Source: Fundidesulfovibrio terrae (GTDB lineage Bacteria > Desulfobacterota > Desulfovibrionia > Desulfovibrionales > Desulfovibrionaceae). Taken from it: DNA of 64,000 nt. The notes beneath the pieces were generated by a model that was not told the DNA's origin, did no database searches, and saw only the letters and a list, made by a program, of their open reading frames with translations. Shown piece by piece: positions 1 to 64,000 of the stretch (its first letter is position 1; each line of letters starts with the position of its first letter). Location of the stretch: contig NZ_JAKZFS010000003.1 of assembly GCF_022808915.1 (NCBI RefSeq), forward strand, positions 186,001 to 250,000, given 5' to 3'. The position numbers and the translations under genes are program-made.

Positions 1-8
1 CCGCCGCC

Positions 9-1550
9 ATGAGCGCCCACGTCAAAAAGATCGCCAAGGACGCCTCCATCGTGGGGGCGGCCACCCTGTTGTCTCGCGTGCTGGGATTCTTCCGGGACGT
101 GATCGTCGCTTCCGTACTTGGCGCGGGCCCGGCCGCCGACGCTTTCTACGTGGCCTACCGCCTGCCCAACACGCTACGCCGACTGTTCGCCGAAGGGTCC
201 ATGACCATGGCCTTCGTGCCTGTGTTCTCGGACCTGCGCGAGAAAAAGGGGGACGAGGCCGCCTTCGCCATGACCCGCTCCGCGCTGGTCTGGCTGGTGA
301 TGATCCTGGGCGCGGTCACGGTGCTGGCCATCCTCTTCGCGCGGCCCATCACCCTGCTCATCGCGCCGGGCTTCGCGGGCAACCCGGACCAGATGGACCT
401 CACGGTGAAGCTCGTGCGCATCGTGTTCCCCTACATCATCGAAATATCCATCGTGGCCCTGTGCATGGGGGCGCTCAACTCCATGGGGCACTTCCTGACC
501 CCGGCCCTGGCCACCAGCGAGCTCAACACCATCCTCATCGCCGGTTGCGGCGTGGCCTGGCTTTTCGGCCTGGACGTGCCGCACGCCCTGGCATGGTCGG
601 TTCTCGTCGGCGGACTTGGCCAGATGTACATGCAGCACCCGGCCATGAAGCGCTTCGGCTTTTCCTGGTTCGGCCCCTGGAAGCTCAAGGACGAGGGCGT
701 GATCCGCATGGCCAAGCTCATGCTGCCAACCGTGTTCGGCGCGGCCGTCTACCAGCTGAACATCGTGGTCGGCACGCTCTTGGCCTCGTTTCTGGCCTCG
801 GGGTCCATCTCTTCGCTCTACTACGCTGACAGGCTGGTGCAATTCCCCCTGGGCGTGTTCGGCGCGGCCGTGGGCACCGTGGCCCTGCCGAGCCTGGCGC
901 GGCTGGCCTCGGCCGGACAGATGGATGAATTTCGCCACACCCTGGCGGCCTCGCTTCGCCTGACGCTCTTCATCTGCCTTCCGGCCACGGCCGGTCTCAT
1001 GGCCCTGGCCGCGCCCATGGTGGCCGTGCTCTTCGGACGCGGGGCCTTCACCCCGGAGGCCCAGCATGCCACCTCGGCGGCCCTGGTGGCCTACGCCGTG
1101 GGCCTTCCGGCCTTCGCCTGCGTGCGCCCGCTGGTCTCGGCCTTCTACGCCATGCACGACACCAGGACACCGGTGCGGGCCGGTTTCATCAGCGTGCTGG
1201 TGAACATCGCCCTGGGCGCGGCGCTCATGTTCCCGCTCAAGCACGTGGGGCTGGCCCTGGCCACCTCGCTCTCCTCCTGGCTGAACGTCTGGCTGCTGGG
1301 GAGAGCGCTCCACGTCCGGGCGGGCGCATGGGCGCGGTTCGGACGCACCACCCCGGTGAGCATCGGCCTAAGCCTGTTGATCGGGATCGGGGCCTGGCTT
1401 GCGCCCCTGAACAACTACGCCGCCCTGGCCATGATCGCCGTGTGGGCCGTGGTCTACATGGCCCTGGCCGCGCTCTTCAAGGTGGAGGAAGCGTCCCTGC
1501 TGCTGGATTACGCCCGCAAAAGGCTCCTCAAGCGCGGCAAGGCCGCCTGA
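9..1550 (+). CDS. murJ: Lipid II flippase MurJ (MviN family)
   Basis: A 513-residue polytopic inner-membrane protein of the MviN/MurJ (MOP exporter) family, which flips lipid II to the periplasmic face for peptidoglycan synthesis. The N-terminus carries the family stretch ADAFYVAYRLPN followed by LRRLFAEGSMTMAFVPVF (about residues 43-75). The rest is repeated hydrophobic segments consistent with the usual 14 helices, and the length fits the family (about 510-525). The ATG lies only 8 bases from the window edge, so upstream neighbours and most of the ribosome-binding region cannot be judged. The methyltransferase gene starts 7 bases after the stop, suggesting co-transcription. Confidence 0.95.
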   Translation: MSAHVKKIAKDASIVGAATLLSRVLGFFRDVIVASVLGAGPAADAFYVAYRLPNTLRRLFAEGSMTMAFVPVFSDLREKKGDEAAFAMTRSALVWLVMILGAVTVLAILFARPITLLIAPGFAGNPDQMDLTVKLVRIVFPYIIEISIVALCMGALNSMGHFLTPALATSELNTILIAGCGVAWLFGLDVPHALAWSVLVGGLGQMYMQHPAMKRFGFSWFGPWKLKDEGVIRMAKLMLPTVFGAAVYQLNIVVGTLLASFLASGSISSLYYADRLVQFPLGVFGAAVGTVALPSLARLASAGQMDEFRHTLAASLRLTLFICLPATAGLMALAAPMVAVLFGRGAFTPEAQHATSAALVAYAVGLPAFACVRPLVSAFYAMHDTRTPVRAGFISVLVNIALGAALMFPLKHVGLALATSLSSWLNVWLLGRALHVRAGAWARFGRTTPVSIGLSLLIGIGAWLAPLNNYAALAMIAVWAVVYMALAALFKVEEASLLLDYARKRLLKRGKAA

Positions 1551-1557
1551 CGCCGCC

Positions 1558-2328
1558 ATGGCGCCGCCAAGCGATCAAGAGGTAGCGGCCGCGCGCGCGG
1601 CCTTCCCCACCGGCCTCCTCCAGCCCGAGGGCGGATACCGGTTTTCCCTGGATCCGCTGCTCCTGGCCGTGTTCGCCCGGCCCAAGAAAAACGCCCGCAT
1701 GGCCGACCTGGGCACGGGCTGCGGCGTGGCCGCCCTGGCCGCCCTGCTCGCCCATCCCGCCGCCTCCACCGCCTTGGGGCTGGACGTGGCCCCGGCCATG
1801 GCCCGGGCCGCTACGTCCAACGCAGCGAGCCTTGGCATCTCGGACCGCTTCGCCGCCCTGAACCTGGATATCCGCTGCGTTCGGGATGCAAGGCCCGACC
1901 TCGAGCCCGAGAGCTTCGGGCTGGTACTGGCCAATCCCCCCTACCGCAGGCTCGGCACCGGCCAGCCCTGCCCCGGCGAGGAGCGCAACCGGGCCCGGTT
2001 CGAAACCGGAGCCGGGCTTGAGGACTTCCTGGCCGCGGCCGCGTGGCTCCTGGCCAACCGTGGCGCGCTGGCGATCGTCTTCCCGGCCGCCCGCCTCCCG
2101 GAGCTGCTCTGCGGCTGCGTGGCGGCCAGGCTCTCGCCCAAGCGGCTACGCATGGTCCACTCGCGCCTGGAGGAACCCGCACGGCTGGTGCTCTTGGAAG
2201 CGGTCAAGAACGCCGGGGCCGAACTCGCCGTGGAGCCGCCCCTGGTGCTGTACGAGGGCTACGGGGAAAACACGCGCATGACAGAAGCCGCGCTGGCCTA
2301 TTGCCCGTTCCTGGCGAGGAATCCGTAG
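1558..2328 (+). CDS. TrmN6-like tRNA(Val) adenine-N6 methyltransferase
   Basis: A 256-residue class I SAM-dependent methyltransferase. Motif I (ADLGTGCGVAALAAL) lies at about residues 49-63 and the catalytic NPPY motif of N6-adenine/amine methylases at residues 126-129 (VLANPPYRR). The PEGGYRFSLDPLLLA stretch near the N-terminus is typical of the YfiC/TrmN6 family, which methylates A37 of tRNA1(Val) in E. coli. It follows murJ by 7 bases. The exact substrate is inferred from family resemblance; a related N5-glutamine or rRNA N6 methylase cannot be excluded. Confidence 0.8.
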   Translation: MAPPSDQEVAAARAAFPTGLLQPEGGYRFSLDPLLLAVFARPKKNARMADLGTGCGVAALAALLAHPAASTALGLDVAPAMARAATSNAASLGISDRFAALNLDIRCVRDARPDLEPESFGLVLANPPYRRLGTGQPCPGEERNRARFETGAGLEDFLAAAAWLLANRGALAIVFPAARLPELLCGCVAARLSPKRLRMVHSRLEEPARLVLLEAVKNAGAELAVEPPLVLYEGYGENTRMTEAALAYCPFLARNP

Positions 2329-2366
2329 AGGAAGAGAAGCCGGGAGGTGGAAGAAAATGATACCTT

Positions 2367-2400
2367 CGGCGGCCAAAGGAACCAAGTTCCTTTGGAATCC
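2367..2400. repeat. Dispersed palindromic repeat, copy 1
   Basis: Reads CGGCGGCCAAAGGAACC then AAGTTCCTTTGGAATCC. AAAGGAAC/GTTCCTTT can fold into a stem. It is one of seven copies in the window, all between genes. The remainder of the 260-base gap 2329-2588 shows no gene or further signal that I can support. Confidence 0.8.
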
Positions 2401-2588
2401 TGCATAGCTTCACGTCGTTCGATGTGAATGGCGGGGAGGCGTGGAAAAGCGGCCGGACGGAGTGTGAGACGCATGCGTTACGGCCCGTAGACGCGGATCG
2501 TCTTCAAATCGATCCGTGTCCCCGGGCCGGGGCGCGTGCGGCGCACGCCTCATCCGGCCGCCTTCACCCGAAAAATCTTAGGCTTCTC

Positions 2589-3020
2589 TCAGTCCGCCGC
2601 TTTCTCCTGCGGCAGCCCCAACACCTGCGCCCGAAATCCCGGGGCCTTCTCGATCAGGTCCAGGATGAGCAGGGCAGCCTGCATGTTCTTCCTGTTCCCG
2701 GCGTCCACGGCCTGGACCATGTAATTGCGCACATGGGCCGCCGCTTCGGCCAGTTCCGAATGATCCTCCGGAGTGGCGTGGGCAGCCGCGTCGAGCAGAT
2801 TGAGCAGCAGGTACGCCCAGACGTCCTCGTAATACAGATAATAGTTGAGGACTTCCCGTATCTTGAGCACCCCGAAAACCACGCTCTCAAGTTTGCTGTA
2901 GTCCTTGGACCAGACCTGGCTGTCGTTGATGTAGGGTTCACCGGTTTCCGACGCAGGCGGCGTCGGCATGATCGACACTTTGTCGCGAACATACTCGCGC
3001 ATCGAAATGATCTTGGACAT
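2589..3020 (-). CDS. Hypothetical cytosolic protein
   Basis: A 143-residue soluble protein that I do not recognise. It begins MSKIISMREYVRDKVS and is mostly predicted helix with many Leu/Ala, including a Tyr-rich stretch REVLNYYLYYEDVWAYLLLN. No signal peptide or membrane segment is visible. The start chosen is the ATG at 3020, which has GGAGTC 6-7 bases upstream; an in-frame ATG at 3047 lacks a comparable site. It stands alone, convergent with the upstream tRNA methyltransferase gene and in the same direction as the DUF1501 gene behind it. A small adaptor or regulatory protein is possible, but nothing in the sequence shows this. Confidence 0.6.
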   Translation of the reverse strand: MSKIISMREYVRDKVSIMPTPPASETGEPYINDSQVWSKDYSKLESVVFGVLKIREVLNYYLYYEDVWAYLLLNLLDAAAHATPEDHSELAEAAAHVRNYMVQAVDAGNRKNMQAALLILDLIEKAPGFRAQVLGLPQEKAAD

Positions 3021-3123
3021 GGGCGACTCCTTGGGCAAGCAGGACATCCGTGTCGGCCGCGCCGCGTGGCGCGGTCCCTTCCCAAGTAGTCTTGTCGGAT
3101 ACGCGAATGAAAACTTAAGGTCC

Positions 3124-4341
3124 CTAAGCCTTGAAGAGTCCCTGGAGCGGGCTTGTCGGCATGTACCCCGGCAGCACCTGGGCCAGGGCCTCCTTGCCCA
3201 GGCCGAAATACCCCGTGACCACCTGGGCGATCACGTCGCGGAAGTCCACCGTCACCGCCAGGTCCAGCCCGTCCGAAAGCTTGTCCAGAGAAAGCCCGGG
3301 CCAGGCGCCGTGCAGCGCCCCCCCGGCCGCGTTGCCGCCCAGCAGCATGAACAGCGTGCCGTGGCCGTTGTCCGTGCCCGCGAACTCGTTCTCGCGCAGG
3401 CCGCGCCCGAATTCGCTCATCACCAGCACAGCCGTGTCCGACAGTCCCGGACCCAGCGCCTTGGCCAGACCGGCCAACCCTTTGCCCAGTGAAACGAACG
3501 CCTCGGCCAGCTTGCCCTTGCCCGCTCCCTGCTCGAAGTGGGCGTCCAGCCCGCCCAGGGCGGCGTACACCAGCCTGGTGGCCGGGTTCCTCTCAACGAA
3601 CGACACGATCTGACCGCCCAGTTGGGGCAGCGCATGCACGGAAGGTGCGCCCGAGGCGGACACGGTGATCTCCCGGTCCAGCTCGGTGAGCTTGTTGCGC
3701 AGCACAATCTGGGTTTGCCGGTAGGCTCGGCCGAGCGGGTCGTTGCCCGCGTAAACCTGGTCGAAGGACCCGAAGATGGCCGGACGCTCCAGCCGCCACA
3801 GGGACGGAGGATAGCCCGTAGGGCGCACGTTCTGCACCCCGGGCTTGCCCTGCCCGATCAGGGGCGGCGTGGAGGCCAGAGTCAGGGCCCGGGCTTCCTT
3901 GCCCAGAAGCGGCAGGAGCCTGGCCAGCCAGCCGTCTCGCACGTGCACCTCCGCCGGCTGGGCGCTCTCCATGGCTTTCTGGGCCTCGGCATGGCTGCGC
4001 AGGGGCTTGGGCAGGCCGCAGGCCGGGACCATGGCCAGGCTCCCGGCGTGCCAGAACTCCATCAGCGGTTCGAGGGCTGGGTGCAGCCCGAAGCCGGGGG
4101 CCAGGGGGATGGTTCCGCCTTCCTGACCCGGTGGCGGCAGGGCGATGGAAGGCCGGGCCTGGTAGTACCAGCGGTCCTCAATGGGAGCCACGGCGGAAAG
4201 GCCGTCCAGTCCCCCCCGCAGGAAGATCACAATAAGCCGCTTGGACGCGGATGGCGCGGCCTGAGCCCAGGCCAGGGCGGGGGATGCGGCCGCGCCCAGG
4301 GCGGCCACGCCCATGGTGGAAAGAAATTCGCGGCGTTTCAT
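3124..4341 (-). CDS. Tat-exported DUF1501 protein
   Basis: A 405-residue protein of the DUF1501 family, related to the alkaline phosphatase/sulfatase superfamily. The N-terminus MKRREFLSTMGVAALGAAASPALAWA is a Tat signal (RREFL), so the folded protein is probably exported to the periplasm. Family blocks visible are FLRGGLDGLSAVAP, MSEFGRGLRENEF and TDNGHGTLFMLLGG. DUF1501 genes usually sit beside DUF1800 genes; here the DUF1800 gene is two genes upstream, with a sensor kinase between. The start has AGGACA about 7 bases upstream. The family's biochemical role is unknown. Confidence 0.85.
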   Translation of the reverse strand: MKRREFLSTMGVAALGAAASPALAWAQAAPSASKRLIVIFLRGGLDGLSAVAPIEDRWYYQARPSIALPPPGQEGGTIPLAPGFGLHPALEPLMEFWHAGSLAMVPACGLPKPLRSHAEAQKAMESAQPAEVHVRDGWLARLLPLLGKEARALTLASTPPLIGQGKPGVQNVRPTGYPPSLWRLERPAIFGSFDQVYAGNDPLGRAYRQTQIVLRNKLTELDREITVSASGAPSVHALPQLGGQIVSFVERNPATRLVYAALGGLDAHFEQGAGKGKLAEAFVSLGKGLAGLAKALGPGLSDTAVLVMSEFGRGLRENEFAGTDNGHGTLFMLLGGNAAGGALHGAWPGLSLDKLSDGLDLAVTVDFRDVIAQVVTGYFGLGKEALAQVLPGYMPTSPLQGLFKA

Positions 4342-4349
4342 GGGCTGTC

Positions 4350-6839
4350 CTATTGCTGCTGCTTAAGCGGCAGCCGGATGGTGAAGGTCGTCCCCAAGCC
4401 GGGGCGCGACGCGACTCCGAGGGTTCCCTTGTGGTTGGAGGCGATGATGAAATAGGAGACCGACAGCCCAAGCCCGGTCCCCTCGCCCGGAACCTTGGTG
4501 GTGAAGAACGGCTCGAACACCTTTCGGCTGACGCTCTCGTCCATTCCCAGCCCGTTGTCCTCGATCTCTATGCGGGCCATGTCCGCCTCCAGGCGCGTAC
4601 GCAAGACGATCCTGGGCGCGGGGCTGCCGGGAGGCCGCTGGGCCAGGACCTGGGCGGCGTTTCGCAGGATGTTCACCGCCACCTGTTCGATCTGGCCCTC
4701 GGCGCAGGGCACGAAGGGGATGTCCGAAGCGTAATCCCGCACGACCTCAACCTTTCGGAAATCGTATTTTTTCTTCAGGTCGTAGTCGTTGGCGCACAAC
4801 TCCAGGGCCTTGTCCAACAGTGCGTGGATGTCGACCGGAATTCTGGCCGTGTCGGGCCTCCGGCTGAACTCGAGCATGTTCGACACGATCCGGGCCGCCC
4901 GCTGGCCGGAATCGCGCACAGCATCGAGAAGATGGTTCACGTCCCTGACCCGGCAATATTCCCTGATGGATTCCAGGGAGCATCCGGCCGTCTCCGCGGC
5001 CTTCTCGTTGGCGGGGAGGTCCGACTCCAGCCTTCGCTGCACGCTCTGCACGCTCTGGAGGATGCCCGCCAGGGGATTGTTGATCTCATGGGCCATGCCT
5101 GCGGCGAGCCCCCCCACGGACATCATCTTCTCGGTCTCGGCCATGATTTCGTACATGCGCACCCGCTCGGAGATGTCCACTGCGATGACCAGCAAGAACG
5201 ACGCGCCGTCCAACTCAATGCGGGCGAAGGTGCAGTCGGCCATGCCTTCCCCGCCTGAGCCGGGTTTGAGCCGCAGGTCGTCCCGCTGGATGCCGTGCCC
5301 GGCCAGGGCCAGGGCCGCCGGCGAGGACGGCGACGCCGCGTCCCAAACCTCGGCCGTCTTGAGGTTGCCGCGCAACAGGTCGCCCAGTTTCACGCCCAGA
5401 AGATCTGCGGCCACGTGGTTGGCCATGACGCACGCGCCGTCGGTCCCGTCGTAGACCAGAATGCCCACCGGGGAATGCTCGAGGATCATGGCGTTGAACG
5501 TCAACGCCCTGCGCAGGGAATCCTCGGCGTCCTTCCGGCCGGAAATGTCGTTGTGGGTGCCGATCATGCGCAGGGGAGAGCCGTCTTCACCGCGGGCAAC
5601 GACCTTTCCCATGGCCAATACCCACTTGTAGCGCCCATCCTTGCAGCGCAGGCGGTGTTCCAGAATGTATTCCTGCGTCTTTCCCGTGAAATAATTGTCT
5701 ATGGTCCGCATGGCGCGCTCGGAGTCGCCAGGGTACAGGAGGTCCCTCCACTGGTCGAAGGAGTCCCTCAGTTCACTGGGCTCATAGCCCAGCATGGCCT
5801 TCCAGCGATCGGAGAAAAAGACCGCGCCCGTCGCCACGTTCCAGTCCCAGACGCCAGCCCCGGCACCCTCCAGGGCGAACTGCCAGCGTTCGTCGCTCTT
5901 GCGCAGAGCCTCGAGCAGCTCGCGCAGTTCGCCTGTCTTGGCCCTTACCTTGCGCCTTAAAGTGATGTTGAATCCCGACAGAACGACCAGGAATCCCGCC
6001 ACGACGAAAAGGGCGTACACCAGCATGTGCCTGAATTCGGCGTTGTAAATCGGCGTCCCCAGCCATTTGCGCTCTATTGCTCCTATTTCCTTGGAATCTA
6101 TTTTGCCGAACCCCTCCACAACCAAACGCAAGATATCCGCGCGTCCCTTTTTAACGGCGCGATGAAATTCGCCTGAATACAGGGTGAACCCGTAACGGAA
6201 CTCGTCGTCCAGGTTGAACTTGTAGAGGTAATACAGCGCCGGGGGTTGATCCACGCAGAAAACCTTGATGGCTCCCTCCCCGGCGGCCTTGATCACGTCC
6301 TCGTAGCTGTCGAATTCCCGGATGGTGGTTATGCCGTGCTTGCGCAGCACGTCGATGCACGCGTCCCCGGCCTTCACCCCGATGGTGAAGCCGCGCAGGG
6401 ACTCCACGCCGGTTATGCCGCCCAGACTCTTGTGAAAGTAGACCGGAACGTCAAGCCGGGCGTAGGGGGGAGTGAAGTCGTAGATTTTTGCCCGCTGCTC
6501 GTTGAAAAAAATGGTGTCGATAACGTCCGCATGGCCATCAGCCATGATCTGCTGGGCTTTGCCCCAGTCCGTGGCCACGAGGTTGACGTCCACGCTCGTG
6601 GCCCGGGACCACAGCCGCCACTCGTCCACCAGCAGCCCCTGAAGCTGCCCGTCCTGGGTTCGGAAGATGTACGGAGGATAGTTGTCGTCCATGACGACCG
6701 TGACGACTGCCGGCCGATCCACCGGCACGGCCTGCCCCAAGGCCGCCACGGGAGCCGTAACGAGAAGCAACAACAGCAGGACGGCCCGGCGTGTCGTCTC
6801 CCCGCCTCCGGTATACTTCGTTATCCGCCACTTCTTCAC
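4350..6839 (-). CDS. Sensor histidine kinase with periplasmic solute-binding and PAS domains
   Basis: About 829 residues from a GTG start at 6839, which is preceded by GGGAGAG; the longer frame to 6908 has no good ribosome site. Domains in order: a signal/anchor segment; a bacterial solute-binding protein family 3 domain (VVTVVMDDNYPPYIF to ERKWLGTP); a transmembrane helix; a PAS_3 domain (WDWNVATGAVFFSDRWKAML); a second PAS; a HisKA box [13 protein letters not shown] carrying the phospho-His; and an HATPase domain with N box (NILRNAAQVL), DNGLGMD and [10 protein letters not shown]. No receiver is fused. It probably senses a small periplasmic solute. It ends 8 bases before the DUF1501 gene, implying one transcript. 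The transmitter closely resembles the kinase at 38.6-40.8 kb. Confidence 0.88.
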   Translation of the reverse strand: MKKWRITKYTGGGETTRRAVLLLLLLVTAPVAALGQAVPVDRPAVVTVVMDDNYPPYIFRTQDGQLQGLLVDEWRLWSRATSVDVNLVATDWGKAQQIMADGHADVIDTIFFNEQRAKIYDFTPPYARLDVPVYFHKSLGGITGVESLRGFTIGVKAGDACIDVLRKHGITTIREFDSYEDVIKAAGEGAIKVFCVDQPPALYYLYKFNLDDEFRYGFTLYSGEFHRAVKKGRADILRLVVEGFGKIDSKEIGAIERKWLGTPIYNAEFRHMLVYALFVVAGFLVVLSGFNITLRRKVRAKTGELRELLEALRKSDERWQFALEGAGAGVWDWNVATGAVFFSDRWKAMLGYEPSELRDSFDQWRDLLYPGDSERAMRTIDNYFTGKTQEYILEHRLRCKDGRYKWVLAMGKVVARGEDGSPLRMIGTHNDISGRKDAEDSLRRALTFNAMILEHSPVGILVYDGTDGACVMANHVAADLLGVKLGDLLRGNLKTAEVWDAASPSSPAALALAGHGIQRDDLRLKPGSGGEGMADCTFARIELDGASFLLVIAVDISERVRMYEIMAETEKMMSVGGLAAGMAHEINNPLAGILQSVQSVQRRLESDLPANEKAAETAGCSLESIREYCRVRDVNHLLDAVRDSGQRAARIVSNMLEFSRRPDTARIPVDIHALLDKALELCANDYDLKKKYDFRKVEVVRDYASDIPFVPCAEGQIEQVAVNILRNAAQVLAQRPPGSPAPRIVLRTRLEADMARIEIEDNGLGMDESVSRKVFEPFFTTKVPGEGTGLGLSVSYFIIASNHKGTLGVASRPGLGTTFTIRLPLKQQQ

Positions 6840-6976
6840 GCCACTCTCCCGGTGTGTCCATGCGCGCGCCGAAACAGGCGTCCGCGGCGTGCATAGGCAA
6901 TTCAACACACCCCATTTATAGCGAAAACTGCATCAGCACATCTCTTTTGAAGGGTGCTCCCTGGAAACACCACCGA

Positions 6977-8467
6977 CTAGAACTGTTGCCCTTCCGGGCT
7001 GCCCAGCAGCACCCCCGCCTTGAGGCCGGGGGCGGCTCCTTCCACGGCATGGCTGGTGGCCTGGGAGAGCGTGAGCCCCATGGTCCTGGCCAATGCCATG
7101 GCGTCCAGAGCTTCCACGGGCCTGAAACTGCCCGGCGACCAGCATGGCAACCTCCCTTCACCGGCCTGCCAGGCCAGGTTCAAGCGACTCAGCATCAGGT
7201 CGGCTGCCAGCCAGACGTCGCGCGAATCCTTGAAGCCGGACGATCCGGGAGCGTCGTAGAGCGGCATGCCCAGCCAGTCCAGGTTCTCGGCCAGGGAGCG
7301 CACCTCCTGAACGGGCCTGCCGCTGGCCCTGACCACGGCGGCCACGAAGCGCAACGGATTCTTGAACTTGGCTCCGGCGTACTTCCGGTCGGCGAATTCG
7401 GGGCTGGAAAAAAGCGCCCGCAGCACGGCCTTGATGTCGCCCTTGGAATCCAGGAAGACCTTGGACAGGCTCTCCTCGAGGGGTTTGGGCACGTCCTCGG
7501 TCAGGAAGAAGCGGATGAGCTTCGCGCAGATGTTGCGGGCGGTCTCGGGCTGGGCGGCCAGCAGGCGCAGGGCCTCCACCCCCTCGTTCACTCCCGACGC
7601 CTTGATGGTCTTGCCCAGGAAGACCTTGTCCTTGATGTCGTGGCGCTGCTCGTCGAACACGAAACCGAGCTTGTCCTGGGGGGTGCGCGGCGCGCCGATG
7701 CTCCACCCGGCCAGGATGAGCGCCAGGGAGTTTACGTCCTGGATCTTGATCTTGGCGTCCGCGCCCATGGTGTGCGCGGTCATGAGTTCCCGGGCGTGCA
7801 CCTCCACGAGGGGACGCGGCTTGCCCTTGCCCTGGGGGCTGTCCGGGGAGGCGCTCTGCCAGTTCTCCAGGTTGATGAGCATGGCCGGATGGTGCGTGAC
7901 GGCCAGCAGGAGGTCCTCGAAGCGGCCGAGAGCATGGGGGCGGATGGCTTCGCGCTCGTAGCTGCCCACCCAGAGGTGCGCAAGCCCCTTCGAGGCGGGG
8001 ACGTTGAAGTGGTTGTACCAGAACTCGCACATGAGTTCTTCGAGCTGGCGCGGGGACAGGAGTATCCGCCACAGCTTGGCTTCGGACGCCTCCGTGTGGA
8101 TGATGGAGGCCTTCTCCCTGGCCGCGGTGATCTCGTCCATGGTGGGATTCTTGCGCGGTCCGCCCGGGGCCTTGGGACCGTAGGTCCTGAAAAGCTGTAC
8201 CGTGTCCATGGATACGGTCTTGAGCGCGGCGAGCCGCTCCGCCAGGGCCTGGGGCTCGGGCAGTTTCTCGGGGGCCAGCTGCTCCTCCACGTAGGCGGCG
8301 ACGCCCATGGCCCGGACCCGGTCCACCTCGCCGGGAACGGCTCCGAAGGACAGGCGGTTCACGGCGTGGGCGGCCATGGCCTCGGGCGCAAGCGACTGGG
8401 CCCGGACCGGCGCAGAGAAACACAAGCCGCACAGCAAGCTGCACAGGACCAAAAGTCTTACGGGCAT
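6977..8467 (-). CDS. Exported DUF1800 protein
   Basis: A 496-residue protein with a Sec signal peptide (MPVRLLVLCSLLCGLCFSAPVRAQS). It then shows the DUF1800 pattern: VNRLSFGAVPGEVDRVRAMG near the N-terminus, LMCEFWYNHFNV, and SPEFADRKY toward the C-terminus. DUF1800 proteins are commonly encoded with DUF1501 proteins and are thought to work with them at the envelope, but the function is unknown. It is the first gene of a minus-strand set, followed by the solute-binding kinase (137 bases downstream) and the DUF1501 gene. Confidence 0.85.
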   Translation of the reverse strand: MPVRLLVLCSLLCGLCFSAPVRAQSLAPEAMAAHAVNRLSFGAVPGEVDRVRAMGVAAYVEEQLAPEKLPEPQALAERLAALKTVSMDTVQLFRTYGPKAPGGPRKNPTMDEITAAREKASIIHTEASEAKLWRILLSPRQLEELMCEFWYNHFNVPASKGLAHLWVGSYEREAIRPHALGRFEDLLLAVTHHPAMLINLENWQSASPDSPQGKGKPRPLVEVHARELMTAHTMGADAKIKIQDVNSLALILAGWSIGAPRTPQDKLGFVFDEQRHDIKDKVFLGKTIKASGVNEGVEALRLLAAQPETARNICAKLIRFFLTEDVPKPLEESLSKVFLDSKGDIKAVLRALFSSPEFADRKYAGAKFKNPLRFVAAVVRASGRPVQEVRSLAENLDWLGMPLYDAPGSSGFKDSRDVWLAADLMLSRLNLAWQAGEGRLPCWSPGSFRPVEALDAMALARTMGLTLSQATSHAVEGAAPGLKAGVLLGSPEGQQF

Positions 8468-8573
8468 GCGCCACCGTTACTCCGGGAGACGCGAAAATTC
8501 AATTTCCTTTTGCTCTTTACCCCGGTGCGGCCACAGGATAGAAATTTTGAATACTCAGGGAAGGAGATAAATC

Positions 8574-8945
8574 ATGAAGCGGATATATGTGGTTCTCCTA
8601 GCGCTGGCGCTCTGCTCGCTGTCCGCCGAGACTTCCTGGTCCAAGAAGAAGGACGGCCCGCCCGCATACGACGACGAGGGTTTCGTCCCGCCGGGCCAGG
8701 CCAAGCCCCATGGGCCTCCGCCCTGGGCCCCGGCCCACGGCTACCGGGCCAAGCAGCGCTACCGTTATTATCCGGCCTACAACATCTACCAGGACCCGGC
8801 CACCGGCGTGTACTTCAGCTTCCGCGGAGGACTCTGGAGCAGAGGAGGCCTGCCCGCGGGCGTTGCGCCGCAGACGCTCGGGAAATACCACGAGTTCGAC
8901 GGATACGCCGACGAGCCGTGGAAGTCCTACCCGCCTAAAAAGTAA
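8574..8945 (+). CDS. Small secreted Pro/Tyr-rich protein
   Basis: A 123-residue protein with a Sec signal peptide (MKRIYVVLLALALCSLSAETSWS). A Pro/Gly/Tyr-rich mature part follows: VPPGQAKPHGPPPWAPAHGY, then YRYYPAYNIYQDPATGVYF and WSRGGLPAGV. The YYPxxNIYxDPxxGxYF block resembles small periplasmic proteins of unknown function in Gram-negative bacteria. AAGGAGATAAATC precedes the ATG and supports the start. It is divergent from the DUF1800 gene across a 106-base AT-rich gap. Function unknown. Confidence 0.8.
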   Translation: MKRIYVVLLALALCSLSAETSWSKKKDGPPAYDDEGFVPPGQAKPHGPPPWAPAHGYRAKQRYRYYPAYNIYQDPATGVYFSFRGGLWSRGGLPAGVAPQTLGKYHEFDGYADEPWKSYPPKK

Positions 8946-9088
8946 TCGGCCTCGGACAGGTCCGATCCCCGTTTGAGCGCCGGGTCCGCCTCTCACGGGC
9001 CCGGCCGCCGCCGGAAAGACTCTCCCGCGACGCGAAACCGTCATCGCCCCCGCATAGGCAGGATGAAAACGCGCCTCACGGGGGTATC

Positions 9089-10315
9089 ATGCCGCAATCC
9101 TGCGCTGGCCTGCTCAAAGCCGCCGTGCGCCAGAGCCCGGCCCTTTCCAGGCAGGGCCTGCTCGAACAACTCTTCTGCTGGTGTTTTTCGGGTTTCGTCT
9201 ACAATCAGATATGGGAAGATCCGCGCACCGACATCGAGGCCATGGAGCTTTCGCCGCGCCATCGCGTCCTGACCATCGCCTCGGGCGGGTGCAACATCTG
9301 CCACTACCTGCTCGAGGGCGTGAAATCGGTCACGGCAGTGGACCTCAACATCCACCACGTGCACCTGAGCCGCCTCAAGCTGGAAGCCGCACGCCGCCTG
9401 CCCACCCACGAGACCTTTTTCCGCTTCTTCGGGCAGGCCGAGGACAACGCCAACATCTGGGCCTACACCCGTCATGTGGAGGCGCACCTCCCCCGCGACA
9501 CCGCTTCCTACTGGGCGTCGCGCCGTTCTTTCCTCGGCGGGCCGCGCATTGGAATCTTCGCTGAGAACCTCTACGAACACGCCCGTATGGGACAGTTCCT
9601 GCGCCTTCTGCGCAGCCTGTGCCGCCTGACCGGGCGTGATCCCCAGCGCATCCTCGAGGCCAGGACCTTGGAGGAGCAGCGCGACGCTTACCGCCGGGAA
9701 CTCGAGCCCCTGCTCACCGGCAGGCTTGCCGGGCTCCTCTCCCGCTCGGCCATGGCCGTCTTCAGCCTGGGCATCCCGCCCCAGCAGTTCAAGGCCCTGG
9801 AGCGCGAATGCCCCGGCGGCGTGCTGGAGGAGTATCGCAAACGGGTGGAGAAGCTGGCCTGCCGCTTCCCCCTTCAGGACAACCCCTTCGCCTGGCAGGC
9901 ATTCGGACGCTGCTACGACCGGCGCGGGCGCAAGGCCGTGCCGGAATACCTGCGACCGGAAAACTTCCAGGCCCTCAAGGCCGCGACACCCCGAGCGGAC
10001 ATCCTGCACGGCTCTCTGGACGGATACCTGGCCAAGCAGCCCGCCCGCAGCCTGGACCGCTACGTGCTCCTCGACTCGCAGGACTGGATGACCCGCGAAG
10101 CCATCTCCCGGCTTTGGGGGGAAATCGAACGCACAGCCCGTCCCGGCGCGCGGGTGATCTTCCGCACGGGCGGCCGGCTCTCGCCGGTCGAGGAAGCCTT
10201 GCCCGGCCCGGCAAGGGGCGCTTTCCGCTACGATGAGGCCCAGTCGCGAAGACTTTCCGAAACCGACCGGTCCTGCATCTACGGGGCGTTCCACCTCTAC
10301 ATCCACGAGGGCTGA
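9089..10315 (+). CDS. btaA: BtaA-like SAM:diacylglycerol 3-amino-3-carboxypropyltransferase (DUF3419)
   Basis: A 408-residue protein of the DUF3419/BtaA family, close to the length of Rhodobacter BtaA. BtaA transfers the 3-amino-3-carboxypropyl group of SAM to diacylglycerol, the first step to the betaine lipid DGTS. Visible family stretches are FVYNQIWEDPRTDIEAMEL (about residues 31-49), the SAM-binding VLTIASGGCNICHYLL (about 56-71), VDLNIHHVHLSRLKLEA, and YVLLDSQDWM near the C-terminus. The methyltransferase gene follows after 3 bases, matching known btaA-btaB pairs. Function is inferred from family plus context. Confidence 0.85.
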   Translation: MPQSCAGLLKAAVRQSPALSRQGLLEQLFCWCFSGFVYNQIWEDPRTDIEAMELSPRHRVLTIASGGCNICHYLLEGVKSVTAVDLNIHHVHLSRLKLEAARRLPTHETFFRFFGQAEDNANIWAYTRHVEAHLPRDTASYWASRRSFLGGPRIGIFAENLYEHARMGQFLRLLRSLCRLTGRDPQRILEARTLEEQRDAYRRELEPLLTGRLAGLLSRSAMAVFSLGIPPQQFKALERECPGGVLEEYRKRVEKLACRFPLQDNPFAWQAFGRCYDRRGRKAVPEYLRPENFQALKAATPRADILHGSLDGYLAKQPARSLDRYVLLDSQDWMTREAISRLWGEIERTARPGARVIFRTGGRLSPVEEALPGPARGAFRYDEAQSRRLSETDRSCIYGAFHLYIHEG

Positions 10316-10318
10316 GCC

Positions 10319-10954
10319 ATGACGCAGGCCACGCGCATGGACGACATCTACCGCCTGCAACGCCACATCTACGATGCGACGCGACACTACTACCTGCTGG
10401 GGCGCGACAGGCTGCTGCGTGGGCTGCCGGTGCCCATGGGGGGCGCGGTGCTGGAGGTGGGATGCGGCACGGGGCGCAACCTGGCCGCGCTCAGGAAGAT
10501 GCGCCCGGACCTGACGCTGTGCGGCCTGGACGTCTCCACCATGATGCTCGAGACCGCCCGGGCCAAGCTCCAGGGGCTGGACGTGACCCTGGCCTGCTGC
10601 CGCGCCGAGGAGTTGGACCCGCAGGCCCACTTCCGGCTGGACGCCGCCTTCGATGCGGTGTTCTTTTCATACAGCCTGTCCATGATCCCCGACTGGCGTG
10701 CGGCCCTGGAAGCGGGCTTCGCGACGCTCAAGCCAGGGGGGACGCTTGCAGTGGTGGATTTCTGGGGCCACGGCGGATTGCCATCCTGGCTGGAATGGGC
10801 GCACCGGCGCTGGCTCGCCCTGTTCGGCGTGAGCTTCAGGCCGGAGCTGCTGACCTACATGCGGGACATGGAACGCCAGGACCGGGCGCTTCTGGAGCTG
10901 GAGTCGGTCAAGAGCGGGTACGCGTATCTCGCCTGGGCAAGAAAGCTGGGTTAG
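10319..10954 (+). CDS. btaB: BtaB-like SAM-dependent N-methyltransferase
   Basis: A 211-residue class I methyltransferase with motif I VLEVGCGTGRNLAAL (about residues 43-57), CGLDVSTMMLETARAKL, and FFSYSLSMIPDWRAAL followed by a TLAVVDFWGHGG strand. Its size and N-terminus (DDIYRLQRHIYDATRHYYLLGRD) fit BtaB, which trimethylates the homoserine-lipid amino group to give diacylglyceryl-N,N,N-trimethylhomoserine. It begins 3 bases after the btaA stop. A different small-molecule or quinone methyltransferase would be the alternative on sequence alone; the pairing with btaA makes BtaB much more likely. Confidence 0.8.
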   Translation: MTQATRMDDIYRLQRHIYDATRHYYLLGRDRLLRGLPVPMGGAVLEVGCGTGRNLAALRKMRPDLTLCGLDVSTMMLETARAKLQGLDVTLACCRAEELDPQAHFRLDAAFDAVFFSYSLSMIPDWRAALEAGFATLKPGGTLAVVDFWGHGGLPSWLEWAHRRWLALFGVSFRPELLTYMRDMERQDRALLELESVKSGYAYLAWARKLG

Positions 10955-10970
10955 GACGCGAAACTACAAA

Positions 10971-11010
10971 GGATTCCATAGGAACGAAGTTCCTTTGGCC
11001 GCCGGAGGCC
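10971..11010. repeat. Dispersed palindromic repeat, copy 2 (reverse orientation)
   Basis: Reads GGATTCCATAGGAACGAAG then TTCCTTTGGCCGCCGGAGGCC, the reverse complement of the family pattern. It lies between the convergent btaB and ABC-permease genes. Confidence 0.8.
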
Positions 11011-12258
11011 TCCTATTCTTCTCCGCCCCGTAGCGCCTCGATGGGGTCCATGGCCGCCGCCCGGCGCGCGGGCTTGAGTCCGGCCACCAGGGCGATGGCC
11101 AAGGCCGACGCCAGGGCCAGCACGAAGAGCTTCACCGAAAGCTTGATCTCGAGTAGCCCCAAGGCGGCCAGGAGCTGCCCCATGCCGATGCCGATGCCCA
11201 TGCCGATCAATGCGCCGACGAGGGTCAGGAGCACGGCCTCGGTCAAAAACTGGATGGTGATGGCCGCCGAGGTGGCCCCCAGGGCCTTCTTGAGCCCTAT
11301 CTCCTCCCGCCGCTCGCTCACCGAGAGAAACAGCAGGTTCGCCAGCACGAAGCCGCCCACCACGATGGCCGCCCCGGCGGTAATGCCCAGAAACACCATG
11401 ATGCCGCCGGTGATCATGGTCAGGAACTTGAGGATTTCGCTGGCGGACAGGATGGAAAAATCGTCTGGGTCTTCGGGCCTGAGGTTATGGTTGTGGCGCA
11501 GAAGCGAGCGCAGGTTCTCGATGTGGGAGTCCATGAGTTCCGGGTCCAAGAATTTCACCCGCAGCGCCCGGAAGTACTTGCGCTCCAGGTTGAAGCGCTG
11601 GGTGAGCGTGGAGATGGGGATGATGATGCGGTCGTCCACGGAGGTGCCGCCCCCTCCCGGGGTGAATCCCCGGTAGGCCAGGCGGCCGATGATCTGCACG
11701 GGCAGGTCCTGAACCAGGATTACCTGCCCGATGGGGGATTCGTCGCCGAAGAGCTCCTTGGCCGGATAATCCCCGATGAGTCCCACCTTGGCCGAGTGCT
11801 TCACGTCATCCTCGGAGATGTCTCGCCCTTCGGCCAGCGGCCAGTTCCAGGCCTCGGCGTAATCGGCCGTGGCTCCCACAACGACGGGCGTGACCGTGTT
11901 GCGGTTCTCGAACCTGAGCGTGATCGAAAATTTTGAGCGCATGGGCACCACGAGGTACGCGCCGGGCAGGGATCCTTCGATGCTCTGGGCGTCCTGCCAG
12001 CTGAGCGTCATCACGCGCTGGCCCACTGCTCGTGTCTCGATGTTGCCGCCGAACACCAGCACGGCGTCCGGGCCGAACCACTCCACTATCTCCAGGGCCT
12101 TGCGCCGCGCTCCGTCCACGGAGGCGATGATGATGGTCAGGGCGGCGATGCCCAGGGCCACGGCCAACACCACGAAGAACGAGCGCAGCTTGAAGGCCCA
12201 CAAGGCCCCGATCGACATGCCCAGGATGCGCCGGATCAGGACCGCCCGGCGGACCGCC

Positions 12259-12933
<675 letters not shown>

Positions 12934-12998
12934 GTCGCGGCGCAGGATGCCAGATTGCCGGGCGCGGGTCGAGGGGATTGATGAAGAAGGAAAAGCAA

Positions 12999-13036
12999 AG
13001 GGCGGACGCTCCGGATGTTTCCGGGGCGTCCGCCCT
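12999..13036 (-). terminator. Rho-independent terminator after tatC
   Basis: Perfect 11-bp arms AGGGCGGACGC / GCGTCCGCCCT enclose an inner TCCGG pairing. Read on the minus strand, the stem is followed by TTTGCTTTTCC. It ends the secF-tatC transcript. Confidence 0.8.
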
Positions 13037-13062
13037 GGTGGTCGATTGCGGCTGGCCTGCGG

Positions 13063-14247
13063 CTAGCTCTTGTTCTCGCCGCCGGGCTTGGCCTTCGGGG
13101 CCTCATCCGCAGGGGCCTTCACCACGGCGGGTTGTCCGCCTGAAGCGGCCTCGGCGGGCGCATCCGGCTTCGCGGCAGCCTGACCGGCAGAGAGGGGAGC
13201 GGCCTCGTCATGGCCAAGGGCGGCCACGTCGTGGGCCTCGCGCTCGGCGGCCTGGGCGTCGACGGCCGGGGCCGGGACGGGAGCGCCGGAGGAGGCTTCG
13301 GACTCGCCCGGAGTGGGAAGCTCCGGAGTGCCGGGGGTCTGCTCCACGGAAGGGCCGCCTTCGGGCAGGACCGGAGTCTGCGCGCCGTGGCTTTCGGAAG
13401 CCTGGGCCTCTTCCAGGGCCGCGTCCGACGCGGCAGCAGGGGCCCCCTCGGGACCGCCCTCGCCCTGGACGGCGGGCAGGGTCTCGTCGCCCTCGGCGGG
13501 CTTGGGCTTCTTGCCGAAGAAGTAGGCCACCCAGATGCCCACCTCGTAGAGGATGACCATGGGCGCGGCCATGAGCAGCTGGTTCACCACGTCCGGGGTG
13601 GGGGTCACGATGGCGGCCACGATGAAGATGATCACGATGGCCCAGCGGCGCTTGGCGCGCAGCCACTTGTGGTCCACCACGCCGAAGCGGGCCAGGAAGA
13701 AGATGAACACCGGCATCTCGAAGATGATGCCGAAGGCGAACAGAAGCCCCAGAGCCATCGAGTAGTATTCCGAGAGCTTGGGGTTCAGGGTGACGATGTC
13801 CGAGGCGTAGTTGGCCAGGAAGGTGAAGCCGAAGGGGAAGACGATGAAGTAGCCGAAGCAGGCTCCGGAAACGAAGCACAGCGCGGTGAAGAAGGCCACC
13901 GGGATGGCCAGCTTGCGTTCTTCCTCATAAAGGCCCGGGGCGATGAAGCTCCATATCTGGTGGAAGATGAAGGGGCTCGCCAGGAAGATGCCGGCCACGA
14001 AGGCGGCCTTCATGGAGACGAAGAACCCTTCTGTTAGGGCCGTGGTCTGGATGACGCTGCTCTGGGGCAAAACCTGCTTCAGCGGGCGGAGCATCACCTC
14101 AAGGATGCGCTCCGCGAAGGCGAAGCATATCCCGAAGCCGATGACGGCCGCGATGATGACGCGCGTCAGGCGCACCCGGAGTTCCTCCAGGTGCTGCAGC
14201 AGGCTCATCTCGTGCCCAGGCCCGGAAGCGTCGGGAATCGGGCTCAC
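13063..14247 (-). CDS. tatC: Twin-arginine translocase subunit TatC with long C-terminal tail
   Basis: A 394-residue TatC. The N-terminal MSLLQHLEELRVRLTRVIIA motif, FHQIWSFIAPGLYEEERK, the six hydrophobic segments and the conserved Glu loop are typical; TatC forms the Tat substrate receptor. The start is GTG at 14247, overlapping the secF stop as GTGA, so the two are translationally coupled. The usual protein ends near residue 255; here a Pro/Ala/Glu-rich low-complexity tail of about 135 residues follows (from KKPKPAEGDETLPAVQGEGG to the end). No tatA or tatB gene is adjacent. A terminator follows. Confidence 0.92.
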   Translation of the reverse strand: MSPIPDASGPGHEMSLLQHLEELRVRLTRVIIAAVIGFGICFAFAERILEVMLRPLKQVLPQSSVIQTTALTEGFFVSMKAAFVAGIFLASPFIFHQIWSFIAPGLYEEERKLAIPVAFFTALCFVSGACFGYFIVFPFGFTFLANYASDIVTLNPKLSEYYSMALGLLFAFGIIFEMPVFIFFLARFGVVDHKWLRAKRRWAIVIIFIVAAIVTPTPDVVNQLLMAAPMVILYEVGIWVAYFFGKKPKPAEGDETLPAVQGEGGPEGAPAAASDAALEEAQASESHGAQTPVLPEGGPSVEQTPGTPELPTPGESEASSGAPVPAPAVDAQAAEREAHDVAALGHDEAAPLSAGQAAAKPDAPAEAASGGQPAVVKAPADEAPKAKPGGENKS

Positions 14248-15332
14248 GCCTTTCCGCCCTGCACGGCCTGGGCGTCGTCCTGGCTCAGGGAATCAAGGCC
14301 GGAGCCCATGTCCACCAGAATGGGGCTGGCCACGAACACCGAGGAGTACGTGCCGGTGACCACGCCGATGATCATTGCCAGGGCGAAATCCTTGAGCGCG
14401 CTGCCGCCGAAGATGTACAGGGCGGTCACGGTGAACAGGGTGATGAGCGAGGTCAGGAGCGTCCGCGAAAGGGTCTGGTTCACGGCGGTGTTGATGACCT
14501 TCTCCAGGGGCTCGTCCTTGGCATGGTGGAGGCGTTCGCGGATACGGTCGTAGACGATGATGGTGTCGTTCAGCGAATAGCCCAGGATGGTCAGCAGCGC
14601 CGCCACCACGGTGAGGTCGAACTCCAGGTTGAAAAGCGAGAAGAAGCCGATGGTGAGCATGATGTCGTGGATGTCCGCCACCAGCGCGCCCAGGGCGAAC
14701 TTGAGCTTGAGCACCCAGCACAGCACCAGGGTGATGAGGATGGCCCCGACGATGAGCCAGCCCGTGGATGCGCCAAGTTCGCGCAGCGCCCAGATGCCCA
14801 CGGCCAGGCCGCCGGCCATGGCCCCGGCGGCCAGCCAGCGCTGCTCGAAGCGCCCAGAGATGTAGATGGCGATGATGAGAACCGCGTAGAAGATGGCGTT
14901 GAGCGCTCCGGCGCGCAGGTCGGCGCCCACCTTGGGGCCGACCACTTCCAGGCGCTGCACCTCGAAGGCCCCCTCGCCCAGCTCCGCCTTGAGGGCCTGG
15001 TCGACCTTCACGCGCACCTGCTCCAGGGGCTCGCCCTTCTCGGACGCGCTGATCAGGAAGGAGTTGTCCTTGTCCTGGCCCAGGCGCTGCACGGTGAGGT
15101 GCGGCAGCCCGGCGGCGTCCAGAGGCTTTTTGATGTCGTCCGGGGTGACGTGCTTGGTGAACTTGAGCTGGATGGTCATGCCGCCCGCGAAGTCCACGCC
15201 GTAGCGGGGGCCGCCTTTGGTCACCAGGGAGACTACCCCGGCCAGCACCAGCAGGGCGGAAAGGATGTAGGCGTACTTGCGGTAGCCAAGGAAATTGAAA
15301 TTGATGTCCGGCTTGATGAACTCAAGTCCCAT
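14244..15332 (-). CDS. secF: Protein translocase subunit SecF
   Basis: A SecF of about 362 residues, part of the SecDF complex that uses proton flow to help pull exported proteins across the membrane. Visible: an N-terminal helix, the periplasmic P1-like domain beginning GVDFAGGMTIQLKF, then SecD/F signature regions LEFDLTVVAALLTILGYSLNDTIIVYDRIRE and NQTLSRTLLTSLITLF. The start at 15332 is preferred because GGGGGA lies 6-7 bases upstream; the in-frame ATG at 15344 lacks this. Unusually, secD is not the adjacent upstream gene. Confidence 0.92.
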   Translation of the reverse strand: MGLEFIKPDINFNFLGYRKYAYILSALLVLAGVVSLVTKGGPRYGVDFAGGMTIQLKFTKHVTPDDIKKPLDAAGLPHLTVQRLGQDKDNSFLISASEKGEPLEQVRVKVDQALKAELGEGAFEVQRLEVVGPKVGADLRAGALNAIFYAVLIIAIYISGRFEQRWLAAGAMAGGLAVGIWALRELGASTGWLIVGAILITLVLCWVLKLKFALGALVADIHDIMLTIGFFSLFNLEFDLTVVAALLTILGYSLNDTIIVYDRIRERLHHAKDEPLEKVINTAVNQTLSRTLLTSLITLFTVTALYIFGGSALKDFALAMIIGVVTGTYSSVFVASPILVDMGSGLDSLSQDDAQAVQGGKA

Positions 15333-15379
15333 GGATTCCCCCATAGCGAATGTGGCGCCGGAAGCGGCGCAAGTGGAGT

Positions 15380-15408
15380 GAAATCGGCCTTTTCGGGTGC
15401 GTTGTCAA
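15380..15408 (-). promoter_or_regulatory. Candidate sigma-70 promoter for secF-tatC
   Basis: On the minus strand TTGACA (15408-15403), 17 bases, then GATTTC (15385-15380). The -35 box is perfect but the -10 is poor, so this is tentative. Confidence 0.3.
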
Positions 15409-15466
15409 GCCTTGCCGCCACCGTCCCGTAGCCGGGAAGGCGGAGGAGCCGGCCGGGGAAGGCGCG

Positions 15467-15790
15467 TCAGCTTTTCTTGGCGAGCTTCTTGGAAGCGTCC
15501 TTGGAAGTGACCTGGGGCTTGGCGGCCTTGCGGGAGGATTTGGCCCCCGGCTTGTCGATCTTCCTGACCGGCGTGCCCAGGTCGCTCAGGGCCGGGACGG
15601 GGCTCACCCCCCGGAACTCCTCTTCGATGGGCTTAAGCGGCATGGCCTCCACGGGGGCGGGGCGGTCGCGCTCCACAAGGCGCGTCATGGCCTGGACTCC
15701 GCCAGCGGAACACAACTCGCCGCCCTTGATCACCAAGGCGGCGAAAAGTCCGATCAGCAGAAGCAGCTTGAAGAAGTCGAAACCCCGCAT
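15467..15790 (-). CDS. Small membrane-anchored protein with basic tail
   Basis: A 107-residue protein that I do not recognise. One N-terminal hydrophobic helix (FDFFKLLLLIGLFAALVI) is followed by a hydrophilic part with Pro-rich segments and a strongly basic Lys/Ser-rich end (KSSRKAAKPQVTSKDASKKL). GAGGAG precedes the ATG by about 5 bases. It lies upstream of secF in the same direction, 134 bases away. It is not SecD, YajC or TatA/B by length or motif. Confidence 0.6.
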   Translation of the reverse strand: MRGFDFFKLLLLIGLFAALVIKGGELCSAGGVQAMTRLVERDRPAPVEAMPLKPIEEEFRGVSPVPALSDLGTPVRKIDKPGAKSSRKAAKPQVTSKDASKKLAKKS

Positions 15791-16004
15791 GGCACTCCTC
15801 GGGTCGCGGACGGCTGGAGATTCGTCCGGAAGGTCGCCACCGGATACACCCCGCCGTTGCCATTTGCAAGCAGGGGTACCGGAGAAAAGTTACCGGATCG
15901 TGCCGGGGAGCGGCGCGAGAGGACGAAATATATTTTGCTGTGCAATTCCAGAAGGCTATGCGCCAACAATCCCGGGTGATGTTGCGGCATGAGGGGAAGC
16001 CCTT

Positions 16005-16037
16005 GGCGGCCAAAGGGACTTCGTCCCGTTGGAATCC
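16005..16037. repeat. Dispersed palindromic repeat, copy 3
   Basis: GGCGGCCAAAGGGACTTCG then TCCCGTTGGAATCCC, with one mismatch in the stem. It lies in the 357-base gap 15791-16147 between the small membrane protein gene (upstream side) and the hflC end. Besides this repeat and the hairpin at 16099-16122, I see nothing else supportable in that gap. Confidence 0.75.
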
Positions 16038-16098
16038 CGTATGGTTCGCGACGCGGGCCAGGCGATGGTTTTGCACGGCGTCGCTCCCATGAAAAACG

Positions 16099-16122
16099 AA
16101 ACGGGGCCTCGCGGCCCCGTTT
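16099..16122. terminator. Rho-independent terminator after hflKC
   Basis: AAACGGGGCC / GGCCCCGTTT stem with loop TCGC. On the minus strand it is followed by CGTTTTTC, immediately downstream of hflC. The plus strand also has a short T run. Confidence 0.75.
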
Positions 16123-16147
16123 TCGTTCGTTTCCGGATGTTATGGCG

Positions 16148-16993
16148 TTATTTCAGGTACTTCATGAAGCCAGAACCCGGGGTCATGACCACCCGGCCGT
16201 TCTCCCGCAAGGATTTCTTGTAGGCATCCATGCTGCGCATGAAGCTGTAGAACTCCGGCGACTGGCCCAGGGACTCGGCATAGGTCTTGGTGGCCACGGC
16301 GTCGCCTTCGCCACGGATGACCTCGGACTGCTTGTTGGCTTCGGCCACGATGACCGTGCGCTCCCGTTCCGCGCCGGACTTGATCTTGGCCGACTCCTCC
16401 TGGCCCTCGGAGCGGTACAGCTTGGCCGTGCGCTCGCGCTCGGCCTTCATGCGCCCGAAGATGGCCTTCTCGTTCTGGGCCGGAAGGTCCGTGCGCTTGA
16501 CCCGCACGTCCATGATCTGCAGGCCGAAGTTCTTGACCGTGTCGTTGACGTTGCTGGTGACGATGGCCATGATTTCGGCCCTGCGCGAGGAGACCACCTC
16601 CTCCATGGAATAGCTGCCTATGGCCACGCGCACCTCGGCGTAGACCAGGTCGTCCAGGCGGGACTTGGCGCGCTCCACGGTGCCCAGGCTGCGGTAGAAC
16701 TGCAGCGGGTCAACAATGCGCCACTTGGCGTAGTTGTCCACCACCAGCGTTTTCTTTTCCTTGGTGAGCACCTCGGCCGGGTTGGCCTCGTAGTGCAGCA
16801 CCCGGGAGTCGATGTAGACCACATTCTGTACGAAGGGCAGCTTGAAGTGCAGACCGGGTCCCAGCGAATCCGAGACCGGCTTGCCCAGCTGCAGCACCAG
16901 GGCCTGCTGGGTTTCGTCCACGGTGAAGACGCACTGCATGACCACGATGGCCGCCACCAGGGCCGACAGGGCGAGGATGACTACTCTGCGCAC
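16148..16993 (-). CDS. hflC: Protease modulator HflC
   Basis: A 281-residue membrane-anchored SPFH/prohibitin-domain protein. HflC with HflK forms the large periplasm-facing complex that surrounds FtsH. The start is GTG at 16993, two bases after the hflK stop, with GGGAGGG about 8 bases upstream. Longer in-frame readings run through hflK and are not real. An N-terminal helix (VVILALSALVAAIVVMQCVF) precedes the SPFH domain (DETQQALVLQLGKP; ERTAKLYRSEGQEESAKIKSGAE; EVIRGEGDAVATKTYAESL), all typical. Confidence 0.93.
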   Translation of the reverse strand: MRRVVILALSALVAAIVVMQCVFTVDETQQALVLQLGKPVSDSLGPGLHFKLPFVQNVVYIDSRVLHYEANPAEVLTKEKKTLVVDNYAKWRIVDPLQFYRSLGTVERAKSRLDDLVYAEVRVAIGSYSMEEVVSSRRAEIMAIVTSNVNDTVKNFGLQIMDVRVKRTDLPAQNEKAIFGRMKAERERTAKLYRSEGQEESAKIKSGAERERTVIVAEANKQSEVIRGEGDAVATKTYAESLGQSPEFYSFMRSMDAYKKSLRENGRVVMTPGSGFMKYLK

Positions 16994-16995
16994 GG

Positions 16996-18066
16996 CTATT
17001 TCCCTCCCTTGTCGCCCGTTTTGACCCGGCCCTGGCGGTCCAGGGGCAGGTAGGGCACTGCCTGCTTGAGGGCGTCGTCCGAGAGGATGATCTTCTCGAG
17101 ATCGGGATTGGAGAAAACTTCCTCCATGGTCTCGATGAATATGCGCTCGCGTGTGACGTCCTTGGCCTTGTTGTATTCGGCCAGGACGGCCAGGAAACGC
17201 GACGCCTCGCCCTTGGCCTTGCGCACCACGGATTCCTTGTAGGCCTGGGCGTCGTTGATCATGGTCGCGGCCTGGCCGCGAGCCTTGGGCAGGATGTCGT
17301 TCTGGTAGGCCTCGGCCTCGTTGATCACCCGGTTCTTGTCCTCCATGGCGCTGGCCACGTCCTTGAAGGCCTCCATGACGTCCTTGGGCGCGTGCACGTC
17401 CTGAAGCTGCACGGCAACCACGGTGACGCCGGAGTTGTAGCGGTCCAGGATGGACTGCAGGAGTTCCTTGGTGGTATTTTGGATTTCCAGCTTGCCCGTG
17501 GTCAGCACGGTGTCGATGGTCTTGTTGCCGATGACCTCGCGCATGGCCGCCTCGGCGGCGGCCTTGACCGTGGTCACGGGCTGCTGGACGCGGAAGAGCC
17601 ATTCCACGGGATCGCCGATCTGGTACTGCACCACGAACTGCACGTCCACGATGTTGTCGTCGCCCGTGAGCATAAGGGCTTCCTCGGGCACGGGCTTGTA
17701 CTGATAGGCAGCGCTGTCCTTGCCCCCCATGGACCTGAAGCCGATGAGTTCGTTGCGGATTTGCGATATGTTGGGCGTCTGCACGCTTTCCACCGGGAAG
17801 GGGATGTGGTAGTGCGGTCCTGGGCCGGTGGTGCGGTCGTAGGCGCCGAAGCGCTTGACCACGCCCACTTCGCCGGGCTCCACGATGTAGATCCCCGAGG
17901 CCAGCCACAAGACGGCCACGAGGATCGCGACCACCTTCGGCCCGCCGGGGATGCGGAAATTGAAATCGGTCATGCGCTTGAATTCGTCACCCAGGTTCTT
18001 GAAATCAGGCCCAGTGCCGAATTGTCGCTGCCGTTTGTCCTGCAATTTTTCCCAATCCCAGTTCAT
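16996..18066 (-). CDS. hflK: Protease modulator HflK
   Basis: A 356-residue partner of HflC. The start MNWDWEKLQDKRQRQ at 18066 has GGGAGAG upstream and matches the usual HflK beginning. A cytoplasmic N-terminal segment, one helix (VVAILVAVLWLASGIYIV) and the SPFH domain (EPGEVGVVKRFGAYDRTTGPG to RERIFIETMEEVF) follow. The gene is divergent from the phosphomutase gene; the two ATGs are separated by only 33 bases. Confidence 0.93.
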   Translation of the reverse strand: MNWDWEKLQDKRQRQFGTGPDFKNLGDEFKRMTDFNFRIPGGPKVVAILVAVLWLASGIYIVEPGEVGVVKRFGAYDRTTGPGPHYHIPFPVESVQTPNISQIRNELIGFRSMGGKDSAAYQYKPVPEEALMLTGDDNIVDVQFVVQYQIGDPVEWLFRVQQPVTTVKAAAEAAMREVIGNKTIDTVLTTGKLEIQNTTKELLQSILDRYNSGVTVVAVQLQDVHAPKDVMEAFKDVASAMEDKNRVINEAEAYQNDILPKARGQAATMINDAQAYKESVVRKAKGEASRFLAVLAEYNKAKDVTRERIFIETMEEVFSNPDLEKIILSDDALKQAVPYLPLDRQGRVKTGDKGGK

Positions 18067-18099
18067 GCAACTCTCCCTCGCAAACGGAAAGATTCCATC

Positions 18100-19467
18100 A
18101 TGAAACCAATCGTTCCAGACATTTTCAGAGCATACGACATACGGGGCATCGTGGACAAGGACTTTGACCCCGACTGGGTGGAGGTTTTCGGCCGCGCCTG
18201 CGGGGCCTACTTCCTGAAAAACGGCTACCGGCGCGCCGTGGTGGGCCACGACGCCCGCCTGTCATCCCCCCTGTATCAGGAGAGGCTGGCCAAAGGAATG
18301 GCCGAAACCGGGGTGGACGTCATCCTCGTCGGCATGGTCTCGACGCCCGTGTGCTATTTCGCGGCCAAGCACCTGAAGGTCGATGCCGGGGTCATGGTCA
18401 CGGCCAGCCACAACCCGCCGGAGTTCAACGGATTCAAGGTCATCGCCGGCCCTTCCACCATATACGGCGAGGAAATCCAGGCGCTCTACCGCATGATGGC
18501 CGCCGGGGACTTCCCCACGGGCAAGGGCATCGTCTCCGTGCACGACATCGTGCCCGCCTATGTGGAGGCCCTCGTCTCCCAGACGAAGCTGTCGCGCCCC
18601 ATCAAGGTGGTGCTGGACGGCGGCAACGGCGCGGGCGGACCGGTCACCGTGGAGGTGCTGCGGGGAATCGGGGCCGAGGTGGTCCCCATCTTCTGCGAGC
18701 CGGACGGCACCTTCCCCAACCACCATCCCGACCCGGTGGTGGAGAAGTACATGGCCCAGCTCATCGCGCGCGTCAAAGCCGAGGGCGCGGACTGCGGCAT
18801 CGGGCTGGACGGCGACGGCGACCGCCTGGGCGTGGTGGACGAGAACGGCAGGCTCATGTTCGGCGACCAGCTGCTGGCCATCTACGCCCGCGAAACGCTG
18901 AAGGACTTCCCCGGAGCCACGGTCATCGGCGAGGTGAAGTGCTCGCACCTCACCTACAAGGACATCGCGGCCCACGGCGGCAACGCCGTGATGGGGGCCA
19001 CGGGGCACTCGCTCATCAAGGCGCGCATGCAGGAAACCGGAGCCAAGCTGGCCGGTGAAATGAGCGGGCACATGTTCTTCGCCGACCGCTATTTCGGCTT
19101 CGATGACGCCACCTACGCGGCCCAGCGCTTCCTGGAGGTCCTGGACCGCAACCCGGGCAAGACCGCCGGAACGCTGCTCTCCGACTGGCCCAAGACCTAC
19201 AACACGCCCGAAATCCGCTTCGACTGCCCCGAAGAGATCAAGTTCACGGTGGTCAAGCGCGCCCAGGAGCACTTCCGGGGCCTCTACGACATGATCGACG
19301 TGGACGGAGCGCGCATCGTGCTGCAGGATGGCTGGGGGCTCATCCGGGCCTCCAACACCCAGCCGGTGCTGGTGCTGCGTTTCGAGGCTGAAAGCCCCGA
19401 ACGGCTTGAGGAGATCCGCTCCATCATCGAAACGCCCCTTCGCGCCTGGATCGCGGAAATGAGTTGA
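18100..19467 (+). CDS. Phosphomannomutase/phosphoglucomutase
   Basis: A 455-residue alpha-D-phosphohexomutase of the AlgC/ManB type, interconverting mannose- or glucose-1-phosphate and the 6-phosphates for LPS and exopolysaccharide precursors. The active-site serine lies in TASHNPPEFNGFKV (Ser103), the metal loop in GLDGDGDRLG, the sugar-binding loop in GEMSGHMFFADRYFGFDD, and the phosphate-binding loop near RASNTQPVLVLRFE. The length matches AlgC (463). The start is the ATG at 18100 directly before KPIVPDIFRAYDIRGI; longer in-frame readings run antisense through hflK. Confidence 0.93.
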   Translation: MKPIVPDIFRAYDIRGIVDKDFDPDWVEVFGRACGAYFLKNGYRRAVVGHDARLSSPLYQERLAKGMAETGVDVILVGMVSTPVCYFAAKHLKVDAGVMVTASHNPPEFNGFKVIAGPSTIYGEEIQALYRMMAAGDFPTGKGIVSVHDIVPAYVEALVSQTKLSRPIKVVLDGGNGAGGPVTVEVLRGIGAEVVPIFCEPDGTFPNHHPDPVVEKYMAQLIARVKAEGADCGIGLDGDGDRLGVVDENGRLMFGDQLLAIYARETLKDFPGATVIGEVKCSHLTYKDIAAHGGNAVMGATGHSLIKARMQETGAKLAGEMSGHMFFADRYFGFDDATYAAQRFLEVLDRNPGKTAGTLLSDWPKTYNTPEIRFDCPEEIKFTVVKRAQEHFRGLYDMIDVDGARIVLQDGWGLIRASNTQPVLVLRFEAESPERLEEIRSIIETPLRAWIAEMS

Positions 19468-19469
19468 AC

Positions 19470-20762
19470 ATGCTGCGCGCACGCTGGAAATGGGTACTGG
19501 CCGTTGTCCTGGCCGCGGCCGCGGTGGCGTTTTTCGCCGGGCAAGGGTCCAAGGACAAGGCGCCCAAGGTGATGGCCACGGCCGAGGTCAAGATGGGCGA
19601 CGTGCGCAAGGTGCTCCAGGCCACGGGCATCGTGAAGGCCCAGGTGGGGGCCATCGTGCGCATCGGCGCGCGCGCCACCGGCACTATCAAGGAGATGCGC
19701 GTGCGCGTGGGCGACCCGGTGGAAGCCGGGCAGACCATCGCCCTCATCGACGACCGGGAGCTGGTGGCCCAGCGTGACCAGGCCGAAGCAACACTGGAAA
19801 AGGCCAAGGCCGAGAAGTTGCGCGTGGAGGACGTCTATCCGCGCAAGATCGCTGAATCAGACGCCCAGTTGAAGCTCTCCGAGGCGCAGTACGATTACGC
19901 CAAGGCCAACTCCACCCGCCAGACCCAGCTTTTGCGGCAGAATCTCGTCTCCAAGGACACCCAGGAAGCCGCCATGCGCGAGGAGTTGGTCACCCAGAGC
20001 ACCGTGCGCGCCCGCAAGGCCACCCTGGAGCTCAACAAGACCGAGTTCGCCAAAGAGAAGGTCAAGGCGGCCAAGGCCGTGGAAGAGGCCGAGGCGGCGC
20101 TGGCCACCATCGAGACCCGCATCACCTACACCAAGATCGTCTCGCCCATAAACGGCGTGGTCAGCCTGGTGTCCACCCAGCAGGGCGAGACCGTGGTGGC
20201 CGGGTTGCAGGTGGCCAACCTCATCACCGTGCTCGACCCCACGCGCCTGGAAATGTGGATATACGTGGACGAGACCGACGTGGGGCAGGTCAAGCCGGAT
20301 ATGCCCGTGGAATTTCGCGTGGACGCCTATCCGGACGTAGCCTTCAAGGGCGAGGTGGACACCATCTACCCACAGCCCGAAATACGCGACAACATCGTGT
20401 ACTATCAGGCCCTGGTGCGCCTCTCCGCCCAGGAGGCCGAGAAGCTGCGTCCCGAGATGACCACCCAGTGCCAGATCGTGGTGCAGGAGAAGAAGGACGT
20501 GCTGGTGATCCCCAACTCGGCCCTGAAGTGGGTGGACAACCAGCAGGCGGTGTTTTTGGTGGAGGACGGCAAGGCGACGCGGGTGCAGCCGGAGCTCGGC
20601 CTGCCGGGCCTGCACGAAACCGAAGTGCTCTCGGGCCTGTCCGCAGGCCAGATGGTGGCCACGCAGATCGTCCTGCCCCCCACCACGGGCAAGAAGCCTG
20701 ACACGGCCCAGCAGGCCGGAGCCAAGCCGTCGGGGCCGCCGCAACCGCCCATGAAGCGGTAA
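19470..20762 (+). CDS. MacA/HlyD-type periplasmic adaptor protein
   Basis: About 430 residues. An N-terminal signal anchor (WVLAVVLAAAAVAFFAG), a split biotinyl-lipoyl domain (IVRIGARATGTIKEMRVRVGDPVEAGQTIALID), a long helical hairpin rich in Ala/Lys/Glu, and a beta-barrel with VVIPNSALKWVDNQQAVFLVE mark it as a membrane fusion protein of MacA type. The ATG at 19470 lies 2 bases after the phosphomutase stop; a TTG six bases earlier is an alternative. No permease or outer-membrane channel adjoins it. The MacB-like pair at 11-13 kb could be its partner, which is an inference. Confidence 0.85.
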   Translation: MLRARWKWVLAVVLAAAAVAFFAGQGSKDKAPKVMATAEVKMGDVRKVLQATGIVKAQVGAIVRIGARATGTIKEMRVRVGDPVEAGQTIALIDDRELVAQRDQAEATLEKAKAEKLRVEDVYPRKIAESDAQLKLSEAQYDYAKANSTRQTQLLRQNLVSKDTQEAAMREELVTQSTVRARKATLELNKTEFAKEKVKAAKAVEEAEAALATIETRITYTKIVSPINGVVSLVSTQQGETVVAGLQVANLITVLDPTRLEMWIYVDETDVGQVKPDMPVEFRVDAYPDVAFKGEVDTIYPQPEIRDNIVYYQALVRLSAQEAEKLRPEMTTQCQIVVQEKKDVLVIPNSALKWVDNQQAVFLVEDGKATRVQPELGLPGLHETEVLSGLSAGQMVATQIVLPPTTGKKPDTAQQAGAKPSGPPQPPMKR

Positions 20763-20798
20763 GAACGCCCCGCGTCAACTCCATCCCGAAAAATCAAA

Positions 20799-20837
20799 CC
20801 GGCGGGCGGGCCTCATGATGGGCCCTACCCGCCGGTC
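20799..20837. terminator. Bidirectional terminator-like hairpin
   Basis: ACCGGCGGG / CCCGCCGGT arms with an inner GGGCC pairing. The minus strand continues with TTTGATTTTTC, the plus strand with TCGTTTGTTG. It lies between the adaptor gene and the convergent receiver-TPR gene. The following bases to 20959 show no supported gene. Confidence 0.7.
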
Positions 20838-20959
20838 GTTTGTTGCCCCTGCGGCTTGTGCTTCCCTGCCTGCCGTACGGGCGGCGCGCCACGCGCCGGG
20901 GTCTCGTGCCTTGTTGCGAGCCGCCGGTCCCGGAGGACCGCCGCCAGCGGGCTTCTCCC

Positions 20960-22138
20960 CTACGCGTAGTCGCGTCTGAACCGGTGCAGGCCTTCCGTGA
21001 CCATACCGGCCAGATACAACACTCCGTTGAGCACCGCCGGGATCATGTCCGGGATGATCTTCCCGCGCTCGGCGGCCTCTTCTTCAGGCGCGTCATCCTC
21101 GAGCCCCCAGACCTGTCCGGTCCAGCGCTCATAGAGCCAATTGGCCTCGCGGTCGTGCTCCGCAAGCATGAGCGCCTGGTTCACGCTTCGCTTGGCCATC
21201 TCCGGCTCGCGCTTGAAATGGTAGACCTTGGCCAGCTCCAGGTGGGCCTTGGCGTCCTCGGGGGTCATCCATACCGCGTTCTTGAAGGCCATGAGCGCGC
21301 CGTCCCAGTCCATCTCGCGGGCCAGGCGCATGCCCAGGCACACGAAGGGGTTGAAGCCGCGCGGGTCCTCGCGCAGGATCGCGAGAAATTCGTTCTTGTA
21401 GTGCTCGAAGCGCTCGGTCCTGGCGCAGATGTCCGCGGCCTGGGTCAGGGCCTTGCGGTAGCGCACCTCGTCGCCCAGGGCCAGCCAGCAGCGGGCCAGC
21501 CCAAGGTGCGCCTCGGCCATGACAGCGCTTATGCGCGCGGCGCGGGTGAACGCGTCCACGGCCTTGGTGTAGTCCTCGCGGGCCAGCAGGCGCAGCCCCG
21601 TCTCGTAGTAGTGGCGGGCGTCGTCCGGGGTCTCCAACACCTTCTCCAGCTTGGGCATGGCCTTCTCGGGCTTGTCCTCCTCCACCATGTCCAGCCCGGC
21701 GGCCACCTGGCCCAGCTCTTCGCCCATATAGCACCGGGCCTGGCTGGCCAGGGACAGATGCTTGAAGAAAGTATCCAGGGTGTAGGGGCGCACCAGATAG
21801 CCCACGCAGCCCACGCGGATGGCTTCCACCACCCGCTCGCGGTCGCCGGAGGAGCTGATCAGGATGACGGGAATCGACCGCAGGCGCGGATCGGCCCGCA
21901 TGGAGCGCACGAAATCCCAGCCGGTGCAGTCTTCCAGGGTATCGTCCACGAGGACCACGTCGGCCCCGAGCTTGCGGAGGTGTTCCCGGGCGGCCTTGGC
22001 GCTGGTCACGGCGCGCGACACGACCACCTTGGCGTTCTTGAGGCTTAAACGGTCAACCCGGGCGTGGCCTTCGTTTGCCGAGACCACCAGTGCGGAGCGC
22101 AGGGGCGACTGGAGAGCGGATTTCCTGACAGCGTTCAT
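20960..22138 (-). CDS. Response-regulator receiver protein with TPR repeats
   Basis: A 392-residue protein. The N-terminal receiver domain (about residues 15-135) has the phospho-acceptor region DVVLVDDTLEDCTGWDF and the switch Ser region VILISSSGD. The normally invariant Lys is replaced by Arg in YLVRPYT. The C-terminal part holds TPR-like helices (ARHYYETGLRLLAREDYTKA; AEAHLGLARCWLALGDEVRY; AKAHLELAKVYHFKREPE). No DNA-binding or enzymatic output domain is present, so it probably acts through protein contacts. The start at 22138 has GAGG 7-8 bases upstream; readings further upstream lack support. No kinase is adjacent. Confidence 0.82.
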   Translation of the reverse strand: MNAVRKSALQSPLRSALVVSANEGHARVDRLSLKNAKVVVSRAVTSAKAAREHLRKLGADVVLVDDTLEDCTGWDFVRSMRADPRLRSIPVILISSSGDRERVVEAIRVGCVGYLVRPYTLDTFFKHLSLASQARCYMGEELGQVAAGLDMVEEDKPEKAMPKLEKVLETPDDARHYYETGLRLLAREDYTKAVDAFTRAARISAVMAEAHLGLARCWLALGDEVRYRKALTQAADICARTERFEHYKNEFLAILREDPRGFNPFVCLGMRLAREMDWDGALMAFKNAVWMTPEDAKAHLELAKVYHFKREPEMAKRSVNQALMLAEHDREANWLYERWTGQVWGLEDDAPEEEAAERGKIIPDMIPAVLNGVLYLAGMVTEGLHRFRRDYA

Positions 22139-22162
22139 GCTGGACCTCGCTTCGTCTGGATG

Positions 22163-22185
22163 CGGAGGACGCACTTCGTCCTCCG
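22163..22185 (-). other. Hairpin in the 5' leader of the receiver-TPR gene
   Basis: CGGAGGACG / CGTCCTCCG perfect 9-bp stem with a 5-base loop, starting 25 bases before the ATG at 22138. There is no T run, so it is more likely a leader structure than a terminator. Confidence 0.45.
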
Positions 22186-22337
22186 ATTGCGGCGCGGTCC
22201 CCACCAAAAGGCTTGGACAACCGCACCGCAATCTCCTCTCCCTTGCCAAGGGTATCGGAGGTTTCCGGAAATGCTTTAGGGGGGTCGGGCGGATTCGCCC
22301 GGGTGCTTGAGGATGCGGGAAGACGCGCGAGGAAACG

Positions 22338-23150
22338 CTAGGCCGAGGCGTTCAGAACCAACCCAGGCGTCAGGCCGGAACGGCTGTAGCCGTTGGCCGA
22401 GTCCGTGCGCCTGCGGGCGAGCCGGCTTCGGGCGCGCGAGGTATTCTTCGTGGCGTCGGCGGCCCCGGAACTCTTCCCGGATGAGGACGCATCAGCCGTA
22501 CCGGAATACTCCGTGACCATCCGGCCGTTCTCGTCCACCAAGGCCTTGGACCCGGACGCGGCCTCGTCCAGCATGTCCTTGAGGTCCTTGTCCGCCTGGT
22601 CCATGAGCGATGCCCCGGCGTCGGCGGAACCGGCCTGGAACTTGTTCGCCAGGGACGACAGGGCCGTGCCCATGGCCCCGTTCAGGTCGCTCAGGGCCTG
22701 CTGGGTGTCCTTCACCAGGAAGCTCTCGTCCTTGCCGTTCTGGAAGTAGCCGTTGAGGGCCTGGTTGAGCTCGCCGTTGAAGAAGGCCAAAGCCTTGTCG
22801 CCCGAGGCCGTGCCGAAGTTGCGGTCCACGAATTCCAAGGCGTCCACGAACCCCTGGCCGAGCGTATCCTCGGTGAGCTGTCCGCTCCCGGCCCGGCTGG
22901 TGACGATGCCCATGACCGCGCGGGCCGCGTCGCCATCGAAGTTGTCCTTCACGAACCCCACGGCGTTGGTCAGGGCCTTCTCGAACCCCGCGTCGTCCAC
23001 TGTGCGCTTGGCCCCCTCTCCCGCCGGGGTCTGGGCCGCGCGCCGGGTCATCTCGTGGGCGAAGCCCTGCACCGTCTGGGAATCCAGGGTCAGGGAAGGC
23101 CGGGCGAACATCCCGGCGAGAAGGGTCGATTGCGTGGCATCTATGCGCAT
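22338..23150 (-). CDS. Hypothetical protein, helical with Ser/Ala-rich C-terminus
   Basis: A 270-residue protein with no signal peptide that I do not recognise. The start at 23150 (MRIDATQSTLLAGMF) has GGAGAA six bases upstream. Residues about 55-180 form a repetitive helical region with related segments GFVKDNFDGDAARAVMGIV, EFVDRNFGTASGDKALAFF and LNGYFQNGKDES. The C-terminal 60 residues are Ser/Ala/Arg-rich and look disordered (TADASSSGKSSGAADATKN). An extracellular or flagellum-related role is possible from this composition but not shown. Confidence 0.6.
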   Translation of the reverse strand: MRIDATQSTLLAGMFARPSLTLDSQTVQGFAHEMTRRAAQTPAGEGAKRTVDDAGFEKALTNAVGFVKDNFDGDAARAVMGIVTSRAGSGQLTEDTLGQGFVDALEFVDRNFGTASGDKALAFFNGELNQALNGYFQNGKDESFLVKDTQQALSDLNGAMGTALSSLANKFQAGSADAGASLMDQADKDLKDMLDEAASGSKALVDENGRMVTEYSGTADASSSGKSSGAADATKNTSRARSRLARRRTDSANGYSRSGLTPGLVLNASA

Positions 23151-23235
23151 GCGGTTCTCCACCTGTCTCATCGTCACGGGCGCGGCGAAAGTTTAGGGTT
23201 GCCCGGCGGACTGCGCGCGAGTAAACACCGGCCGC

Positions 23236-25008
23236 ATGAACGCCCGCTTAAACGGATGGATGGGATGGGTGCTCCGGGTGGACCTCACAACGGGCACGGC
23301 CTCCCGTGAGCCTCTCGACCCCGCCGCGCTGCGCCTGAACATCGGCGGCAAGGGGCTGGCCGGGCATTTCCTCGATCCGTGCGTCCACCTGCCCTGGGAC
23401 CACCCGGACATGCCCCTGTGCCTGTTCACCGGCCCCCTGGTGGCCACCATCGCGCCCACTTCCGGGCGGGCCTGCCTGGCCACCCGCTCTCCCCTCACCG
23501 GAGCCTTCTGCGACGCCTCGGTGGGCGGAAGCCTGGGTACCCAGCTCAAGAAGGCCGGATTGGACGGACTGATCGTCACCGGCCGGGCTCCGCGCCCAGT
23601 GGGGATCGTCATCGAGAACGGCGAAACCTCCGTGCGCGACGCCTCGCATCTGGCGGGCATGACCCGCGACCGGGTCCGCGCGGCCCTGGACTGCTCCGGG
23701 TCGCTTGCCGTGGTGGGCCCGGCGGCCGAATGCGGCGTGCGCTTCTCCTCCATCATGGTGGATACGCACCACGCCTTCGGGCGCGGCGGCATGGGGCTTT
23801 CCTGGGCGGCGAAAAATCTCAAGTACCTCAGCGTCAAGGGATCGGAGAAGGTGCGCGTGGCCGATCCCGAGGGGCTGAAAAAGGCCCGCGAGGACATCTT
23901 CCGGCTGGTGTCTGCCTCGCCGGTGCTCTCGGGCGGGCACGGGTTCTCCTGCTTCGGCACGGGCGCGCTCTACGACCTCATGGACTCGCGGCGCATGATG
24001 CCCACGGACAACTTCCGGGCCTCCCACTTCGCCCCCGCCGGGGAGCTGAACGCCGTGCGCTACAAGGAAGCCTACCAGACATCCAAGCACGGCTGCAAAG
24101 GCTGCCACATCCAGTGCAAGAAGGTGGCGGCGGACGGGCGCTCCATGCCCGAATTCGAGACCATGTCGCACTTCACGGCGCTCATCGGCCTGACCGACAT
24201 CGAGTTGGTGGTCGCGGCCAACGCCCTGTGCAACGACCTGGGCATGGACACCATCTCCAGCGCCGTGACCCTGGCCTGCCACGCAGAAATTACCGGCGAG
24301 CGCCTGACGCCCGCCCGCGTCCTGGAACTTCTCGAGGACATGGGCCGGGGACGCCTGCCCGAACTCGGCCTGGGCGCGGCCGGATACGCCGCCCTGAAGG
24401 GACATCCGGAAGCGGCCATGACCGTCAAGGGCATGGAACTGCCCGCCTACGACCCGCGCGGGGCCTACGGCATGAGCTTGGCCTACGCCCTGTCCACGCG
24501 CGGCGGCTGCCACCTGAGGGCCTACCCTGTGAGCCACGAGATCCTGCGCAAGCCCGTGGCCACGGACCGGTTCAGCTTCCTGGGCAAGGCGCGCATCATC
24601 AAGATCGCCGAGGACGCCAACGCCGTGGTGGATTCGCTCACGGCCTGCAAGTTCATCTTTTTCGGGGCCTCCCTTGAGGAGTACGCGGCCGCCTACCAGG
24701 CCGTGACTGGAGAGCCCTCCTCGGCCCAGGACCTGCTGCGCCTGGGCGAACGCATCTACTACCGCGAGCGCATCATGAACGCACGCCTGGGCTTTACCAG
24801 CGCCGACGACGACATCCCGGCCCGGTTCTTCGAGGCTCCGGGCGAGCACAGCCTGGCCGGGGACATCCGCCCCGTGCCCAGGGTCGACTTCCTGGAGGCG
24901 CGGGCCAAGTACTACGCCATCCGAGGGCTCACCGAGGACGGCATGCCCACGCAGGAGAAGGCGAAAGAACTCGGACTTGAAGAGAGCTACCGGCAGGAAA
25001 TGCGATGA
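23236..25008 (+). CDS. Aldehyde ferredoxin oxidoreductase family protein (tungsten/molybdenum)
   Basis: A 590-residue member of the AOR family, which oxidises aldehydes to acids with a pterin-bound W (or Mo) and a [4Fe-4S] cluster. The N-terminal AOR domain is clear (LRVDLTTGTASREPLDP; LNIGGKGLAGHF; PTSGRACLATRSPLTGAFCDA; GGMGLSWAAKNLKYLSVKG). Three cluster cysteines lie in KHGCKGCHIQCKK (about residues 285-293), and the fourth is probably the Cys of DSLTACKFIFFG (about 471). Length is normal. The next gene, an aldolase-domain protein, overlaps by four bases (ATGA), so the pair is translationally coupled. The actual substrate is unknown. Confidence 0.88.
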   Translation: MNARLNGWMGWVLRVDLTTGTASREPLDPAALRLNIGGKGLAGHFLDPCVHLPWDHPDMPLCLFTGPLVATIAPTSGRACLATRSPLTGAFCDASVGGSLGTQLKKAGLDGLIVTGRAPRPVGIVIENGETSVRDASHLAGMTRDRVRAALDCSGSLAVVGPAAECGVRFSSIMVDTHHAFGRGGMGLSWAAKNLKYLSVKGSEKVRVADPEGLKKAREDIFRLVSASPVLSGGHGFSCFGTGALYDLMDSRRMMPTDNFRASHFAPAGELNAVRYKEAYQTSKHGCKGCHIQCKKVAADGRSMPEFETMSHFTALIGLTDIELVVAANALCNDLGMDTISSAVTLACHAEITGERLTPARVLELLEDMGRGRLPELGLGAAGYAALKGHPEAAMTVKGMELPAYDPRGAYGMSLAYALSTRGGCHLRAYPVSHEILRKPVATDRFSFLGKARIIKIAEDANAVVDSLTACKFIFFGASLEEYAAAYQAVTGEPSSAQDLLRLGERIYYRERIMNARLGFTSADDDIPARFFEAPGEHSLAGDIRPVPRVDFLEARAKYYAIRGLTEDGMPTQEKAKELGLEESYRQEMR

Positions 25009-26183
25009 TCAGACTGCTCGCCAAATACGCCGACAAGATCGCGGCCGCCCGGCTCTCCGCTCCCGGGGCGCCTCTCCTGGCCGGGCTGGACGACGCCCTG
25101 GTGTTCAACCGCGAAGCGCAGGAGTCCTCCGTGCTGGCCGGGGTGTTTGACCGCATGAGCATCAATTCGCTGCTCTTTCTGCCGCCCGCCGAGCCCTACG
25201 CCACCATCATCGACTTTTTGGCCGCGCGCTCGGCCGAGGGTGGGGAAGCCTCCATCGCGCCGAGCGACTGCGAGACCCGCACCTTCCTGCACGACCTGCC
25301 CGTGGTGGCCGAGTTCACTCCGGACGCCCTAGCCTCGGCGCTCAAGCGCCGCAAGAGCGTCATCGTGCCGGGCAAGGGCGTGGTGGCCCACGGCACCGTG
25401 AGCCCGGAGCAGGCCTTCGTCAGCGCCAGTTCCGTGTGCTTCGCCTGCTTCGTGAAGTTCTTTGCGGATTACCTGGCCCAGCTGCGTTGCGGCAAACCCG
25501 ACGCCGAATACCAGGCGGCCTTCGAGCGGGCGAAAACCTTCCTGCCCCCCATGCACCACCGCGCCCCGGACCTGCCCGCCGGGCCGTTCGCCGACCGCGA
25601 AGCCGTCATCCAGGCCATGGACCTCACCGGCAAGGCCACCGTGGGCTACGGGCTGGTGGATTCGTTCTTCGGCAACATTTCCTACTGCCTGGACGACGTC
25701 CTCTACATCAGCCAGACCGGCTCGTCGCTGGACGAGCTGCCCGACTGCATCGACCCCTGCCACCTGGACGGATCGTCCTGCGCGGGGCTCACGGCGTCCA
25801 GCGAGCTCATGGCCCACCAGGGCATTGTTCTCAAGACCGGGGCCAAGGCCATCCTGCACGGGCATCCGCGCTTCGCGGTGATCATGTCCATGGATTGCGA
25901 CAAGAAAGGTTGCGACAAGATCGGGCGCTGCCACATCGAGTGCACCGAGCCGCGTTTCGTGTGGGACGTGCCGGTGGTGCCGGGCGAGGTGGGCACGGGG
26001 CCGAGGGGGCTCGTGAACACCCTGCCCCCGGCCATGATCGGCAGGCGCGGGGTGATCGTGTACGGACACGGGCTCTTCGCGATCGGTCGCGAGGATTTCC
26101 GCGAGCCCTTCGCAACGCTTCTGGAAGTGGAGAACTACTGCCGCGAGGAGTACTTCAGGCGGGTGGAGATGCTCGGTTCCTGA
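25005..26183 (+). CDS. Class II aldolase/adducin-domain protein with Cys-rich insertion
   Basis: A 392-residue protein. The C-terminal half (about residues 205-390) has class II aldolase features: GLVDSFFGNISYCLDDVLYIS, the metal-ligand pair in AILHGHPRFAV, and the third His in VIVYGHGLFAIGREDF. The family uses a divalent metal to cleave or epimerise hydroxy-aldehydes or ketones. The N-terminal half is a degenerate related fold with VVPGKGVVAHGTVS. Odd are two Cys-rich stretches, LPDCIDPCHLDGSSC and DCDKKGCDKIGRCHIEC, not part of the standard fold and suitable for Zn or Fe-S. It overlaps the oxidoreductase gene, suggesting it supplies or consumes the aldehyde. Confidence 0.78.
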   Translation: MIRLLAKYADKIAAARLSAPGAPLLAGLDDALVFNREAQESSVLAGVFDRMSINSLLFLPPAEPYATIIDFLAARSAEGGEASIAPSDCETRTFLHDLPVVAEFTPDALASALKRRKSVIVPGKGVVAHGTVSPEQAFVSASSVCFACFVKFFADYLAQLRCGKPDAEYQAAFERAKTFLPPMHHRAPDLPAGPFADREAVIQAMDLTGKATVGYGLVDSFFGNISYCLDDVLYISQTGSSLDELPDCIDPCHLDGSSCAGLTASSELMAHQGIVLKTGAKAILHGHPRFAVIMSMDCDKKGCDKIGRCHIECTEPRFVWDVPVVPGEVGTGPRGLVNTLPPAMIGRRGVIVYGHGLFAIGREDFREPFATLLEVENYCREEYFRRVEMLGS

Positions 26184-26258
26184 TGAAACGCTTCGGAACT
26201 CCCTACGGCAGGTTTGGAGTTCACGGCTTTTCCGTTTTGCAGCCCGGCCTGCCGGGGA

Positions 26259-27158
26259 TTACTTCTTCCCGCCCTTGCCAACCGCCCATTTCACCTGGCG
26301 GCAGATGCCCATGAGCAGGTTGAACTCGCTTCTCTTGAGCCTGATGCGGTCCACGAAGCCGCGTACGGGCAGCATCCAGTAGTCGGGATTGTCTTCCTTG
26401 AGGAAATCGATGGCCGTAAGCGTCTCCTGGAGGTTGGCGAACAGGGCCTCGCGCTCCTGGTGCGTGGTCTGGCGCGACTCGCCAGACCAAGGCGGCCGGG
26501 TGCCTCCGTCCGGGGCATTCGTCCCGGGTCCCGTGGCCTGAGCGCCATCATTCACACCCTGCTCCGGCGGGCACGGCAGGTCGTTCGCTCCTCTCTCACC
26601 CGGCGCGTGCGCGGCGTGAGCACCACCCTCGTCCTGCACACCGGGCACGTGCGCCCGCGCCGGTTTGGCCGTGGCGGCCTTCATGCACTCGTACAGGATG
26701 ATGAGCACGGCCTGGGCCAGGTTGAGCGAGCTGGCCTCCTCCGATGTGGGGATGGTGAGCAGGCGCGAGCAGACTTTCGTCTCGTCGTTGGTGAGCCCCT
26801 TGTCCTCGGGGCCGAAGAGCACGGCCACCCTGGACCCGGCGCGAAGGCCTTCCACGGCCCGAAGCGCGGCGGTCTCGGGCGAGAGCAGCCCCTTGCGCCA
26901 TCCGCCCGTGCGGGCGGTGGTGCCGTAGACGGCCTCGAAGGGGGCCAGGGCGGCGGCGAGGTCGTCCACCACGGTCATGCGGTCCAGGATGTCCTGGCCC
27001 TTGGCCGTAGCCAAGGCGCGGGCGCGGCCTTCGTCCCACTCCTGGGGAGCGACCACCACGAGGTCCGAACATCCCATGTTGGCCATGGCCCTGGCCGTGG
27101 AACCCACGTTCTCGGAAAATTTCGGCCGGAACAAAACGACGGCCAGGTTGCGCAGCAT
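26259..27158 (-). CDS. TrmJ-family tRNA/rRNA 2'-O-methyltransferase
   Basis: A 299-residue SpoU (SPOUT) methyltransferase. The start at 27158 (MLRNLAVVLFRPKFSENVGS) has GGAGG 5 bases upstream. Conserved parts are PKFSENVGSTARAMANMGCSDLVVVAP, VAVLFGPEDKGLTNDE and the knot motif IPTSEEASSLNLAQAVLIILYE. The C-terminal helical region ends ERGALFANLQ-like then EFNLLMGICRQVKWAV, as in TrmJ, which methylates the ribose at tRNA position 32. A stretch of about 60 residues between the SPOUT domain and the C-terminal helix is Gly/Pro/Ala-rich and probably a linker. Confidence 0.85.
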   Translation of the reverse strand: MLRNLAVVLFRPKFSENVGSTARAMANMGCSDLVVVAPQEWDEGRARALATAKGQDILDRMTVVDDLAAALAPFEAVYGTTARTGGWRKGLLSPETAALRAVEGLRAGSRVAVLFGPEDKGLTNDETKVCSRLLTIPTSEEASSLNLAQAVLIILYECMKAATAKPARAHVPGVQDEGGAHAAHAPGERGANDLPCPPEQGVNDGAQATGPGTNAPDGGTRPPWSGESRQTTHQEREALFANLQETLTAIDFLKEDNPDYWMLPVRGFVDRIRLKRSEFNLLMGICRQVKWAVGKGGKK

Positions 27159-27271
27159 ACGTCCTCCGTTGGCGGGCCGTGTAGCTTTCCCCGGCTTGGC
27201 TTGCAAGGCCGACGGTGCTAGAGGTCCGTTTCCGCTCTCGCGCGGGCGGAATTTCCAATCCTGGAGGAAGC

Positions 27272-27802
27272 ATGGCGGTATCGCCGGACAAGAACATCTA
27301 CCTCGTGGGTCCCAGGGCCTGCGGCAAGACCACCATCGGCCGGAAGCTGGCCCAGGCGCTCGGCCGCCCCTTCATGGACCTGGACGAGGAATTCGTCGAG
27401 ACCACGGGGCGCACCATCGCCGACGTGGTGGAAACCGAGGGCTGGGAAGGTTTCCGGGAGCTCGAGACGGCCGTGCTGGCCGCCGTGGCCGAAACGCCGG
27501 GCAACGTGGTCGCCACGGGCGGCGGCGTGGTGCTCAAGGCCCGCAACCGAGAGCTTCTGGGCGGCGGCGTGGTCGTCTACCTTCAGGCCGACCCGGACAA
27601 GGTGGTGGCCCGCCTCATGGCGGAACTCATGCCTGAACAGCGCCCGGCGCTGACCGACCTTTCGCTTGAGGACGAGGTGCGCAAGACCGTCCTCGAGCGC
27701 GAGCCCTACTACATGGCCGTGGCCCAGCTCGTAGCCCCGGACGCCCCCCTGGAGGAGCTGACAGCACGGCTCACCCAGGAGCTCACAAACTGGCAGGAGT
27801 GA
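27272..27802 (+). CDS. aroK: Shikimate kinase
   Basis: A 176-residue shikimate kinase (AroK/AroL type) that phosphorylates shikimate in chorismate synthesis. The start at 27272 has GGAGG upstream. Walker A GPRACGKTTIGRKLA lies at about residues 12-26. The shikimate-binding DLDEEFVETTGRTIAD, substrate-binding ETAVLAAV and ATGGGVVLK follow, with the lid Arg in QRPALTD. Its 3' end overlaps that of the convergent lipoprotein gene by 20 bases. Confidence 0.92.
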   Translation: MAVSPDKNIYLVGPRACGKTTIGRKLAQALGRPFMDLDEEFVETTGRTIADVVETEGWEGFRELETAVLAAVAETPGNVVATGGGVVLKARNRELLGGGVVVYLQADPDKVVARLMAELMPEQRPALTDLSLEDEVRKTVLEREPYYMAVAQLVAPDAPLEELTARLTQELTNWQE

Positions 27803-28319
27803 TTTCCAGCCCCGAGATCATGATCGCCAAGCCTTCCTTGTCCTCTGGGGCGAAGGTCTCCTCGGGGGTGCGCCGGTTGTATCGCTCGAATGCGAGAGCG
27901 ACCGTGTTCACCCCGGCCTGGAGGTCCAGGTCGGCTTCGTATCGCGTGAATCCGGTGAGCCTGTCCGCCCCGGGGATCGCCTCGAATGAGGCCACTGGCC
28001 TGCCCTGAAGCAGCACGGTGATGGTTTGGCCCGCGAGGGGGTTGGACGCGGTGAAGGCGAGCTTGAGGCGCCTGGGAGCGTCCAGGGTGAGGGTGAGGGT
28101 CGCCTGAGGCCCGGTCACCCATCTGAAATCGATTCCGGCGGCCCTTTCCACCGGCCGAAATCCCGTCACGGGCACGGACGGCGGATCCAGGGCCATGAGG
28201 TCCACGGGCAAGGCCGTGGCGACGTCCCTTCTTTTGGAGCAGCACGTGAGCATGAACATAGTGGACAACACGATGATCAGAAACGACACCATCGTCGAAC
28301 GCCTGGTCCTCGTGTGCAT
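27783..28319 (-). CDS. Putative lipoprotein of unknown function
   Basis: A protein of about 178 residues that I do not recognise. With the ATG at 28319 it has a basic n-region (HTRTRRST), a hydrophobic core (VSFLIIVLSTMFML) and a lipobox-like LTCC. A mostly beta-strand mature part follows (LKLAFTASNPLAGQTITVLL; LQAGVNTVALAFERYN). No start has a clear ribosome site; 28292 is another candidate but loses the basic region. The 5' end overlaps the divergent glycosyltransferase gene and the 3' end overlaps shikimate kinase. It may work with the glycosyltransferase, whose own C-terminal extension is also a beta-type domain; this is inference. Confidence 0.5.
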   Translation of the reverse strand: MHTRTRRSTMVSFLIIVLSTMFMLTCCSKRRDVATALPVDLMALDPPSVPVTGFRPVERAAGIDFRWVTGPQATLTLTLDAPRRLKLAFTASNPLAGQTITVLLQGRPVASFEAIPGADRLTGFTRYEADLDLQAGVNTVALAFERYNRRTPEETFAPEDKEGLAIMISGLEITPASL

Positions 28320-30141
28320 ATTGGCCATCGGGGCGGGCTTGCGCTTCCACAACCTGGGCGCGCCGTCCATGTGGTGGGACGAGGTCCTGGTTCCGCTCAT
28401 CTGCAGATTTCCCTCCGCGTCGATATTGGAGTGGCTGCGCACCATCGAGGTGCACCCGCCGCTGTATTACCTGCTGACCAAGGCGGTCATGTCCGTGGAC
28501 GCCTCGGACGCGGCGCTCAGACTGTGGTCCGCCGTGCCGGGCGTGTTGTCCATATACGTCATCCACCGGATCGGCAAAGACCTTTTCGGTCCGGTCCCCG
28601 GGCTTGCCGCCGCCGCTTTCCTGGCGGCCAATCCCTACGCCATCTGGCTCTCGCGCATCGTCAGGCCCTACAGCCTGTTCCTGCTGGTCTTGCTTCTGTC
28701 GCTCTGGTTCCTGGCCAGATGGGCCCGCGCGGGAGGGCGGACGGTCCCGTGGGGCGTGGTGGTCTGCAACCTGATCCTGTTCTGGACCCACTACATGATG
28801 GTGATCCTGGCCCCGGCCTTCGCCCTGGCGGTTCTGGCCGGGTCCTGGCCGAGGGTGCGGACGTTTGCGGCCTACAGCATCGCCAGCGTGGCCTCTTTCG
28901 CCACCATCATACCGTTTTTCCTGCAGAACTTCGACAGACCGCACTGGCTCGGCGCGGGCGGCCCCTGGGAGATCCTGATCGGTGTCGGTGAAAGCACGCT
29001 GAAGCTGGCCTGGTTCTTCAAGGGCCCCATCGCCTGGGGGGTGCTCGCCCTGGCCGCCATGGGCGTCCTTCGCGCCATAAAGGACCACCGGGGAGCCCTG
29101 GCCGCCGCTCTCTGCCTGGCCTGCCTGCCCGTGGCCGTGGTCATGGCCGGGAAACTGTCCTGGACCCAGGAGCCGCGCTACTTCCTGTTCATCATGCCCC
29201 TTGTCCTGCTGGCCGCGGGATTCGGCACGGCTCTGTTCACCGGCCCGGACCGGAAATCGGGAGGGATGCTGGCCGCCCTGGCCCTCGCGGCCGCCCTGGG
29301 CGCGGGAGTGGCGGCCCAGTCCGCTTCGTTCTACGGCGAGCGTTCCCTCCTGGGGCTCGACTGGATCAGCTACAAGACCGCCGCCAAGGGCGTCCCCCAT
29401 CTGGTCAAGCCCGGGGAGCCGGTGGTGGTCTCGGAAGACGGCCTGCGCAACGCCCTCGACTGGTACGTCCAGCGCGAAGGCGGCCCCAACCCCTTGCGCC
29501 TGGCCAGGATCGCTCCCTCGGACAGCGAAACCATCGTCAATTTCCTGTGGTTCGGCCAGATGGGGCACATGGCCAAGAGCAAGCAGGAGCTGGCGGAACT
29601 CTACCCCGGTTTGGTGGAAGTGGGTACGGTGGACAAGCTGACCTTCTTCAAGGCGGTCATCCCCCACACCCCCGTGCACGAGGCGAATGCGTTGCCGTGG
29701 GAGCGTCGCTTCGCCGGCCTCAAGGATTTCATCGGCGCCTGCGCGGAACTGGATGGCCTGGAAGTGAGCCCGTACTGGGGCGACGAACTGCACCCGACGT
29801 TGAACGGCGTGCCCGGACACGTGGATTACGTGGTGGAAAACAAGTCCGGTGCGGATGACGCGCGCGTCAGGATATCCTGCACCTACGTCAATGAAGGCCG
29901 GGGGAACACCCTGCGCGTGCTGGCGCGCTTCGACGACGAGCCCTGGCAGGAAGCCCTGGCCAGCGACGGGCCGGACCCCCACTTCTACCGCAGGGCGGTC
30001 CTCACGCGCCTCAAGCCCTTTTCGCGCCTGACGCTTCGGGTGGAGATGCTTTGCCCCATGCTCACGGCCCAGTATCCGGGCGGCAACCTGGGGTCGATGC
30101 GGCTCAAGGATTTGCTGGTCGAGATCGCGCCCGCGTTCTGA
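28252..30141 (+). CDS. GT39/ArnT-like membrane glycosyltransferase
   Basis: About 629 residues. The N-terminal 400 residues are polytopic with the GT-C pattern: an acidic pair in the first periplasmic loop (MWWDEVLVPLI), then VHPPLYYLLTKAVMS and ALRLWSAVPGVLSIYVIHRIGKDLFG. These fit the PMT_2/ArnT family that moves a sugar from a polyprenyl-phosphate donor on the periplasmic side. The C-terminal 230 residues (after about 400) are soluble and predicted periplasmic. The start could be 28252 or 28273; both lie inside the divergent lipoprotein gene. The acceptor is unknown. Confidence 0.82.
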   Translation: MNIVDNTMIRNDTIVERLVLVCILAIGAGLRFHNLGAPSMWWDEVLVPLICRFPSASILEWLRTIEVHPPLYYLLTKAVMSVDASDAALRLWSAVPGVLSIYVIHRIGKDLFGPVPGLAAAAFLAANPYAIWLSRIVRPYSLFLLVLLLSLWFLARWARAGGRTVPWGVVVCNLILFWTHYMMVILAPAFALAVLAGSWPRVRTFAAYSIASVASFATIIPFFLQNFDRPHWLGAGGPWEILIGVGESTLKLAWFFKGPIAWGVLALAAMGVLRAIKDHRGALAAALCLACLPVAVVMAGKLSWTQEPRYFLFIMPLVLLAAGFGTALFTGPDRKSGGMLAALALAAALGAGVAAQSASFYGERSLLGLDWISYKTAAKGVPHLVKPGEPVVVSEDGLRNALDWYVQREGGPNPLRLARIAPSDSETIVNFLWFGQMGHMAKSKQELAELYPGLVEVGTVDKLTFFKAVIPHTPVHEANALPWERRFAGLKDFIGACAELDGLEVSPYWGDELHPTLNGVPGHVDYVVENKSGADDARVRISCTYVNEGRGNTLRVLARFDDEPWQEALASDGPDPHFYRRAVLTRLKPFSRLTLRVEMLCPMLTAQYPGGNLGSMRLKDLLVEIAPAF

Positions 30142-30209
30142 AACCTTCCGGGAGCGCCCGCGCCGCGCTCGTGTGGCGTTTACGAAACAAATCGATATTT
30201 ATCGCGACA

Positions 30210-31547
30210 CTAGATGCAGTGCGGCGCGCCGCCTTCGCCCCGCATGGGTGACACTTCGAACTGGCCGGTGGATTCCAGCACCGCGCGCCAGTAATCCGAC
30301 GCCAGATCCAGCTTCTTGCGCTTGCGCGTCACCAGCTCCAGGGGCAGGTGCACAAACCGGCCGTAGACCTTGCTCACCACCATGCCCGTCTTGCCCGCCA
30401 TGGCCGCGTGCACCGCGAACTGCCCCAGGAAGCCGCAGTAGACGCGGTCGTTGGAGTTGGCCGGCACCGAGCGGATCATATAGCTGGGGTCGATGTACTT
30501 GAGCGTGATGGGCAGGTCGCGAGACTTGAAGTGGGTGGCGATCTCCAGGGAAAGAAGCGAGGCGATGTCTCCAAGCACCAGGTTGCCCGAGGCGTCCGTC
30601 TTGCCGGACTGCTCCAGCAAGTGCTGCCCCGCCCCCTCGGCCACAACGATCACCGCGTGCCTGCGCGAGGCCAGGCGCTTCTCGAGCGAGGGCAGCAGAC
30701 CGTTCTCGCCCTGCAGCTGGAACGGGTCCTCGGGCACCAGCACGTAGTTCACCTCCTTGAGCGCAAGCGTGGCCTGCGCGGCGATGAACCCGGATTCCCG
30801 GCCCATGAGCTTCACCAGCCCCACGCCGCCCTGCGCCCCAATGGCCTCGGTGTGGGCGCAGCGGATGGCCTCGGTGGCCTTCTCCACGGCAGTGTCGAAC
30901 CCGAAGGACTGCGTGACCAGGTTGATGTCGTTGTCGATGGTCTTGGGCACGCCGATGACCGAAATCCTGGCCCCGCGCCGGCTGACCTCCTCGTGTATCT
31001 TCTGGGCGGCCTTCAAGGTGCCGTCGCCGCCGATGACGAAGAGCACGCCGATGTTGGAGCGCTCCAGCGCGTCCACGATGTCCTCGGGCTGCTGCGGCCC
31101 GCGCGACGAGCCCAGCACCGTGCCGCCGAATTCGTGGATGTTGGCCACGTTGCCGGGGTTGAGTTCGACGATCTCGTGGCCGTACTTGGGGATGAACCCC
31201 TGCAGTCCGTAGCGGATGCCCAGGGTGGCGGCCATGTTGTAGTTGTGGTGGGCCTCCATGACGATGGCCCGGATGACGTCGTTGATGCCGGGGCACAGGC
31301 CGCCGCAGGTGACGATGGCCGCCTTGACCTTGGAAGAGTCGAAGAAGATGTCCGCGCGCGGACCGGCTGGCTCGAACAGGACGTCGTTCTCCTGCTCGCC
31401 GTCGTCCAGGTCTTCGGTGGAAACCCGGATGGGCACCAGCTGGTCGTCGGGCACGAAATGGCAGTAGGTGAGCGGCGAGGGAATCCTGGCCGGTCCCAGC
31501 GTGGCGATGCGGGTGTCGAGGCTCTTCTTCCGGGCGCGGGTGGACAT
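30210..31547 (-). CDS. 6-phosphofructokinase (long group, predicted ATP-dependent)
   Basis: A 445-residue phosphofructokinase. Visible are IVTCGGLCPGINDVIRAIV (about residues 76-94), the phosphoryl-donor motif VIGGDGTLKAA, the catalytic region VPKTIDNDINLVTQSFGFDTA, LMGRESGFIA, and SNDRVYCGFLGQFAVHAAMAG. Gly in GGDGT (rather than Asp) favours ATP as donor. Lys in PKTIDND is the pattern of the long ATP-dependent enzymes known from plants and trypanosomes, and also of PPi enzymes, so donor choice is a prediction. It starts at 31547 behind GGAGGAG. A small Cys-rich gene lies upstream in the same direction. Confidence 0.9.
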   Translation of the reverse strand: MSTRARKKSLDTRIATLGPARIPSPLTYCHFVPDDQLVPIRVSTEDLDDGEQENDVLFEPAGPRADIFFDSSKVKAAIVTCGGLCPGINDVIRAIVMEAHHNYNMAATLGIRYGLQGFIPKYGHEIVELNPGNVANIHEFGGTVLGSSRGPQQPEDIVDALERSNIGVLFVIGGDGTLKAAQKIHEEVSRRGARISVIGVPKTIDNDINLVTQSFGFDTAVEKATEAIRCAHTEAIGAQGGVGLVKLMGRESGFIAAQATLALKEVNYVLVPEDPFQLQGENGLLPSLEKRLASRRHAVIVVAEGAGQHLLEQSGKTDASGNLVLGDIASLLSLEIATHFKSRDLPITLKYIDPSYMIRSVPANSNDRVYCGFLGQFAVHAAMAGKTGMVVSKVYGRFVHLPLELVTRKRKKLDLASDYWRAVLESTGQFEVSPMRGEGGAPHCI

Positions 31548-31645
31548 GGCTCCTCCGGGACGTGGGGTCTTTTCGATCTCCTCTATAGCCCAACGCCCGG
31601 AAAAATCAAAGGATGCCCAGCCCCCGCCGCCACAGCTGTCGGCAA

Positions 31646-31702
31646 GCTACAATTTTGAACACTTACCGACCATATTTGTCGCCTGGCTCACAAAATTGTA
31701 GC
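31646..31702. promoter_or_regulatory. AT-rich inverted repeat upstream of phosphofructokinase
   Basis: A perfect 12-bp inverted repeat, GCTACAATTTTG (31646-31657) and CAAAATTGTAGC (31691-31702), separated by 33 bases. It lies in the 168-base gap between the Cys-rich gene and the phosphofructokinase ATG, about 100 bases before the latter. The low GC stands out. There is no T run in terminator position, so an operator is possible. Confidence 0.5.
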
Positions 31703-31715
31703 ACCCTTCCGCCGG

Positions 31716-31919
31716 TCACAACGCGCCGCACATGCGCTTGTAGTTGTCGCACTCGGCCTTGCAGGTGAATGGACAGGGCTCCTTGGAGAACCACTTGCGG
31801 CCAGGGCACCAGTACGAGCCCTTGAAAGGCTCGTTGCACCCTCGCGCCGTGAGCATTCTGCGGGACTTGGAACCGAACCGGATGTTGCCGCTTCCCGATG
31901 ATACCGTCCAGAGTGCCAT
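31716..31919 (-). CDS. Small Cys-rich protein
   Basis: A 67-residue protein that I do not recognise. The ATG at 31919 has GGAGG exactly 8 bases upstream, which is better than the in-frame ATG at 31925 two bases from the same GGAGG. Six cysteines fall in the C-terminal 40 residues: RGCNEPF, YWCPGR, EPCPFTCKAECDNY and RMCGAL. There is no signal peptide, so metal or Fe-S binding in the cytosol is possible. It precedes the phosphofructokinase gene in the same direction. Confidence 0.6.
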   Translation of the reverse strand: MALWTVSSGSGNIRFGSKSRRMLTARGCNEPFKGSYWCPGRKWFSKEPCPFTCKAECDNYKRMCGAL

Positions 31920-32080
31920 GGCCATATCCTCCGTTTACGGGAGGAATTGATGCATAACGCGGGCCATTCCCCGGCGCTGGCGCGCGGGGAAAAAAGAGGA
32001 TAGGTGGGTCCACGCGCGGGCGCTTCCGCTCCCCGGGGCGCTCGAAGCCCGCGCATCCATCACCCATTCCGGAGGTCTCC

Positions 32081-32701
32081 GTGGGCATCTTATCAGCAAG
32101 CGGCAGCTTCACCCGCTACGCCGTGGTGGAGGAGCTCACCGGCCAGCTGGCGTCGGAACTGCCCGAACGCCTGGCCCGTTTCTCCTTCCGCGACATCGAC
32201 GACACCGCCGACGAAAGAAGCTTCGGCTGGGTCTGCCTTGAGGACTGGCTGGACAGCTTCTGGCGCGCCGCCCCCCCGGAAAAGGCCCATTACATGGCCT
32301 TCTCGCTTCGCCTGGACACTCGCCGCGTGCCCCCCGCCGTGTTCAAGAAGCACTTCCTGCTGGCCGTCAAGCACGAGAAGGAGGCCATGAAGGAGTCCGG
32401 CAAGACCTTCATCACCAAGGACCGCAAGCAGGAGCTCAAGGACCAGGTGATGCTCAAGCTGCGCACGCGCTTCCTGCCCATCCCGGCGGTGTTCGACGCC
32501 GTGTGGAACCTGCGCTCCAACAGGATCTGGCTGGCCACCACCAACGCCAAGGTGCGCGTGCTCTTCGAGGAGCACTTCACCATGAGCTTCGGCCTCACCC
32601 TGGAGCCCATGACCCCCTATTTCCTGGCCCGGCGCACCGTGGACAAGTCCCGGATCACCCTGCTCGACGACCTGGAACAAAGCCCCTTCGCGGCCCAGTA
32701 G
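32081..32701 (+). CDS. RdgC-like protein, N-terminal part
   Basis: A 206-residue protein resembling the first two-thirds of RdgC, a ring-shaped DNA-binding protein linked to recombination. Supporting stretches are FGWVCLEDWLDSFW, YMAFSLRLDTRRVPPAVFKKHFLLAVKHE, KQELKDQVMLKLRTRFLPIPAVFDAVWNLRS and LFEEHFTMSFGLTLEPMTPYFLA, the order seen in RdgC. It ends in TAG. Only 12 bases later, in the same reading frame, the next gene starts and appears to carry the remaining RdgC region. The assignment is from memory of the family. Confidence 0.65.
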   Translation: MGILSASGSFTRYAVVEELTGQLASELPERLARFSFRDIDDTADERSFGWVCLEDWLDSFWRAAPPEKAHYMAFSLRLDTRRVPPAVFKKHFLLAVKHEKEAMKESGKTFITKDRKQELKDQVMLKLRTRFLPIPAVFDAVWNLRSNRIWLATTNAKVRVLFEEHFTMSFGLTLEPMTPYFLARRTVDKSRITLLDDLEQSPFAAQ

Positions 32702-32713
32702 AGGAACGCTCGC

Positions 32714-33238
32714 ATGGATCTCATCAAGGCCGCAATGCAGGATGTGGTGCTCGGTCAGGACTTCCTGACATGGCTGTGGTTCCGCTCGGAAAAGAACGGT
32801 TGGCTCTTCAAGACGCCCGACGGCGTGGAGTTCAACGTCTACCTGGAGCAGCGCCTGTCCGTGCGCGGCGGTTCCGGCGACAACGTGGAGAAGGCCGTGG
32901 TCACGGGCCCCCACGCCGAATTCACCGAAGCCAAGCTGGGGCTCAGAAACGGCAAGCTGGTGGACAAGGCCGTGCTGCGCCTGGAACGCGACGGAGCCAC
33001 CTGGATGGTGCTCCTGGGAGCGGACGATTTTTCCCTCTCCGGGCTCAAGACCCCCAAGATCGAGACGCGCCTGGAGGAAGGCGACGACCCCGACGCGCCC
33101 TTCCTCGAAAAAATGATGCTCGTGGAACAGTGCGTGGAGTTCGTGGACGAGCTGTACCGGCAGTTTCTGGAAGTGCGTCTCTCCACCAACTGGACAGACG
33201 AACTGCGGGCGTTTCGGAGCTGGCTGGGAGAGCAGTAG
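32714..33238 (+). CDS. RdgC-like protein, C-terminal part
   Basis: A 174-residue protein. FLTWLWFRSEKNGWLF near the N-terminus resembles a block found in the C-terminal region of RdgC-family proteins of deltaproteobacteria and relatives. The middle is beta-rich (LRNGKLVDKAVLRLERDG; TWMVLLGADDFSLSGLK) and the end is helical (LVEQCVEFVDELYRQFLEVR). AGAGGAA, overlapping the upstream stop codon, is placed 8 bases before the ATG. It therefore looks like a translated separate gene rather than a decayed half. Confidence 0.6.
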   Translation: MDLIKAAMQDVVLGQDFLTWLWFRSEKNGWLFKTPDGVEFNVYLEQRLSVRGGSGDNVEKAVVTGPHAEFTEAKLGLRNGKLVDKAVLRLERDGATWMVLLGADDFSLSGLKTPKIETRLEEGDDPDAPFLEKMMLVEQCVEFVDELYRQFLEVRLSTNWTDELRAFRSWLGEQ

Positions 33239-33247
33239 GGTTTAAGG

Positions 33248-33290
33248 ACGCCTCCGGCAGCCAAAGGGATTTCGTCCCTTTGGAATCCCC
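33248..33290. repeat. Dispersed palindromic repeat, copy 4
   Basis: ACGCCTCCGGCAGCCAAAGG, then GATTTCGTCCCTTTGGAATC and CCC. AAAGGGA/TCCCTTT forms the stem. It is the first module of a longer composite (next entry). Confidence 0.85.
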
Positions 33291-33294
33291 TTTC

Positions 33295-33450
33295 GCATCG
33301 CGGGTCTGAGCGGCAAGCCGCTCAGACCCGCGATGCTTATTTGAGGGTCCAGGGGGATCATCCCCCTGGCGGGTGCAGGGCAGAGCCCTGCCGGGTCCGG
33401 GCGGAGCCCGGCGGAGTTCTGGCCAGCGCCCTCTCTGCCCGCCGGAGGCA
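33295..33450. repeat. Composite hairpin array, copy A
   Basis: A perfect 20-bp palindrome, arms 33295-33314 and 33317-33336 with loop AA, is followed by hairpins CCAGGGGGA/TCCCCCTGG, GCAGGGC/GCCCTGC and CCGGGC/GCCCGG, then GCCCTCTCTGCCCGCCGG. The same order recurs at 56.7-56.8 kb. It fills most of the 350-base gap between the rdgC-like pair and cfa; no gene is visible there. Confidence 0.8.
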
Positions 33451-33591
33451 TCTTCCCCTCCCCTTCCAGTCTCCCCCAATTTCGCCCTTCTTCCCTCTCC
33501 CCGCTTGAAATCTTTCCAATACCGGCGTTAGCTGGGCATACCCGAAAAAGCATCCCGCATGTCGTCATCTCGGTCTTCGACGGAGGCAGCC

Positions 33592-34716
33592 ATGCGCAGA
33601 ACCGAACGCATTGTGAAGGGATTCCTGGGCCAGGCCGGCATCGGCGTGAACGGCGATTCACCCTGGGACATCCGCGTCCATGACCAGCGCTTCTACGGAC
33701 GGGTCCTCAGGGACCGCAGCCTGGGCCTGGGCGAATCCTACATGGAAGGCTGGTGGGACTGCGACCGCCTGGACCAGCTCTTCGCCCGCCTCTGCGCCGC
33801 CAGGCTGGACGAGACCGCGGCGCGGCGCCCCATCCCCAAGTTCCTGGACGCGCTCCTGGAGCACCTGCAGAACCGCCAGTCGCGCAGCCGCGCCGGGGAA
33901 GTGGCCGAGAAGCACTACGACCTGGACAACCGCATGTTCCTCTCCTGGCTGGACAGGCACACCCAGTACAGCTGCGGCTACTTCGCGGGCACGGACGACC
34001 TGGACGAGGCGCAGGAGCGCAAGCTGGACCTGATCTGCCGCAAGCTCAGCCTCTCCCCGGGGGACGAGGTGCTGGACGTGGGGTGCGGCTGGGGCGGCTT
34101 CTGCTCCTTCGCGGCCGAGCGCTACGGCTGCCGGGTAACGGGAGTGAACATCGCACGCGAGCAGGTGGAACACGCCCGCGAGGCGTGCACGGACACGGGG
34201 CTGGACGTGGCCATTCTCCGGCGGGACTACCGCGAGCTCTCCGGCACCTTCGACAAGATCGTGTCCATCGGCATGTTCGAGCACGTGGGGAGCAAGAACC
34301 ACAAGACCTTCATGCGCTCCATCGGAAACTGCCTGCGCGCGGGGGGGATGTTCCTGCTGCACACCATCGGCACCAACGTCACCGCCACCGGATGCGACGC
34401 CTGGATACGCAAATACATCTTCCCCAACGGCGACGTGCCTTCCCTGGCCCAGATCGCCCGTGCCGCCGAGGGCATCTTCGTGGTGGAGGACGTGCACAAC
34501 TTCGGCCCGCACTACGACAGGACCCTCATGGCCTGGCACGAGCGCTTTGAGGCGGCGTGGCCGCGCCTGAAAAAGGACTATCCGGAGATGTTCCGCCGGA
34601 TGTGGGAGTATTACCTGCTCTCCTGCGCCGGGGCCTTCCGGGCGCGGGCCCTGCAAGTGTGGCAGATCGTCATGACGCCGATGGGGACGCCCCAGCCGGA
34701 GTGCCGCCTGACGTGA
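33592..34716 (+). CDS. cfa: Cyclopropane-fatty-acyl-phospholipid synthase
   Basis: A 374-residue Cfa enzyme that adds a SAM-derived methylene to unsaturated phospholipid acyl chains at the membrane. The start at 33592 has GGAGG eight bases upstream. The N-terminal lipid-binding domain carries LGLGESYMEGWWDCDRLDQL. The linker AEKHYDLDNRMFLSWLD and TQYSCGYFAG precede SAM motif I (DEVLDVGCGWGGFCSFAAE). The active-site region follows (KIVSIGMFEHVGSKNHKTF; LLHTIG; WIRKYIFPNG). Length matches E. coli Cfa (382). Confidence 0.95.
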   Translation: MRRTERIVKGFLGQAGIGVNGDSPWDIRVHDQRFYGRVLRDRSLGLGESYMEGWWDCDRLDQLFARLCAARLDETAARRPIPKFLDALLEHLQNRQSRSRAGEVAEKHYDLDNRMFLSWLDRHTQYSCGYFAGTDDLDEAQERKLDLICRKLSLSPGDEVLDVGCGWGGFCSFAAERYGCRVTGVNIAREQVEHAREACTDTGLDVAILRRDYRELSGTFDKIVSIGMFEHVGSKNHKTFMRSIGNCLRAGGMFLLHTIGTNVTATGCDAWIRKYIFPNGDVPSLAQIARAAEGIFVVEDVHNFGPHYDRTLMAWHERFEAAWPRLKKDYPEMFRRMWEYYLLSCAGAFRARALQVWQIVMTPMGTPQPECRLT

Positions 34717-34735
34717 TCAGCACGGGGGACGCCAG

Positions 34736-34766
34736 CGGGCAGAGAGGGCAGCGCCCTCTCTGCCCG
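34736..34766. terminator. Hairpin between convergent cfa and dsrE-like genes
   Basis: CGGGCAGAGAGGGC / GCCCTCTCTGCCCG perfect 14-bp stem with a 3-base loop, followed by TTGGAGGCATC. The right arm and tail match the end of the composite array at 33.42-33.45 kb. There is no long T run, so termination is probable but unproven. Confidence 0.6.
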
Positions 34767-34782
34767 TTGGAGGCATCCCCGG

Positions 34783-35241
34783 CTAGGTAAACATGTTGAT
34801 GGAGCAGGTGCCCGCCAGCTTCAGGTACTGCTCCGCGTTCATGATCTCCACGCCGTCGATCAAATCGTCCTTGCCGAGCTTCATCATGTCCAGGGTCATG
34901 CGGCAGGCGATGAGCCTGACGCCTTCCAGCTGGGCTGTCTCCTGAAGCTCCGGCAGGTCGGGGATGCCCGCGCCGTCTATCTGCTTCTTCATCATCATGG
35001 TCGCCACCTGCGACATGCCGGGAATGGCCCCGAGGAATCCCGGCGGGTAGAACTGGAACTTCTCGAGCTTCCCCTTGCGCACGGCGTTTATGCCCATGAA
35101 AGTGTGGAACACGAAGGCCTCGTGACCGAGCCTGCGGGCGTTGATGGCGAGGATCAGGGCCGGATAGGCCCCGTCCAGGGTGCCCCTGGAGCAGATGAAG
35201 GCGTAGCGTTGCGCCTCCTGGGTCGACGTTTCGATACTCAT
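34783..35241 (-). CDS. DsrE/DsrF-like (DsrE2-type) family protein
   Basis: A 152-residue protein of the DsrE/DsrF superfamily with the membrane-proximal DsrE2 look. RYAFICSRGTLDGAYPALILAINARRLG is the N-terminal fold. VFHTFMGINAVRKG and a Met-rich MSQVATMMMKKQIDGAGIPDLPEL follow. The conserved Cys lies in VRLIACRMTLDMM, and IMNAEQYLKLAG ends the domain. DsrE proteins carry persulfide sulfur on this Cys. The start at 35241 has AAGGA upstream. It is last in a minus-strand set with a Tat ferredoxin and a membrane protein, suggesting sulfur-linked electron transfer; that role is inferred. Confidence 0.8.
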   Translation of the reverse strand: MSIETSTQEAQRYAFICSRGTLDGAYPALILAINARRLGHEAFVFHTFMGINAVRKGKLEKFQFYPPGFLGAIPGMSQVATMMMKKQIDGAGIPDLPELQETAQLEGVRLIACRMTLDMMKLGKDDLIDGVEIMNAEQYLKLAGTCSINMFT

Positions 35242-35273
35242 GGTGTTTTCCTTTTCCCGAGGGTGGTGAGTGT

Positions 35274-35702
35274 TCAAACGATATCCCTGTCCGGGGACGG
35301 GGTCTTCACATTTTTCCGGACCACGGACGTCAACGCCCAGATCCCGATGGCCATGGCCGCGCCCAGATGCGTCCAATCGAGAAACCTCCCCGCCATGGGG
35401 GGAAAGGCCACCCGAGGCAGGTTTTCGATCACCCGGGCCGCGCCCGTGGCGAAGAGCATCCCGAGAAGGGCCACCCGGGCCGCGCCGAGCGACGCCGCCC
35501 CCCGCCGGACCAGCCGGTGGCCCAGCCAGAAGAGCAGCGCTGCCGCCGCCGCGTAGTGCAGCCGGAAGGTGAGGAAGGAGTCAGCGGTCCAGGCGAGGCC
35601 CGGGACATCCGCGATGTGGTAGCGCTTGAAGACCGGCATCTGGGCCATGCCCGACACCGCCAGCACGGCCATGACGATCCGGTAGAGGCTAAACCCGTTC
35701 AT
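35274..35702 (-). CDS. Four-helix integral membrane protein
   Basis: A 142-residue protein with four hydrophobic segments (LYRIVMAVLAVSGMAQM; FRLHYAAAAALLFWLGH; ARVALLGMLFATGAARV; LDWTHLGAAMAIGIWALT). Histidines in or near helices 2 and 4 (RLHYA, LGHRL, WTHLG) could ligate heme, as in small cytochrome-b-like anchors. I do not recognise the family. It overlaps the end of the ferredoxin gene by 14 bases and probably forms its membrane anchor or quinone-facing subunit; this is inferred from position. Confidence 0.72.
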   Translation of the reverse strand: MNGFSLYRIVMAVLAVSGMAQMPVFKRYHIADVPGLAWTADSFLTFRLHYAAAAALLFWLGHRLVRRGAASLGAARVALLGMLFATGAARVIENLPRVAFPPMAGRFLDWTHLGAAMAIGIWALTSVVRKNVKTPSPDRDIV

Positions 35703-36672
35703 CGCCGCCCTCCTTGCGCCGGACCACGGCGCGCGCTCCTCTGAGAAACACCGACGCAGCCCCGGCCAGCGGAGCCAGCAGCACAGCCCAGGCCAGCCGG
35801 TTGGAAGGGGCCATGGAGTCGGCTACCGACGCCAGATGGGGTTTCCCGGGGCCTTTCTCGATGCCGGCGTCCAGCAGCTCGAAGGGCACCGGCGAGAGAT
35901 AGATGGTGTTGGTGCCGCCGTTCTCGTCCAGGCCGTAGAGATGGCCGCCTGTCGTGCGCGCCTTCTCCCTGGCCAGGGCCTCGATCTCCGGGCGCGGGCC
36001 GATCACCTGCACGCCGTTGGGACACGCCTCGACGCAGGCCGGAGTCCCGCCCGCCGCCACCCTGTCCTTGCAACGGTCGCACTTGAACATGACCCCGTTG
36101 CCGCCCAGCCTGGGCGCGAGGTCCAGGTAGAGCCCCACTCCGGACTGGCGCTGGGGTATGGCCCAGGGGCAGGCGTCGCGGCACTTGGCCCCGCCCAGGC
36201 AGATGTCCGCGTCGATGGCCACGGTCCCGCCGGGGTATTTGGAGGCCGCTCCCCAGGGACACAGGGCGGCGCACGGAGGATTCTGGCAGTGCATGCAGCG
36301 TCTGGGAATGAACACCTCGCGCCCTTGCGCCTGCGCCCGCTGGATGAAGAGCCAGTTGTAGGGGGTGAGGCGGGAGGTGTCCGCGCGCCTGTCCGAGAAG
36401 TCCTCCGGCTTGGTTCCGGAGGGCAACATTTGCGGGAAGGGCTTGCGGGGCTCGGGGAAGCGCGCGGCGTTGGCCTCGCGGCAGGCGTCAGCGCAGGCTT
36501 CGCAGCCCACGCACCGGGTGAGGTCCAGTAAGGTGGCCTGTTCCCCGCCGGTGTCAGGCAGGGCCGCCGCCCTGGCCCGCTCCGGCAGGAGCGCCGCCGC
36601 GCCGCCGATCCCCAGGGCCTTGAACAGGGCGCGCCGGGTGATCCGCGACTGAGGCTTAAGGGTGTTGAGCAT
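35689..36672 (-). CDS. Tat-exported multi-cluster ferredoxin subunit (HybA-like)
   Basis: A 327-residue periplasmic electron-transfer subunit. The Tat motif SRITRRALFKALG lies at about residues 9-21. Four cysteine groups follow: CVGCEACADAC, CMHCQNPPCAALC, CLGGAKCRDAC and CDRCKDRVAAGGTPACVEAC. In the third group the second Cys position holds Gly, so that site may carry a [3Fe-4S] cluster. A C-terminal helix (LAWAVLLAPLAGAASVF) anchors it, as in HybA. The start at 36672 gives the proper Tat signal. It leads an operon with the membrane and DsrE proteins. No catalytic molybdo- or hydrogenase subunit is adjacent. Confidence 0.85.
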   Translation of the reverse strand: MLNTLKPQSRITRRALFKALGIGGAAALLPERARAAALPDTGGEQATLLDLTRCVGCEACADACREANAARFPEPRKPFPQMLPSGTKPEDFSDRRADTSRLTPYNWLFIQRAQAQGREVFIPRRCMHCQNPPCAALCPWGAASKYPGGTVAIDADICLGGAKCRDACPWAIPQRQSGVGLYLDLAPRLGGNGVMFKCDRCKDRVAAGGTPACVEACPNGVQVIGPRPEIEALAREKARTTGGHLYGLDENGGTNTIYLSPVPFELLDAGIEKGPGKPHLASVADSMAPSNRLAWAVLLAPLAGAASVFLRGARAVVRRKEGGDERV

Positions 36673-36682
36673 GCCCCGGATG

Positions 36683-36698
36683 AGCAGATTGCATGCCA
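36683..36698 (-). promoter_or_regulatory. Candidate sigma-54 promoter for the ferredoxin operon
   Basis: The minus strand reads TGGCATGCAATCTGCT, a close match to TGGCAYGNNNNYTGCW with GG and GC exactly 10 bases apart. The divergent gene encodes a sigma-54 activator. One difficulty is that transcription would begin close to the assigned ATG at 36672, leaving almost no leader. Confidence 0.5.
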
Positions 36699-36751
36699 CA
36701 AGACAACACCTTGGAATTACAGCAGCATGGCTCCTGCTCACCACATAATAC

Positions 36752-36784
36752 TATACAAGTATACACCCATGTGCTTATACACAT
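36752..36784. promoter_or_regulatory. Paired palindromes, candidate activator sites
   Basis: TATAC-AA-GTATA (36752-36763) and ATGTG-CTTATA-CACAT (36769-36784) lie in an AT-rich stretch. They are about 80-110 bases upstream of the predicted sigma-54 start site on the minus strand, the usual distance for enhancer-binding proteins. They also lie just before the regulator's own ATG, so autoregulation is possible. Confidence 0.45.
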
Positions 36785-36791
36785 GCATACC

Positions 36792-38186
36792 ATGGACATC
36801 AGCAGACACTGGCAGGACATCTGCCACGCCATCCAGGAAGGCGTCTTCATCGTGAACCCCGAAGGCAGGCTGGTCATGGCCAACGACGCCATGTCCCGCC
36901 TCACCGGCTATTCCGTCGAGGAGCTGCAGGGCCGGCCCTGCACGGTGCTGGGCTGCGACACCTGCGCGCTCGGCCGCAAAGGGGTGCAGGGAGCCTGGTG
37001 CCCGCTCTTCGCGGGCCGCGAAAGCGCGGCCAAGCGCTGCACCGTGCGGTGCAAGGACGGCTCGCGCCTGCCCGTGTTCAAGAACCAGTCCCTCATCCGG
37101 GACAAGTCCGGCCAGGTGATCGGGGCGGTGGAGAGCATCCTGGACCTGACCGAACTGGACCGGCTGGACCGCAAAGTGGAGGAGCTCTCAAGGCTTCTGG
37201 ACGAACCCGGATCGTTCCACGGCATGGTGGGGACCTCCCCGGCCATGGCCCGGCTGCGCGACATCCTGGAAAAGGCGGCCCGTTCCGAAGCCCCGGTGCT
37301 GCTCCTGGGCGAGTCGGGAACGGGCAAGGAGCTGGCCGCGCGGGCAATCCACGAGCTGGGCGGACGTTCGGCGGGTCCGTTCGTGCAGCTCAACTGCGCG
37401 GCGCTCTCCGAGTCGCTCCTCGAGAGCGAACTGTTCGGCCACGCCAGGGGAGCCTTCACCGGGGCCGTGCGCGCCCGCAGGGGGCGCTTCGAGGAGGCCC
37501 ACGGAGGAGACATCTTCCTGGACGAGATCGGCGACGCTCCCTTGTCCATCCAGGTGAAGCTCCTGCGGGTGCTCGAGACCAAGTCGATCGAGCGCGTGGG
37601 CGAGAACAGGCCCGTGCCCGTGGACGCCCGGCTCATCGCCGCCACCCACCAGGACCTGCGCGCGCTCATGGCCGCCGGGCGGTTCCGTGAGGATTTCTTC
37701 TTCCGCATAAACGTCATCCCCATCGAGCTGCCCCCCCTGCGCAGCCGCATGGAGGATCTGGCTCCCCTGGCCGCGCATTTCCTGCGCGCCATCGCGGCCA
37801 GGTCCGGCGCGGACGCCGCGTCCATCTCGCCCGAGGCCATGCGCCTGTTCATGGAGCACCGCTGGCCCGGCAACGTGCGCGAACTCAGAAGCGCCCTGGA
37901 GTACGCCTGCGTGTTGGCCGAGGGAGGGCGCATCGAGCCCTGGCACCTGCCGCCGGGCATCGGCTCGGGGCGGGAGACTGCCCAGGCCCCCTCTCCGCTC
38001 AAGCCTGACCGGGAGGGCCGGGCGGAGGCCGGGCGGGAGCGGGCCGAGCTGGTCGAGGCCCTGCGCAGCTCGGGCGGAAACAAGAGCCAGGCAGCCCGCA
38101 TCCTGGGCGTGAGCAGGCTCACGGTGCAAAACCGCATGCGCAAGCACGGCATCGATCTGGAGCGGCGCGTCACGGATGGAGCCTGA
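36792..38186 (+). CDS. Sigma-54-dependent Fis-family activator with Cys-rich PAS
   Basis: A 464-residue enhancer-binding protein. The N-terminal PAS domain ([21 protein letters not shown]) contains a cluster of cysteines ([30 protein letters not shown]) that suggests redox or metal sensing. The AAA+ domain has Walker A GESGTGKE, sigma-54 contact loop GAFTGA, Walker [11 protein letters not shown] and [20 protein letters not shown]. The C-terminal Fis helix-turn-helix reads [22 protein letters not shown]. The ATG at 36792 or 36783 may be the start; neither has a clear ribosome site. It is divergent from the ferredoxin/DsrE operon, its likely target. Confidence 0.9.
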
Positions 38187-38207
38187 AGCATCTCCCTGAG
38201 GCAGCTC

Positions 38208-38236
38208 TTGACCGTGCGGCCGACGCGGCGCTAGTG
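38208..38236 (+). promoter_or_regulatory. Candidate promoter for the small coiled-coil gene
   Basis: TTGACC (38208-38213), 17 bases, then CTAGTG. The -35 sits in the same CTCTTGAC context as the rpmH promoter; the -10 is weak. Confidence 0.3.
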
Positions 38237-38281
38237 GAAAGACAATCCGGGAATCAATCCTGCCCGGAAAGGAGCGACGCC

Positions 38282-38566
38282 ATGTCCGACCAAGAGAAAT
38301 TCAGAGCACAAGTGGAGGAGCAGCTCGGTCACCTCAAGGAGAAGATCGACGCCACCAAGACGAAGGCCGAGGCGAGAGGACAGGATTTCATCAAGAAATA
38401 CGAATCGGATCTGGCCAATCTGGAATCCAAGTACGACCTGGCCCGCTACAAGCTTTCGCTCCTTCGCAAGGGTGGGCAGTCGGCCTGGGGAGAACTCAAG
38501 GACGGACTGGACAAGGCCATGCACGACCTCAAGGACGCCGTATCCAAGGCCAAGGATAAATTCTAG
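38282..38566 (+). CDS. Small charged coiled-coil protein
   Basis: A 94-residue, Lys/Glu-rich helical protein (MSDQEKFRAQVEEQLGHLKE; LANLESKYDLARYKLSLLRK; ELKDGLDKAMHDLKDAVSKA). AAGGAG precedes the ATG at 38282 by 7-8 bases. The heptad pattern suggests a coiled coil; similar short proteins are often stress-linked in proteobacteria. Function unknown. Confidence 0.75.
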   Translation: MSDQEKFRAQVEEQLGHLKEKIDATKTKAEARGQDFIKKYESDLANLESKYDLARYKLSLLRKGGQSAWGELKDGLDKAMHDLKDAVSKAKDKF

Positions 38567-38595
38567 CGCCGCTCGGACCCTGTCCGGCGGGATGT

Positions 38596-40800
38596 TCAGC
38601 CCGCCGGATCCGTAGCGGCCCAGGGCTCCCCGGGAGGTACCGCCGGATCGGCCGAGTCCGGGGCGTTCAGGGGCAGACGGATGATGAACTTCGTGCCGCG
38701 CCCGGGCTCGGACTCCACCTGTATGGTGCCGCCGTGGTTCTTGGTGATGATGAAGTAGGAGACGGAAAGCCCCAGTCCCGTCCCCTTGCCGGGGGACTTG
38801 GTGGTGAAGAACGGCTCGAAAATGCGCCGCCTGGTCTCCTCGTCCATGCCCGGTCCGTTGTCCTCCACCTCCATCCTGACGTTTTCCCCTTCGAGGCTCG
38901 TTCTGAGCGTGATCACGGGCTCCGTATCGCCGCCCGCCGCCCCGGCCATGGCCTGGGCGGTATTGCGCAGAAGGTTCATGACCACCTGTTCGATCTGGGT
39001 GGGCACGCAGGCCACGGGCGGAACTCCGGGGGCGTACCGCCGCTCGATGCGGATGGATTTGAAGTCGTATTTCTTGTTCAGGTCGTAATCGTTCAGGCAC
39101 AGTGCCAGGGCCTTCTCCATTATCCCCGAGAGATCCGCCGGCTGACGCGCCGACGTGCTCTTTCTGCTGAACTCCAGCATGTCGGACACGATGTGCGCAG
39201 CCCGGGAGGCCGACTCCCGTATGGCCGCGAGCAGCATGGGCACCTCGCGTATCTCCAGGAAATGCCGCACCGCGTCGAACGGGCAGGCCGCCTGGGCGGC
39301 GGCCTGTTCATTGGCCGCCGAGTCCTGCTCGATCCTGCGCTGTATCACCTGGACGCTCTGCAGGATGCCGCTCAGGGGATTGTTTATCTCATGGGCCATC
39401 CCGGCGGCCAGGCCGCCCACGGACACCATCTTCTCCGACTGGACCAGCATCTCCTGCAGGCGGGTCCGCTCGGTGACGTCACGGTCGATGCCCCTGACCC
39501 CCTTGAAGCGCCCTTCCGGATCGAAAAAGGGGACCCAACTGGTCTCGAACAACACCGCCGCGCCATCCTTCCTCCTCATGACCGTCTCGGCGCTACGGAC
39601 ACTGGCCATGCCGCCCGAGGCCTGCTCGAAGAGCGCCAGCAGCCTGCCCTTCTCGGACGAGGCGGCGAAATCCGGCACGGACCGGCCGAGCATCTCCTCG
39701 GGTTCGTAGCCGAGGAGATCCAGGGACCTGGGGCTGACGTAGGTGAAGCGTCCGGACTGGTCAGTCTCCCAGATCATGTCGTCCGTGGACTCCACCAGGG
39801 ACCGGAACTTCTCCTCCTGTTGGGTCAACGCCTGGACGGCCACGTCCCTGCGCCTCCAGCTGCGGTGGATGGCCACGGCGGAAACCAGGGTGATCGCCAC
39901 GAAAAGAGAGGCCATGCCCGCCAGGAACAACGCGTCCCGCCGCCAGTCGGCCAGGTAGTCGTCCGGAGCCAGCCCCACGGTGATGGAGAAGGGATAGCCG
40001 GGAATCTTGCGGAAGGAGTATTCCCGGACGATTTTGTCCCGGAGGTTGATTCCTTCGAAATGCCCGGTATCCGCTCCCGAGCGTTGCAGGGCGAGGAATG
40101 CGGGCATCAGGGCCTTCTGGCCGATGGCCGCGCCGAAGCTGCCCGTGTCCGGGTAACGCACCACGATGGTGTACTCGCCGTCCCAGAGCGTGATCAGCCC
40201 TTTCGAGCCGATGTTCACCTGGGAGAACACCTTCTGGGAAATGTACTCAAGTGTGACGGCGGCATAGATCAGGCCGCCGAAGGAGCCGTCGGCGTTGTTC
40301 ACCCTGCGGGCGAACATGACCACCCAGGTGTTGGTGGTGCGTCCGATCGTTGCCTTGGACACGGCCAGGCCCGCGCCCGGGTCGGTTTGCAGGCGGACGA
40401 AATAATCCCTGTCTGCGATGGATATTTTCGCGGTCGGGACCGTGCCCGCCCCATACTCCACGACGCCCAGGGCGTTTGCGTATCGCAGGGAGTCGAGTTC
40501 GGGGATGATCTTGTAACGCTTTTCCAGATAGGCGTTGAGACGAGGCCCGTCCAAGACGCTCCTGGAGAGCATCCGCGACGCCTCCTCGGTGGCCGCCAGC
40601 AGGGTCAGGTCCACCTTGCTCATGACGCTGGACAGGTTCCCGGCCAGAATCAGCGCGTAGTTGTCCCGAGCGGCCCGGGCCTTCTCCCCGTATTGGTCCA
40701 AGCTCTGCTTCAGGGTCACGCCCACCACGGCGGCCATGAGCAGATTGACCAGCAGCACGCCTGCCCACAGGCGGTTTATGAGCGGAGCCGGGCTCATCAT
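38596..40800 (-). CDS. Cache-PAS sensor histidine kinase
   Basis: About 734 residues. A first membrane helix ([20 protein letters not shown]), a periplasmic double-Cache domain (about residues 35-275, with [16 protein letters not shown] and [16 protein letters not shown]-type blocks), and a second helix ([20 protein letters not shown]) come first. A PAS domain ([25 protein letters not shown]), a HisKA box [13 protein letters not shown] and an HATPase domain ([26 protein letters not shown]) follow. It senses a small extracellular ligand of unknown kind. The start is uncertain among 40812, 40800 and 40797; 40800 fits the GAGG spacing best. No response regulator is adjacent. The transmitter half is close to the kinase at 4.3-6.8 kb. 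Confidence 0.88.
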
Positions 40801-40917
40801 CGCGGGCACCATCCTCTTCGCGGACCGTTGACGCGGCCCCGGAAGGGCAGGCGGAAAGAGCGGCCTGGACACGCTGTCCGCAGCCGCACGGACACAGGGA
40901 AAGGCAAAGCCGTCCGC

Positions 40918-41409
40918 CTACTTCTTGCTGCCCTTGCCCATCTCGATCTTGAGGCCGTCCGCGCCCAGTTGCAGGGCCAGGCCCTTGGCGATGACGCGCA
41001 GCTTGAGCACGACGCCGTTTGCGTTTTCAAGCCGCAGGACGCCCTTGCCCTCACCGGCGGCGTATCCGGCCCTGGCCTGGAAATAGCCCCCGGGGAAGTC
41101 CTCGATGCGTTTGAGATTGAACACCTCGCCCGTGGCCTTGACCTTGGAAACCCCAAAGCCTCCCACGCCCAGACTGCCCAGCTTGAAGGGGTACTTGCGC
41201 CCTTTGAAAAGGAGCGCGCCCTGCCCGCCGCTGGCGCTTACGATGAAGCCGCCCTGTCCGAACTCCATGGTCACTTTGCCCACGGGCTTGTCCGGGGCGG
41301 GCTCGGCCTTGCCGGACGGCTGGTCCTGGGCCGCGGCCGGAAGGGGAAAGAGCTGGACGGAGCAGAGGATGAACGCGGCGAGAACCCAGGCAAGCGGGCG
41401 CACGGGCAT
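40918..41409 (-). CDS. Secreted beta-rich protein, tandem paralogue 1
   Basis: A 163-residue protein with a Sec signal (MPVRPLAWVLAAFILCSVQL…AAAQ). A Gly-rich beta-type mature domain follows (FGQGGFIVSASGGQGALLFK; YPFKLGSLGVGGFGVSKVKA; VFNLKRIEDFPGGYFQARAG; GVLRLENANGVVLKLR). GGAGG precedes the ATG at 41409 by 7 bases. It is clearly paralogous to the next upstream gene (shared blocks GxFxISAxGGxGxLxFxGRxYxFKLG and NxxxIEDFPGxYFQ). The family looks like periplasmic proteins of unknown function. Confidence 0.75.
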   Translation of the reverse strand: MPVRPLAWVLAAFILCSVQLFPLPAAAQDQPSGKAEPAPDKPVGKVTMEFGQGGFIVSASGGQGALLFKGRKYPFKLGSLGVGGFGVSKVKATGEVFNLKRIEDFPGGYFQARAGYAAGEGKGVLRLENANGVVLKLRVIAKGLALQLGADGLKIEMGKGSKK

Positions 41410-41636
41410 GGGCGGACCTCCGGGAAACGGGTTCGGCCCCCATGAAGGGAAAGAAAGGGACCAGTTCCATCTCTGCCATTTCCCGGAAGATTTAGCAAAT
41501 ACGTATTGATATCGAGACGGCTCTCCGCGCGGTTCGCCCGCGGGGGCATGAGCAGGCCCGGAACATCGTCGGCCGTCCGTTTCGTTACGGCCCGAGCCGG
41601 TCCGGCCTGCGACCGGAAGAGAGGCGGCTCCGGGGG

Positions 41637-42098
41637 CTATTTCTCCCCGGCCATCTGCACCAGGATTCCCTCGCCGCCCACGGCCAGGGAGACGCCCTTG
41701 CTCTTGGAGCGCAGCTTCATGAACACGCCTTTGGTGTTCTTGAGCCACAGGACGCCCTCTCCGCTTCCGGCGGCCCAGTCGTAGCTGCCCTGGAAGTAGG
41801 TGCCGGGGAAATCCTCGATGTTCGAGAGATTGTATATCTCCCCCTCGGCTTCGACCCTGGTGAAGCCGAGCAGGCCGAGCCCCATGCCGCCAAGCTTGAA
41901 GCGGTAAGTCCGCCCCTGGAAGGAGAGTTCGCCGTCGCCGCCGGTGGCGCTGATGAGAAACGCCCCGCGCCCCATGGTCATGGTCACATGGCCTGAGGCG
42001 TCCGTGGGCGCGCCCTCCTGGGCCAGGGAGGAAGACGGGGTGGAGAATACGGCCAGAAACGCCGACAGAATAAGAACTGGAATGGACTGTGTTTTCAT
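41637..42098 (-). CDS. Secreted beta-rich protein, tandem paralogue 2
   Basis: A 153-residue protein with a Sec signal (MKTQSIPVLILSAFLAVFST…SLAQ). Mature blocks are MGRGAFLISATGGDGELSFQ, YRFKLGGMGLGLLGFTRVEA, IYNLSNIEDFPGTYFQGSYD and GVLWLKNTKGVFMKLRSKSK. It aligns throughout with the 40918-41409 product. The start at 42098 has AAAGG about 9 bases upstream. The 227-base gap to paralogue 1 shows no gene. Function unknown. Confidence 0.75.
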   Translation of the reverse strand: MKTQSIPVLILSAFLAVFSTPSSSLAQEGAPTDASGHVTMTMGRGAFLISATGGDGELSFQGRTYRFKLGGMGLGLLGFTRVEAEGEIYNLSNIEDFPGTYFQGSYDWAAGSGEGVLWLKNTKGVFMKLRSKSKGVSLAVGGEGILVQMAGEK

Positions 42099-42221
42099 GA
42101 TGAAGCCTTTCTTGGGTTCGCTAGGCGTGAGACAAACCCGGCCAGCACGCCGGGAAAGCCGGGCCTTCCGGACGCGGCCACCGGAAATTCGGCAGGACTC
42201 AAGCATGAAGCCGCACCGGCG

Positions 42222-43361
42222 TCAACGCTCGTCCGGGAACAGGAACCTGCCGATGATCAGGTTGGAGACGAGCATGCCCTGGCGGGTCAGGCGCAGGTTG
42301 CCGTCCTTGATGCGGATGAGGTCCTTCTGGCGAAGCGCCCCCAAGAGCTTTCCCTCGGCGGCCACGAGGTCGCGCCCCGTGAGCCGCTTGTACTCGGCCA
42401 GGCGCATGCCTTTGGAGGTGCGCAGGGCAAGCATGAGAAGCTCCCTGGCGCGCACTTCGGGCGTGAGTTCCTGGCCCCCCTCCCCCCAGGCTTTTTTCCT
42501 GGAGAGGGCCGTGTACCGAGCGACGTCCTTGGGATTTTCCCAGCGCCTGCCCGAGAGCGTGGAAACCGCCGAGGGGCCGAGCCCCAGGTAGTCCTTGCCC
42601 TCCCAGTAGCCCTGGTTGTGCTTGGAGGCGAAGCCCATGCGGGCGAAGTTGCTGATCTCGTAGTGCAGATAGCCCTCTTCCTCCAGGAAATCGCCGCCCT
42701 TCAAGTACATCTTGGCGGCCTCGTCCTCGTTGGGCAGGGCCAGCGTCCCCTCCTCTACAATCTGGGACAGGGGGGTGCCCGGCTCCAGGGTGAGGCCGTA
42801 GGCTGAGATGTGCTCGGGTCCCAGACGCACAGCGGCCTTCACGGTGTCCATCCAGTTCTTCAGGCGCTGCCCCGGCAGCCCCCAGATGAGGTCCACGGAC
42901 AGGTTGGCGAAACCGGCTGCGCGCAGGCGCTGCACGGCCGTGTGCACGTCGGCCACGCCGTGGGGGCGCCCCAGCACCCGGAGCATGGCCTCGTCCAGGG
43001 ACTGCACCCCAAGTGAGACGCGGTTCACCCCGGAGGAACGCCACAGGCGCATGAGATCCATGTCCGTGGCCGAGTCCGGGTTGGCCTCCATGGTGAATTC
43101 GGCGTCGCCGGGGATGGTGAAGTTGCGCCTCAGGTTTTTCACCAGGCGCTCGAAGGCCCAGGCGGGAAGCAGGCTCGGGGTGCCGCCGCCGATGTAGACG
43201 GTCTCGACGGCGGGCTTGTTCAGGAGCCTGCCGTAATGGGCGGCTTCCAAGGAGAACGCGGCGTCCCAGTCCTCCAGGGCGTCCATGGACATGACCTCGG
43301 AGGCGAAGGCGCAGTAGCGGCACTTGGACACGCAGAAGGGGACGTGGACGTAGAGGAGCAT
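42222..43361 (-). CDS. hemW: Radical SAM heme chaperone HemW
   Basis: A 379-residue radical SAM protein. The cluster motif CVSKCRYC (C-x3-C-x2-C) is near residue 10 in LLYVHVPFCVSKCRYCAFAS. The HemW features are ETVYIGGGTPSLLP, FTMEANPDSAT, VNRVSLGVQSLDEAML, SVDLIWGLPGQRLKNW, HISAYGLTLEPGT, HYEISNFAR, and a C-terminal HemN_C helix-turn region. HemW binds heme and delivers it to respiratory proteins; it was formerly annotated as oxygen-independent coproporphyrinogen oxidase. The start used is the ATG at 43361; a TTG two codons earlier is unlikely. Confidence 0.9.
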   Translation of the reverse strand: MLLYVHVPFCVSKCRYCAFASEVMSMDALEDWDAAFSLEAAHYGRLLNKPAVETVYIGGGTPSLLPAWAFERLVKNLRRNFTIPGDAEFTMEANPDSATDMDLMRLWRSSGVNRVSLGVQSLDEAMLRVLGRPHGVADVHTAVQRLRAAGFANLSVDLIWGLPGQRLKNWMDTVKAAVRLGPEHISAYGLTLEPGTPLSQIVEEGTLALPNEDEAAKMYLKGGDFLEEEGYLHYEISNFARMGFASKHNQGYWEGKDYLGLGPSAVSTLSGRRWENPKDVARYTALSRKKAWGEGGQELTPEVRARELLMLALRTSKGMRLAEYKRLTGRDLVAAEGKLLGALRQKDLIRIKDGNLRLTRQGMLVSNLIIGRFLFPDER

Positions 43362-43413
43362 GGGCAAGGGGTTATACCAAACGATGGGCGGGGGAAAGGG
43401 ACGGGGGGAAAGT

Positions 43414-43450
43414 CTCCGGCGGCCAAAGGAACTCCGTTCCTTTGGAATCC
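43414..43450. repeat. Dispersed palindromic repeat, copy 5
   Basis: CTCCGGCGGCCAAAGGAAC, then TCCGTTCCTTTGGAATCC, followed by TTTATCGCTTCGCG. It lies between hemW and the diguanylate cyclase gene end. Confidence 0.85.
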
Positions 43451-43493
43451 TTTATCGCTTCGCGTCGATCACCGCTTGCACGACGATCCGGCT

Positions 43494-45284
43494 TCACACG
43501 GCCACCACCCGGTTGCGGCCGGAGCGCTTGCCTTCGTACAAGGCCTCGTCGGCACGGCGGATCACCTCGGTCACGGATTCGCCGCCACGCACCGTGGAGA
43601 CGCCGAACGTGGCCGTGAGGCGAAGCGTGCGCCCGTCATAAGAGTACGCGCGCTCCCTGATGCTCCTGCGGATGCGCTCCGCGATGCCGGAGGCCACCTC
43701 CTGGCCGGTCGCGGGCAGGAACAGCAGGAACTCCTCCCCGCCCCACCGGGAGAGGATGTCGTAGGGCCGAACCTCGCGGGAGAGGTCTTCGGCCACCAGC
43801 CGAAGCAGCAGGTCACCCGCCTCGTGCCCGTACAAGTCGTTGACCTGCTTGAAGAAATCTATGTCGCACAGGACCACGGAAAAAACGTCTCCGGTCCGCA
43901 GGGAGCGCTCATGCTCCCTGGCGGCCGCCTCCTCCACGTGCCTGCGGTTGTACAGGCCGGTGAGGCTGTCGGTCCGGGAAACCAGCTCAAGGCGGGAGTT
44001 CATCTTCTCGAGGGAGGACTTGGCCAGCTCCAGCTGCTCGTTGGCCTCCTGAAGTTGGCGCGTGCGGCTGGCCACGATCTCCTCCAGGGAGGCGTTCAGC
44101 CGCTTAAGCTCCAGCTCCACTTTCCTGCGTCGGGACCGGTTCACGGCCAGCCCAACGACTAGGGCGGTCTCGAAAAACAGCACGGCGACCCCGCCGAGGA
44201 TGTACCATTTGTGCAAGCTCCAAGCCGACGGCTCCCGGAATTCGATCCTGGAGCCCTTGGGCAGGGTCGTCTCGCTGATCTTCCAGCGCTCAAGTTGGCG
44301 CCAGTCGAACACGTATTCGCTGGCAGCCGGATACGGCAGCCGCTCGGGCTCGTGACGGGCATCCAGTCTGGCGAGGGTCTCCTCGGCCAGCCTGCGCCCG
44401 AAAAGCTCGAAGCTGAAGAGGTAGCCGCCCACCGCCCCGCCGCCCAGGGAGGGCTCCACCACCGTAAACACCGGGGCCGTGGACACCTGGCACACGCTCT
44501 TCAGGACGTCCTCGGGAATGAAGGAGTCGCCACGGGCGTCCCTGAGCCAGCGCATGAACAGCACCGCGCCGTCCGCGCCCGCCCCGCCGACGGTCTCCAG
44601 CATCCGCGCGAGGGAGAGGCCACCCGTGAAGACGAACCGCGCGCGGCCCTGATACGACTGGGCCACATGCTCCATCTTTCTTCGTATGTTGCGTTCCTCG
44701 TCGGAATCACCGAGCACCACGTACACCGTCTTCGTCGCAGGGCGCGCACGGAAGATGATGTCCACGCTTTTCATGAAATCGGACTGTTTGGACGCAGTGA
44801 AATCGTCCTCGGGCTGGGCCTCCAGCGCGGCGTTCTCGTCCCGGGGAAACACAACGGGCACGCCCGGGAACATCCTCTCCCCGTACGTGTCGAAAAACTG
44901 CCGTAGCGGGCCACCGGACACCACGATGTCGGGTCTTAAGCGGGAATATTTCTCCTGGAAGAAGCGGGCCACGTCGGCCAGGTAGGCTTCCTCGTCGGTG
45001 AAGCGCGCCAGGTCGAGATATTCGTAGGAAATGCGGATGGTGCGCCTCGATTGCAGCAGCCGTTCGCGAAACCCTTTCACCAGTTGGGCATGGACGGGGT
45101 AGTCCTGGGTGAAGGGGAAGAGGATCAGGACGTTCTTGTCGTCCTGTCCAGAAGCAAGGCCCGGGGCCGGGGAGGCGGATGCGAAGCCGGACAGGCACAG
45201 CGCCGCCAGCAGGAGCACGGAAAGAAGCCGGGCCAGGCGCGCCAGCACCGGTTTGCGGCCACCGCGGGGCAATCGTTTGAACAT
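43494..45284 (-). CDS. Diguanylate cyclase with periplasmic ABC-substrate-like sensor domain
   Basis: A 596-residue protein. A signal helix (LLSVLLLAALCLSGFAS) leads a periplasmic domain of about 300 residues with the two-lobed ABC substrate-binding look (NVLILFPFTQDYPVHAQLVK; DIVVSGGPLRQFFDTYG; TKTVYVVLGDSDEERNIRRK). A membrane helix (GGVAVLFFETALVVGLAV), a coiled coil, and a GGDEF domain with DSLTGLYNRRHVEE, DIDFFKQVNDLYGHEAGD and active site GGEEF complete it. RPYD five residues before GGEEF forms an inhibitory I-site, so c-di-GMP synthesis with product feedback is predicted. The start at 45284 is preferred over 45395 because it begins the signal peptide. Confidence 0.9.
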   Translation of the reverse strand: MFKRLPRGGRKPVLARLARLLSVLLLAALCLSGFASASPAPGLASGQDDKNVLILFPFTQDYPVHAQLVKGFRERLLQSRRTIRISYEYLDLARFTDEEAYLADVARFFQEKYSRLRPDIVVSGGPLRQFFDTYGERMFPGVPVVFPRDENAALEAQPEDDFTASKQSDFMKSVDIIFRARPATKTVYVVLGDSDEERNIRRKMEHVAQSYQGRARFVFTGGLSLARMLETVGGAGADGAVLFMRWLRDARGDSFIPEDVLKSVCQVSTAPVFTVVEPSLGGGAVGGYLFSFELFGRRLAEETLARLDARHEPERLPYPAASEYVFDWRQLERWKISETTLPKGSRIEFREPSAWSLHKWYILGGVAVLFFETALVVGLAVNRSRRRKVELELKRLNASLEEIVASRTRQLQEANEQLELAKSSLEKMNSRLELVSRTDSLTGLYNRRHVEEAAAREHERSLRTGDVFSVVLCDIDFFKQVNDLYGHEAGDLLLRLVAEDLSREVRPYDILSRWGGEEFLLFLPATGQEVASGIAERIRRSIRERAYSYDGRTLRLTATFGVSTVRGGESVTEVIRRADEALYEGKRSGRNRVVAV

Positions 45285-45407
45285 CCCGTATTGCCTTTGT
45301 CTTCCCCCCGCCACGCGGCATCCGTCGGGGATACCGCCCTGCAACCGTGCACACTCCGGCGCGGGGGACAGTTTCGATGGAACGATCCGGAGCACTCTCC
45401 GGGGGGC

Positions 45408-45965
45408 CTAGCCGGGCCGCCCCAGCTTCTTCCTGTAGCGGTCGAACTCGGAGAAGATGCAGCCGCAGTACGGTTGCCTGTAGAGTTCCCATTCTTTCGA
45501 GAGGCGTATGCCCTCCTCCCAGCCCGGCCGGTAGTCGGCGTAGGCGAATTCCACGTCATGCGTCCTGGCGGCAGCCTCCCCGGCCGCGCGGATGGCCGCG
45601 TGGTCCTGGTATTTGCTGTAGAGGAGCGTGGTGGAGAAGGCCGCGCAGCCAGTGGCGCGGGCCTCGCGCGCGGCCCGGTCCAGCCGGAGTTCGTAGCAGA
45701 AGCGGCAGCGGTCCTTCTCGCGGAAAGCCGCCTGGCGCAGGAACAGGGCCGGGTCGTATTCGGCGTCGGAGAAGGTCATCTCCACGCCCAGGCGGCGCGC
45801 AACCTCGGCCAGGGCGTCACGGCGGCGCAGGTATTCCATGAGGGGGTGGATGTTTGGGTTGTAATAGAACCCGCGAAAATCCCTCCCCCCGGCGGCCAAG
45901 GCCTGGAAGACCGTGATGGCGCAGGGGCCGCAGCAGGCGTGCACCAGAATCGGTCCCGCGCTCAC
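45408..45965 (-). CDS. queH: Epoxyqueuosine reductase QueH
   Basis: A 185-residue QueH (former DUF208), the alternative enzyme reducing epoxyqueuosine to queuosine in tRNA. Conserved cysteine motifs are HACCGPC (about residues 9-15), CRFCYELRL and QPYCGCIFSE; YYNPNIHP and YSKYQDH are also typical. The start is GTG at 45965 with GGGGA upstream. It follows rng in the same direction by 58 bases, so the two are probably co-transcribed. Confidence 0.93.
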   Translation of the reverse strand: MSAGPILVHACCGPCAITVFQALAAGGRDFRGFYYNPNIHPLMEYLRRRDALAEVARRLGVEMTFSDAEYDPALFLRQAAFREKDRCRFCYELRLDRAAREARATGCAAFSTTLLYSKYQDHAAIRAAGEAAARTHDVEFAYADYRPGWEEGIRLSKEWELYRQPYCGCIFSEFDRYRKKLGRPG

Positions 45966-46023
45966 GGGAGCCGTCCCCTGGTCCGGCGGACGGCCCCAAG
46001 GCAGTGCGGCATCGCCACGGCGG

Positions 46024-47481
46024 CTACTCCGGCAGGATGTGGATGGCCTTCTGGTACTGCTCCTCCAGGGCCTGCAAGCGCTGGCGCTTCTGGTTGAGCA
46101 GGTAGAAGGACAGCTCGGGCCCGGCCCTGAAGGTCACGGCCTCGCCCGCTCCGGCGCGGCGCAGCAGGCGGTAGAGCTCGCGCAGGGCCATGAGGGACTG
46201 CCACTCCAGGTTGCGCCGGGTGCCCGTGCCCTGGCAGCAGGGGCAGGTCTCGGTGGAGACGGACATGGCCGAGGAGCCCATGCGCTGGCGCACGATCTCC
46301 ATGAGCCCGAAGCGCGAGATCTTGCCTACGTCGTGGCGGGCGCGGTCGATCTTCATGGACGACTTCATGGCCTTTTCCACTTCGGCCACGTGCTTGCGGT
46401 CCTTGAGCTCGATGAAGTCCACCACCACCTGTCCGCCGATGTCCCGCAACCGCAGTTGGTTGGCTACCTCGGCGGCGGCCTCCAGGTTGGTCTTGAGGGC
46501 CATTTCCTTGAAATTGGTCTCGCCGCCGATCTTCCCGGAGTTCACGTCCACGGCGGTGAGGGCCTCGGTGTGGTCGATGACCAGACGCCCGCCCGAGGGC
46601 AGGGTCACTTCCCGGCCGTGCAGCTGCTCGATCTGCTTGCGCAGGCTGAAGCGCTCCCACATGGAGTGCTCGGCGTCGGTGTGATGGCGCACCAGCCCCT
46701 GGCGGCGCGGGAACACCAGCGCGGCCATCTCGGTGACGCGCTCGGCGGTCGCCTTGTCGTCCACCCAGACCTCGTTCACGTCATCGGTGAGGTAGTCGCG
46801 CACGGCGCGGGCGGCCAGGTCCGGCTCCTGGTAGATCATGCTGGGGGTGGGGACGCTGGTGCCGCGCCCGCGCACGTCCTTCCAGAGACGCTTGAGGTAA
46901 CTGATGTCGCGCTCGAGCGCCGCCTTGGACTGTCCGATGGAGGCGGTGCGCACGATGACGCCGATGCCCTCGTCCAGCTTCACCCCGGCGGCGATCTCCT
47001 TCAGGCGCTTGCGTTCCTCGTCGTCCTCCACCTTGCGGGAGATGCCCTTCTGCTCGCGCCCGGGGGTGAGCACGAAGTAGCGCCCCGGCAGGGACAGGTA
47101 GCTGGTGACGAACGCGCCCTTGTTGCCGGTGGGCTCCTTCACGACCTGGATGAGGATCTCCTGGCCCTTCTTGAGCACCTTCTGGATGGGCGGATACTTG
47201 CCCTTGCGCTCGGTATTGGAGTCTTCCAGGTAGTATTCGGGGTGGACCTCGTCGATCTGGAGGAAGCCGTTTCTTTCGGCCCCGTAGTTGATGAAGGCCG
47301 CCTGCAGGGAGGGGTCGACGTTGTGTATCTTGCCTTTGTAGATGTTGCCGCGGGTCTTGGCCTGGTGGGTCATCTCCACGTAGTATTCCTGGAGAACCCC
47401 GTCTTCGGTTACCGCCACCTCGACTTCCTCTCCGGGAAGCACCGAGATGAACATCTTACGTTTGCGCTTCTTGGCCGCCAT
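46024..47481 (-). CDS. rng: Ribonuclease E/G family protein
   Basis: A 485-residue RNase G-like endoribonuclease for rRNA and mRNA processing. The start at 47481 (MAAKKRKRKMFISVLPGEEV) has AAGGAG about 8 bases upstream; longer in-frame readings lack this. It contains the S1 domain (GNIYKGKIHNVDPSLQAAFINYG), the 5' sensor/RNase H-like region (VRTASIGQSKAALERDI), the catalytic Asp residues in LTAVDVNSGK and GQVVVDFIELKDRKH, and the Zn-link CPCCQGTG. It lacks the long C-terminal scaffold of RNase E. Confidence 0.92.
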   Translation of the reverse strand: MAAKKRKRKMFISVLPGEEVEVAVTEDGVLQEYYVEMTHQAKTRGNIYKGKIHNVDPSLQAAFINYGAERNGFLQIDEVHPEYYLEDSNTERKGKYPPIQKVLKKGQEILIQVVKEPTGNKGAFVTSYLSLPGRYFVLTPGREQKGISRKVEDDEERKRLKEIAAGVKLDEGIGVIVRTASIGQSKAALERDISYLKRLWKDVRGRGTSVPTPSMIYQEPDLAARAVRDYLTDDVNEVWVDDKATAERVTEMAALVFPRRQGLVRHHTDAEHSMWERFSLRKQIEQLHGREVTLPSGGRLVIDHTEALTAVDVNSGKIGGETNFKEMALKTNLEAAAEVANQLRLRDIGGQVVVDFIELKDRKHVAEVEKAMKSSMKIDRARHDVGKISRFGLMEIVRQRMGSSAMSVSTETCPCCQGTGTRRNLEWQSLMALRELYRLLRRAGAGEAVTFRAGPELSFYLLNQKRQRLQALEEQYQKAIHILPE

Positions 47482-47541
47482 GAAAAATCTCCTTCCTGGA
47501 CGTCCGCTTGCGCCGGTCATGGGGCGCTGTGCTTCGGTTTC

Positions 47542-47562
47542 GCCTTCCTCGACGAGGAAGGC
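47542..47562 (-). other. Palindrome in the rng leader
   Basis: GCCTTCCTCG-A-CGAGGAAGGC lies 60-80 bases before the rng ATG in a 175-base gap after the radical SAM gene. There is no T run. It could structure the rng leader, as RNase E/G genes are often autoregulated, but this is only a suggestion. Confidence 0.35.
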
Positions 47563-47656
47563 CGGGCGTCCGGCTGGCGCGGCGCGGCCTCCTGGGGATC
47601 GCCCCGGGGCGCGCGGCGCGCGTTGAAAACTCGAAATTCCCGGGAAAGCACCGCGC

Positions 47657-48643
47657 TTACGCGCGTGAGCCGTCCCCACGCAGGTAGAACGTCTCGCCGC
47701 CCAGGCGCGTGGGCTTCACAAGGCCGCGCCGGGCGAGATCGTCCAATAAATTCAGCAAGGGTTCCTGGGCCACTCCCAATGCCTGGGCGAGGCCCTGGGC
47801 CGACTGCGGCCGCCTGGCCAGCGAATCGAGCACCCTCATGCTCAGGGCCTGTAGCTCCTCTTGTGCCGGATTGTCCAGAGCGAGGCCGAAATGCTTGGCC
47901 TTTTCCGGCTCCGGCGCGACGCTTTCCGTTGCGAGGCACAAGCCCTCGCGGAAGCGTTCCAGGGTCTCGGGCGGGGCAGGCAGGGCCTGGGGATACGCTC
48001 CGGGACGGGTCATGGTGACCACATCCACCCGGTCGGGAGCGAGTTCGGCCACGAAGGCGCGCAGCCGTTGCAGGTTCTCCAGCGAATCGTTCACCCCGGC
48101 CAGCACCAGCACTTCCAGGCAGAGCTTGCCGGTGAAGCACTTGCGAAATTCCAGGAGCCCCCGCCGGATGTCCACCAAGCTCATCCCGGAGAGCGGTTTG
48201 TTGATGGCCGCGAACTCCGTGGGCACCAGGGAGTCCATGGAGGGCAGCACGATGTCCGCCAGGGCCAGCTCCGTGCGCACCTGGGGGTCGTTTATGAGGC
48301 TCGAATTGGTCAGCACGGCCACGGGTACGCCCGGGACCAGCTCGCGCACGCCCTCGATGATGCGCCCCATGTCGCTGTTGAGCGTGGGTTCGCCCATGCC
48401 GCCCAGGGTGACGACCTCGAAGTCGGGATGGGGGGAGAAAAGCCAGCCGGCCAGCTCGCCCAGGAGCCTGTCCGCCGGGACGTAGGGCTTGCGGGTCCGG
48501 GTCAGAGCGCGGGTATGCCCCACTTCGCAGTAGAGGCAGTCGAAGGAGCAGATTTTGGCCCCGAGGAGGTCGAGGCCCAGGGACGCCCCGAGGCGTCCGG
48601 AGCGGACGGGGCCGAAGATCAGCCCATGGCCGTCAGCTTGCAT
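47657..48643 (-). CDS. Radical SAM protein with C-terminal winged helix
   Basis: A 328-residue protein. The cluster motif CSFDCLYC (C-x3-C-x2-C) is near residue 32 in GAKICSFDCLYCEVGHT. FEVVTLGGMGEPTLNSD and VAVLTNSSLINDP are the SAM-barrel strands. The last 70 residues resemble a winged helix (ARRPQSAQGLAQALGVAQEP; LLDDLARRGLVKPTRLG). It resembles a COG0731-type radical SAM group; the reaction is unknown. AGAGG precedes the ATG by 7 bases. It is divergent from trmI. Confidence 0.83.
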   Translation of the reverse strand: MQADGHGLIFGPVRSGRLGASLGLDLLGAKICSFDCLYCEVGHTRALTRTRKPYVPADRLLGELAGWLFSPHPDFEVVTLGGMGEPTLNSDMGRIIEGVRELVPGVPVAVLTNSSLINDPQVRTELALADIVLPSMDSLVPTEFAAINKPLSGMSLVDIRRGLLEFRKCFTGKLCLEVLVLAGVNDSLENLQRLRAFVAELAPDRVDVVTMTRPGAYPQALPAPPETLERFREGLCLATESVAPEPEKAKHFGLALDNPAQEELQALSMRVLDSLARRPQSAQGLAQALGVAQEPLLNLLDDLARRGLVKPTRLGGETFYLRGDGSRA

Positions 48644-48726
48644 GATCGGGCCTCTGCTTGACAGGCGTGGCCGGTGAGGCCAGAGTGGCGCGCTTCATAT
48701 CACGCATAAAAAGGAATCGTTCCGGC

Positions 48727-49632
48727 ATGATCCAAACCGGTGAGTTGGTACTTCTCATAAGCCCCGAGGGCAAGCGCTATCTTCGCGCCCTGACCCCCGA
48801 GCACACCTTCCACACCCAGGACGGCATCATCAAGATGGGTGACGCGGCTCAGGCGGGATTCGGCGCGGTGATCCGCACCCACAAGGGCCAGCCCTACCGG
48901 GTAATGCGCCCCACCCTCTACGACTGCATCAAGGGTGTGCGCCGCACCACCACCATCATGTACCCCAAGGAAATAGGGTACATCCTGCTCAAGCTGGGCG
49001 TGGGCCCGGGCAGGCGCATCGTGGAGGCCGGGAGCGGCTCCGGCGGACTCACCACCGCCCTGGCCTGGATGGTCGGGGACACGGGCAAGGTCTACACCTG
49101 CGAGCGGCGCGAGGAATTCTCCAAGGGCGCCAGGGAAAACCTGGTGCGCGGGGGCCTGGACCATCGGGTGGAGTTCTTCCACCGCGACATCGCCGAGGGC
49201 TTCCCCGAGGAGGCGCGCGGCGCCGACGCCCTGTTCCTGGACGTGCGCACGCCCTGGGACTACCTGGACCAGGCCGCGGACATCGTCTGCCCGGGCGCGC
49301 CCATCGGCTTCCTGCTGCCCACGGTGAACCAGATCTCTGACCTGCTGCGCGGGCTCGAAACCTCGCGCTTCGAGGACGTGGAGGTGCTGGAGATCATGCT
49401 CAGGCGCTACAAGCCCGTGGCCGACCGCCTGCGCCCCGAGGACCGCATGGTGGCCCACACGGGCTTTTTGGTCTTCGCCCGGCACAAGGGCATCGAGTAC
49501 GAGGAGGAATCCGCTCCAAGGGCGGAGGCCGCCGGAGGCCAGGAACTCGAGGCCGTACAGGCCCAGCCGTCGCAGGACGCCCTGGCCCTGGGGCCGGAGC
49601 ATTGCGGCGAGGCCGGGGAAGCATCCGAATAG
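48727..49632 (+). CDS. trmI: tRNA (adenine-58-N1) methyltransferase TrmI
   Basis: A 301-residue TrmI-type m1A58 methyltransferase. The N-terminal beta domain has LVLLISPEGKRYLRAL and the family motif RPTLYDCIKGVRRTTTIMYP. Motif I is VEAGSGSGGLTTALAW, then GADALFLDVRTPWDYL, GFLLPTVNQI and a C-terminal R-x-A-H-TGFLVFARH region. About 50 extra Glu/Ala-rich residues end the protein. The start at 48727 follows AAGGAA; the frame is open upstream to 48658 but lies over the likely promoter (TTGACA at 48658). Confidence 0.9.
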   Translation: MIQTGELVLLISPEGKRYLRALTPEHTFHTQDGIIKMGDAAQAGFGAVIRTHKGQPYRVMRPTLYDCIKGVRRTTTIMYPKEIGYILLKLGVGPGRRIVEAGSGSGGLTTALAWMVGDTGKVYTCERREEFSKGARENLVRGGLDHRVEFFHRDIAEGFPEEARGADALFLDVRTPWDYLDQAADIVCPGAPIGFLLPTVNQISDLLRGLETSRFEDVEVLEIMLRRYKPVADRLRPEDRMVAHTGFLVFARHKGIEYEEESAPRAEAAGGQELEAVQAQPSQDALALGPEHCGEAGEASE

Positions 49633-49684
49633 ACTGCCGCGGGCGCAAGCGGCCCAGACGCCTGTGCGAACACCACGAATCACG

Positions 49685-49712
49685 CGGCCCGGGAGCATCC
49701 CGGGCCGTTTTT
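49685..49712 (+). terminator. Rho-independent terminator after trmI
   Basis: CGGCCCGGGA / TCCCGGGCCG perfect 10-bp stem, loop GCA, then TTTTT. Its tail touches the stop codon of the convergent arsC gene. Confidence 0.88.
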
Positions 49713-50149
49713 CATTCCTGAGCCCCGTCCAGATTCCCGGGCATCCCGGCCACGAAAGCCCTGATCTCGTCGCGCACCCGGCGGTAGTGCTCCAGGGCCT
49801 GCTCCTCGGTTGCGGCGTCTTTGGCCAGCGACGGCGGATCATCGAAGCCCCGGTGCATGCGCCTGGCCGATCCCAGGTACAGCGGGCAGGTCTCGGCCGC
49901 GTGCCCGCACAGGGTGATCACGTGGTCGAATTCGACCGGGGGCAGATCGTCCACGGCCTTGGAGGACTGCCCCGAGATGTCCACCCCGGCCTCGGCCATC
50001 ACCTTCACCGCGTTCGGATTCATTCCATGGCGGACCACCCCGGCGGAATACGGTTCGATCACGTCGCCCTTGAGCGCCCTGGCCCAGCCTTCGGCCATCT
50101 GGGAACGGCACGAGTTGCCCGTGCACAGAAAGAGAATGCGTTTTTTCAT
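49712..50149 (-). CDS. arsC: Arsenate reductase / low-molecular-weight phosphatase family protein
   Basis: A 145-residue LMW-PTP-fold protein. The P-loop CTGNSCR (C-x5-R) lies at about residues 9-15 in ILFLCTGNSCRSQMAEGWAR, and VITLCGHAAETCP carries the two further cysteines used by thioredoxin-coupled arsenate reductases. The start at 50149 begins MKKRILFLCTG; GGAGG lies 12 bases upstream. No arsR or arsenite pump gene is adjacent, so it stands alone, but a palindrome covers its upstream region. Confidence 0.88.
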   Translation of the reverse strand: MKKRILFLCTGNSCRSQMAEGWARALKGDVIEPYSAGVVRHGMNPNAVKVMAEAGVDISGQSSKAVDDLPPVEFDHVITLCGHAAETCPLYLGSARRMHRGFDDPPSLAKDAATEEQALEHYRRVRDEIRAFVAGMPGNLDGAQE

Positions 50150-50205
50150 TGGGAATATTTCCTCCATCCGGATGAACACTTTGTAATTCACGATTGTTAC
50201 ATTTT

Positions 50206-50223
50206 GAATATAGAAGCATATTC
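50206..50223 (-). promoter_or_regulatory. Palindrome in the arsC upstream region, candidate ArsR-type operator
   Basis: GAATAT-AGAAGC-ATATTC, perfect 6-bp arms, 57 bases before the arsC ATG. On the minus strand it contains TATATT, a possible -10. The surrounding 100 bases are unusually AT-rich for this window. Confidence 0.45.
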
Positions 50224-50376
50224 CGCACTTATAGATACACCCTTCACAGCGGGGGCATCTTCCGCTAGTAGTGACCCGCATTGGCCCTTTGCAGCTCCCG
50301 GGTAATCTGCTACCGCCGCCAAGGCGCGATGCACCGGCCAAGGCGTGCACGCCACGGATACGGAGTTTTCCCTTTC

Positions 50377-51129
50377 ATGACGGACGCACTGGAACGCATA
50401 GCGCAATTGTGGCCCGCCTCGGGCGAGGTGGTCGTCCTGACCGGCGCGGGCATTTCCGTGGCCAGCGGCATCCCCGACTTCCGCAGCCCCGGCGGGTTGT
50501 GGTCCCGCTACGATCCCATGCAGGTGGCCACCACCGACGCCCTTGAGAACAATCCCGCCGAGGTCTGGCGTTTTCTGATGGACGCGGTGCGGGTGATGTC
50601 GAGCGCTGCGCCCAACCCGGCCCACAAGGCCCTGGCAAGGCTGGAACAGGCCGGGCTCGTGCAGGCCATCGTCACCCAGAACATCGACGGACTGCACCAG
50701 CGGGCCGGATCGAAAAACGTGGTGGAATTCCACGGATCAATGGCCAGCTACCGCTGCAACGCCTGCTCGGCCCCCCACGATGCCGAGGCCGCCAAGGCCA
50801 TAACCGCCGCCACCGCCCCCTGGCGCTGCGCCTGCGGAGGCGTTGTCCGCCCGGACATCGTCTTCTTCGGCGAACCCATTCCCCTTGACGCACTGAACAA
50901 AAGCGGTCAATTGGCCTGCGGCGCAGGACTCACGCTTATCGTGGGCACGGCCTGCGAAGTGGCCCCGGCAAGCTCGCTGCCCTTGCTCACCAAACAGTAT
51001 GGCGGCAAGGTGGCTGAGATCAACCTGATCCCGGGCCGGCTGGCCCACATGTGCGACGCGAGCCTTACGGCCAAGGCCGAGGACGCCCTGCCCGCCCTGG
51101 CGGACATGCTTTTAGAACGACGCAATTGA
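50377..51129 (+). CDS. cobB: NAD-dependent protein deacylase (sirtuin, CobB type)
   Basis: A 250-residue sirtuin that removes acyl groups from lysines using NAD. VVVLTGAGISVASGIPDFRS is the NAD-binding GAGxS motif. VTQNIDGLHQRAG and the catalytic His in VVEFHGSMAS follow. Zn ligands lie in CNAC and CACGG, then VRPDIVFFGEP and LIVGTACEVAPASSLP. The start at 50377 is the ATG of MTDALERIAQLW with GGAG about 12 bases upstream; the frame is open further upstream but without supporting signals. tolQ begins 19 bases after its stop. Confidence 0.92.
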   Translation: MTDALERIAQLWPASGEVVVLTGAGISVASGIPDFRSPGGLWSRYDPMQVATTDALENNPAEVWRFLMDAVRVMSSAAPNPAHKALARLEQAGLVQAIVTQNIDGLHQRAGSKNVVEFHGSMASYRCNACSAPHDAEAAKAITAATAPWRCACGGVVRPDIVFFGEPIPLDALNKSGQLACGAGLTLIVGTACEVAPASSLPLLTKQYGGKVAEINLIPGRLAHMCDASLTAKAEDALPALADMLLERRN

Positions 51130-51148
51130 ATCGATTCGAGGTAACGAC

Positions 51149-51901
51149 ATGCTTGATACCCTGACGCCGCATGGCGGCATGCTTGACATGCTCCTGAACG
51201 CCACCCTCACCGTCAAATTCGTGCTGGCCATCCTGGTGTGCATGTCCCTGGCGAGCTGGAGCATCATCTTCCTCAAGCTCTTCACCTTGAGCTCCGCCCG
51301 AAAGGACGCGGCTCACGACTCCAAGCTGTTCCAGGAATCCGAAAACCTCAAGATGGCCATGCGCACCGTGAGCCAGAACAAGAACTCCCCCTGCTACGCC
51401 GTGGGCCTGCAGGCGTTCGAGGAGCTCATGCGCATGGAGGAGGCCGACCTGGACCCGGCCGAGAAGTCCCGCGTGGCCATGGACAACATCCGCCGCACCC
51501 TGCGCCAGGCCGTGGCCTCCGAACTCGGAATGCTCACCAAGTCGCTCTCGTTCTTGGCCACCTGCGCCAACGCCACCCCGTTCATCGGCCTGTTCGGCAC
51601 GGTGTGGGGCATCATGAACTCCTTCCACGCCATCGGCCTGCAGCAGTCCGCCGCGCTGGCCTCAGTGGCCCCGGGCATTTCCGAAGCCCTGGTGGCCACC
51701 GCCATCGGCCTGGGCGTGGCCATCCCGGCCACCCTGGCCTACAACTTCTTCCTGGGCTACATCCGCCACATCGAGCGCGAGCTCATCGGCTTCTCCGGCG
51801 CGTTCCTGAACCGCATCCAGCGCGAAGTGAGCTGGGCGCCCAAGCAGCCCGCACGTACGGATGCCCCCCGTCCCGCCCCCCGCGTGAGGGAGGACTACTA
51901 G
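51149..51901 (+). CDS. tolQ: Tol-Pal system protein TolQ
   Basis: A 250-residue MotA/TolQ/ExbB-family membrane protein, the proton-channel partner of TolR that energises TolA. Helix 1 (LTVKFVLAILVCMSLASWSI) is followed by a cytoplasmic loop. The family motif LATCANATPFIGLFGTVWGIMN and ISEALVATAIGLGVAIPATLAYNFF form helices 2 and 3. GAGG precedes the ATG by 8 bases. The TolR gene starts one base after its stop. Confidence 0.93.
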   Translation: MLDTLTPHGGMLDMLLNATLTVKFVLAILVCMSLASWSIIFLKLFTLSSARKDAAHDSKLFQESENLKMAMRTVSQNKNSPCYAVGLQAFEELMRMEEADLDPAEKSRVAMDNIRRTLRQAVASELGMLTKSLSFLATCANATPFIGLFGTVWGIMNSFHAIGLQQSAALASVAPGISEALVATAIGLGVAIPATLAYNFFLGYIRHIERELIGFSGAFLNRIQREVSWAPKQPARTDAPRPAPRVREDY

Positions 51902-51902
51902 A

Positions 51903-52349
51903 ATGGGCATGTCCACCGGAGGCGGCGGGGACGGATTCCTCGCCGACATCAACGTCACGCCCTTCGTGGACGTGATGCTGGTGCTGCTCATCATCTTCAT
52001 GGTCACGGCCCCCATGATGACCCAGGGGCTCGAAGTGGACCTGCCCCAGACCAAGACCGTCACTACCCTGCCCAAGGACTCGGAAAACCTGGTGCTCACC
52101 ATCAAAAAGGATGGCTCCCTGCACCTGGCCGAGTACGAAGTGCCCATGGACGGACTGCAGGACCACGTGAAGCGCCTGGTCACGGACCAGAAGAAGATGC
52201 TCTTTCTGCGCGCCGACCGCGAGGTGCCTTACGGCGTCGTGGTGCAGGTGATGGGCCTGCTCAAGGGAGCCGGGGTGGACAAGCTGGGCGTCGTGGCCGA
52301 GCCCGAGCCCGCCAAGGACGACAAGTCCCAGGGACGCGCCAAGAAATGA
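51903..52349 (+). CDS. tolR: Tol-Pal system protein TolR (ExbD/TolR family)
   Basis: A 148-residue protein with one helix containing the essential Asp (INVTPFVDVMLVLLIIFMVT) and a periplasmic domain ending in the family repeat FLRADREVPYGVVVQVMGLLKGAGVDKLGVV. It forms the ion-driven stator with TolQ. It lies in the tolQRAB operon. Confidence 0.93.
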   Translation: MGMSTGGGGDGFLADINVTPFVDVMLVLLIIFMVTAPMMTQGLEVDLPQTKTVTTLPKDSENLVLTIKKDGSLHLAEYEVPMDGLQDHVKRLVTDQKKMLFLRADREVPYGVVVQVMGLLKGAGVDKLGVVAEPEPAKDDKSQGRAKK

Positions 52350-52386
52350 CCGCAGACAGGCTCAAGGCCGCTCTCAGATAATCGCC

Positions 52387-53538
52387 ATGCGCTACCTCAG
52401 CTGGCTCTTTTCGCTGTTTCTGCACCTGACGGTGGTCCTGGGGAGCATCCTCCTGGCCAACATGGAGTTCCGCACGATCCGCCTGGACGTTCCGGTCTAC
52501 GAGGTGGAAATCGTGGACCTGCGCACGCCCGGCCCCAACCTCAAGCCCGACGCTGCCCCCGGCTGGGAAGGCCCCGGACAGCCCGGTCAGCCCAACATCC
52601 CCGAGCCGCCCGGCCCCAAGCCCGACCAGCCCCCTGGACCTCCCGAGGCCAAGAACATCCCCGAGCCGCCCAAGCCTGATCCGGCCGCCGAGGCCGCCAA
52701 GAAGGCGGTTGAGAAAGCCGCTGAAGAAGCGGCCAAGAAAGCCGCAGCCGAAAAGGCAGCGGTTGAAGAGGCGACCAAGAAGGCGGCCGCCGAGAAAGCC
52801 GTGGCTGAAAAGGCCGCAGCCGAAAAAGCCGCCAAGGAGAAGGCCGCGGCCGACGAAGCCGCGCGCATCGCCGCCGAGAACGCCAAGAAGGCGGCCGAGG
52901 AAGCGGCCAAGAAAGCCGCAGCCGAAAAAGCCGCCAAGGACGCGGCGGACAAGGCGGCCAAGGAAAAGGCCGACAAAGAGAAGGCCGAGAAGGAAGCCAA
53001 GGAGAAGGCCGCCAAGGAAGCGGCCGACAAGGCAGCCAAGGACGCGGCGGACAAAGCGGCCAAGGAGAAAGCCGCCAAGGACGCCGCCGACCGGGCCGCC
53101 AAGGAACGCCAGGACGTGCTCAGCCAAGCTCTCAAGGACGCCAAGGCCAAGTCCGGCAACAACTCGTCGTCCTCCAACGCCGTGTCCCAGGAACTGGCCA
53201 AGCTGCGCCAGCAGGCCGGACAGGGCGGTGGCGGAGGAGGAGGCGGTGGCGGCGGCGCGGGTGCGTCCGAGGCCGTCTACGGGGCTATTGTCGAGAAGCT
53301 CATCAAGCAGAACTGGCGTTTCCCCCAATTCGCCAACCTGAAGCTCATTTGCGTGGTGGAATTGCAAATCACCCGTGAAGGGCGTATTCAATCGACCCGT
53401 CTGGTCCAGTCTTCGGGGCGGTCCGACTTCGACAACTCGGCGCTTCGGGCGGTGCAGGAGACCGAAAACCTGCCCCAGCCCCCGTCGCCGAACCTGAGCC
53501 GGCTGGAATTGACCTTCAACTCACAGGAAAAACGTTAG
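52387..53538 (+). CDS. tolA: TolA-like protein with TonB-type C-terminus
   Basis: A 383-residue energy-transducing protein. An N-terminal helix (LSWLFSLFLHLTVVLGSILL), a Pro-rich stretch (GPGQPGQPNIPEPPGPKP), then about 140 residues of Ala/Lys/Glu coiled coil made of KKAAEEAAKKAA-like repeats follow. After a Gly-rich linker comes a C-terminal TonB/TolA domain (VYGAIVEKLIKQNWRFP; SGRSDFDNSALRAVQ). It spans the periplasm and links TolQR to TolB/Pal. Position and architecture support TolA, although the C-terminus is TonB-like. Confidence 0.88.
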   Translation: MRYLSWLFSLFLHLTVVLGSILLANMEFRTIRLDVPVYEVEIVDLRTPGPNLKPDAAPGWEGPGQPGQPNIPEPPGPKPDQPPGPPEAKNIPEPPKPDPAAEAAKKAVEKAAEEAAKKAAAEKAAVEEATKKAAAEKAVAEKAAAEKAAKEKAAADEAARIAAENAKKAAEEAAKKAAAEKAAKDAADKAAKEKADKEKAEKEAKEKAAKEAADKAAKDAADKAAKEKAAKDAADRAAKERQDVLSQALKDAKAKSGNNSSSSNAVSQELAKLRQQAGQGGGGGGGGGGGAGASEAVYGAIVEKLIKQNWRFPQFANLKLICVVELQITREGRIQSTRLVQSSGRSDFDNSALRAVQETENLPQPPSPNLSRLELTFNSQEKR

Positions 53539-53540
53539 CT

Positions 53541-54866
53541 ATGACGACACTCCGCACGAGCTTCGTCCGCTGCGCGCTCGCCGCGCTCGCCACCATGGTG
53601 CTCTCCGCCAACGCCCTCGCCCAGGACACCCTCGCGGTCGAAATCCAGGGGCCGGGACAGGCGCGGATGAACATCGTCCAGTCCAAGCCTTTCGCCGACG
53701 GCAACATGCCCGCCGACGCACAGTACCTGAACGAGCTCATCCGCAAGAACCTGGCCTTCATGCCCTTCCTCAAGGTCATGAGCGACACCGACATCCTGGG
53801 CGGCGCGACCCTGCCTGGCCCCAAGGCCGAACAGATCGACTTCAAGCCCTTCTCCCTGGCCAAGGTGGACCTTCTGGTCACTGCCGTCTGGAAGCCGGGC
53901 AAAGGCCTGGGCGACGTGGAGCTGCGCGCCTTCGAGGTCTATTCGCAGAAACTTCTGCTGGGCAAGGTGTACGGCAGCGTCACCCGCGACCAACTGCCCG
54001 AGGTGGCCGACCGCTTCTGCATGGAGCTCATGGCCCTGCTCACCGGCCAGGGCACCATCTTCAAGGCCAAGCTGGCGTTCGTTAAGCCCTCGGGCAAGGG
54101 CAAGGACATCTGGATGGTCGGGGCCATGGGCCGCGATCTCGCCCAGGTGACCCGCTACGGCGACTTGGGCATGGCCATCTCCCCGGCCTGGTCCTGGGAC
54201 GGCGGACGCATCTGCTTCACGCTCATCGGCTCCACCTCGCACTACCTGGGCATCTCCAGCGGCGGCAAGGCCAACGTCTACACCCTGCCCTCGTCCACGG
54301 TCATCAGCCCGCACTTCATGCCGAACGGCACCGTGGCCGTGGCCCTGAACATCCGGGGCAACACCGACATCTTCACCCTGGACGGTTCCTACAAGAACAC
54401 CGCCACCGCCCTGGTATCCGACCCGTCCATCGACGTGTCCCCCAGCTTCGACCAGTCCGGCAACCTGATGGCCTTCGTTTCCGACCGCCTCGGCAACCCC
54501 AACGTCTTCATCAAGGACCTCTCGTCCGGGTCGGTTCGCCGCGCCACCAAGTCCGGCTACAACACCAACCCGTCCATGAGCCCCGACGGCAAGTACGTGA
54601 CCTACTCCAAGCAGGCCGGCGGCGGACACCGCATCTACGTCTACGAATTGGCCACGGACACCGAGAAGCAGGTCAGCTTCGGGCCCGGCTCCGACGAGAA
54701 CCCCACCTTCGCCCCGGACAGCTACTTCATCGCCTTCTCCTCCAGCCGGGCGGGCGGACGCAAACTGTATCTTACCACGCGCAACGGAGACGGTGCTGTC
54801 CAGATTCCCACAGGCGACGGCGAGGCCCTCATGCCCGCCTTCAGCCCCGTGGCCGCCAAGGACTGA
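53541..54866 (+). CDS. tolB: Tol-Pal system beta-propeller protein TolB
   Basis: A 441-residue periplasmic protein. Its signal peptide (MTTLRTSFVRCALAALATMV…ALAQ) is followed by the TolB N-terminal domain and a six-bladed propeller of PD40-like repeats (SFDQSGNLMAFVSDRLGNPN; PSMSPDGKYVTYSKQAGGGH; PTFAPDSYFIAFSSSRAGGR). It binds Pal and TolA. The ATG is 2 bases after the tolA stop. A strong terminator follows, separating it from pal. Confidence 0.93.
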   Translation: MTTLRTSFVRCALAALATMVLSANALAQDTLAVEIQGPGQARMNIVQSKPFADGNMPADAQYLNELIRKNLAFMPFLKVMSDTDILGGATLPGPKAEQIDFKPFSLAKVDLLVTAVWKPGKGLGDVELRAFEVYSQKLLLGKVYGSVTRDQLPEVADRFCMELMALLTGQGTIFKAKLAFVKPSGKGKDIWMVGAMGRDLAQVTRYGDLGMAISPAWSWDGGRICFTLIGSTSHYLGISSGGKANVYTLPSSTVISPHFMPNGTVAVALNIRGNTDIFTLDGSYKNTATALVSDPSIDVSPSFDQSGNLMAFVSDRLGNPNVFIKDLSSGSVRRATKSGYNTNPSMSPDGKYVTYSKQAGGGHRIYVYELATDTEKQVSFGPGSDENPTFAPDSYFIAFSSSRAGGRKLYLTTRNGDGAVQIPTGDGEALMPAFSPVAAKD

Positions 54867-54899
54867 TGCGCTGAGCAATTACGATCGTGTAATGTGTCA

Positions 54900-54939
54900 G
54901 GCAAGCCTTGCGCCCCCCTTGCGCAAGGCTTGCCTTTTT
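54900..54939 (+). terminator. Strong Rho-independent terminator after tolB
   Basis: GGCAAGCCTTGCGC / GCGCAAGGCTTGCC perfect 14-bp stem, 7-base loop, then TTTTT. It is one of the clearest terminators in the window. Confidence 0.92.
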
Positions 54940-54953
54940 CATGCAAGAGAGTA

Positions 54954-54981
54954 TTGGTTTCGGCCGTCGGCGGAATACAAT
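54954..54981 (+). promoter_or_regulatory. Candidate promoter for pal
   Basis: TTGGTT (54954-54959), 16 bases, then TACAAT (54976-54981). It lies between the tolB terminator and the pal ATG, where a promoter would be needed. Confidence 0.5.
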
Positions 54982-55045
54982 CATCCGTCCGATGTAACGC
55001 GGTTACGGGTGGCCGCGTCATGTTACGCAAGAGGAGGAAAACAAA

Positions 55046-55552
55046 ATGAAGAGCAGACTGTTGTTGGCTGTCATGGCGCTTCTGTGCCTTTCCCTGATGA
55101 GCTTCGGTTGCGCCAGCAAGAAGGTGGCCGGCCCCGACAAGGACAACTGGGAAGAGCAGGAGCGCGAGCGCCTGGCCAAGGAGCGCGAACTGCGCGAGAA
55201 GCTCGGCCGCGTCGCCGGTGAGCTGGGCTCCATGATCTACTTCGATCTGGACCGCTACGACCTCAAGCCCGAAGCCCGTCAGGTCCTGACCCGCAAGGCT
55301 GAGATCATGAAGCAGTACCCCGAGATCAAGCTGGTCGTCGAAGGCAACTGCGACGAGCGCGGAACCGCCGAGTACAACCTGGCCCTGGGCGAACGCCGCG
55401 CCCGCGCCGCCGCCGACTACCTGGTGAACCTGGGCGTCCCCGCCGCCAAGCTCTCCATCGTGAGCTACGGCAAGGAGCGCCCCATCGATCCCGGCCACAA
55501 CGAGGCCGCCTGGTCCAAGAACCGTCGCGACGAGTTCAAGCCCAGCTACTAA
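55046..55552 (+). CDS. pal: Peptidoglycan-associated lipoprotein Pal
   Basis: A 168-residue outer-membrane lipoprotein. The signal ends SLMSFGC with the lipidated Cys; Ser at -3 is less usual. A charged helical linker precedes the OmpA domain (IYFDLDRYDLKPEARQVLTR; EGNCDERGTAEYNLALGERR; RDEFK near the end), which binds diaminopimelate in peptidoglycan. AAGAGGAGG lies upstream of the ATG. It is preceded by the tolB terminator and its own candidate promoter, and followed by a terminator. Confidence 0.93.
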   Translation: MKSRLLLAVMALLCLSLMSFGCASKKVAGPDKDNWEEQERERLAKERELREKLGRVAGELGSMIYFDLDRYDLKPEARQVLTRKAEIMKQYPEIKLVVEGNCDERGTAEYNLALGERRARAAADYLVNLGVPAAKLSIVSYGKERPIDPGHNEAAWSKNRRDEFKPSY

Positions 55553-55574
55553 GCCTCTATCAGCCCGATCCCGA

Positions 55575-55603
55575 AAGGCCGTGGGGAAACCCGCGGCCTT
55601 TTT
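55575..55603 (+). terminator. Rho-independent terminator after pal
   Basis: AAGGCCG…CGGCCTT stem with inner GGG/CCC pairing and a GAAA-type loop, then TTTTTC. Confidence 0.82.
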
Positions 55604-55656
55604 CATTGCATCCAAGGGTTTGACAAGCCCGGCCCGATCTGACAGCCCTGACTCCC

Positions 55657-56634
55657 ATGAACACGACTCCGCTCTCCCTCGACGACCTCGGCCTCGAAGC
55701 CACCACCCTGGAATGCATCAAGGCGCGCATCGCCCTGAACCAGCCGCCCATCTACGACATCCCCGTGGACATCGCCCGCAAGGCCCTGGAGATCGCCCAG
55801 GCGCAGTTCAAGGACAAGCCCAAAGCCCTCTCCGACGACCTCACCCTTCCCGTCGGCCCCACCGGCACACTGGGCATCAGGCTGCTGCGCCCCTCGGGCG
55901 CGCCCGGCAAGCTCCCGGCCGCGGTCTACCTGCACGGCGGAGGCTGGGTGCTCGGCAGCCCCGACACCCACGACCGCCTCGCCCGCGACATCGTGGCCAC
56001 CTCGGGCGTGGCCCTGGTCATGGTGCGCTACGACCGAGCCCCCGAGGCCCGCTACCCAGTGGCCCTGGAACAGGCATACGCCGCCACCGCCTGGATCGCC
56101 GAGAACGGCGAAGCCCTGGGCCTGGACAGCTCGCGCTTGGCCGTGGCCGGGGACAGCGCCGGGGCATCCCTGGCCGCGGGCGTGGCCATCCTGGCCAAAC
56201 GCCGCCAGGGACCGCGCATCCGGCACCAGACGCTCATCTACCCCGTCACCGACGCCTCCTGCTCGCTCCAGTCGTACCTGGATTTCGAGGACGGCCCCAA
56301 CCTCACCCGCAGGGCCATGCAGTGGTACTGGGACCAATATGCCCCGGACGCCGACTCCAAGGCCCAGGATACCGCCTCGGTGCTGAACGCCTCCCGGGAC
56401 AGCCTGACGGGCCTGCCCCCGGCGCTGGTCATCACTGCGGAATTCGATGTGCTGCGCGACGAAGGCGAAGCCTACGCCCGAAACATGCTCAAGGCGGGCG
56501 TCCCAGTCACGGCCACCCGTTACCTGGGGACCATCCACGGCTTCTGCGCCAACAACACCCTGGCCGGAACACCGGCGACCCGGGCGGCCATCGCCCAGGT
56601 GGGAGCGGCGCTGAAAGCGCATTTGAGAGCGTAA
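55657..56634 (+). CDS. Alpha/beta hydrolase, HSL-type esterase
   Basis: A 325-residue esterase/lipase of the hormone-sensitive-lipase group. The oxyanion motif HGGG is in AVYLHGGGWVLGSPDTHD, and the nucleophile Ser in VAGDSAGASLAAGVA. Asp is likely in AEFDVLRDEGEAYA and His in GTIHGFCANN. There is no signal peptide, so it is cytosolic. The physiological ester is unknown. It stands alone between the pal terminator and a repeat array. Confidence 0.88.
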   Translation: MNTTPLSLDDLGLEATTLECIKARIALNQPPIYDIPVDIARKALEIAQAQFKDKPKALSDDLTLPVGPTGTLGIRLLRPSGAPGKLPAAVYLHGGGWVLGSPDTHDRLARDIVATSGVALVMVRYDRAPEARYPVALEQAYAATAWIAENGEALGLDSSRLAVAGDSAGASLAAGVAILAKRRQGPRIRHQTLIYPVTDASCSLQSYLDFEDGPNLTRRAMQWYWDQYAPDADSKAQDTASVLNASRDSLTGLPPALVITAEFDVLRDEGEAYARNMLKAGVPVTATRYLGTIHGFCANNTLAGTPATRAAIAQVGAALKAHLRA

Positions 56635-56648
56635 GAGAAGAGAAAGAT

Positions 56649-56687
56649 GCCTCCGGCGGCCAAAGGGACGAGTCCCTTTGGAATCCC
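56649..56687. repeat. Dispersed palindromic repeat, copy 6
   Basis: GCCTCCGGCGGCCAAAGGGA, then CGAGTCCCTTTGGAATCCC. The stem is AAAGGGAC/GTCCCTTT. It opens the second composite array. Confidence 0.88.
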
Positions 56688-56695
56688 CTTGAGCT

Positions 56696-56830
56696 TCGCG
56701 GGCCTGACCGGCATGCCAGTCAGGCCCGCGAGCATATTATCGAGGGTCCGGGGGATCATCCCCCTGGCGGGTGCAGGGCAGCGCCCAGCCGGGTCCGGGC
56801 GGAGCCCGGCTGGGCCTGGGGCGGCTCCCC
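56696..56830. repeat. Composite hairpin array, copy B
   Basis: Arms TCGCGGGCCTGAC (56696-56708) and GTCAGGCCCGCGA (56719-56731) enclose GGCATGCC. The same module order as copy A follows: GAGGGTC, GGGGGATCATCCCCC, GCGGGTGCAGGGCAG and CCGGGTCCGGGCGGAGCCCGG. It fills the gap between the esterase and the convergent flavoprotein gene. Confidence 0.8.
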
Positions 56831-56835
56831 AGCTC

Positions 56836-57411
56836 TTATCCCTGCAGCTTCTTCATAAGCCAAGCCATGTTGCGTCCCAGGTCGGCCATGGTCTTGAGCC
56901 CCTCCTGGTCGCCTTCGACCTGGCCGATCTCGCGGCCGAAGCCCATGTTCCAATAGCTGGAGCCGGGCACGATCATCTGCCCGATGAAGAAGAAGGAGTT
57001 GAGCGAGTTGAAGGTCTGCATGCCGCCGCCCCGACGCATCGTCACCACGGCCGCCCCCACTTTGCGGGCGAACATGTCGTCGCAAGCGCGGGCGACCATG
57101 CCGGAGCGTTCGATGACCGCGCGCAGTCCGGCGGTGACGTCGGCGAAGTAGGTGGGCGAGGCCAGGATGATGCCGTCGGCGTCCACCATCAGCTCGATCA
57201 AGTCGTTGATCTTGTCTTTCTTGACGGCGCAGCGCTTGTCCTTGCGCTTGAAGCATTCGTAGCAGGCGGTGCAACCGGTGAACTTCGTGCCGTGGAGTTG
57301 TTCCAGGCGGGTTTCGATGCCTTCCTTTTCCAGTTCGGCGAATACGGCACGCACCATGATGGCGGTGTTACCGTCCTTGCGGGCGCTGCCGTTGATGGCC
57401 AGGACCTTCAT
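56836..57411 (-). CDS. NAD(P)H-dependent FMN reductase / flavodoxin-fold protein
   Basis: A 191-residue flavodoxin-like protein. The N-terminal FMN phosphate loop is VLAINGSARKDGNTAIM, and ILASPTYFADVTAGLRAVIERSG is the second FMN region. Cysteines in GCTACYECFKRKDKRC are spaced like the compact cluster motif of Fe-S flavoproteins, so an Fe-S center is possible. It lies 61 bases downstream of the LUD gene on the same strand, separated by a hairpin. Confidence 0.85.
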   Translation of the reverse strand: MKVLAINGSARKDGNTAIMVRAVFAELEKEGIETRLEQLHGTKFTGCTACYECFKRKDKRCAVKKDKINDLIELMVDADGIILASPTYFADVTAGLRAVIERSGMVARACDDMFARKVGAAVVTMRRGGGMQTFNSLNSFFFIGQMIVPGSSYWNMGFGREIGQVEGDQEGLKTMADLGRNMAWLMKKLQG

Positions 57412-57438
57412 CGTCGCTGCTCCTTGCGGGATGGGGGA

Positions 57439-57465
57439 GGCGCGCCCTGAAGGGCCGGGCGCGCC
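57439..57465 (-). other. Intercistronic hairpin between LUD and flavoprotein genes
   Basis: GGCGCGCCC / GGGCGCGCC perfect 9-bp stem with a 9-base loop. No T run follows on the minus strand. It may lower or process downstream expression rather than end it. Confidence 0.4.
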
Positions 57466-57472
57466 GGGGAAG

Positions 57473-58126
57473 TTAGAAGCCGAGGTCTTCGTTGATGAGG
57501 ATTACGGTGGTGCGCTCCTTGGGGGCGGACTTCACGGTGATCGTCCAGGTGTTGCAGATGCGCTCGGGCGAAGGGCAGTCCTCGCAGTGGTGGGTGGCCA
57601 CGCAGGGGGTCTTCCTGGAGAGCCGGGCGGCGTTGACGGGCGCGGCCAGGTCGCGGATGCGCTCCATGGCGGTGTATTCGTCGGAGCAGAGCTTGTTGCG
57701 CCCGGCCAGGACGATGACTTTCTTGGGCCCGAAGGTCAGGGAGGCCACGCGGTTACCGGAGCCGTCCAGGTTCACCAGGGCGCCCTGGGCGGTGACGGCG
57801 TTGGTGCTGGTGATGAAGAGGTCGGCCAGCAGGGCCTGGCGGCGCAGCTCGATCATTTCGGCCGGGGGCAGGGAGTAGTTGTATGTGTCGAAGATCTTGA
57901 GATCGGGCATGGCCTTGACGGCCTCGTAGATGCCGGAGTCCACGATGGTCATGGAGCCGCCGAAGGAGACAGAGCCGGGCTTGATCTCGGGGAAAAGGGT
58001 TTCGAGCACGAGTTTCTTGGCGTCCAGGGCGGTTTCGACCACATGGGCGGCGAAATTGTTCTTGCGCAGGGCCGTGGCGGTTTCTTCCAGGCGGGCTTTA
58101 TGGAATTCAATCAGTTTCGGGTGCAT
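57473..58126 (-). CDS. LUD-domain (lactate utilisation protein-like) protein
   Basis: A 217-residue LUD/YkgG-family protein (former DUF162), related to LutC and parts of LutB, which act in lactate oxidation. Blocks are VSFGGSMTIVDSGIYEAV, ALLADLFITSTNAVTAQGAL, and GPKKVIVLAGRNKLCSDEYTA. It has a cysteine-rich end CVATHHCEDCPSPERIC that could bind metal. The start at 58126 (MHPKLIEFHKA) has AAGGA upstream. No lutA/lutB partner is adjacent. Confidence 0.82.
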   Translation of the reverse strand: MHPKLIEFHKARLEETATALRKNNFAAHVVETALDAKKLVLETLFPEIKPGSVSFGGSMTIVDSGIYEAVKAMPDLKIFDTYNYSLPPAEMIELRRQALLADLFITSTNAVTAQGALVNLDGSGNRVASLTFGPKKVIVLAGRNKLCSDEYTAMERIRDLAAPVNAARLSRKTPCVATHHCEDCPSPERICNTWTITVKSAPKERTTVILINEDLGF

Positions 58127-58227
58127 GGCGAGTCCTTGTTGACAGAAGGTTGAGCGGGTCTTACGACACGTTCGCATGTAGCGCCGGGGGGCGGTCAAGT
58201 CCAGGGGTGATAACTCCGGCGCAGCTC

Positions 58228-58256
58228 TTGACGGCCGGCCCGCTTACGGCTATGAA
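58228..58256 (+). promoter_or_regulatory. Sigma-70 promoter for rpmH-rnpA-yidD-yidC-jag
   Basis: TTGACG (58228-58233), exactly 17 bases, then TATGAA (58251-58256), about 40 bases before the rpmH ATG. Both boxes are good matches. Confidence 0.7.
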
Positions 58257-58288
58257 ACCGAGTTCCATTTTTCACCAAGATCACGGAG

Positions 58289-58807
58289 ATGACTCATGAA
58301 GAGAACATACCAGCCGTCCAACACCAGACGCAAACGCACCCACGGATTTTTGGTGCGCTCCCGTACCAAGAACGGCAGGGCGATCATTCGCCGCCGCCGG
58401 GCCAAGGGCCGCAAACGCCTGGGCATCTAGGGTTTCCTCGGGCCTTTCACCTGGTCAAGCGCCAGCAATTCCTCGATTGTTACGAGCGGGGACGGCGCTT
58501 CCATTCCAAGGGCTTCATCCTTTTCGTGCTTGTCCGGCCAGCCGAGCCTCCGCACTGGAGGCTCGGGCTGGCGGTGAGCAAGAAGACCGGCCACGCCGCG
58601 CTTCGCAACCGGGTGAAGAGGCTTTTGAGGGAATTTTTCCGGCTCCACGGCCCCGTGATCCCTGGCGGGATCGACATCGTGGCGGTTCCGAAGAAACACC
58701 TGGACGTAAGCGGCCTGACGCTCGATGCGCTCACACGAGACATCGAGCCGGTACTCGAAAAGCTGAAGGCCAACCAGGAACCCCACTCCCGCCGGAAAGA
58801 AACCTAG
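58289..58807 (+). CDS. rnpA: RNase P protein component, candidate extended form overlapping rpmH
   Basis: The RNase P protein matures tRNA 5' ends with the P RNA. The conserved domain starts near [21 protein letters not shown] and contains [28 protein letters not shown], the RNR RNA-binding signature. In this frame no ATG, GTG or TTG exists between 58289 and the conserved domain. The only standard start is the ATG at 58289, seven bases before the rpmH ATG, giving 172 residues with a 53-residue Gln/Pro-rich extension encoded over all of rpmH. The same layout is described for Thermus. A non-standard start (ATT, ATA or CTG) after or inside rpmH is the alternative. Confidence 0.8.
58296..58430 (+). 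CDS. rpmH: 50S ribosomal protein L34
   Basis: A 44-residue, highly basic L34: [18 protein letters not shown], then [20 protein letters not shown], ending RKRLGI. This is the normal length for the family. GGAG ends 7 bases before the ATG, an ideal spacing. It lies in the classic rpmH-rnpA-yidD-yidC-jag order. The whole gene is contained within the open rnpA frame in another reading frame. Confidence 0.97.
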
Positions 58808-58880
58808 GACTACCTGGGGGCTTGCCGGACGGGTCCGCATGGACCCACAATCCAGGCCGCGAGGCCCGGTTCGGGATACT

Positions 58881-59147
58881 ATGCAAAGGCTTTTACTCGC
58901 GCTCATCGCCTTGTACCGGTATTGCATTTCCCCTTTGATTCCGGGGCATTGCCGGTTCACCCCTTCCTGTTCGGAGTACGCGCGCGAAGCCGTCCTCCGG
59001 TTCGGTCCCTTTCGCGGCTCCCTTCTCGCCGCCTGGCGGCTCCTGCGCTGCCATCCCCTTTGCAAGCCCGGCTACGACCCCGTTCCCACAACCCTGAGCT
59101 GGCACGCGTACATCCCGCGACGCCGCGCGCGGCTTGCCGCGAAATAG
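58881..59147 (+). CDS. yidD: Membrane protein insertion efficiency factor YidD
   Basis: An 88-residue YidD from the ATG at 58881 ([20 protein letters not shown]). The family signature [21 protein letters not shown] and [16 protein letters not shown] follow. It assists YidC-dependent insertion at the membrane. An in-frame ATG at 58839 would add 14 residues but matches the family length less well. It overlaps none of its neighbours and precedes yidC by 10 bases. Confidence 0.9.
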
Positions 59148-59157
59148 GACGTTTCCC

Positions 59158-60771
59158 ATGGAAAACAACAAGCGCGTTTTGCTCGCCATCGTCTTGTGCC
59201 TGGGCGTGCTCATCGCCTGGCAGTACTTTTTCCCTAAAAACGCCTTGATCCAGAAGGCCCAGCCCGGACAGCAGCAGACCCAGCAGGCCGACGCCCAAAA
59301 CGCCGCCAAGCCCACGGCCAAGCCCGACGCCACCATGGCCTCGGCCGAGCCCCTGGCCGGAACGCCCATCACCATCACCACCCCCCTCTATACCGCCACC
59401 CTGCTCAACACCGGCGGCGTGCTCCAGCATTTTAGCCTGAGCAAGTACAAGCTTTCGTTGGATAAAGACTCCCCCAACATGGACCTCGTTTCCGGCCAGG
59501 CCGCGTCCAAGGCCCCCATGGGCCTCATCGTCAACGGCCAGGCCACCTGGCGCGACGCCAAGTGGACCACCGACGCCAAGGACACCTCCCTCGAGCCCGG
59601 CAAGTCCACCACCCTGACCTTCACCGGCACCCTGGGCGGCCTGACCATCAAGCGCGAGCTGACCTTCCACGCCGACAAGTACGAGATCGACGAGGCCGTG
59701 ACCCTGGTCTCCCAGACCGCGCAGGTCTCGCGCGTGGCCTTCACCCTGGCGGCGGGCAGCCTGACCGGCGGCGAAGCCAACTACAACCCCACCCGCGCCG
59801 CCTACATGGACAAGAGCCTGGAGGAGATCACCAGCCTCGACAAGATCAAGGACGGCAAGGTGGTCGACGCTGGCGGCAAGTGGGCCGCCGTGGAGAGCAA
59901 CTACTTCATTTCCGCCCTGGTGCCCTCGGGCACGGCCGTGCTCAAGCTGCAGCACGTGGAGGACGTCACCCGCCTGGCCGCCGAAAAGGACGGCATCTCG
60001 CTTGCGGCCGGACAGCCCGTGAAGGTGGAGAACAGCTACTATCTGGGCCCCAAGGAGCGCGCCACCCTGGCCACCGCGCCCAACGACCTCAAGGCCGCCC
60101 TGAACTACGGCATGTTCCACATCCTGGCCGAGGCCTGCCTGTGGCTGCTGCACTTCCTCTACGGCTACGTGCACAACTACGGCGTCTCCATCATTCTCCT
60201 CACCGTGTTCATCAAGCTGTGCTTCTGGCCCCTGTCCCAGAAGAGCTACAAGTCCATGGAGAAGATGCGCAAGCTCCAGCCCATGATGGCCGCCATCCGC
60301 GAGAAGCACGGCGACGACCGCGAGAAGATGAACGCGGAACTCATGCAGCTCTACAAGACCTACAAGGTCAATCCGGCCGGTGGCTGCCTGCCCATCGTGG
60401 TGCAGATTCCCGTGTTCTTCGGCCTCTACCAGGCCCTGCTCAACTCCATCGAACTGCGCCACGCCTCGTTCATCACGCACCTGCCCTTCACCAACATGAC
60501 CTGGCTGGCCGACCTCTCCGCTAAGGACCCCTACTACATCACGCCGCTCATCATGGGCGCGACCATGTTCCTGCAGCAGAAGATGTCCCCGCCCCCGGGC
60601 GACCCCACCCAGGCCAAGGTGATGCTGTTCATGCCGGTGATCTTCACCTTCATGTTCCTGAACTTCCCCTCGGGCCTGGTCGTCTACTGGCTGGTCAACA
60701 ACGTGCTCTCCATCGCCCAGCAGGGTCTGCTCATGAAGGGAAGCGCGGTCCAGACCGCGAAGAAGGCCTAA
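59158..60771 (+). CDS. yidC: Membrane protein insertase YidC
   Basis: A 537-residue YidC of the Gram-negative type. The first helix (RVLLAIVLCLGVLIAWQYFF) is followed by a Gln/Ala-rich spacer, the large periplasmic P1 domain, and a C-terminal five-helix core (YGVSIILLTVFIKLCFWPLSQKSYKSM; GGCLPIVVQIPVFFGLYQAL; FPSGLVVYWLVNNVLSIAQQ). The conserved Lys/Arg-rich cytoplasmic hairpin KMRKLQPMMAAIREKHGDD is present. AGGA lies 8-9 bases before the ATG at 59158. Confidence 0.95.
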   Translation: MENNKRVLLAIVLCLGVLIAWQYFFPKNALIQKAQPGQQQTQQADAQNAAKPTAKPDATMASAEPLAGTPITITTPLYTATLLNTGGVLQHFSLSKYKLSLDKDSPNMDLVSGQAASKAPMGLIVNGQATWRDAKWTTDAKDTSLEPGKSTTLTFTGTLGGLTIKRELTFHADKYEIDEAVTLVSQTAQVSRVAFTLAAGSLTGGEANYNPTRAAYMDKSLEEITSLDKIKDGKVVDAGGKWAAVESNYFISALVPSGTAVLKLQHVEDVTRLAAEKDGISLAAGQPVKVENSYYLGPKERATLATAPNDLKAALNYGMFHILAEACLWLLHFLYGYVHNYGVSIILLTVFIKLCFWPLSQKSYKSMEKMRKLQPMMAAIREKHGDDREKMNAELMQLYKTYKVNPAGGCLPIVVQIPVFFGLYQALLNSIELRHASFITHLPFTNMTWLADLSAKDPYYITPLIMGATMFLQQKMSPPPGDPTQAKVMLFMPVIFTFMFLNFPSGLVVYWLVNNVLSIAQQGLLMKGSAVQTAKKA

Positions 60772-60780
60772 GGAGCAGTC

Positions 60781-61968
60781 ATGAGCGATTTCAACACGTT
60801 CACCGGCAAAACCGTGGACGACGCCATCAGCGAAGCCTGCCGCTTCTTCTCCACCGAGCGCGACAGGCTGGAAGTCGAGATCATAACCGGAGGTTCCACG
60901 GGAATCTTCGGCCTGGTGGGCAAGAAGAAGGCCCAGATCAGGGCGCGGCGCCGCCAGGACCCGGCCGTGGCCGCCATGATCCGTGAGGAGGAGCGCCAGG
61001 CCAAGGCCGCCGCCAAGGCCGCCGAGGTGGCCGCCGCCGCTCCTTCCGGCCAGGCTCAGGGCGAGCCGGAAGCTCCGGAGGTCCCCCGGCAGAAGCCGGA
61101 GCGTGGCGCCCAGCCCGCACGCGAGGCAGCGCAGGAAGCCCCCCAGAAGCCGCGCGAGCCGCGCCGGGACAAGCCCCAGAAATCCCGTGAGCCCCGGGAA
61201 GGCCGTGAACCGCGCGAAGCCCGTGAGCCCAGGGAACCGCGTGAGCCCCGCCAGCCCAAGGAAGCACGGGAACCCAGGGAGCCGCGTGAGCCCAGGCAGG
61301 AGCGCCCCCGGCGCGAACGGGCTCCCAAGGCCGAACCCAGGCCCAGGCCCGATTCCCGCACCGAATCCCTGGACGACGACCTGCCCGAAGGCCACGACCA
61401 GTCCCCCGCCTCCGCGGAGTTGCTGGCCCTGGCCGCCGAGGTCATGAACCGCCTGCTCACCCCCATCCTGGAGCAGGAGCCCAAAATGGAGATCGAGGGC
61501 ACGGCCAGCCGCATAAGCGTGCTCATCCAGGACGAGGAGCACTCGGGGCTGCTCATCGGGCGCGAAGGCCAGACCCTGGCCGCCCTGCAGTACCTGGCCA
61601 ACCGCATCATGGCCCGGCGCTGGGAAAGCCCGGTGCGCGTGCAGATCAACACCGGCGAATACCGCGAGAAGCAGGACGACAACCTGCGCAAGATGGCCTT
61701 CTTCCTGGCCGACAAAGCCAAGAACCTGGGCCGCCCGCAGAGCACCAAGCCGCTCAGCTCCTACCACCGCCGGGTGATCCACCTTGCCCTGCAAGGCGAC
61801 GACACCATCCAGACCCGCAGCAAGGGTGACGGCCCCATGAAGCGGGTGATCATCGTGCCCAAACGCCCCAGGCCCGAGGCCCAGCAGGCCCCTGAAGCTC
61901 CGCAGATGGCGGATGTGCAGGACGCCCTGGAAGCCCCGGGGGCGCAGGAACCGCAGCAGGCGCAATAG
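60781..61968 (+). CDS. jag: Jag/KhpB RNA-binding protein with Arg-Glu-Pro linker
   Basis: A 395-residue protein. The Jag_N domain (residues about 1-55: GKTVDDAISEACRFFSTERD; GSTGIFGLVGKKKA), a long low-complexity linker (about 65-205) of REP/REPREPRQP-type repeats, a KH domain with GxxG in LLIGREGQTLAALQYLANRI (about 255-280), and an R3H domain with PLSSYHRRVIHLALQGDDTI. It binds RNA with KhpA in other bacteria. The linker is much longer than usual. It follows yidC by 9 bases, and a strong terminator follows. Confidence 0.92.
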   Translation: MSDFNTFTGKTVDDAISEACRFFSTERDRLEVEIITGGSTGIFGLVGKKKAQIRARRRQDPAVAAMIREEERQAKAAAKAAEVAAAAPSGQAQGEPEAPEVPRQKPERGAQPAREAAQEAPQKPREPRRDKPQKSREPREGREPREAREPREPREPRQPKEAREPREPREPRQERPRRERAPKAEPRPRPDSRTESLDDDLPEGHDQSPASAELLALAAEVMNRLLTPILEQEPKMEIEGTASRISVLIQDEEHSGLLIGREGQTLAALQYLANRIMARRWESPVRVQINTGEYREKQDDNLRKMAFFLADKAKNLGRPQSTKPLSSYHRRVIHLALQGDDTIQTRSKGDGPMKRVIIVPKRPRPEAQQAPEAPQMADVQDALEAPGAQEPQQAQ

Positions 61969-62032
61969 GCGCGCTCATCCGCCGCGTTCCTGCCCGCTTC
62001 GGGACGGAGCAGCGAACATGCCTTGACGTTCC

Positions 62033-62068
62033 GGGGGCCGAAGCGAGAGCTTCGGCCCCCGCTTTTCT
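62033..62068 (+). terminator. Rho-independent terminator after jag
   Basis: GGGGGCCGAAGC / GCTTCGGCCCCC perfect 12-bp stem with a GAGA tetraloop, then GCTTTTCTT. Confidence 0.92.
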
Positions 62069-62120
62069 TGACATCCGGGCCGAAACGGGTAGCTGAGTGC
62101 CCGCTTCGACGACGATTCCG

Positions 62121-62176
62121 GGCGGACGGGACGACCCGCCCCGCCCCATGTCCATCCTCACTCGGGGACGACCCCG
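62121..62176 (+). ncRNA. Guanidine-II (mini-ykkC) riboswitch
   Basis: Two tandem hairpins with the diagnostic ACGA loops: CGGG-ACGA-CCCG (62127-62138, extended by GGCGG/CCGCC at 62121-62125 and 62141-62145) and CGGGG-ACGA-CCCCG (62163-62176). They are joined by a short linker and end 7-14 bases before the AAAGGGAG ribosome site of sugE. Guanidine-II riboswitches are known to bind guanidinium and to precede SMR-type guanidinium exporters. The match in structure and context is excellent. Confidence 0.9.
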
Positions 62177-62197
62177 CAAGCCAAAGGGAGCATATCC

Positions 62198-62515
62198 ATG
62201 GCCTGGGGCATTCTTTTCCTCGCCGCCGCATTCGAAATCGCCTGGGCGTCCGGACTCAAGGCCACGCAGGGGTTCACGCGCCCGCTGGCCACGGTCGTGG
62301 TCGCCGCATGCATGATCGCCAGCATGGTTCTTTTGGGGCTTGCCGCCAAGCACCTGCCCATGGGCACGGCCTACGCGGTCTGGACGGGCGTGGGGGCGCT
62401 GGGCACGGCCGTCATCGGCATCGCGCTCTACGGGGAGCCCGCGACCCTGCCCAGGCTCGGCTGCATCGCCCTCATTGCGCTTGGAGTCATGGGGCTCAAG
62501 TTCTTCTCACGCTGA
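62198..62515 (+). CDS. sugE: SMR-family guanidinium exporter SugE/Gdx
   Basis: A 105-residue four-helix small multidrug resistance protein. The essential Glu is in FLAAAFEIAWASGLKAT (Glu13), and YAVWTGVGALGTAVIGIALYGEP carries the helix-3 SMR signature. W16-A-S-G is the Gdx-type pattern that exports guanidinium with proton exchange, rather than the EmrE pattern. AAAGGGAG lies about 10 bases before the ATG. The guanidine-II riboswitch directly upstream supports the substrate. Confidence 0.93.
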   Translation: MAWGILFLAAAFEIAWASGLKATQGFTRPLATVVVAACMIASMVLLGLAAKHLPMGTAYAVWTGVGALGTAVIGIALYGEPATLPRLGCIALIALGVMGLKFFSR

Positions 62516-62670
62516 TTCGCTGCCCCCACACCGCTTGTGCGGTTCCCCTGGCAGCCTTGCGGCCCGATGAGCCGGGCTTCTCACCATCCGGACAGCGCTC
62601 GGGAACGCTCCTTGCTTTCCAGCAGGAGGCGGAATCATTTTCCCACTCCAACTCCGGCAAGGAGCTCCTC

Positions 62671-63141
62671 ATGATCGAATCCGTCGCAGCCCAGGGATAT
62701 TCCCAATCGGCCCAGGCCGCAGCCAGGGCCGACGCCGTGGCTTCCGCGACCGAGGCCCAAGGGAGTGCATCCAGGTCGTCCTCGACGACGGCATCCTCCA
62801 AGGACAAGGTTTCCTTCTCCGAGGCCGCCAAGGCGCTCTCCAAGCTCATTGGGAAGTACCAGGGCAAGATCGACGAGGAGGACACGGACGGTTCGCAGGG
62901 CGATCCCGCGACCAGGATCAAGAAGAAGATCAAGGAGCTCCAGGAGAAGATCGCCAAGGTGGAGCAGAGCGACATGCCCGCCGAGGCCAAGCAGTCCGCC
63001 GTGAAGGGCCTGGAGACCGAGATGGCGTCGCTTACGCAGCAGCTCGCGCAGCTGACGGCCAAATCGTCAGGATCGGGCGGCAGCTCGGCGCTCTTATCCT
63101 CGGCCGGGAGCCTCTCCGGCCTGGGATCTCGCAAGGCCTAA
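62671..63141 (+). CDS. Hypothetical coiled-coil protein
   Basis: A 156-residue protein. Its Ser/Ala-rich N-terminal 45 residues precede KDKVSFSEAAKALSKL, a motif seen in small flagellum- or secretion-related proteins. A strong coiled coil follows (TRIKKKIKELQEKIAKVEQS; VKGLETEMASLTQQLAQL) and a Ser/Gly-rich end. AAGGAG lies 7 bases before the ATG at 62671. There is no signal peptide. Function not recognised. Confidence 0.72.
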   Translation: MIESVAAQGYSQSAQAAARADAVASATEAQGSASRSSSTTASSKDKVSFSEAAKALSKLIGKYQGKIDEEDTDGSQGDPATRIKKKIKELQEKIAKVEQSDMPAEAKQSAVKGLETEMASLTQQLAQLTAKSSGSGGSSALLSSAGSLSGLGSRKA

Positions 63142-63159
63142 CGGGCACGAGCCTCATAG

Positions 63160-63200
63160 GGGATTCCAAAGGGAGGCACTCCCTTTGGCCGCCGGAGGCC
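63160..63200. repeat. Dispersed palindromic repeat, copy 7 (reverse orientation)
   Basis: GGGATTCCAAAGGGAGGCAC, then TCCCTTTGGCCGCCGGAGGC, the reverse complement of the family. It lies between convergent genes. Confidence 0.85.
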
Positions 63201-63228
63201 TTCGCCGCTCGACATTTCCACCCACACG

Positions 63229-63257
63229 AAAAAGGCCGGGACTGGCCCGGCCTTTCG
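63229..63257 (-). terminator. Rho-independent terminator after the AMIN-domain gene
   Basis: AAAGGCCGGG / CCCGGCCTTT stem with a 5-base loop. Read on the minus strand it is followed by TTTTTCG. Confidence 0.85.
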
Positions 63258-63275
63258 TTCACGATTTGATGCGCC

Positions 63276-64000
63276 TTACTGCGCCGCGGTCTTGGGCTTG
63301 GGCACCCTGACCACCACGCCCTTGGGCTGCTTCTCGATGACCGGTTCCGAGAACGTGGCCAGATCCTTGTCGCGGTAATCGATCACCACGCGCAGCTTGT
63401 CCGGATGCGCGCCCAGGCGGACCTTTTCCATCAGGCCGTTCTGCACGGTCACAGCCCCCCCGCCGCTGGTCTGCCACGGTCCCCAGAGGTCCACCGCAAG
63501 CCGGGCCGGAGCCTTGGCATGGAACGAGGTGACCCGCTCCAACGGCGCGTCGGTGACGATGGTGAGCACGAATTCGCTCGGATTATCCTGGACCTTGATG
63601 TCGAGCACCTTGCCCCCTGCGGACACGGCGGATTTCTCCCCCCCGCCTGCGGGCTGGTCGGCCTGCTTTGGCGCGGTGAACTGCGCCTGGACGGATTGCC
63701 CTGATGCCTGCTCGACCTTGGCCGCGGACTTGGCGGTTTCCTTGGGCTGGGGCTGGGCTGCGGCAGGAGCCTCCGCCTGGGCGTTGGCCGTCTCGGCGGC
63801 GTCCCCGCCCTTGGCGTCGGCCGGAACCTGTCGTCCCAGCTTGGCCGAGCGAACCTTCTTCTCGTCGCTGGTGACGGCGGGCTGTGTAAGCCCGTTGTCC
63901 CGCGCAGTCTCCACTGCGGGCTGCACGGCCTGCGGAGCGGCGGCCTGGGCCTTGTCGTCCGGAGCGGACAAGGCCGGAGAGGCCGTCTGGTCCGCCGGAG
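63276..64000 (-). CDS. AMIN-domain protein, N-terminus beyond the window (partial)
   Basis: The frame is open to the window edge with no convincing start; a TTG at 63971 is unlikely, so the gene is probably truncated here. The visible 241 residues contain about 130 residues of Ala/Gln/Lys/Pro-rich low complexity, then a C-terminal AMIN domain (VLDIKVQDNPSEFVLTIVTD; RLAVDLWGPWQ; RLGAHPDKLRVVIDYRDKDL). AMIN domains target proteins to the septal cell wall or secretin complexes. No amidase domain follows. Confidence 0.75.
   Translation of the reverse strand, partial: PADQTASPALSAPDDKAQAAAPQAVQPAVETARDNGLTQPAVTSDEKKVRSAKLGRQVPADAKGGDAAETANAQAEAPAAAQPQPKETAKSAAKVEQASGQSVQAQFTAPKQADQPAGGGEKSAVSAGGKVLDIKVQDNPSEFVLTIVTDAPLERVTSFHAKAPARLAVDLWGPWQTSGGGAVTVQNGLMEKVRLGAHPDKLRVVIDYRDKDLATFSEPVIEKQPKGVVVRVPKPKTAAQ

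Follow-up and report, generated by a model that had tools for sequence, protein, structure and literature searches.

The AOR-type aldehyde:ferredoxin oxidoreductase and the tandem-duplicated class II aldolase encoded by two overlapping genes of Fundidesulfovibrio terrae form a pair that is widespread among anaerobic bacteria, tightly linked and sometimes fused. The genes lie within the window, the whole stretch of 64,000 nucleotides that was analysed. We tentatively read the pair as a two-enzyme module that would produce an aldehyde and oxidise it, with 5-deoxyribulose-1-phosphate as the likeliest substrate, a reading to which we give somewhat less than even credence. Both proteins belong to known superfamilies; a description of the conserved couple, of the duplicated aldolase with its four-cysteine (Cys4) motif or of the fusions was not found in the open-access journal literature that was searched. 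Here we present the features of the two genes, their distribution and linkage, and the readings of their function.

Gene features

Both frames, which an earlier note on this DNA had described as overlapping by ATGA, were found in the sequence with this overlap. The features of the pair are as follows.

23236..25008, + strand: gene of the AOR-type aldehyde:ferredoxin oxidoreductase (AOR), 590 aa (Pfam AFOR_N/AFOR_C; best solved relative 1aor)
24094..24117, + strand: C287-x2-C290-x3-C294, three [4Fe-4S] ligands of the AOR (alignment to 1aor)
24157..24159, + strand: E308 of the AOR, counterpart of 1aor E313 (alignment to 1aor)
24511..24513, + strand: H426 of the AOR, counterpart of 1aor H448 (alignment to 1aor)
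24646-24648, + strand: C471, fourth [4Fe-4S] ligand of the AOR (alignment to 1aor)
25005..25008, + strand: ATGA shared by the AOR stop and the aldolase start (read from the sequence)
25005..26183, + strand: gene of the tandem-duplicated class II aldolase, 392 aa (Pfam, profile and structure comparisons)
25005..25559, + strand: degenerate N-terminal aldolase domain, residues 1-185 (hhalign; second NF006413 match)
25260..25301, + strand: N-domain segment P86-x-D-x-E-T-R-x-F-x-H-D-x-P99 (D88, E90 and H96 in 128/128)
25590..26180, + strand: catalytic C-terminal aldolase domain, residues 196-392 (VIA-align to FucA 2fk5; residue conservation)
25746..25781, + strand: first cysteine group C248, C252, C259 (99, 97 and 73 of 128, variable)
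25896..25943, + strand: Cys4 motif C298-x4-C303-x5-C309-x3-C313 (C298 128, C303 127, C309 128, C313 128 of 128)

Neither of the two proteins exceeds the cut-off of any NCBIfam family. The genome itself has five AFOR_C matches and one class II aldolase only.

Distribution and linkage

In the 297 genomes of the window's class that were surveyed, the aldolase has matches in 94, of which 82 are strong (E below 1e-30) and 12 weak. In the phylum, where the aldolase match alone was scored, 43 of 394 genomes, from 12 families, have a match that covers almost its whole length (E below 1e-80). The named collection (genome_contigs) encodes a relative of the aldolase at 416 places, and the best 80 of these were analysed. 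According to their titles, mostly those of metagenome bins, some of which may be mislabelled, these 80 come from Desulfovibrionaceae, Desulfobacteraceae, Desulfobulbaceae, Syntrophus, Fermentibacteria/Aegiribacteria, Aminicenantes, WOR-3/Stahlbacteria, Planctomycetota, Lentisphaerae, Spirochaetota, Chitinivibrionales, Eisenbacteria, one Nanohalarchaeota bin and others. Conservation of the pair had been put forward as a check of the earlier note, and the pair is present far beyond close relatives. The viral contigs and plasmids searched contain no relative of the aldolase.

An AOR gene, or the portion of it that the contig contains, is located upstream on the same strand in 78 of the best 80 of the 416 loci. 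It overlaps the aldolase gene in 65 (by exactly 4 nt in 23 of them), lies at 0-50 nt in nine and further away in four, with overlap measured to the aldolase start picked by script. The two AOR-less loci among the best 80 are L073, with none in its 10.3 kb, and L121, at a contig end. Wider loci were available for 39 of the 82 strong class matches (L031-L069), and the AOR is on the same strand in 36 of them, with partial genes in L066 and L069. No such AOR was found in L032, L035 (same genome as L073) and L049, nor in the wider stretches L257 and L258, which cover two of these three. In the stretches read from three genomes, G140, G159 and G164, the aldolase is encoded and no such AOR is, which counts against the module reading. 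AOR and aldolase share one open frame in L061, L063 and L065, and a further frame in L064 begins inside the AOR (partial); the four fusion loci span two genera. The joint function claimed in the earlier note is supported by the conserved overlap, by these fusions and by 60 aldolase-less genomes, in which no such AOR was found and the closest AOR is 36% identical. The AORs of paired loci outside the window are 38-92% identical.

Aldolase

Pfam places Aldolase_II at residues 209-381 of the 392 aa protein (E 7e-20). The best NCBIfam match is NF006413 (PRK08660 aldolase), where the score of 142.5 bits lies below the curated 203-bit cut-off, and models for ribulose-1-phosphate aldolase, fuculose-phosphate aldolase, MtnB and decarboxylases match weakly. 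NF006413 also matches the N-domain separately (E 1.4e-6). In hhalign comparisons the single-domain relatives align to the N-domain with E 3e-17 and to the C-domain with E 5e-41, and the two domains of the same aldolase align to each other with E 8e-7. Judged from these profiles, the aldolase is two tandem copies of one domain, a duplication missed in the earlier note, and it differs from NF006413 in its double length and its Cys4 motif as well as in its sub-cut-off score.

The AF2 model of the aldolase has a mean pLDDT of 90. VIA-align, whose rows mostly correspond to residues 196-392 (the N-domain was assessed by profiles), matches the C-domain to Thermus thermophilus FucA 2fk5 with Z 22.3 over 173 residues (rmsd 1.8) and to DrdA 6btd with Z 19.8. 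Residues were counted in 128 distinct sequences among 133 aldolases taken, a subset of all relatives. G223, N224, S265, S266, E267, H285, H287 and H355 of the C-domain occur in 128 of 128, T238 in 127 and G239 in 114. We take H285, H287 and H355 to be the metal histidines of FucA, E267 its catalytic Glu, and the remainder its phosphate-site residues. The aldehyde-generating aldolase suggested in the earlier note agrees with this FucA-type (fuculose-1-phosphate) active site present in the sequence. The C-domain has fold, metal histidines, catalytic Glu and phosphate-site residues in common with the class II aldolases FucA, DrdA and Ald2, whereas the duplication with a degenerate N-domain, the Cys4 motif and the AOR neighbour in nearly all loci set the window's protein apart.

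The catalytic motifs are gone from the N-domain, and D88, E90, H96 and K117 are kept there in 128 of 128 homologues. The counterpart of its conserved segment in AOR-paired single-domain relatives is PxDSExxYLLHxxP, located after HxH; at the position of the DxExRxFxH segment the C-domain has four cysteines instead. In FucA structures the equivalent region reaches the active site of the neighbouring subunit, and by analogy the loop would come from the N-domain, and the metal and the base from the C-domain.

Two extra cysteine groups had been noticed earlier, with free variation among homologues named as a point against them. The second group, constant in 127-128 of 128, holds; it is actually located at residues 298-313 rather than at about 305-320. 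The first group varies, with its three cysteines in 99, 97 and 73 of 128, and therefore represents no conserved site. Cys4 is missing from nine of the nine single-domain relatives listed.

Aldehyde oxidoreductase

The AOR matches Pfam AFOR_N with E 1e-52 and AFOR_C with E 3e-97, and aligns near end-to-end to 1aor (E 6e-96). Both domains, the four cluster cysteines and the counterparts of Glu313 and His448 are shared with AORs of the 1aor type, in line with the AOR-type partner of the earlier note; presumably these residues have the functional roles that they have in 1aor. The window's protein differs from the 1aor type in belonging to a separate clade that is coupled to the aldolase, and in that Glu and His are altered in some of its lineages.

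In 105 paired AOR rows, of which L038 and L076 are from the same genome, C290, C294 and C471 are present in all and C287 in 104 (one Ser). Position E308 is Glu in 88 rows and position H426 is His in 93; both residues are kept in 86, the window's included. The 19 altered rows, found beside a constant aldolase active site, count against the module reading. Twelve of them are without His, all four fusions among these, and in seven Asp for Glu is the sole change, which is a mild one. In the altered lineages the activity of the AOR may have changed, or the AOR may be a scaffold. This variation of AOR active-site residues in some lineages, with those of the aldolase constant, was missed in the earlier note.

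Single-domain pairs and origin

Eleven loci of weaker phylum matches were read (L246-L256). A single-domain aldolase of 184-200 aa directly follows an AOR in seven of them (L246-L250, L252 and L254, from four families), and L251, L253, L255 and L256 have no such AOR. Cys4 is absent from all seven AOR-paired single-domain proteins; that this form without Cys4 also pairs with AOR was not seen in the earlier note. Two of the paired proteins were scored with NF006413, and both exceed 203 bits (L246 218, L249 227 bits); the unpaired one of L251 remains below with 197 bits.

A quick tree was built from 146 AOR rows (142 different), after those shorter than 480 aa had been removed and the fused ones truncated to 620 aa. 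AORs of double-domain aldolases form one clade with SH-aLRT 100, and those of L246-L248 adjoin it with support 100. The other single-paired AORs are basal, where single- and double-paired AORs join with support 80 and the program warns of long branches. Because Cys4-less single-domain pairs branch beside the double-paired clade or basal to it, the coupling of AOR and aldolase seems, on this tree, older than the duplication and Cys4.

Proposed function

For the module we infer the following reaction, channelling, metal sites and substrate. The metal site of the C-domain (H285, H287, H355) and the catalytic E267 probably split a 1-phosphorylated ketose, yielding dihydroxyacetone phosphate together with a small aldehyde. 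The degenerate N-domain is probably a built-in neighbouring subunit that lends its DxExRxFxH loop to a single active site. Coupling of an aldolase to an aldehyde oxidoreductase suggests a hand-over, in which the aldehyde would pass to the AOR and yield an acid and reduced ferredoxin. The loop of the C-domain, freed by the duplication, has probably become the Cys4 metal site, with either Zn2+ or an iron-sulphur cluster. As substrate, 5-deoxyribulose-1-phosphate or its methylthio analogue from the salvage of 5'-deoxyadenosine or methylthioadenosine appears likeliest, and the former would give acetaldehyde.

In aldolase-acylating aldehyde dehydrogenase complexes of the DmpFG type, a volatile aldehyde passes from an aldolase to the oxidoreductase bound to it, as proposed here; those complexes differ in having unrelated folds and in using NAD+/CoA rather than tungsten/ferredoxin. 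To our knowledge the natural substrates of the AOR family are often uncertain, and the module would supply a physiological aldehyde source for one AOR clade. A more specific possibility, which we consider doubtful, is an undescribed aldolase-tungstoenzyme complex, widespread in anaerobes, that would release the aldehyde of a SAM-derived deoxysugar phosphate straight into the AOR and have a metal site of its own, possibly an Fe-S site; if so, the disposal of radical-SAM waste would be a source of reduced ferredoxin. The model of the fused AOR-aldolase has a pTM of 0.73 and a mean pLDDT of 76.5, too weak to place the domains. Two features lend themselves to study with purified proteins: the duplication, in which a catalytic and a degenerate domain probably contribute to one active site, and the AOR that varies at its active site beside a constant aldolase.

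The same aldolase-to-AOR logic could apply to another ketose-1-phosphate, such as fuculose-, ribulose- or xylulose-1-phosphate, with lactaldehyde or glycolaldehyde as the product. The conserved FucA fold and phosphate-site residues, and the weak matches to the ribulose-1-phosphate and fuculose-phosphate aldolase models, would fit such sugars. However, a widely conserved third gene was not found: the widest neighbour cluster beyond the pair, read by eye, occurs in 21 of 119 loci, among which some genomes are counted twice, and therefore no sugar kinase or isomerase generally travels with the pair. We regard this substrate range as rather unlikely. An epimerase, decarboxylase or dehydratase function of the C-domain is suggested by the breadth of the superfamily, which includes such enzymes, and by the weak matches to MtnB and decarboxylase models, but an aldehyde-oxidising partner would best suit an aldolase that releases an aldehyde, and we hold such a function to be very improbable. 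That the aldolase is the working enzyme, with the AOR serving in some lineages, if not in all, for electron transfer or as a scaffold, would account for the 19 of 105 AOR rows altered at His426/Glu308 with [4Fe-4S] cysteines kept in 104-105, for active-site residues unchanged in 128 aldolases and for aldolases with no AOR nearby. The retention of Glu and His in 86 rows, the window's among them, and Asp for Glu as the sole change in seven of the 19 count against this reading, which we consider improbable.

A pterin route would have dihydroneopterin or its phosphate cleaved to hydroxymethyldihydropterin, the substrate of FolK, and glycolaldehyde, the latter being oxidised by the AOR. It is prompted by folK, which is located upstream of AOR and aldolase in four of the seven single-domain pairs (L249, L250, L252, L254), adjoins the aldolase in L251 and is about 2.4 kb away in L255, with the family model applied to L252 only. 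In the passages concerned, PMC1971073 reports folB as missing from many bacteria, but gives the FolB role to a transaldolase, a relative of whose family is present in L251 and L255. Around the double-domain module, tblastn found no folK in the stretches fetched, which speaks against replacement of FolB by that module; the pterin route as a whole appears highly unlikely.

Substrate context

For the module reading with 5-deoxyribulose-1-phosphate, the surroundings of mtnA and of other class II aldolases were considered; all genome counts for module, mtnA and class II aldolase are raw and uncorrected for kinship. Passages of PMC6079011, PMC10986504 and PMC12632272 describe the 5-deoxyribose/DHAP shunt as a kinase or phosphorylase, an MtnA-type isomerase and a class II aldolase, with acetaldehyde or methylthioacetaldehyde as products; ferredoxin is not mentioned in the term-matched passages of the latter two papers. 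For 5'-deoxyadenosine disposal, a passage of PMC6079011 allows for an unidentified aldolase, for which the module is a candidate.

Within the window's class, a single class II aldolase match in 77 of the 82 genomes with the module counts for the module reading; the place of the match was seen to be the module's own in 29 of the 30 genomes listed. More than one match occurs in G030, G152, G220, G228 and G279. The 215 module-less genomes of the class have a different class II aldolase in 194 cases and none in 21. In 42 genomes chosen from the 80 named-locus genomes for spread outside Desulfovibrionaceae, the module's class II aldolase is alone in 29, and further matches in 13 count against the reading.

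Among 30 genomes with and 30 without the module, the gene mtnA was detected in all of the former and 27 of the latter; it was also detected in 40 of the 42 module genomes from other groups and in 374 of 394 across the phylum. The last count led to its rejection as a co-occurrence partner that could discriminate; being near-universal, it shows no more than the availability of the upstream isomerase. Two of the 43 module genomes of the phylum, G401 and G616, in which mtnA is missing, count against the reading, as does the module-less G087, which has mtnA and no class II aldolase. The window's mtnA forms no cluster with an aldolase and mtnK or mtnP. In the module-less genomes G048 and G065 the gene of the sole class II aldolase lies between mtnA and mtnP in one operon (mtnP identified by eye), the same layout as in clusters published in passages of PMC6079011 and PMC10986504. 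These operon aldolases match both MtnB and aldolase models weakly, and they may not be aldolases, since the dehydratase MtnB is also among the weak matches. Also counting against the reading, mtnA lies inside the fetched stretch of one module locus only (L075), and in one Syntrophus contig (L241) it is located about 8.5 kb from the pair.

AOR genes of the Fundidesulfovibrio terrae genome and of other loci

The genome of F. terrae (G000) contains five AFOR_C matches (L153, L154, L155, L156 and L157) versus a single class II aldolase, and the AOR-type aldehyde:ferredoxin oxidoreductase (AOR) of the window is therefore the only AOR of this genome paired with such an aldolase. Some aldolase-paired AORs lack the conserved active-site histidine (counterpart of H426 in the window AOR) and retain the cluster cysteines (loci L041, L042, L048, L054, L056, L058, L061-L065 and L112).

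Gene neighborhoods and fusions of class II aldolases

A radical SAM gene lies downstream of the aldolase in L145, overlapping it; L117, L135 and L147 share this neighbor cluster downstream of the aldolase, with Pfam run for L145 only among these four loci. The AOR-aldolase pair is preceded upstream by folK in four loci (L249, L250, L252 and L254), and the gene order in L251 is folK-aldolase-fructose-6-phosphate aldolase. L255 likewise contains folK, about 2.4 kb from its aldolase.

Class II aldolases of genomes without the double-domain aldolase module frequently carry a fused TrmO-like (tRNA methyltransferase O) domain at the N-terminus (L214-L219, L221, L225, L227, L232 and L234; L216 assigned with family models, the remaining loci by eye). 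Two genomes without the module carry the operon order mtnA-class II aldolase-mtnP, with mtnP assigned by eye.

Features of the neighborhoods (locus: coordinates)
L145: 2895-3965, radical SAM gene (Pfam)
L244: 3950-6474, mtnA-class II aldolase-mtnP operon
L245: 2974-5535, mtnA-class II aldolase-mtnP operon
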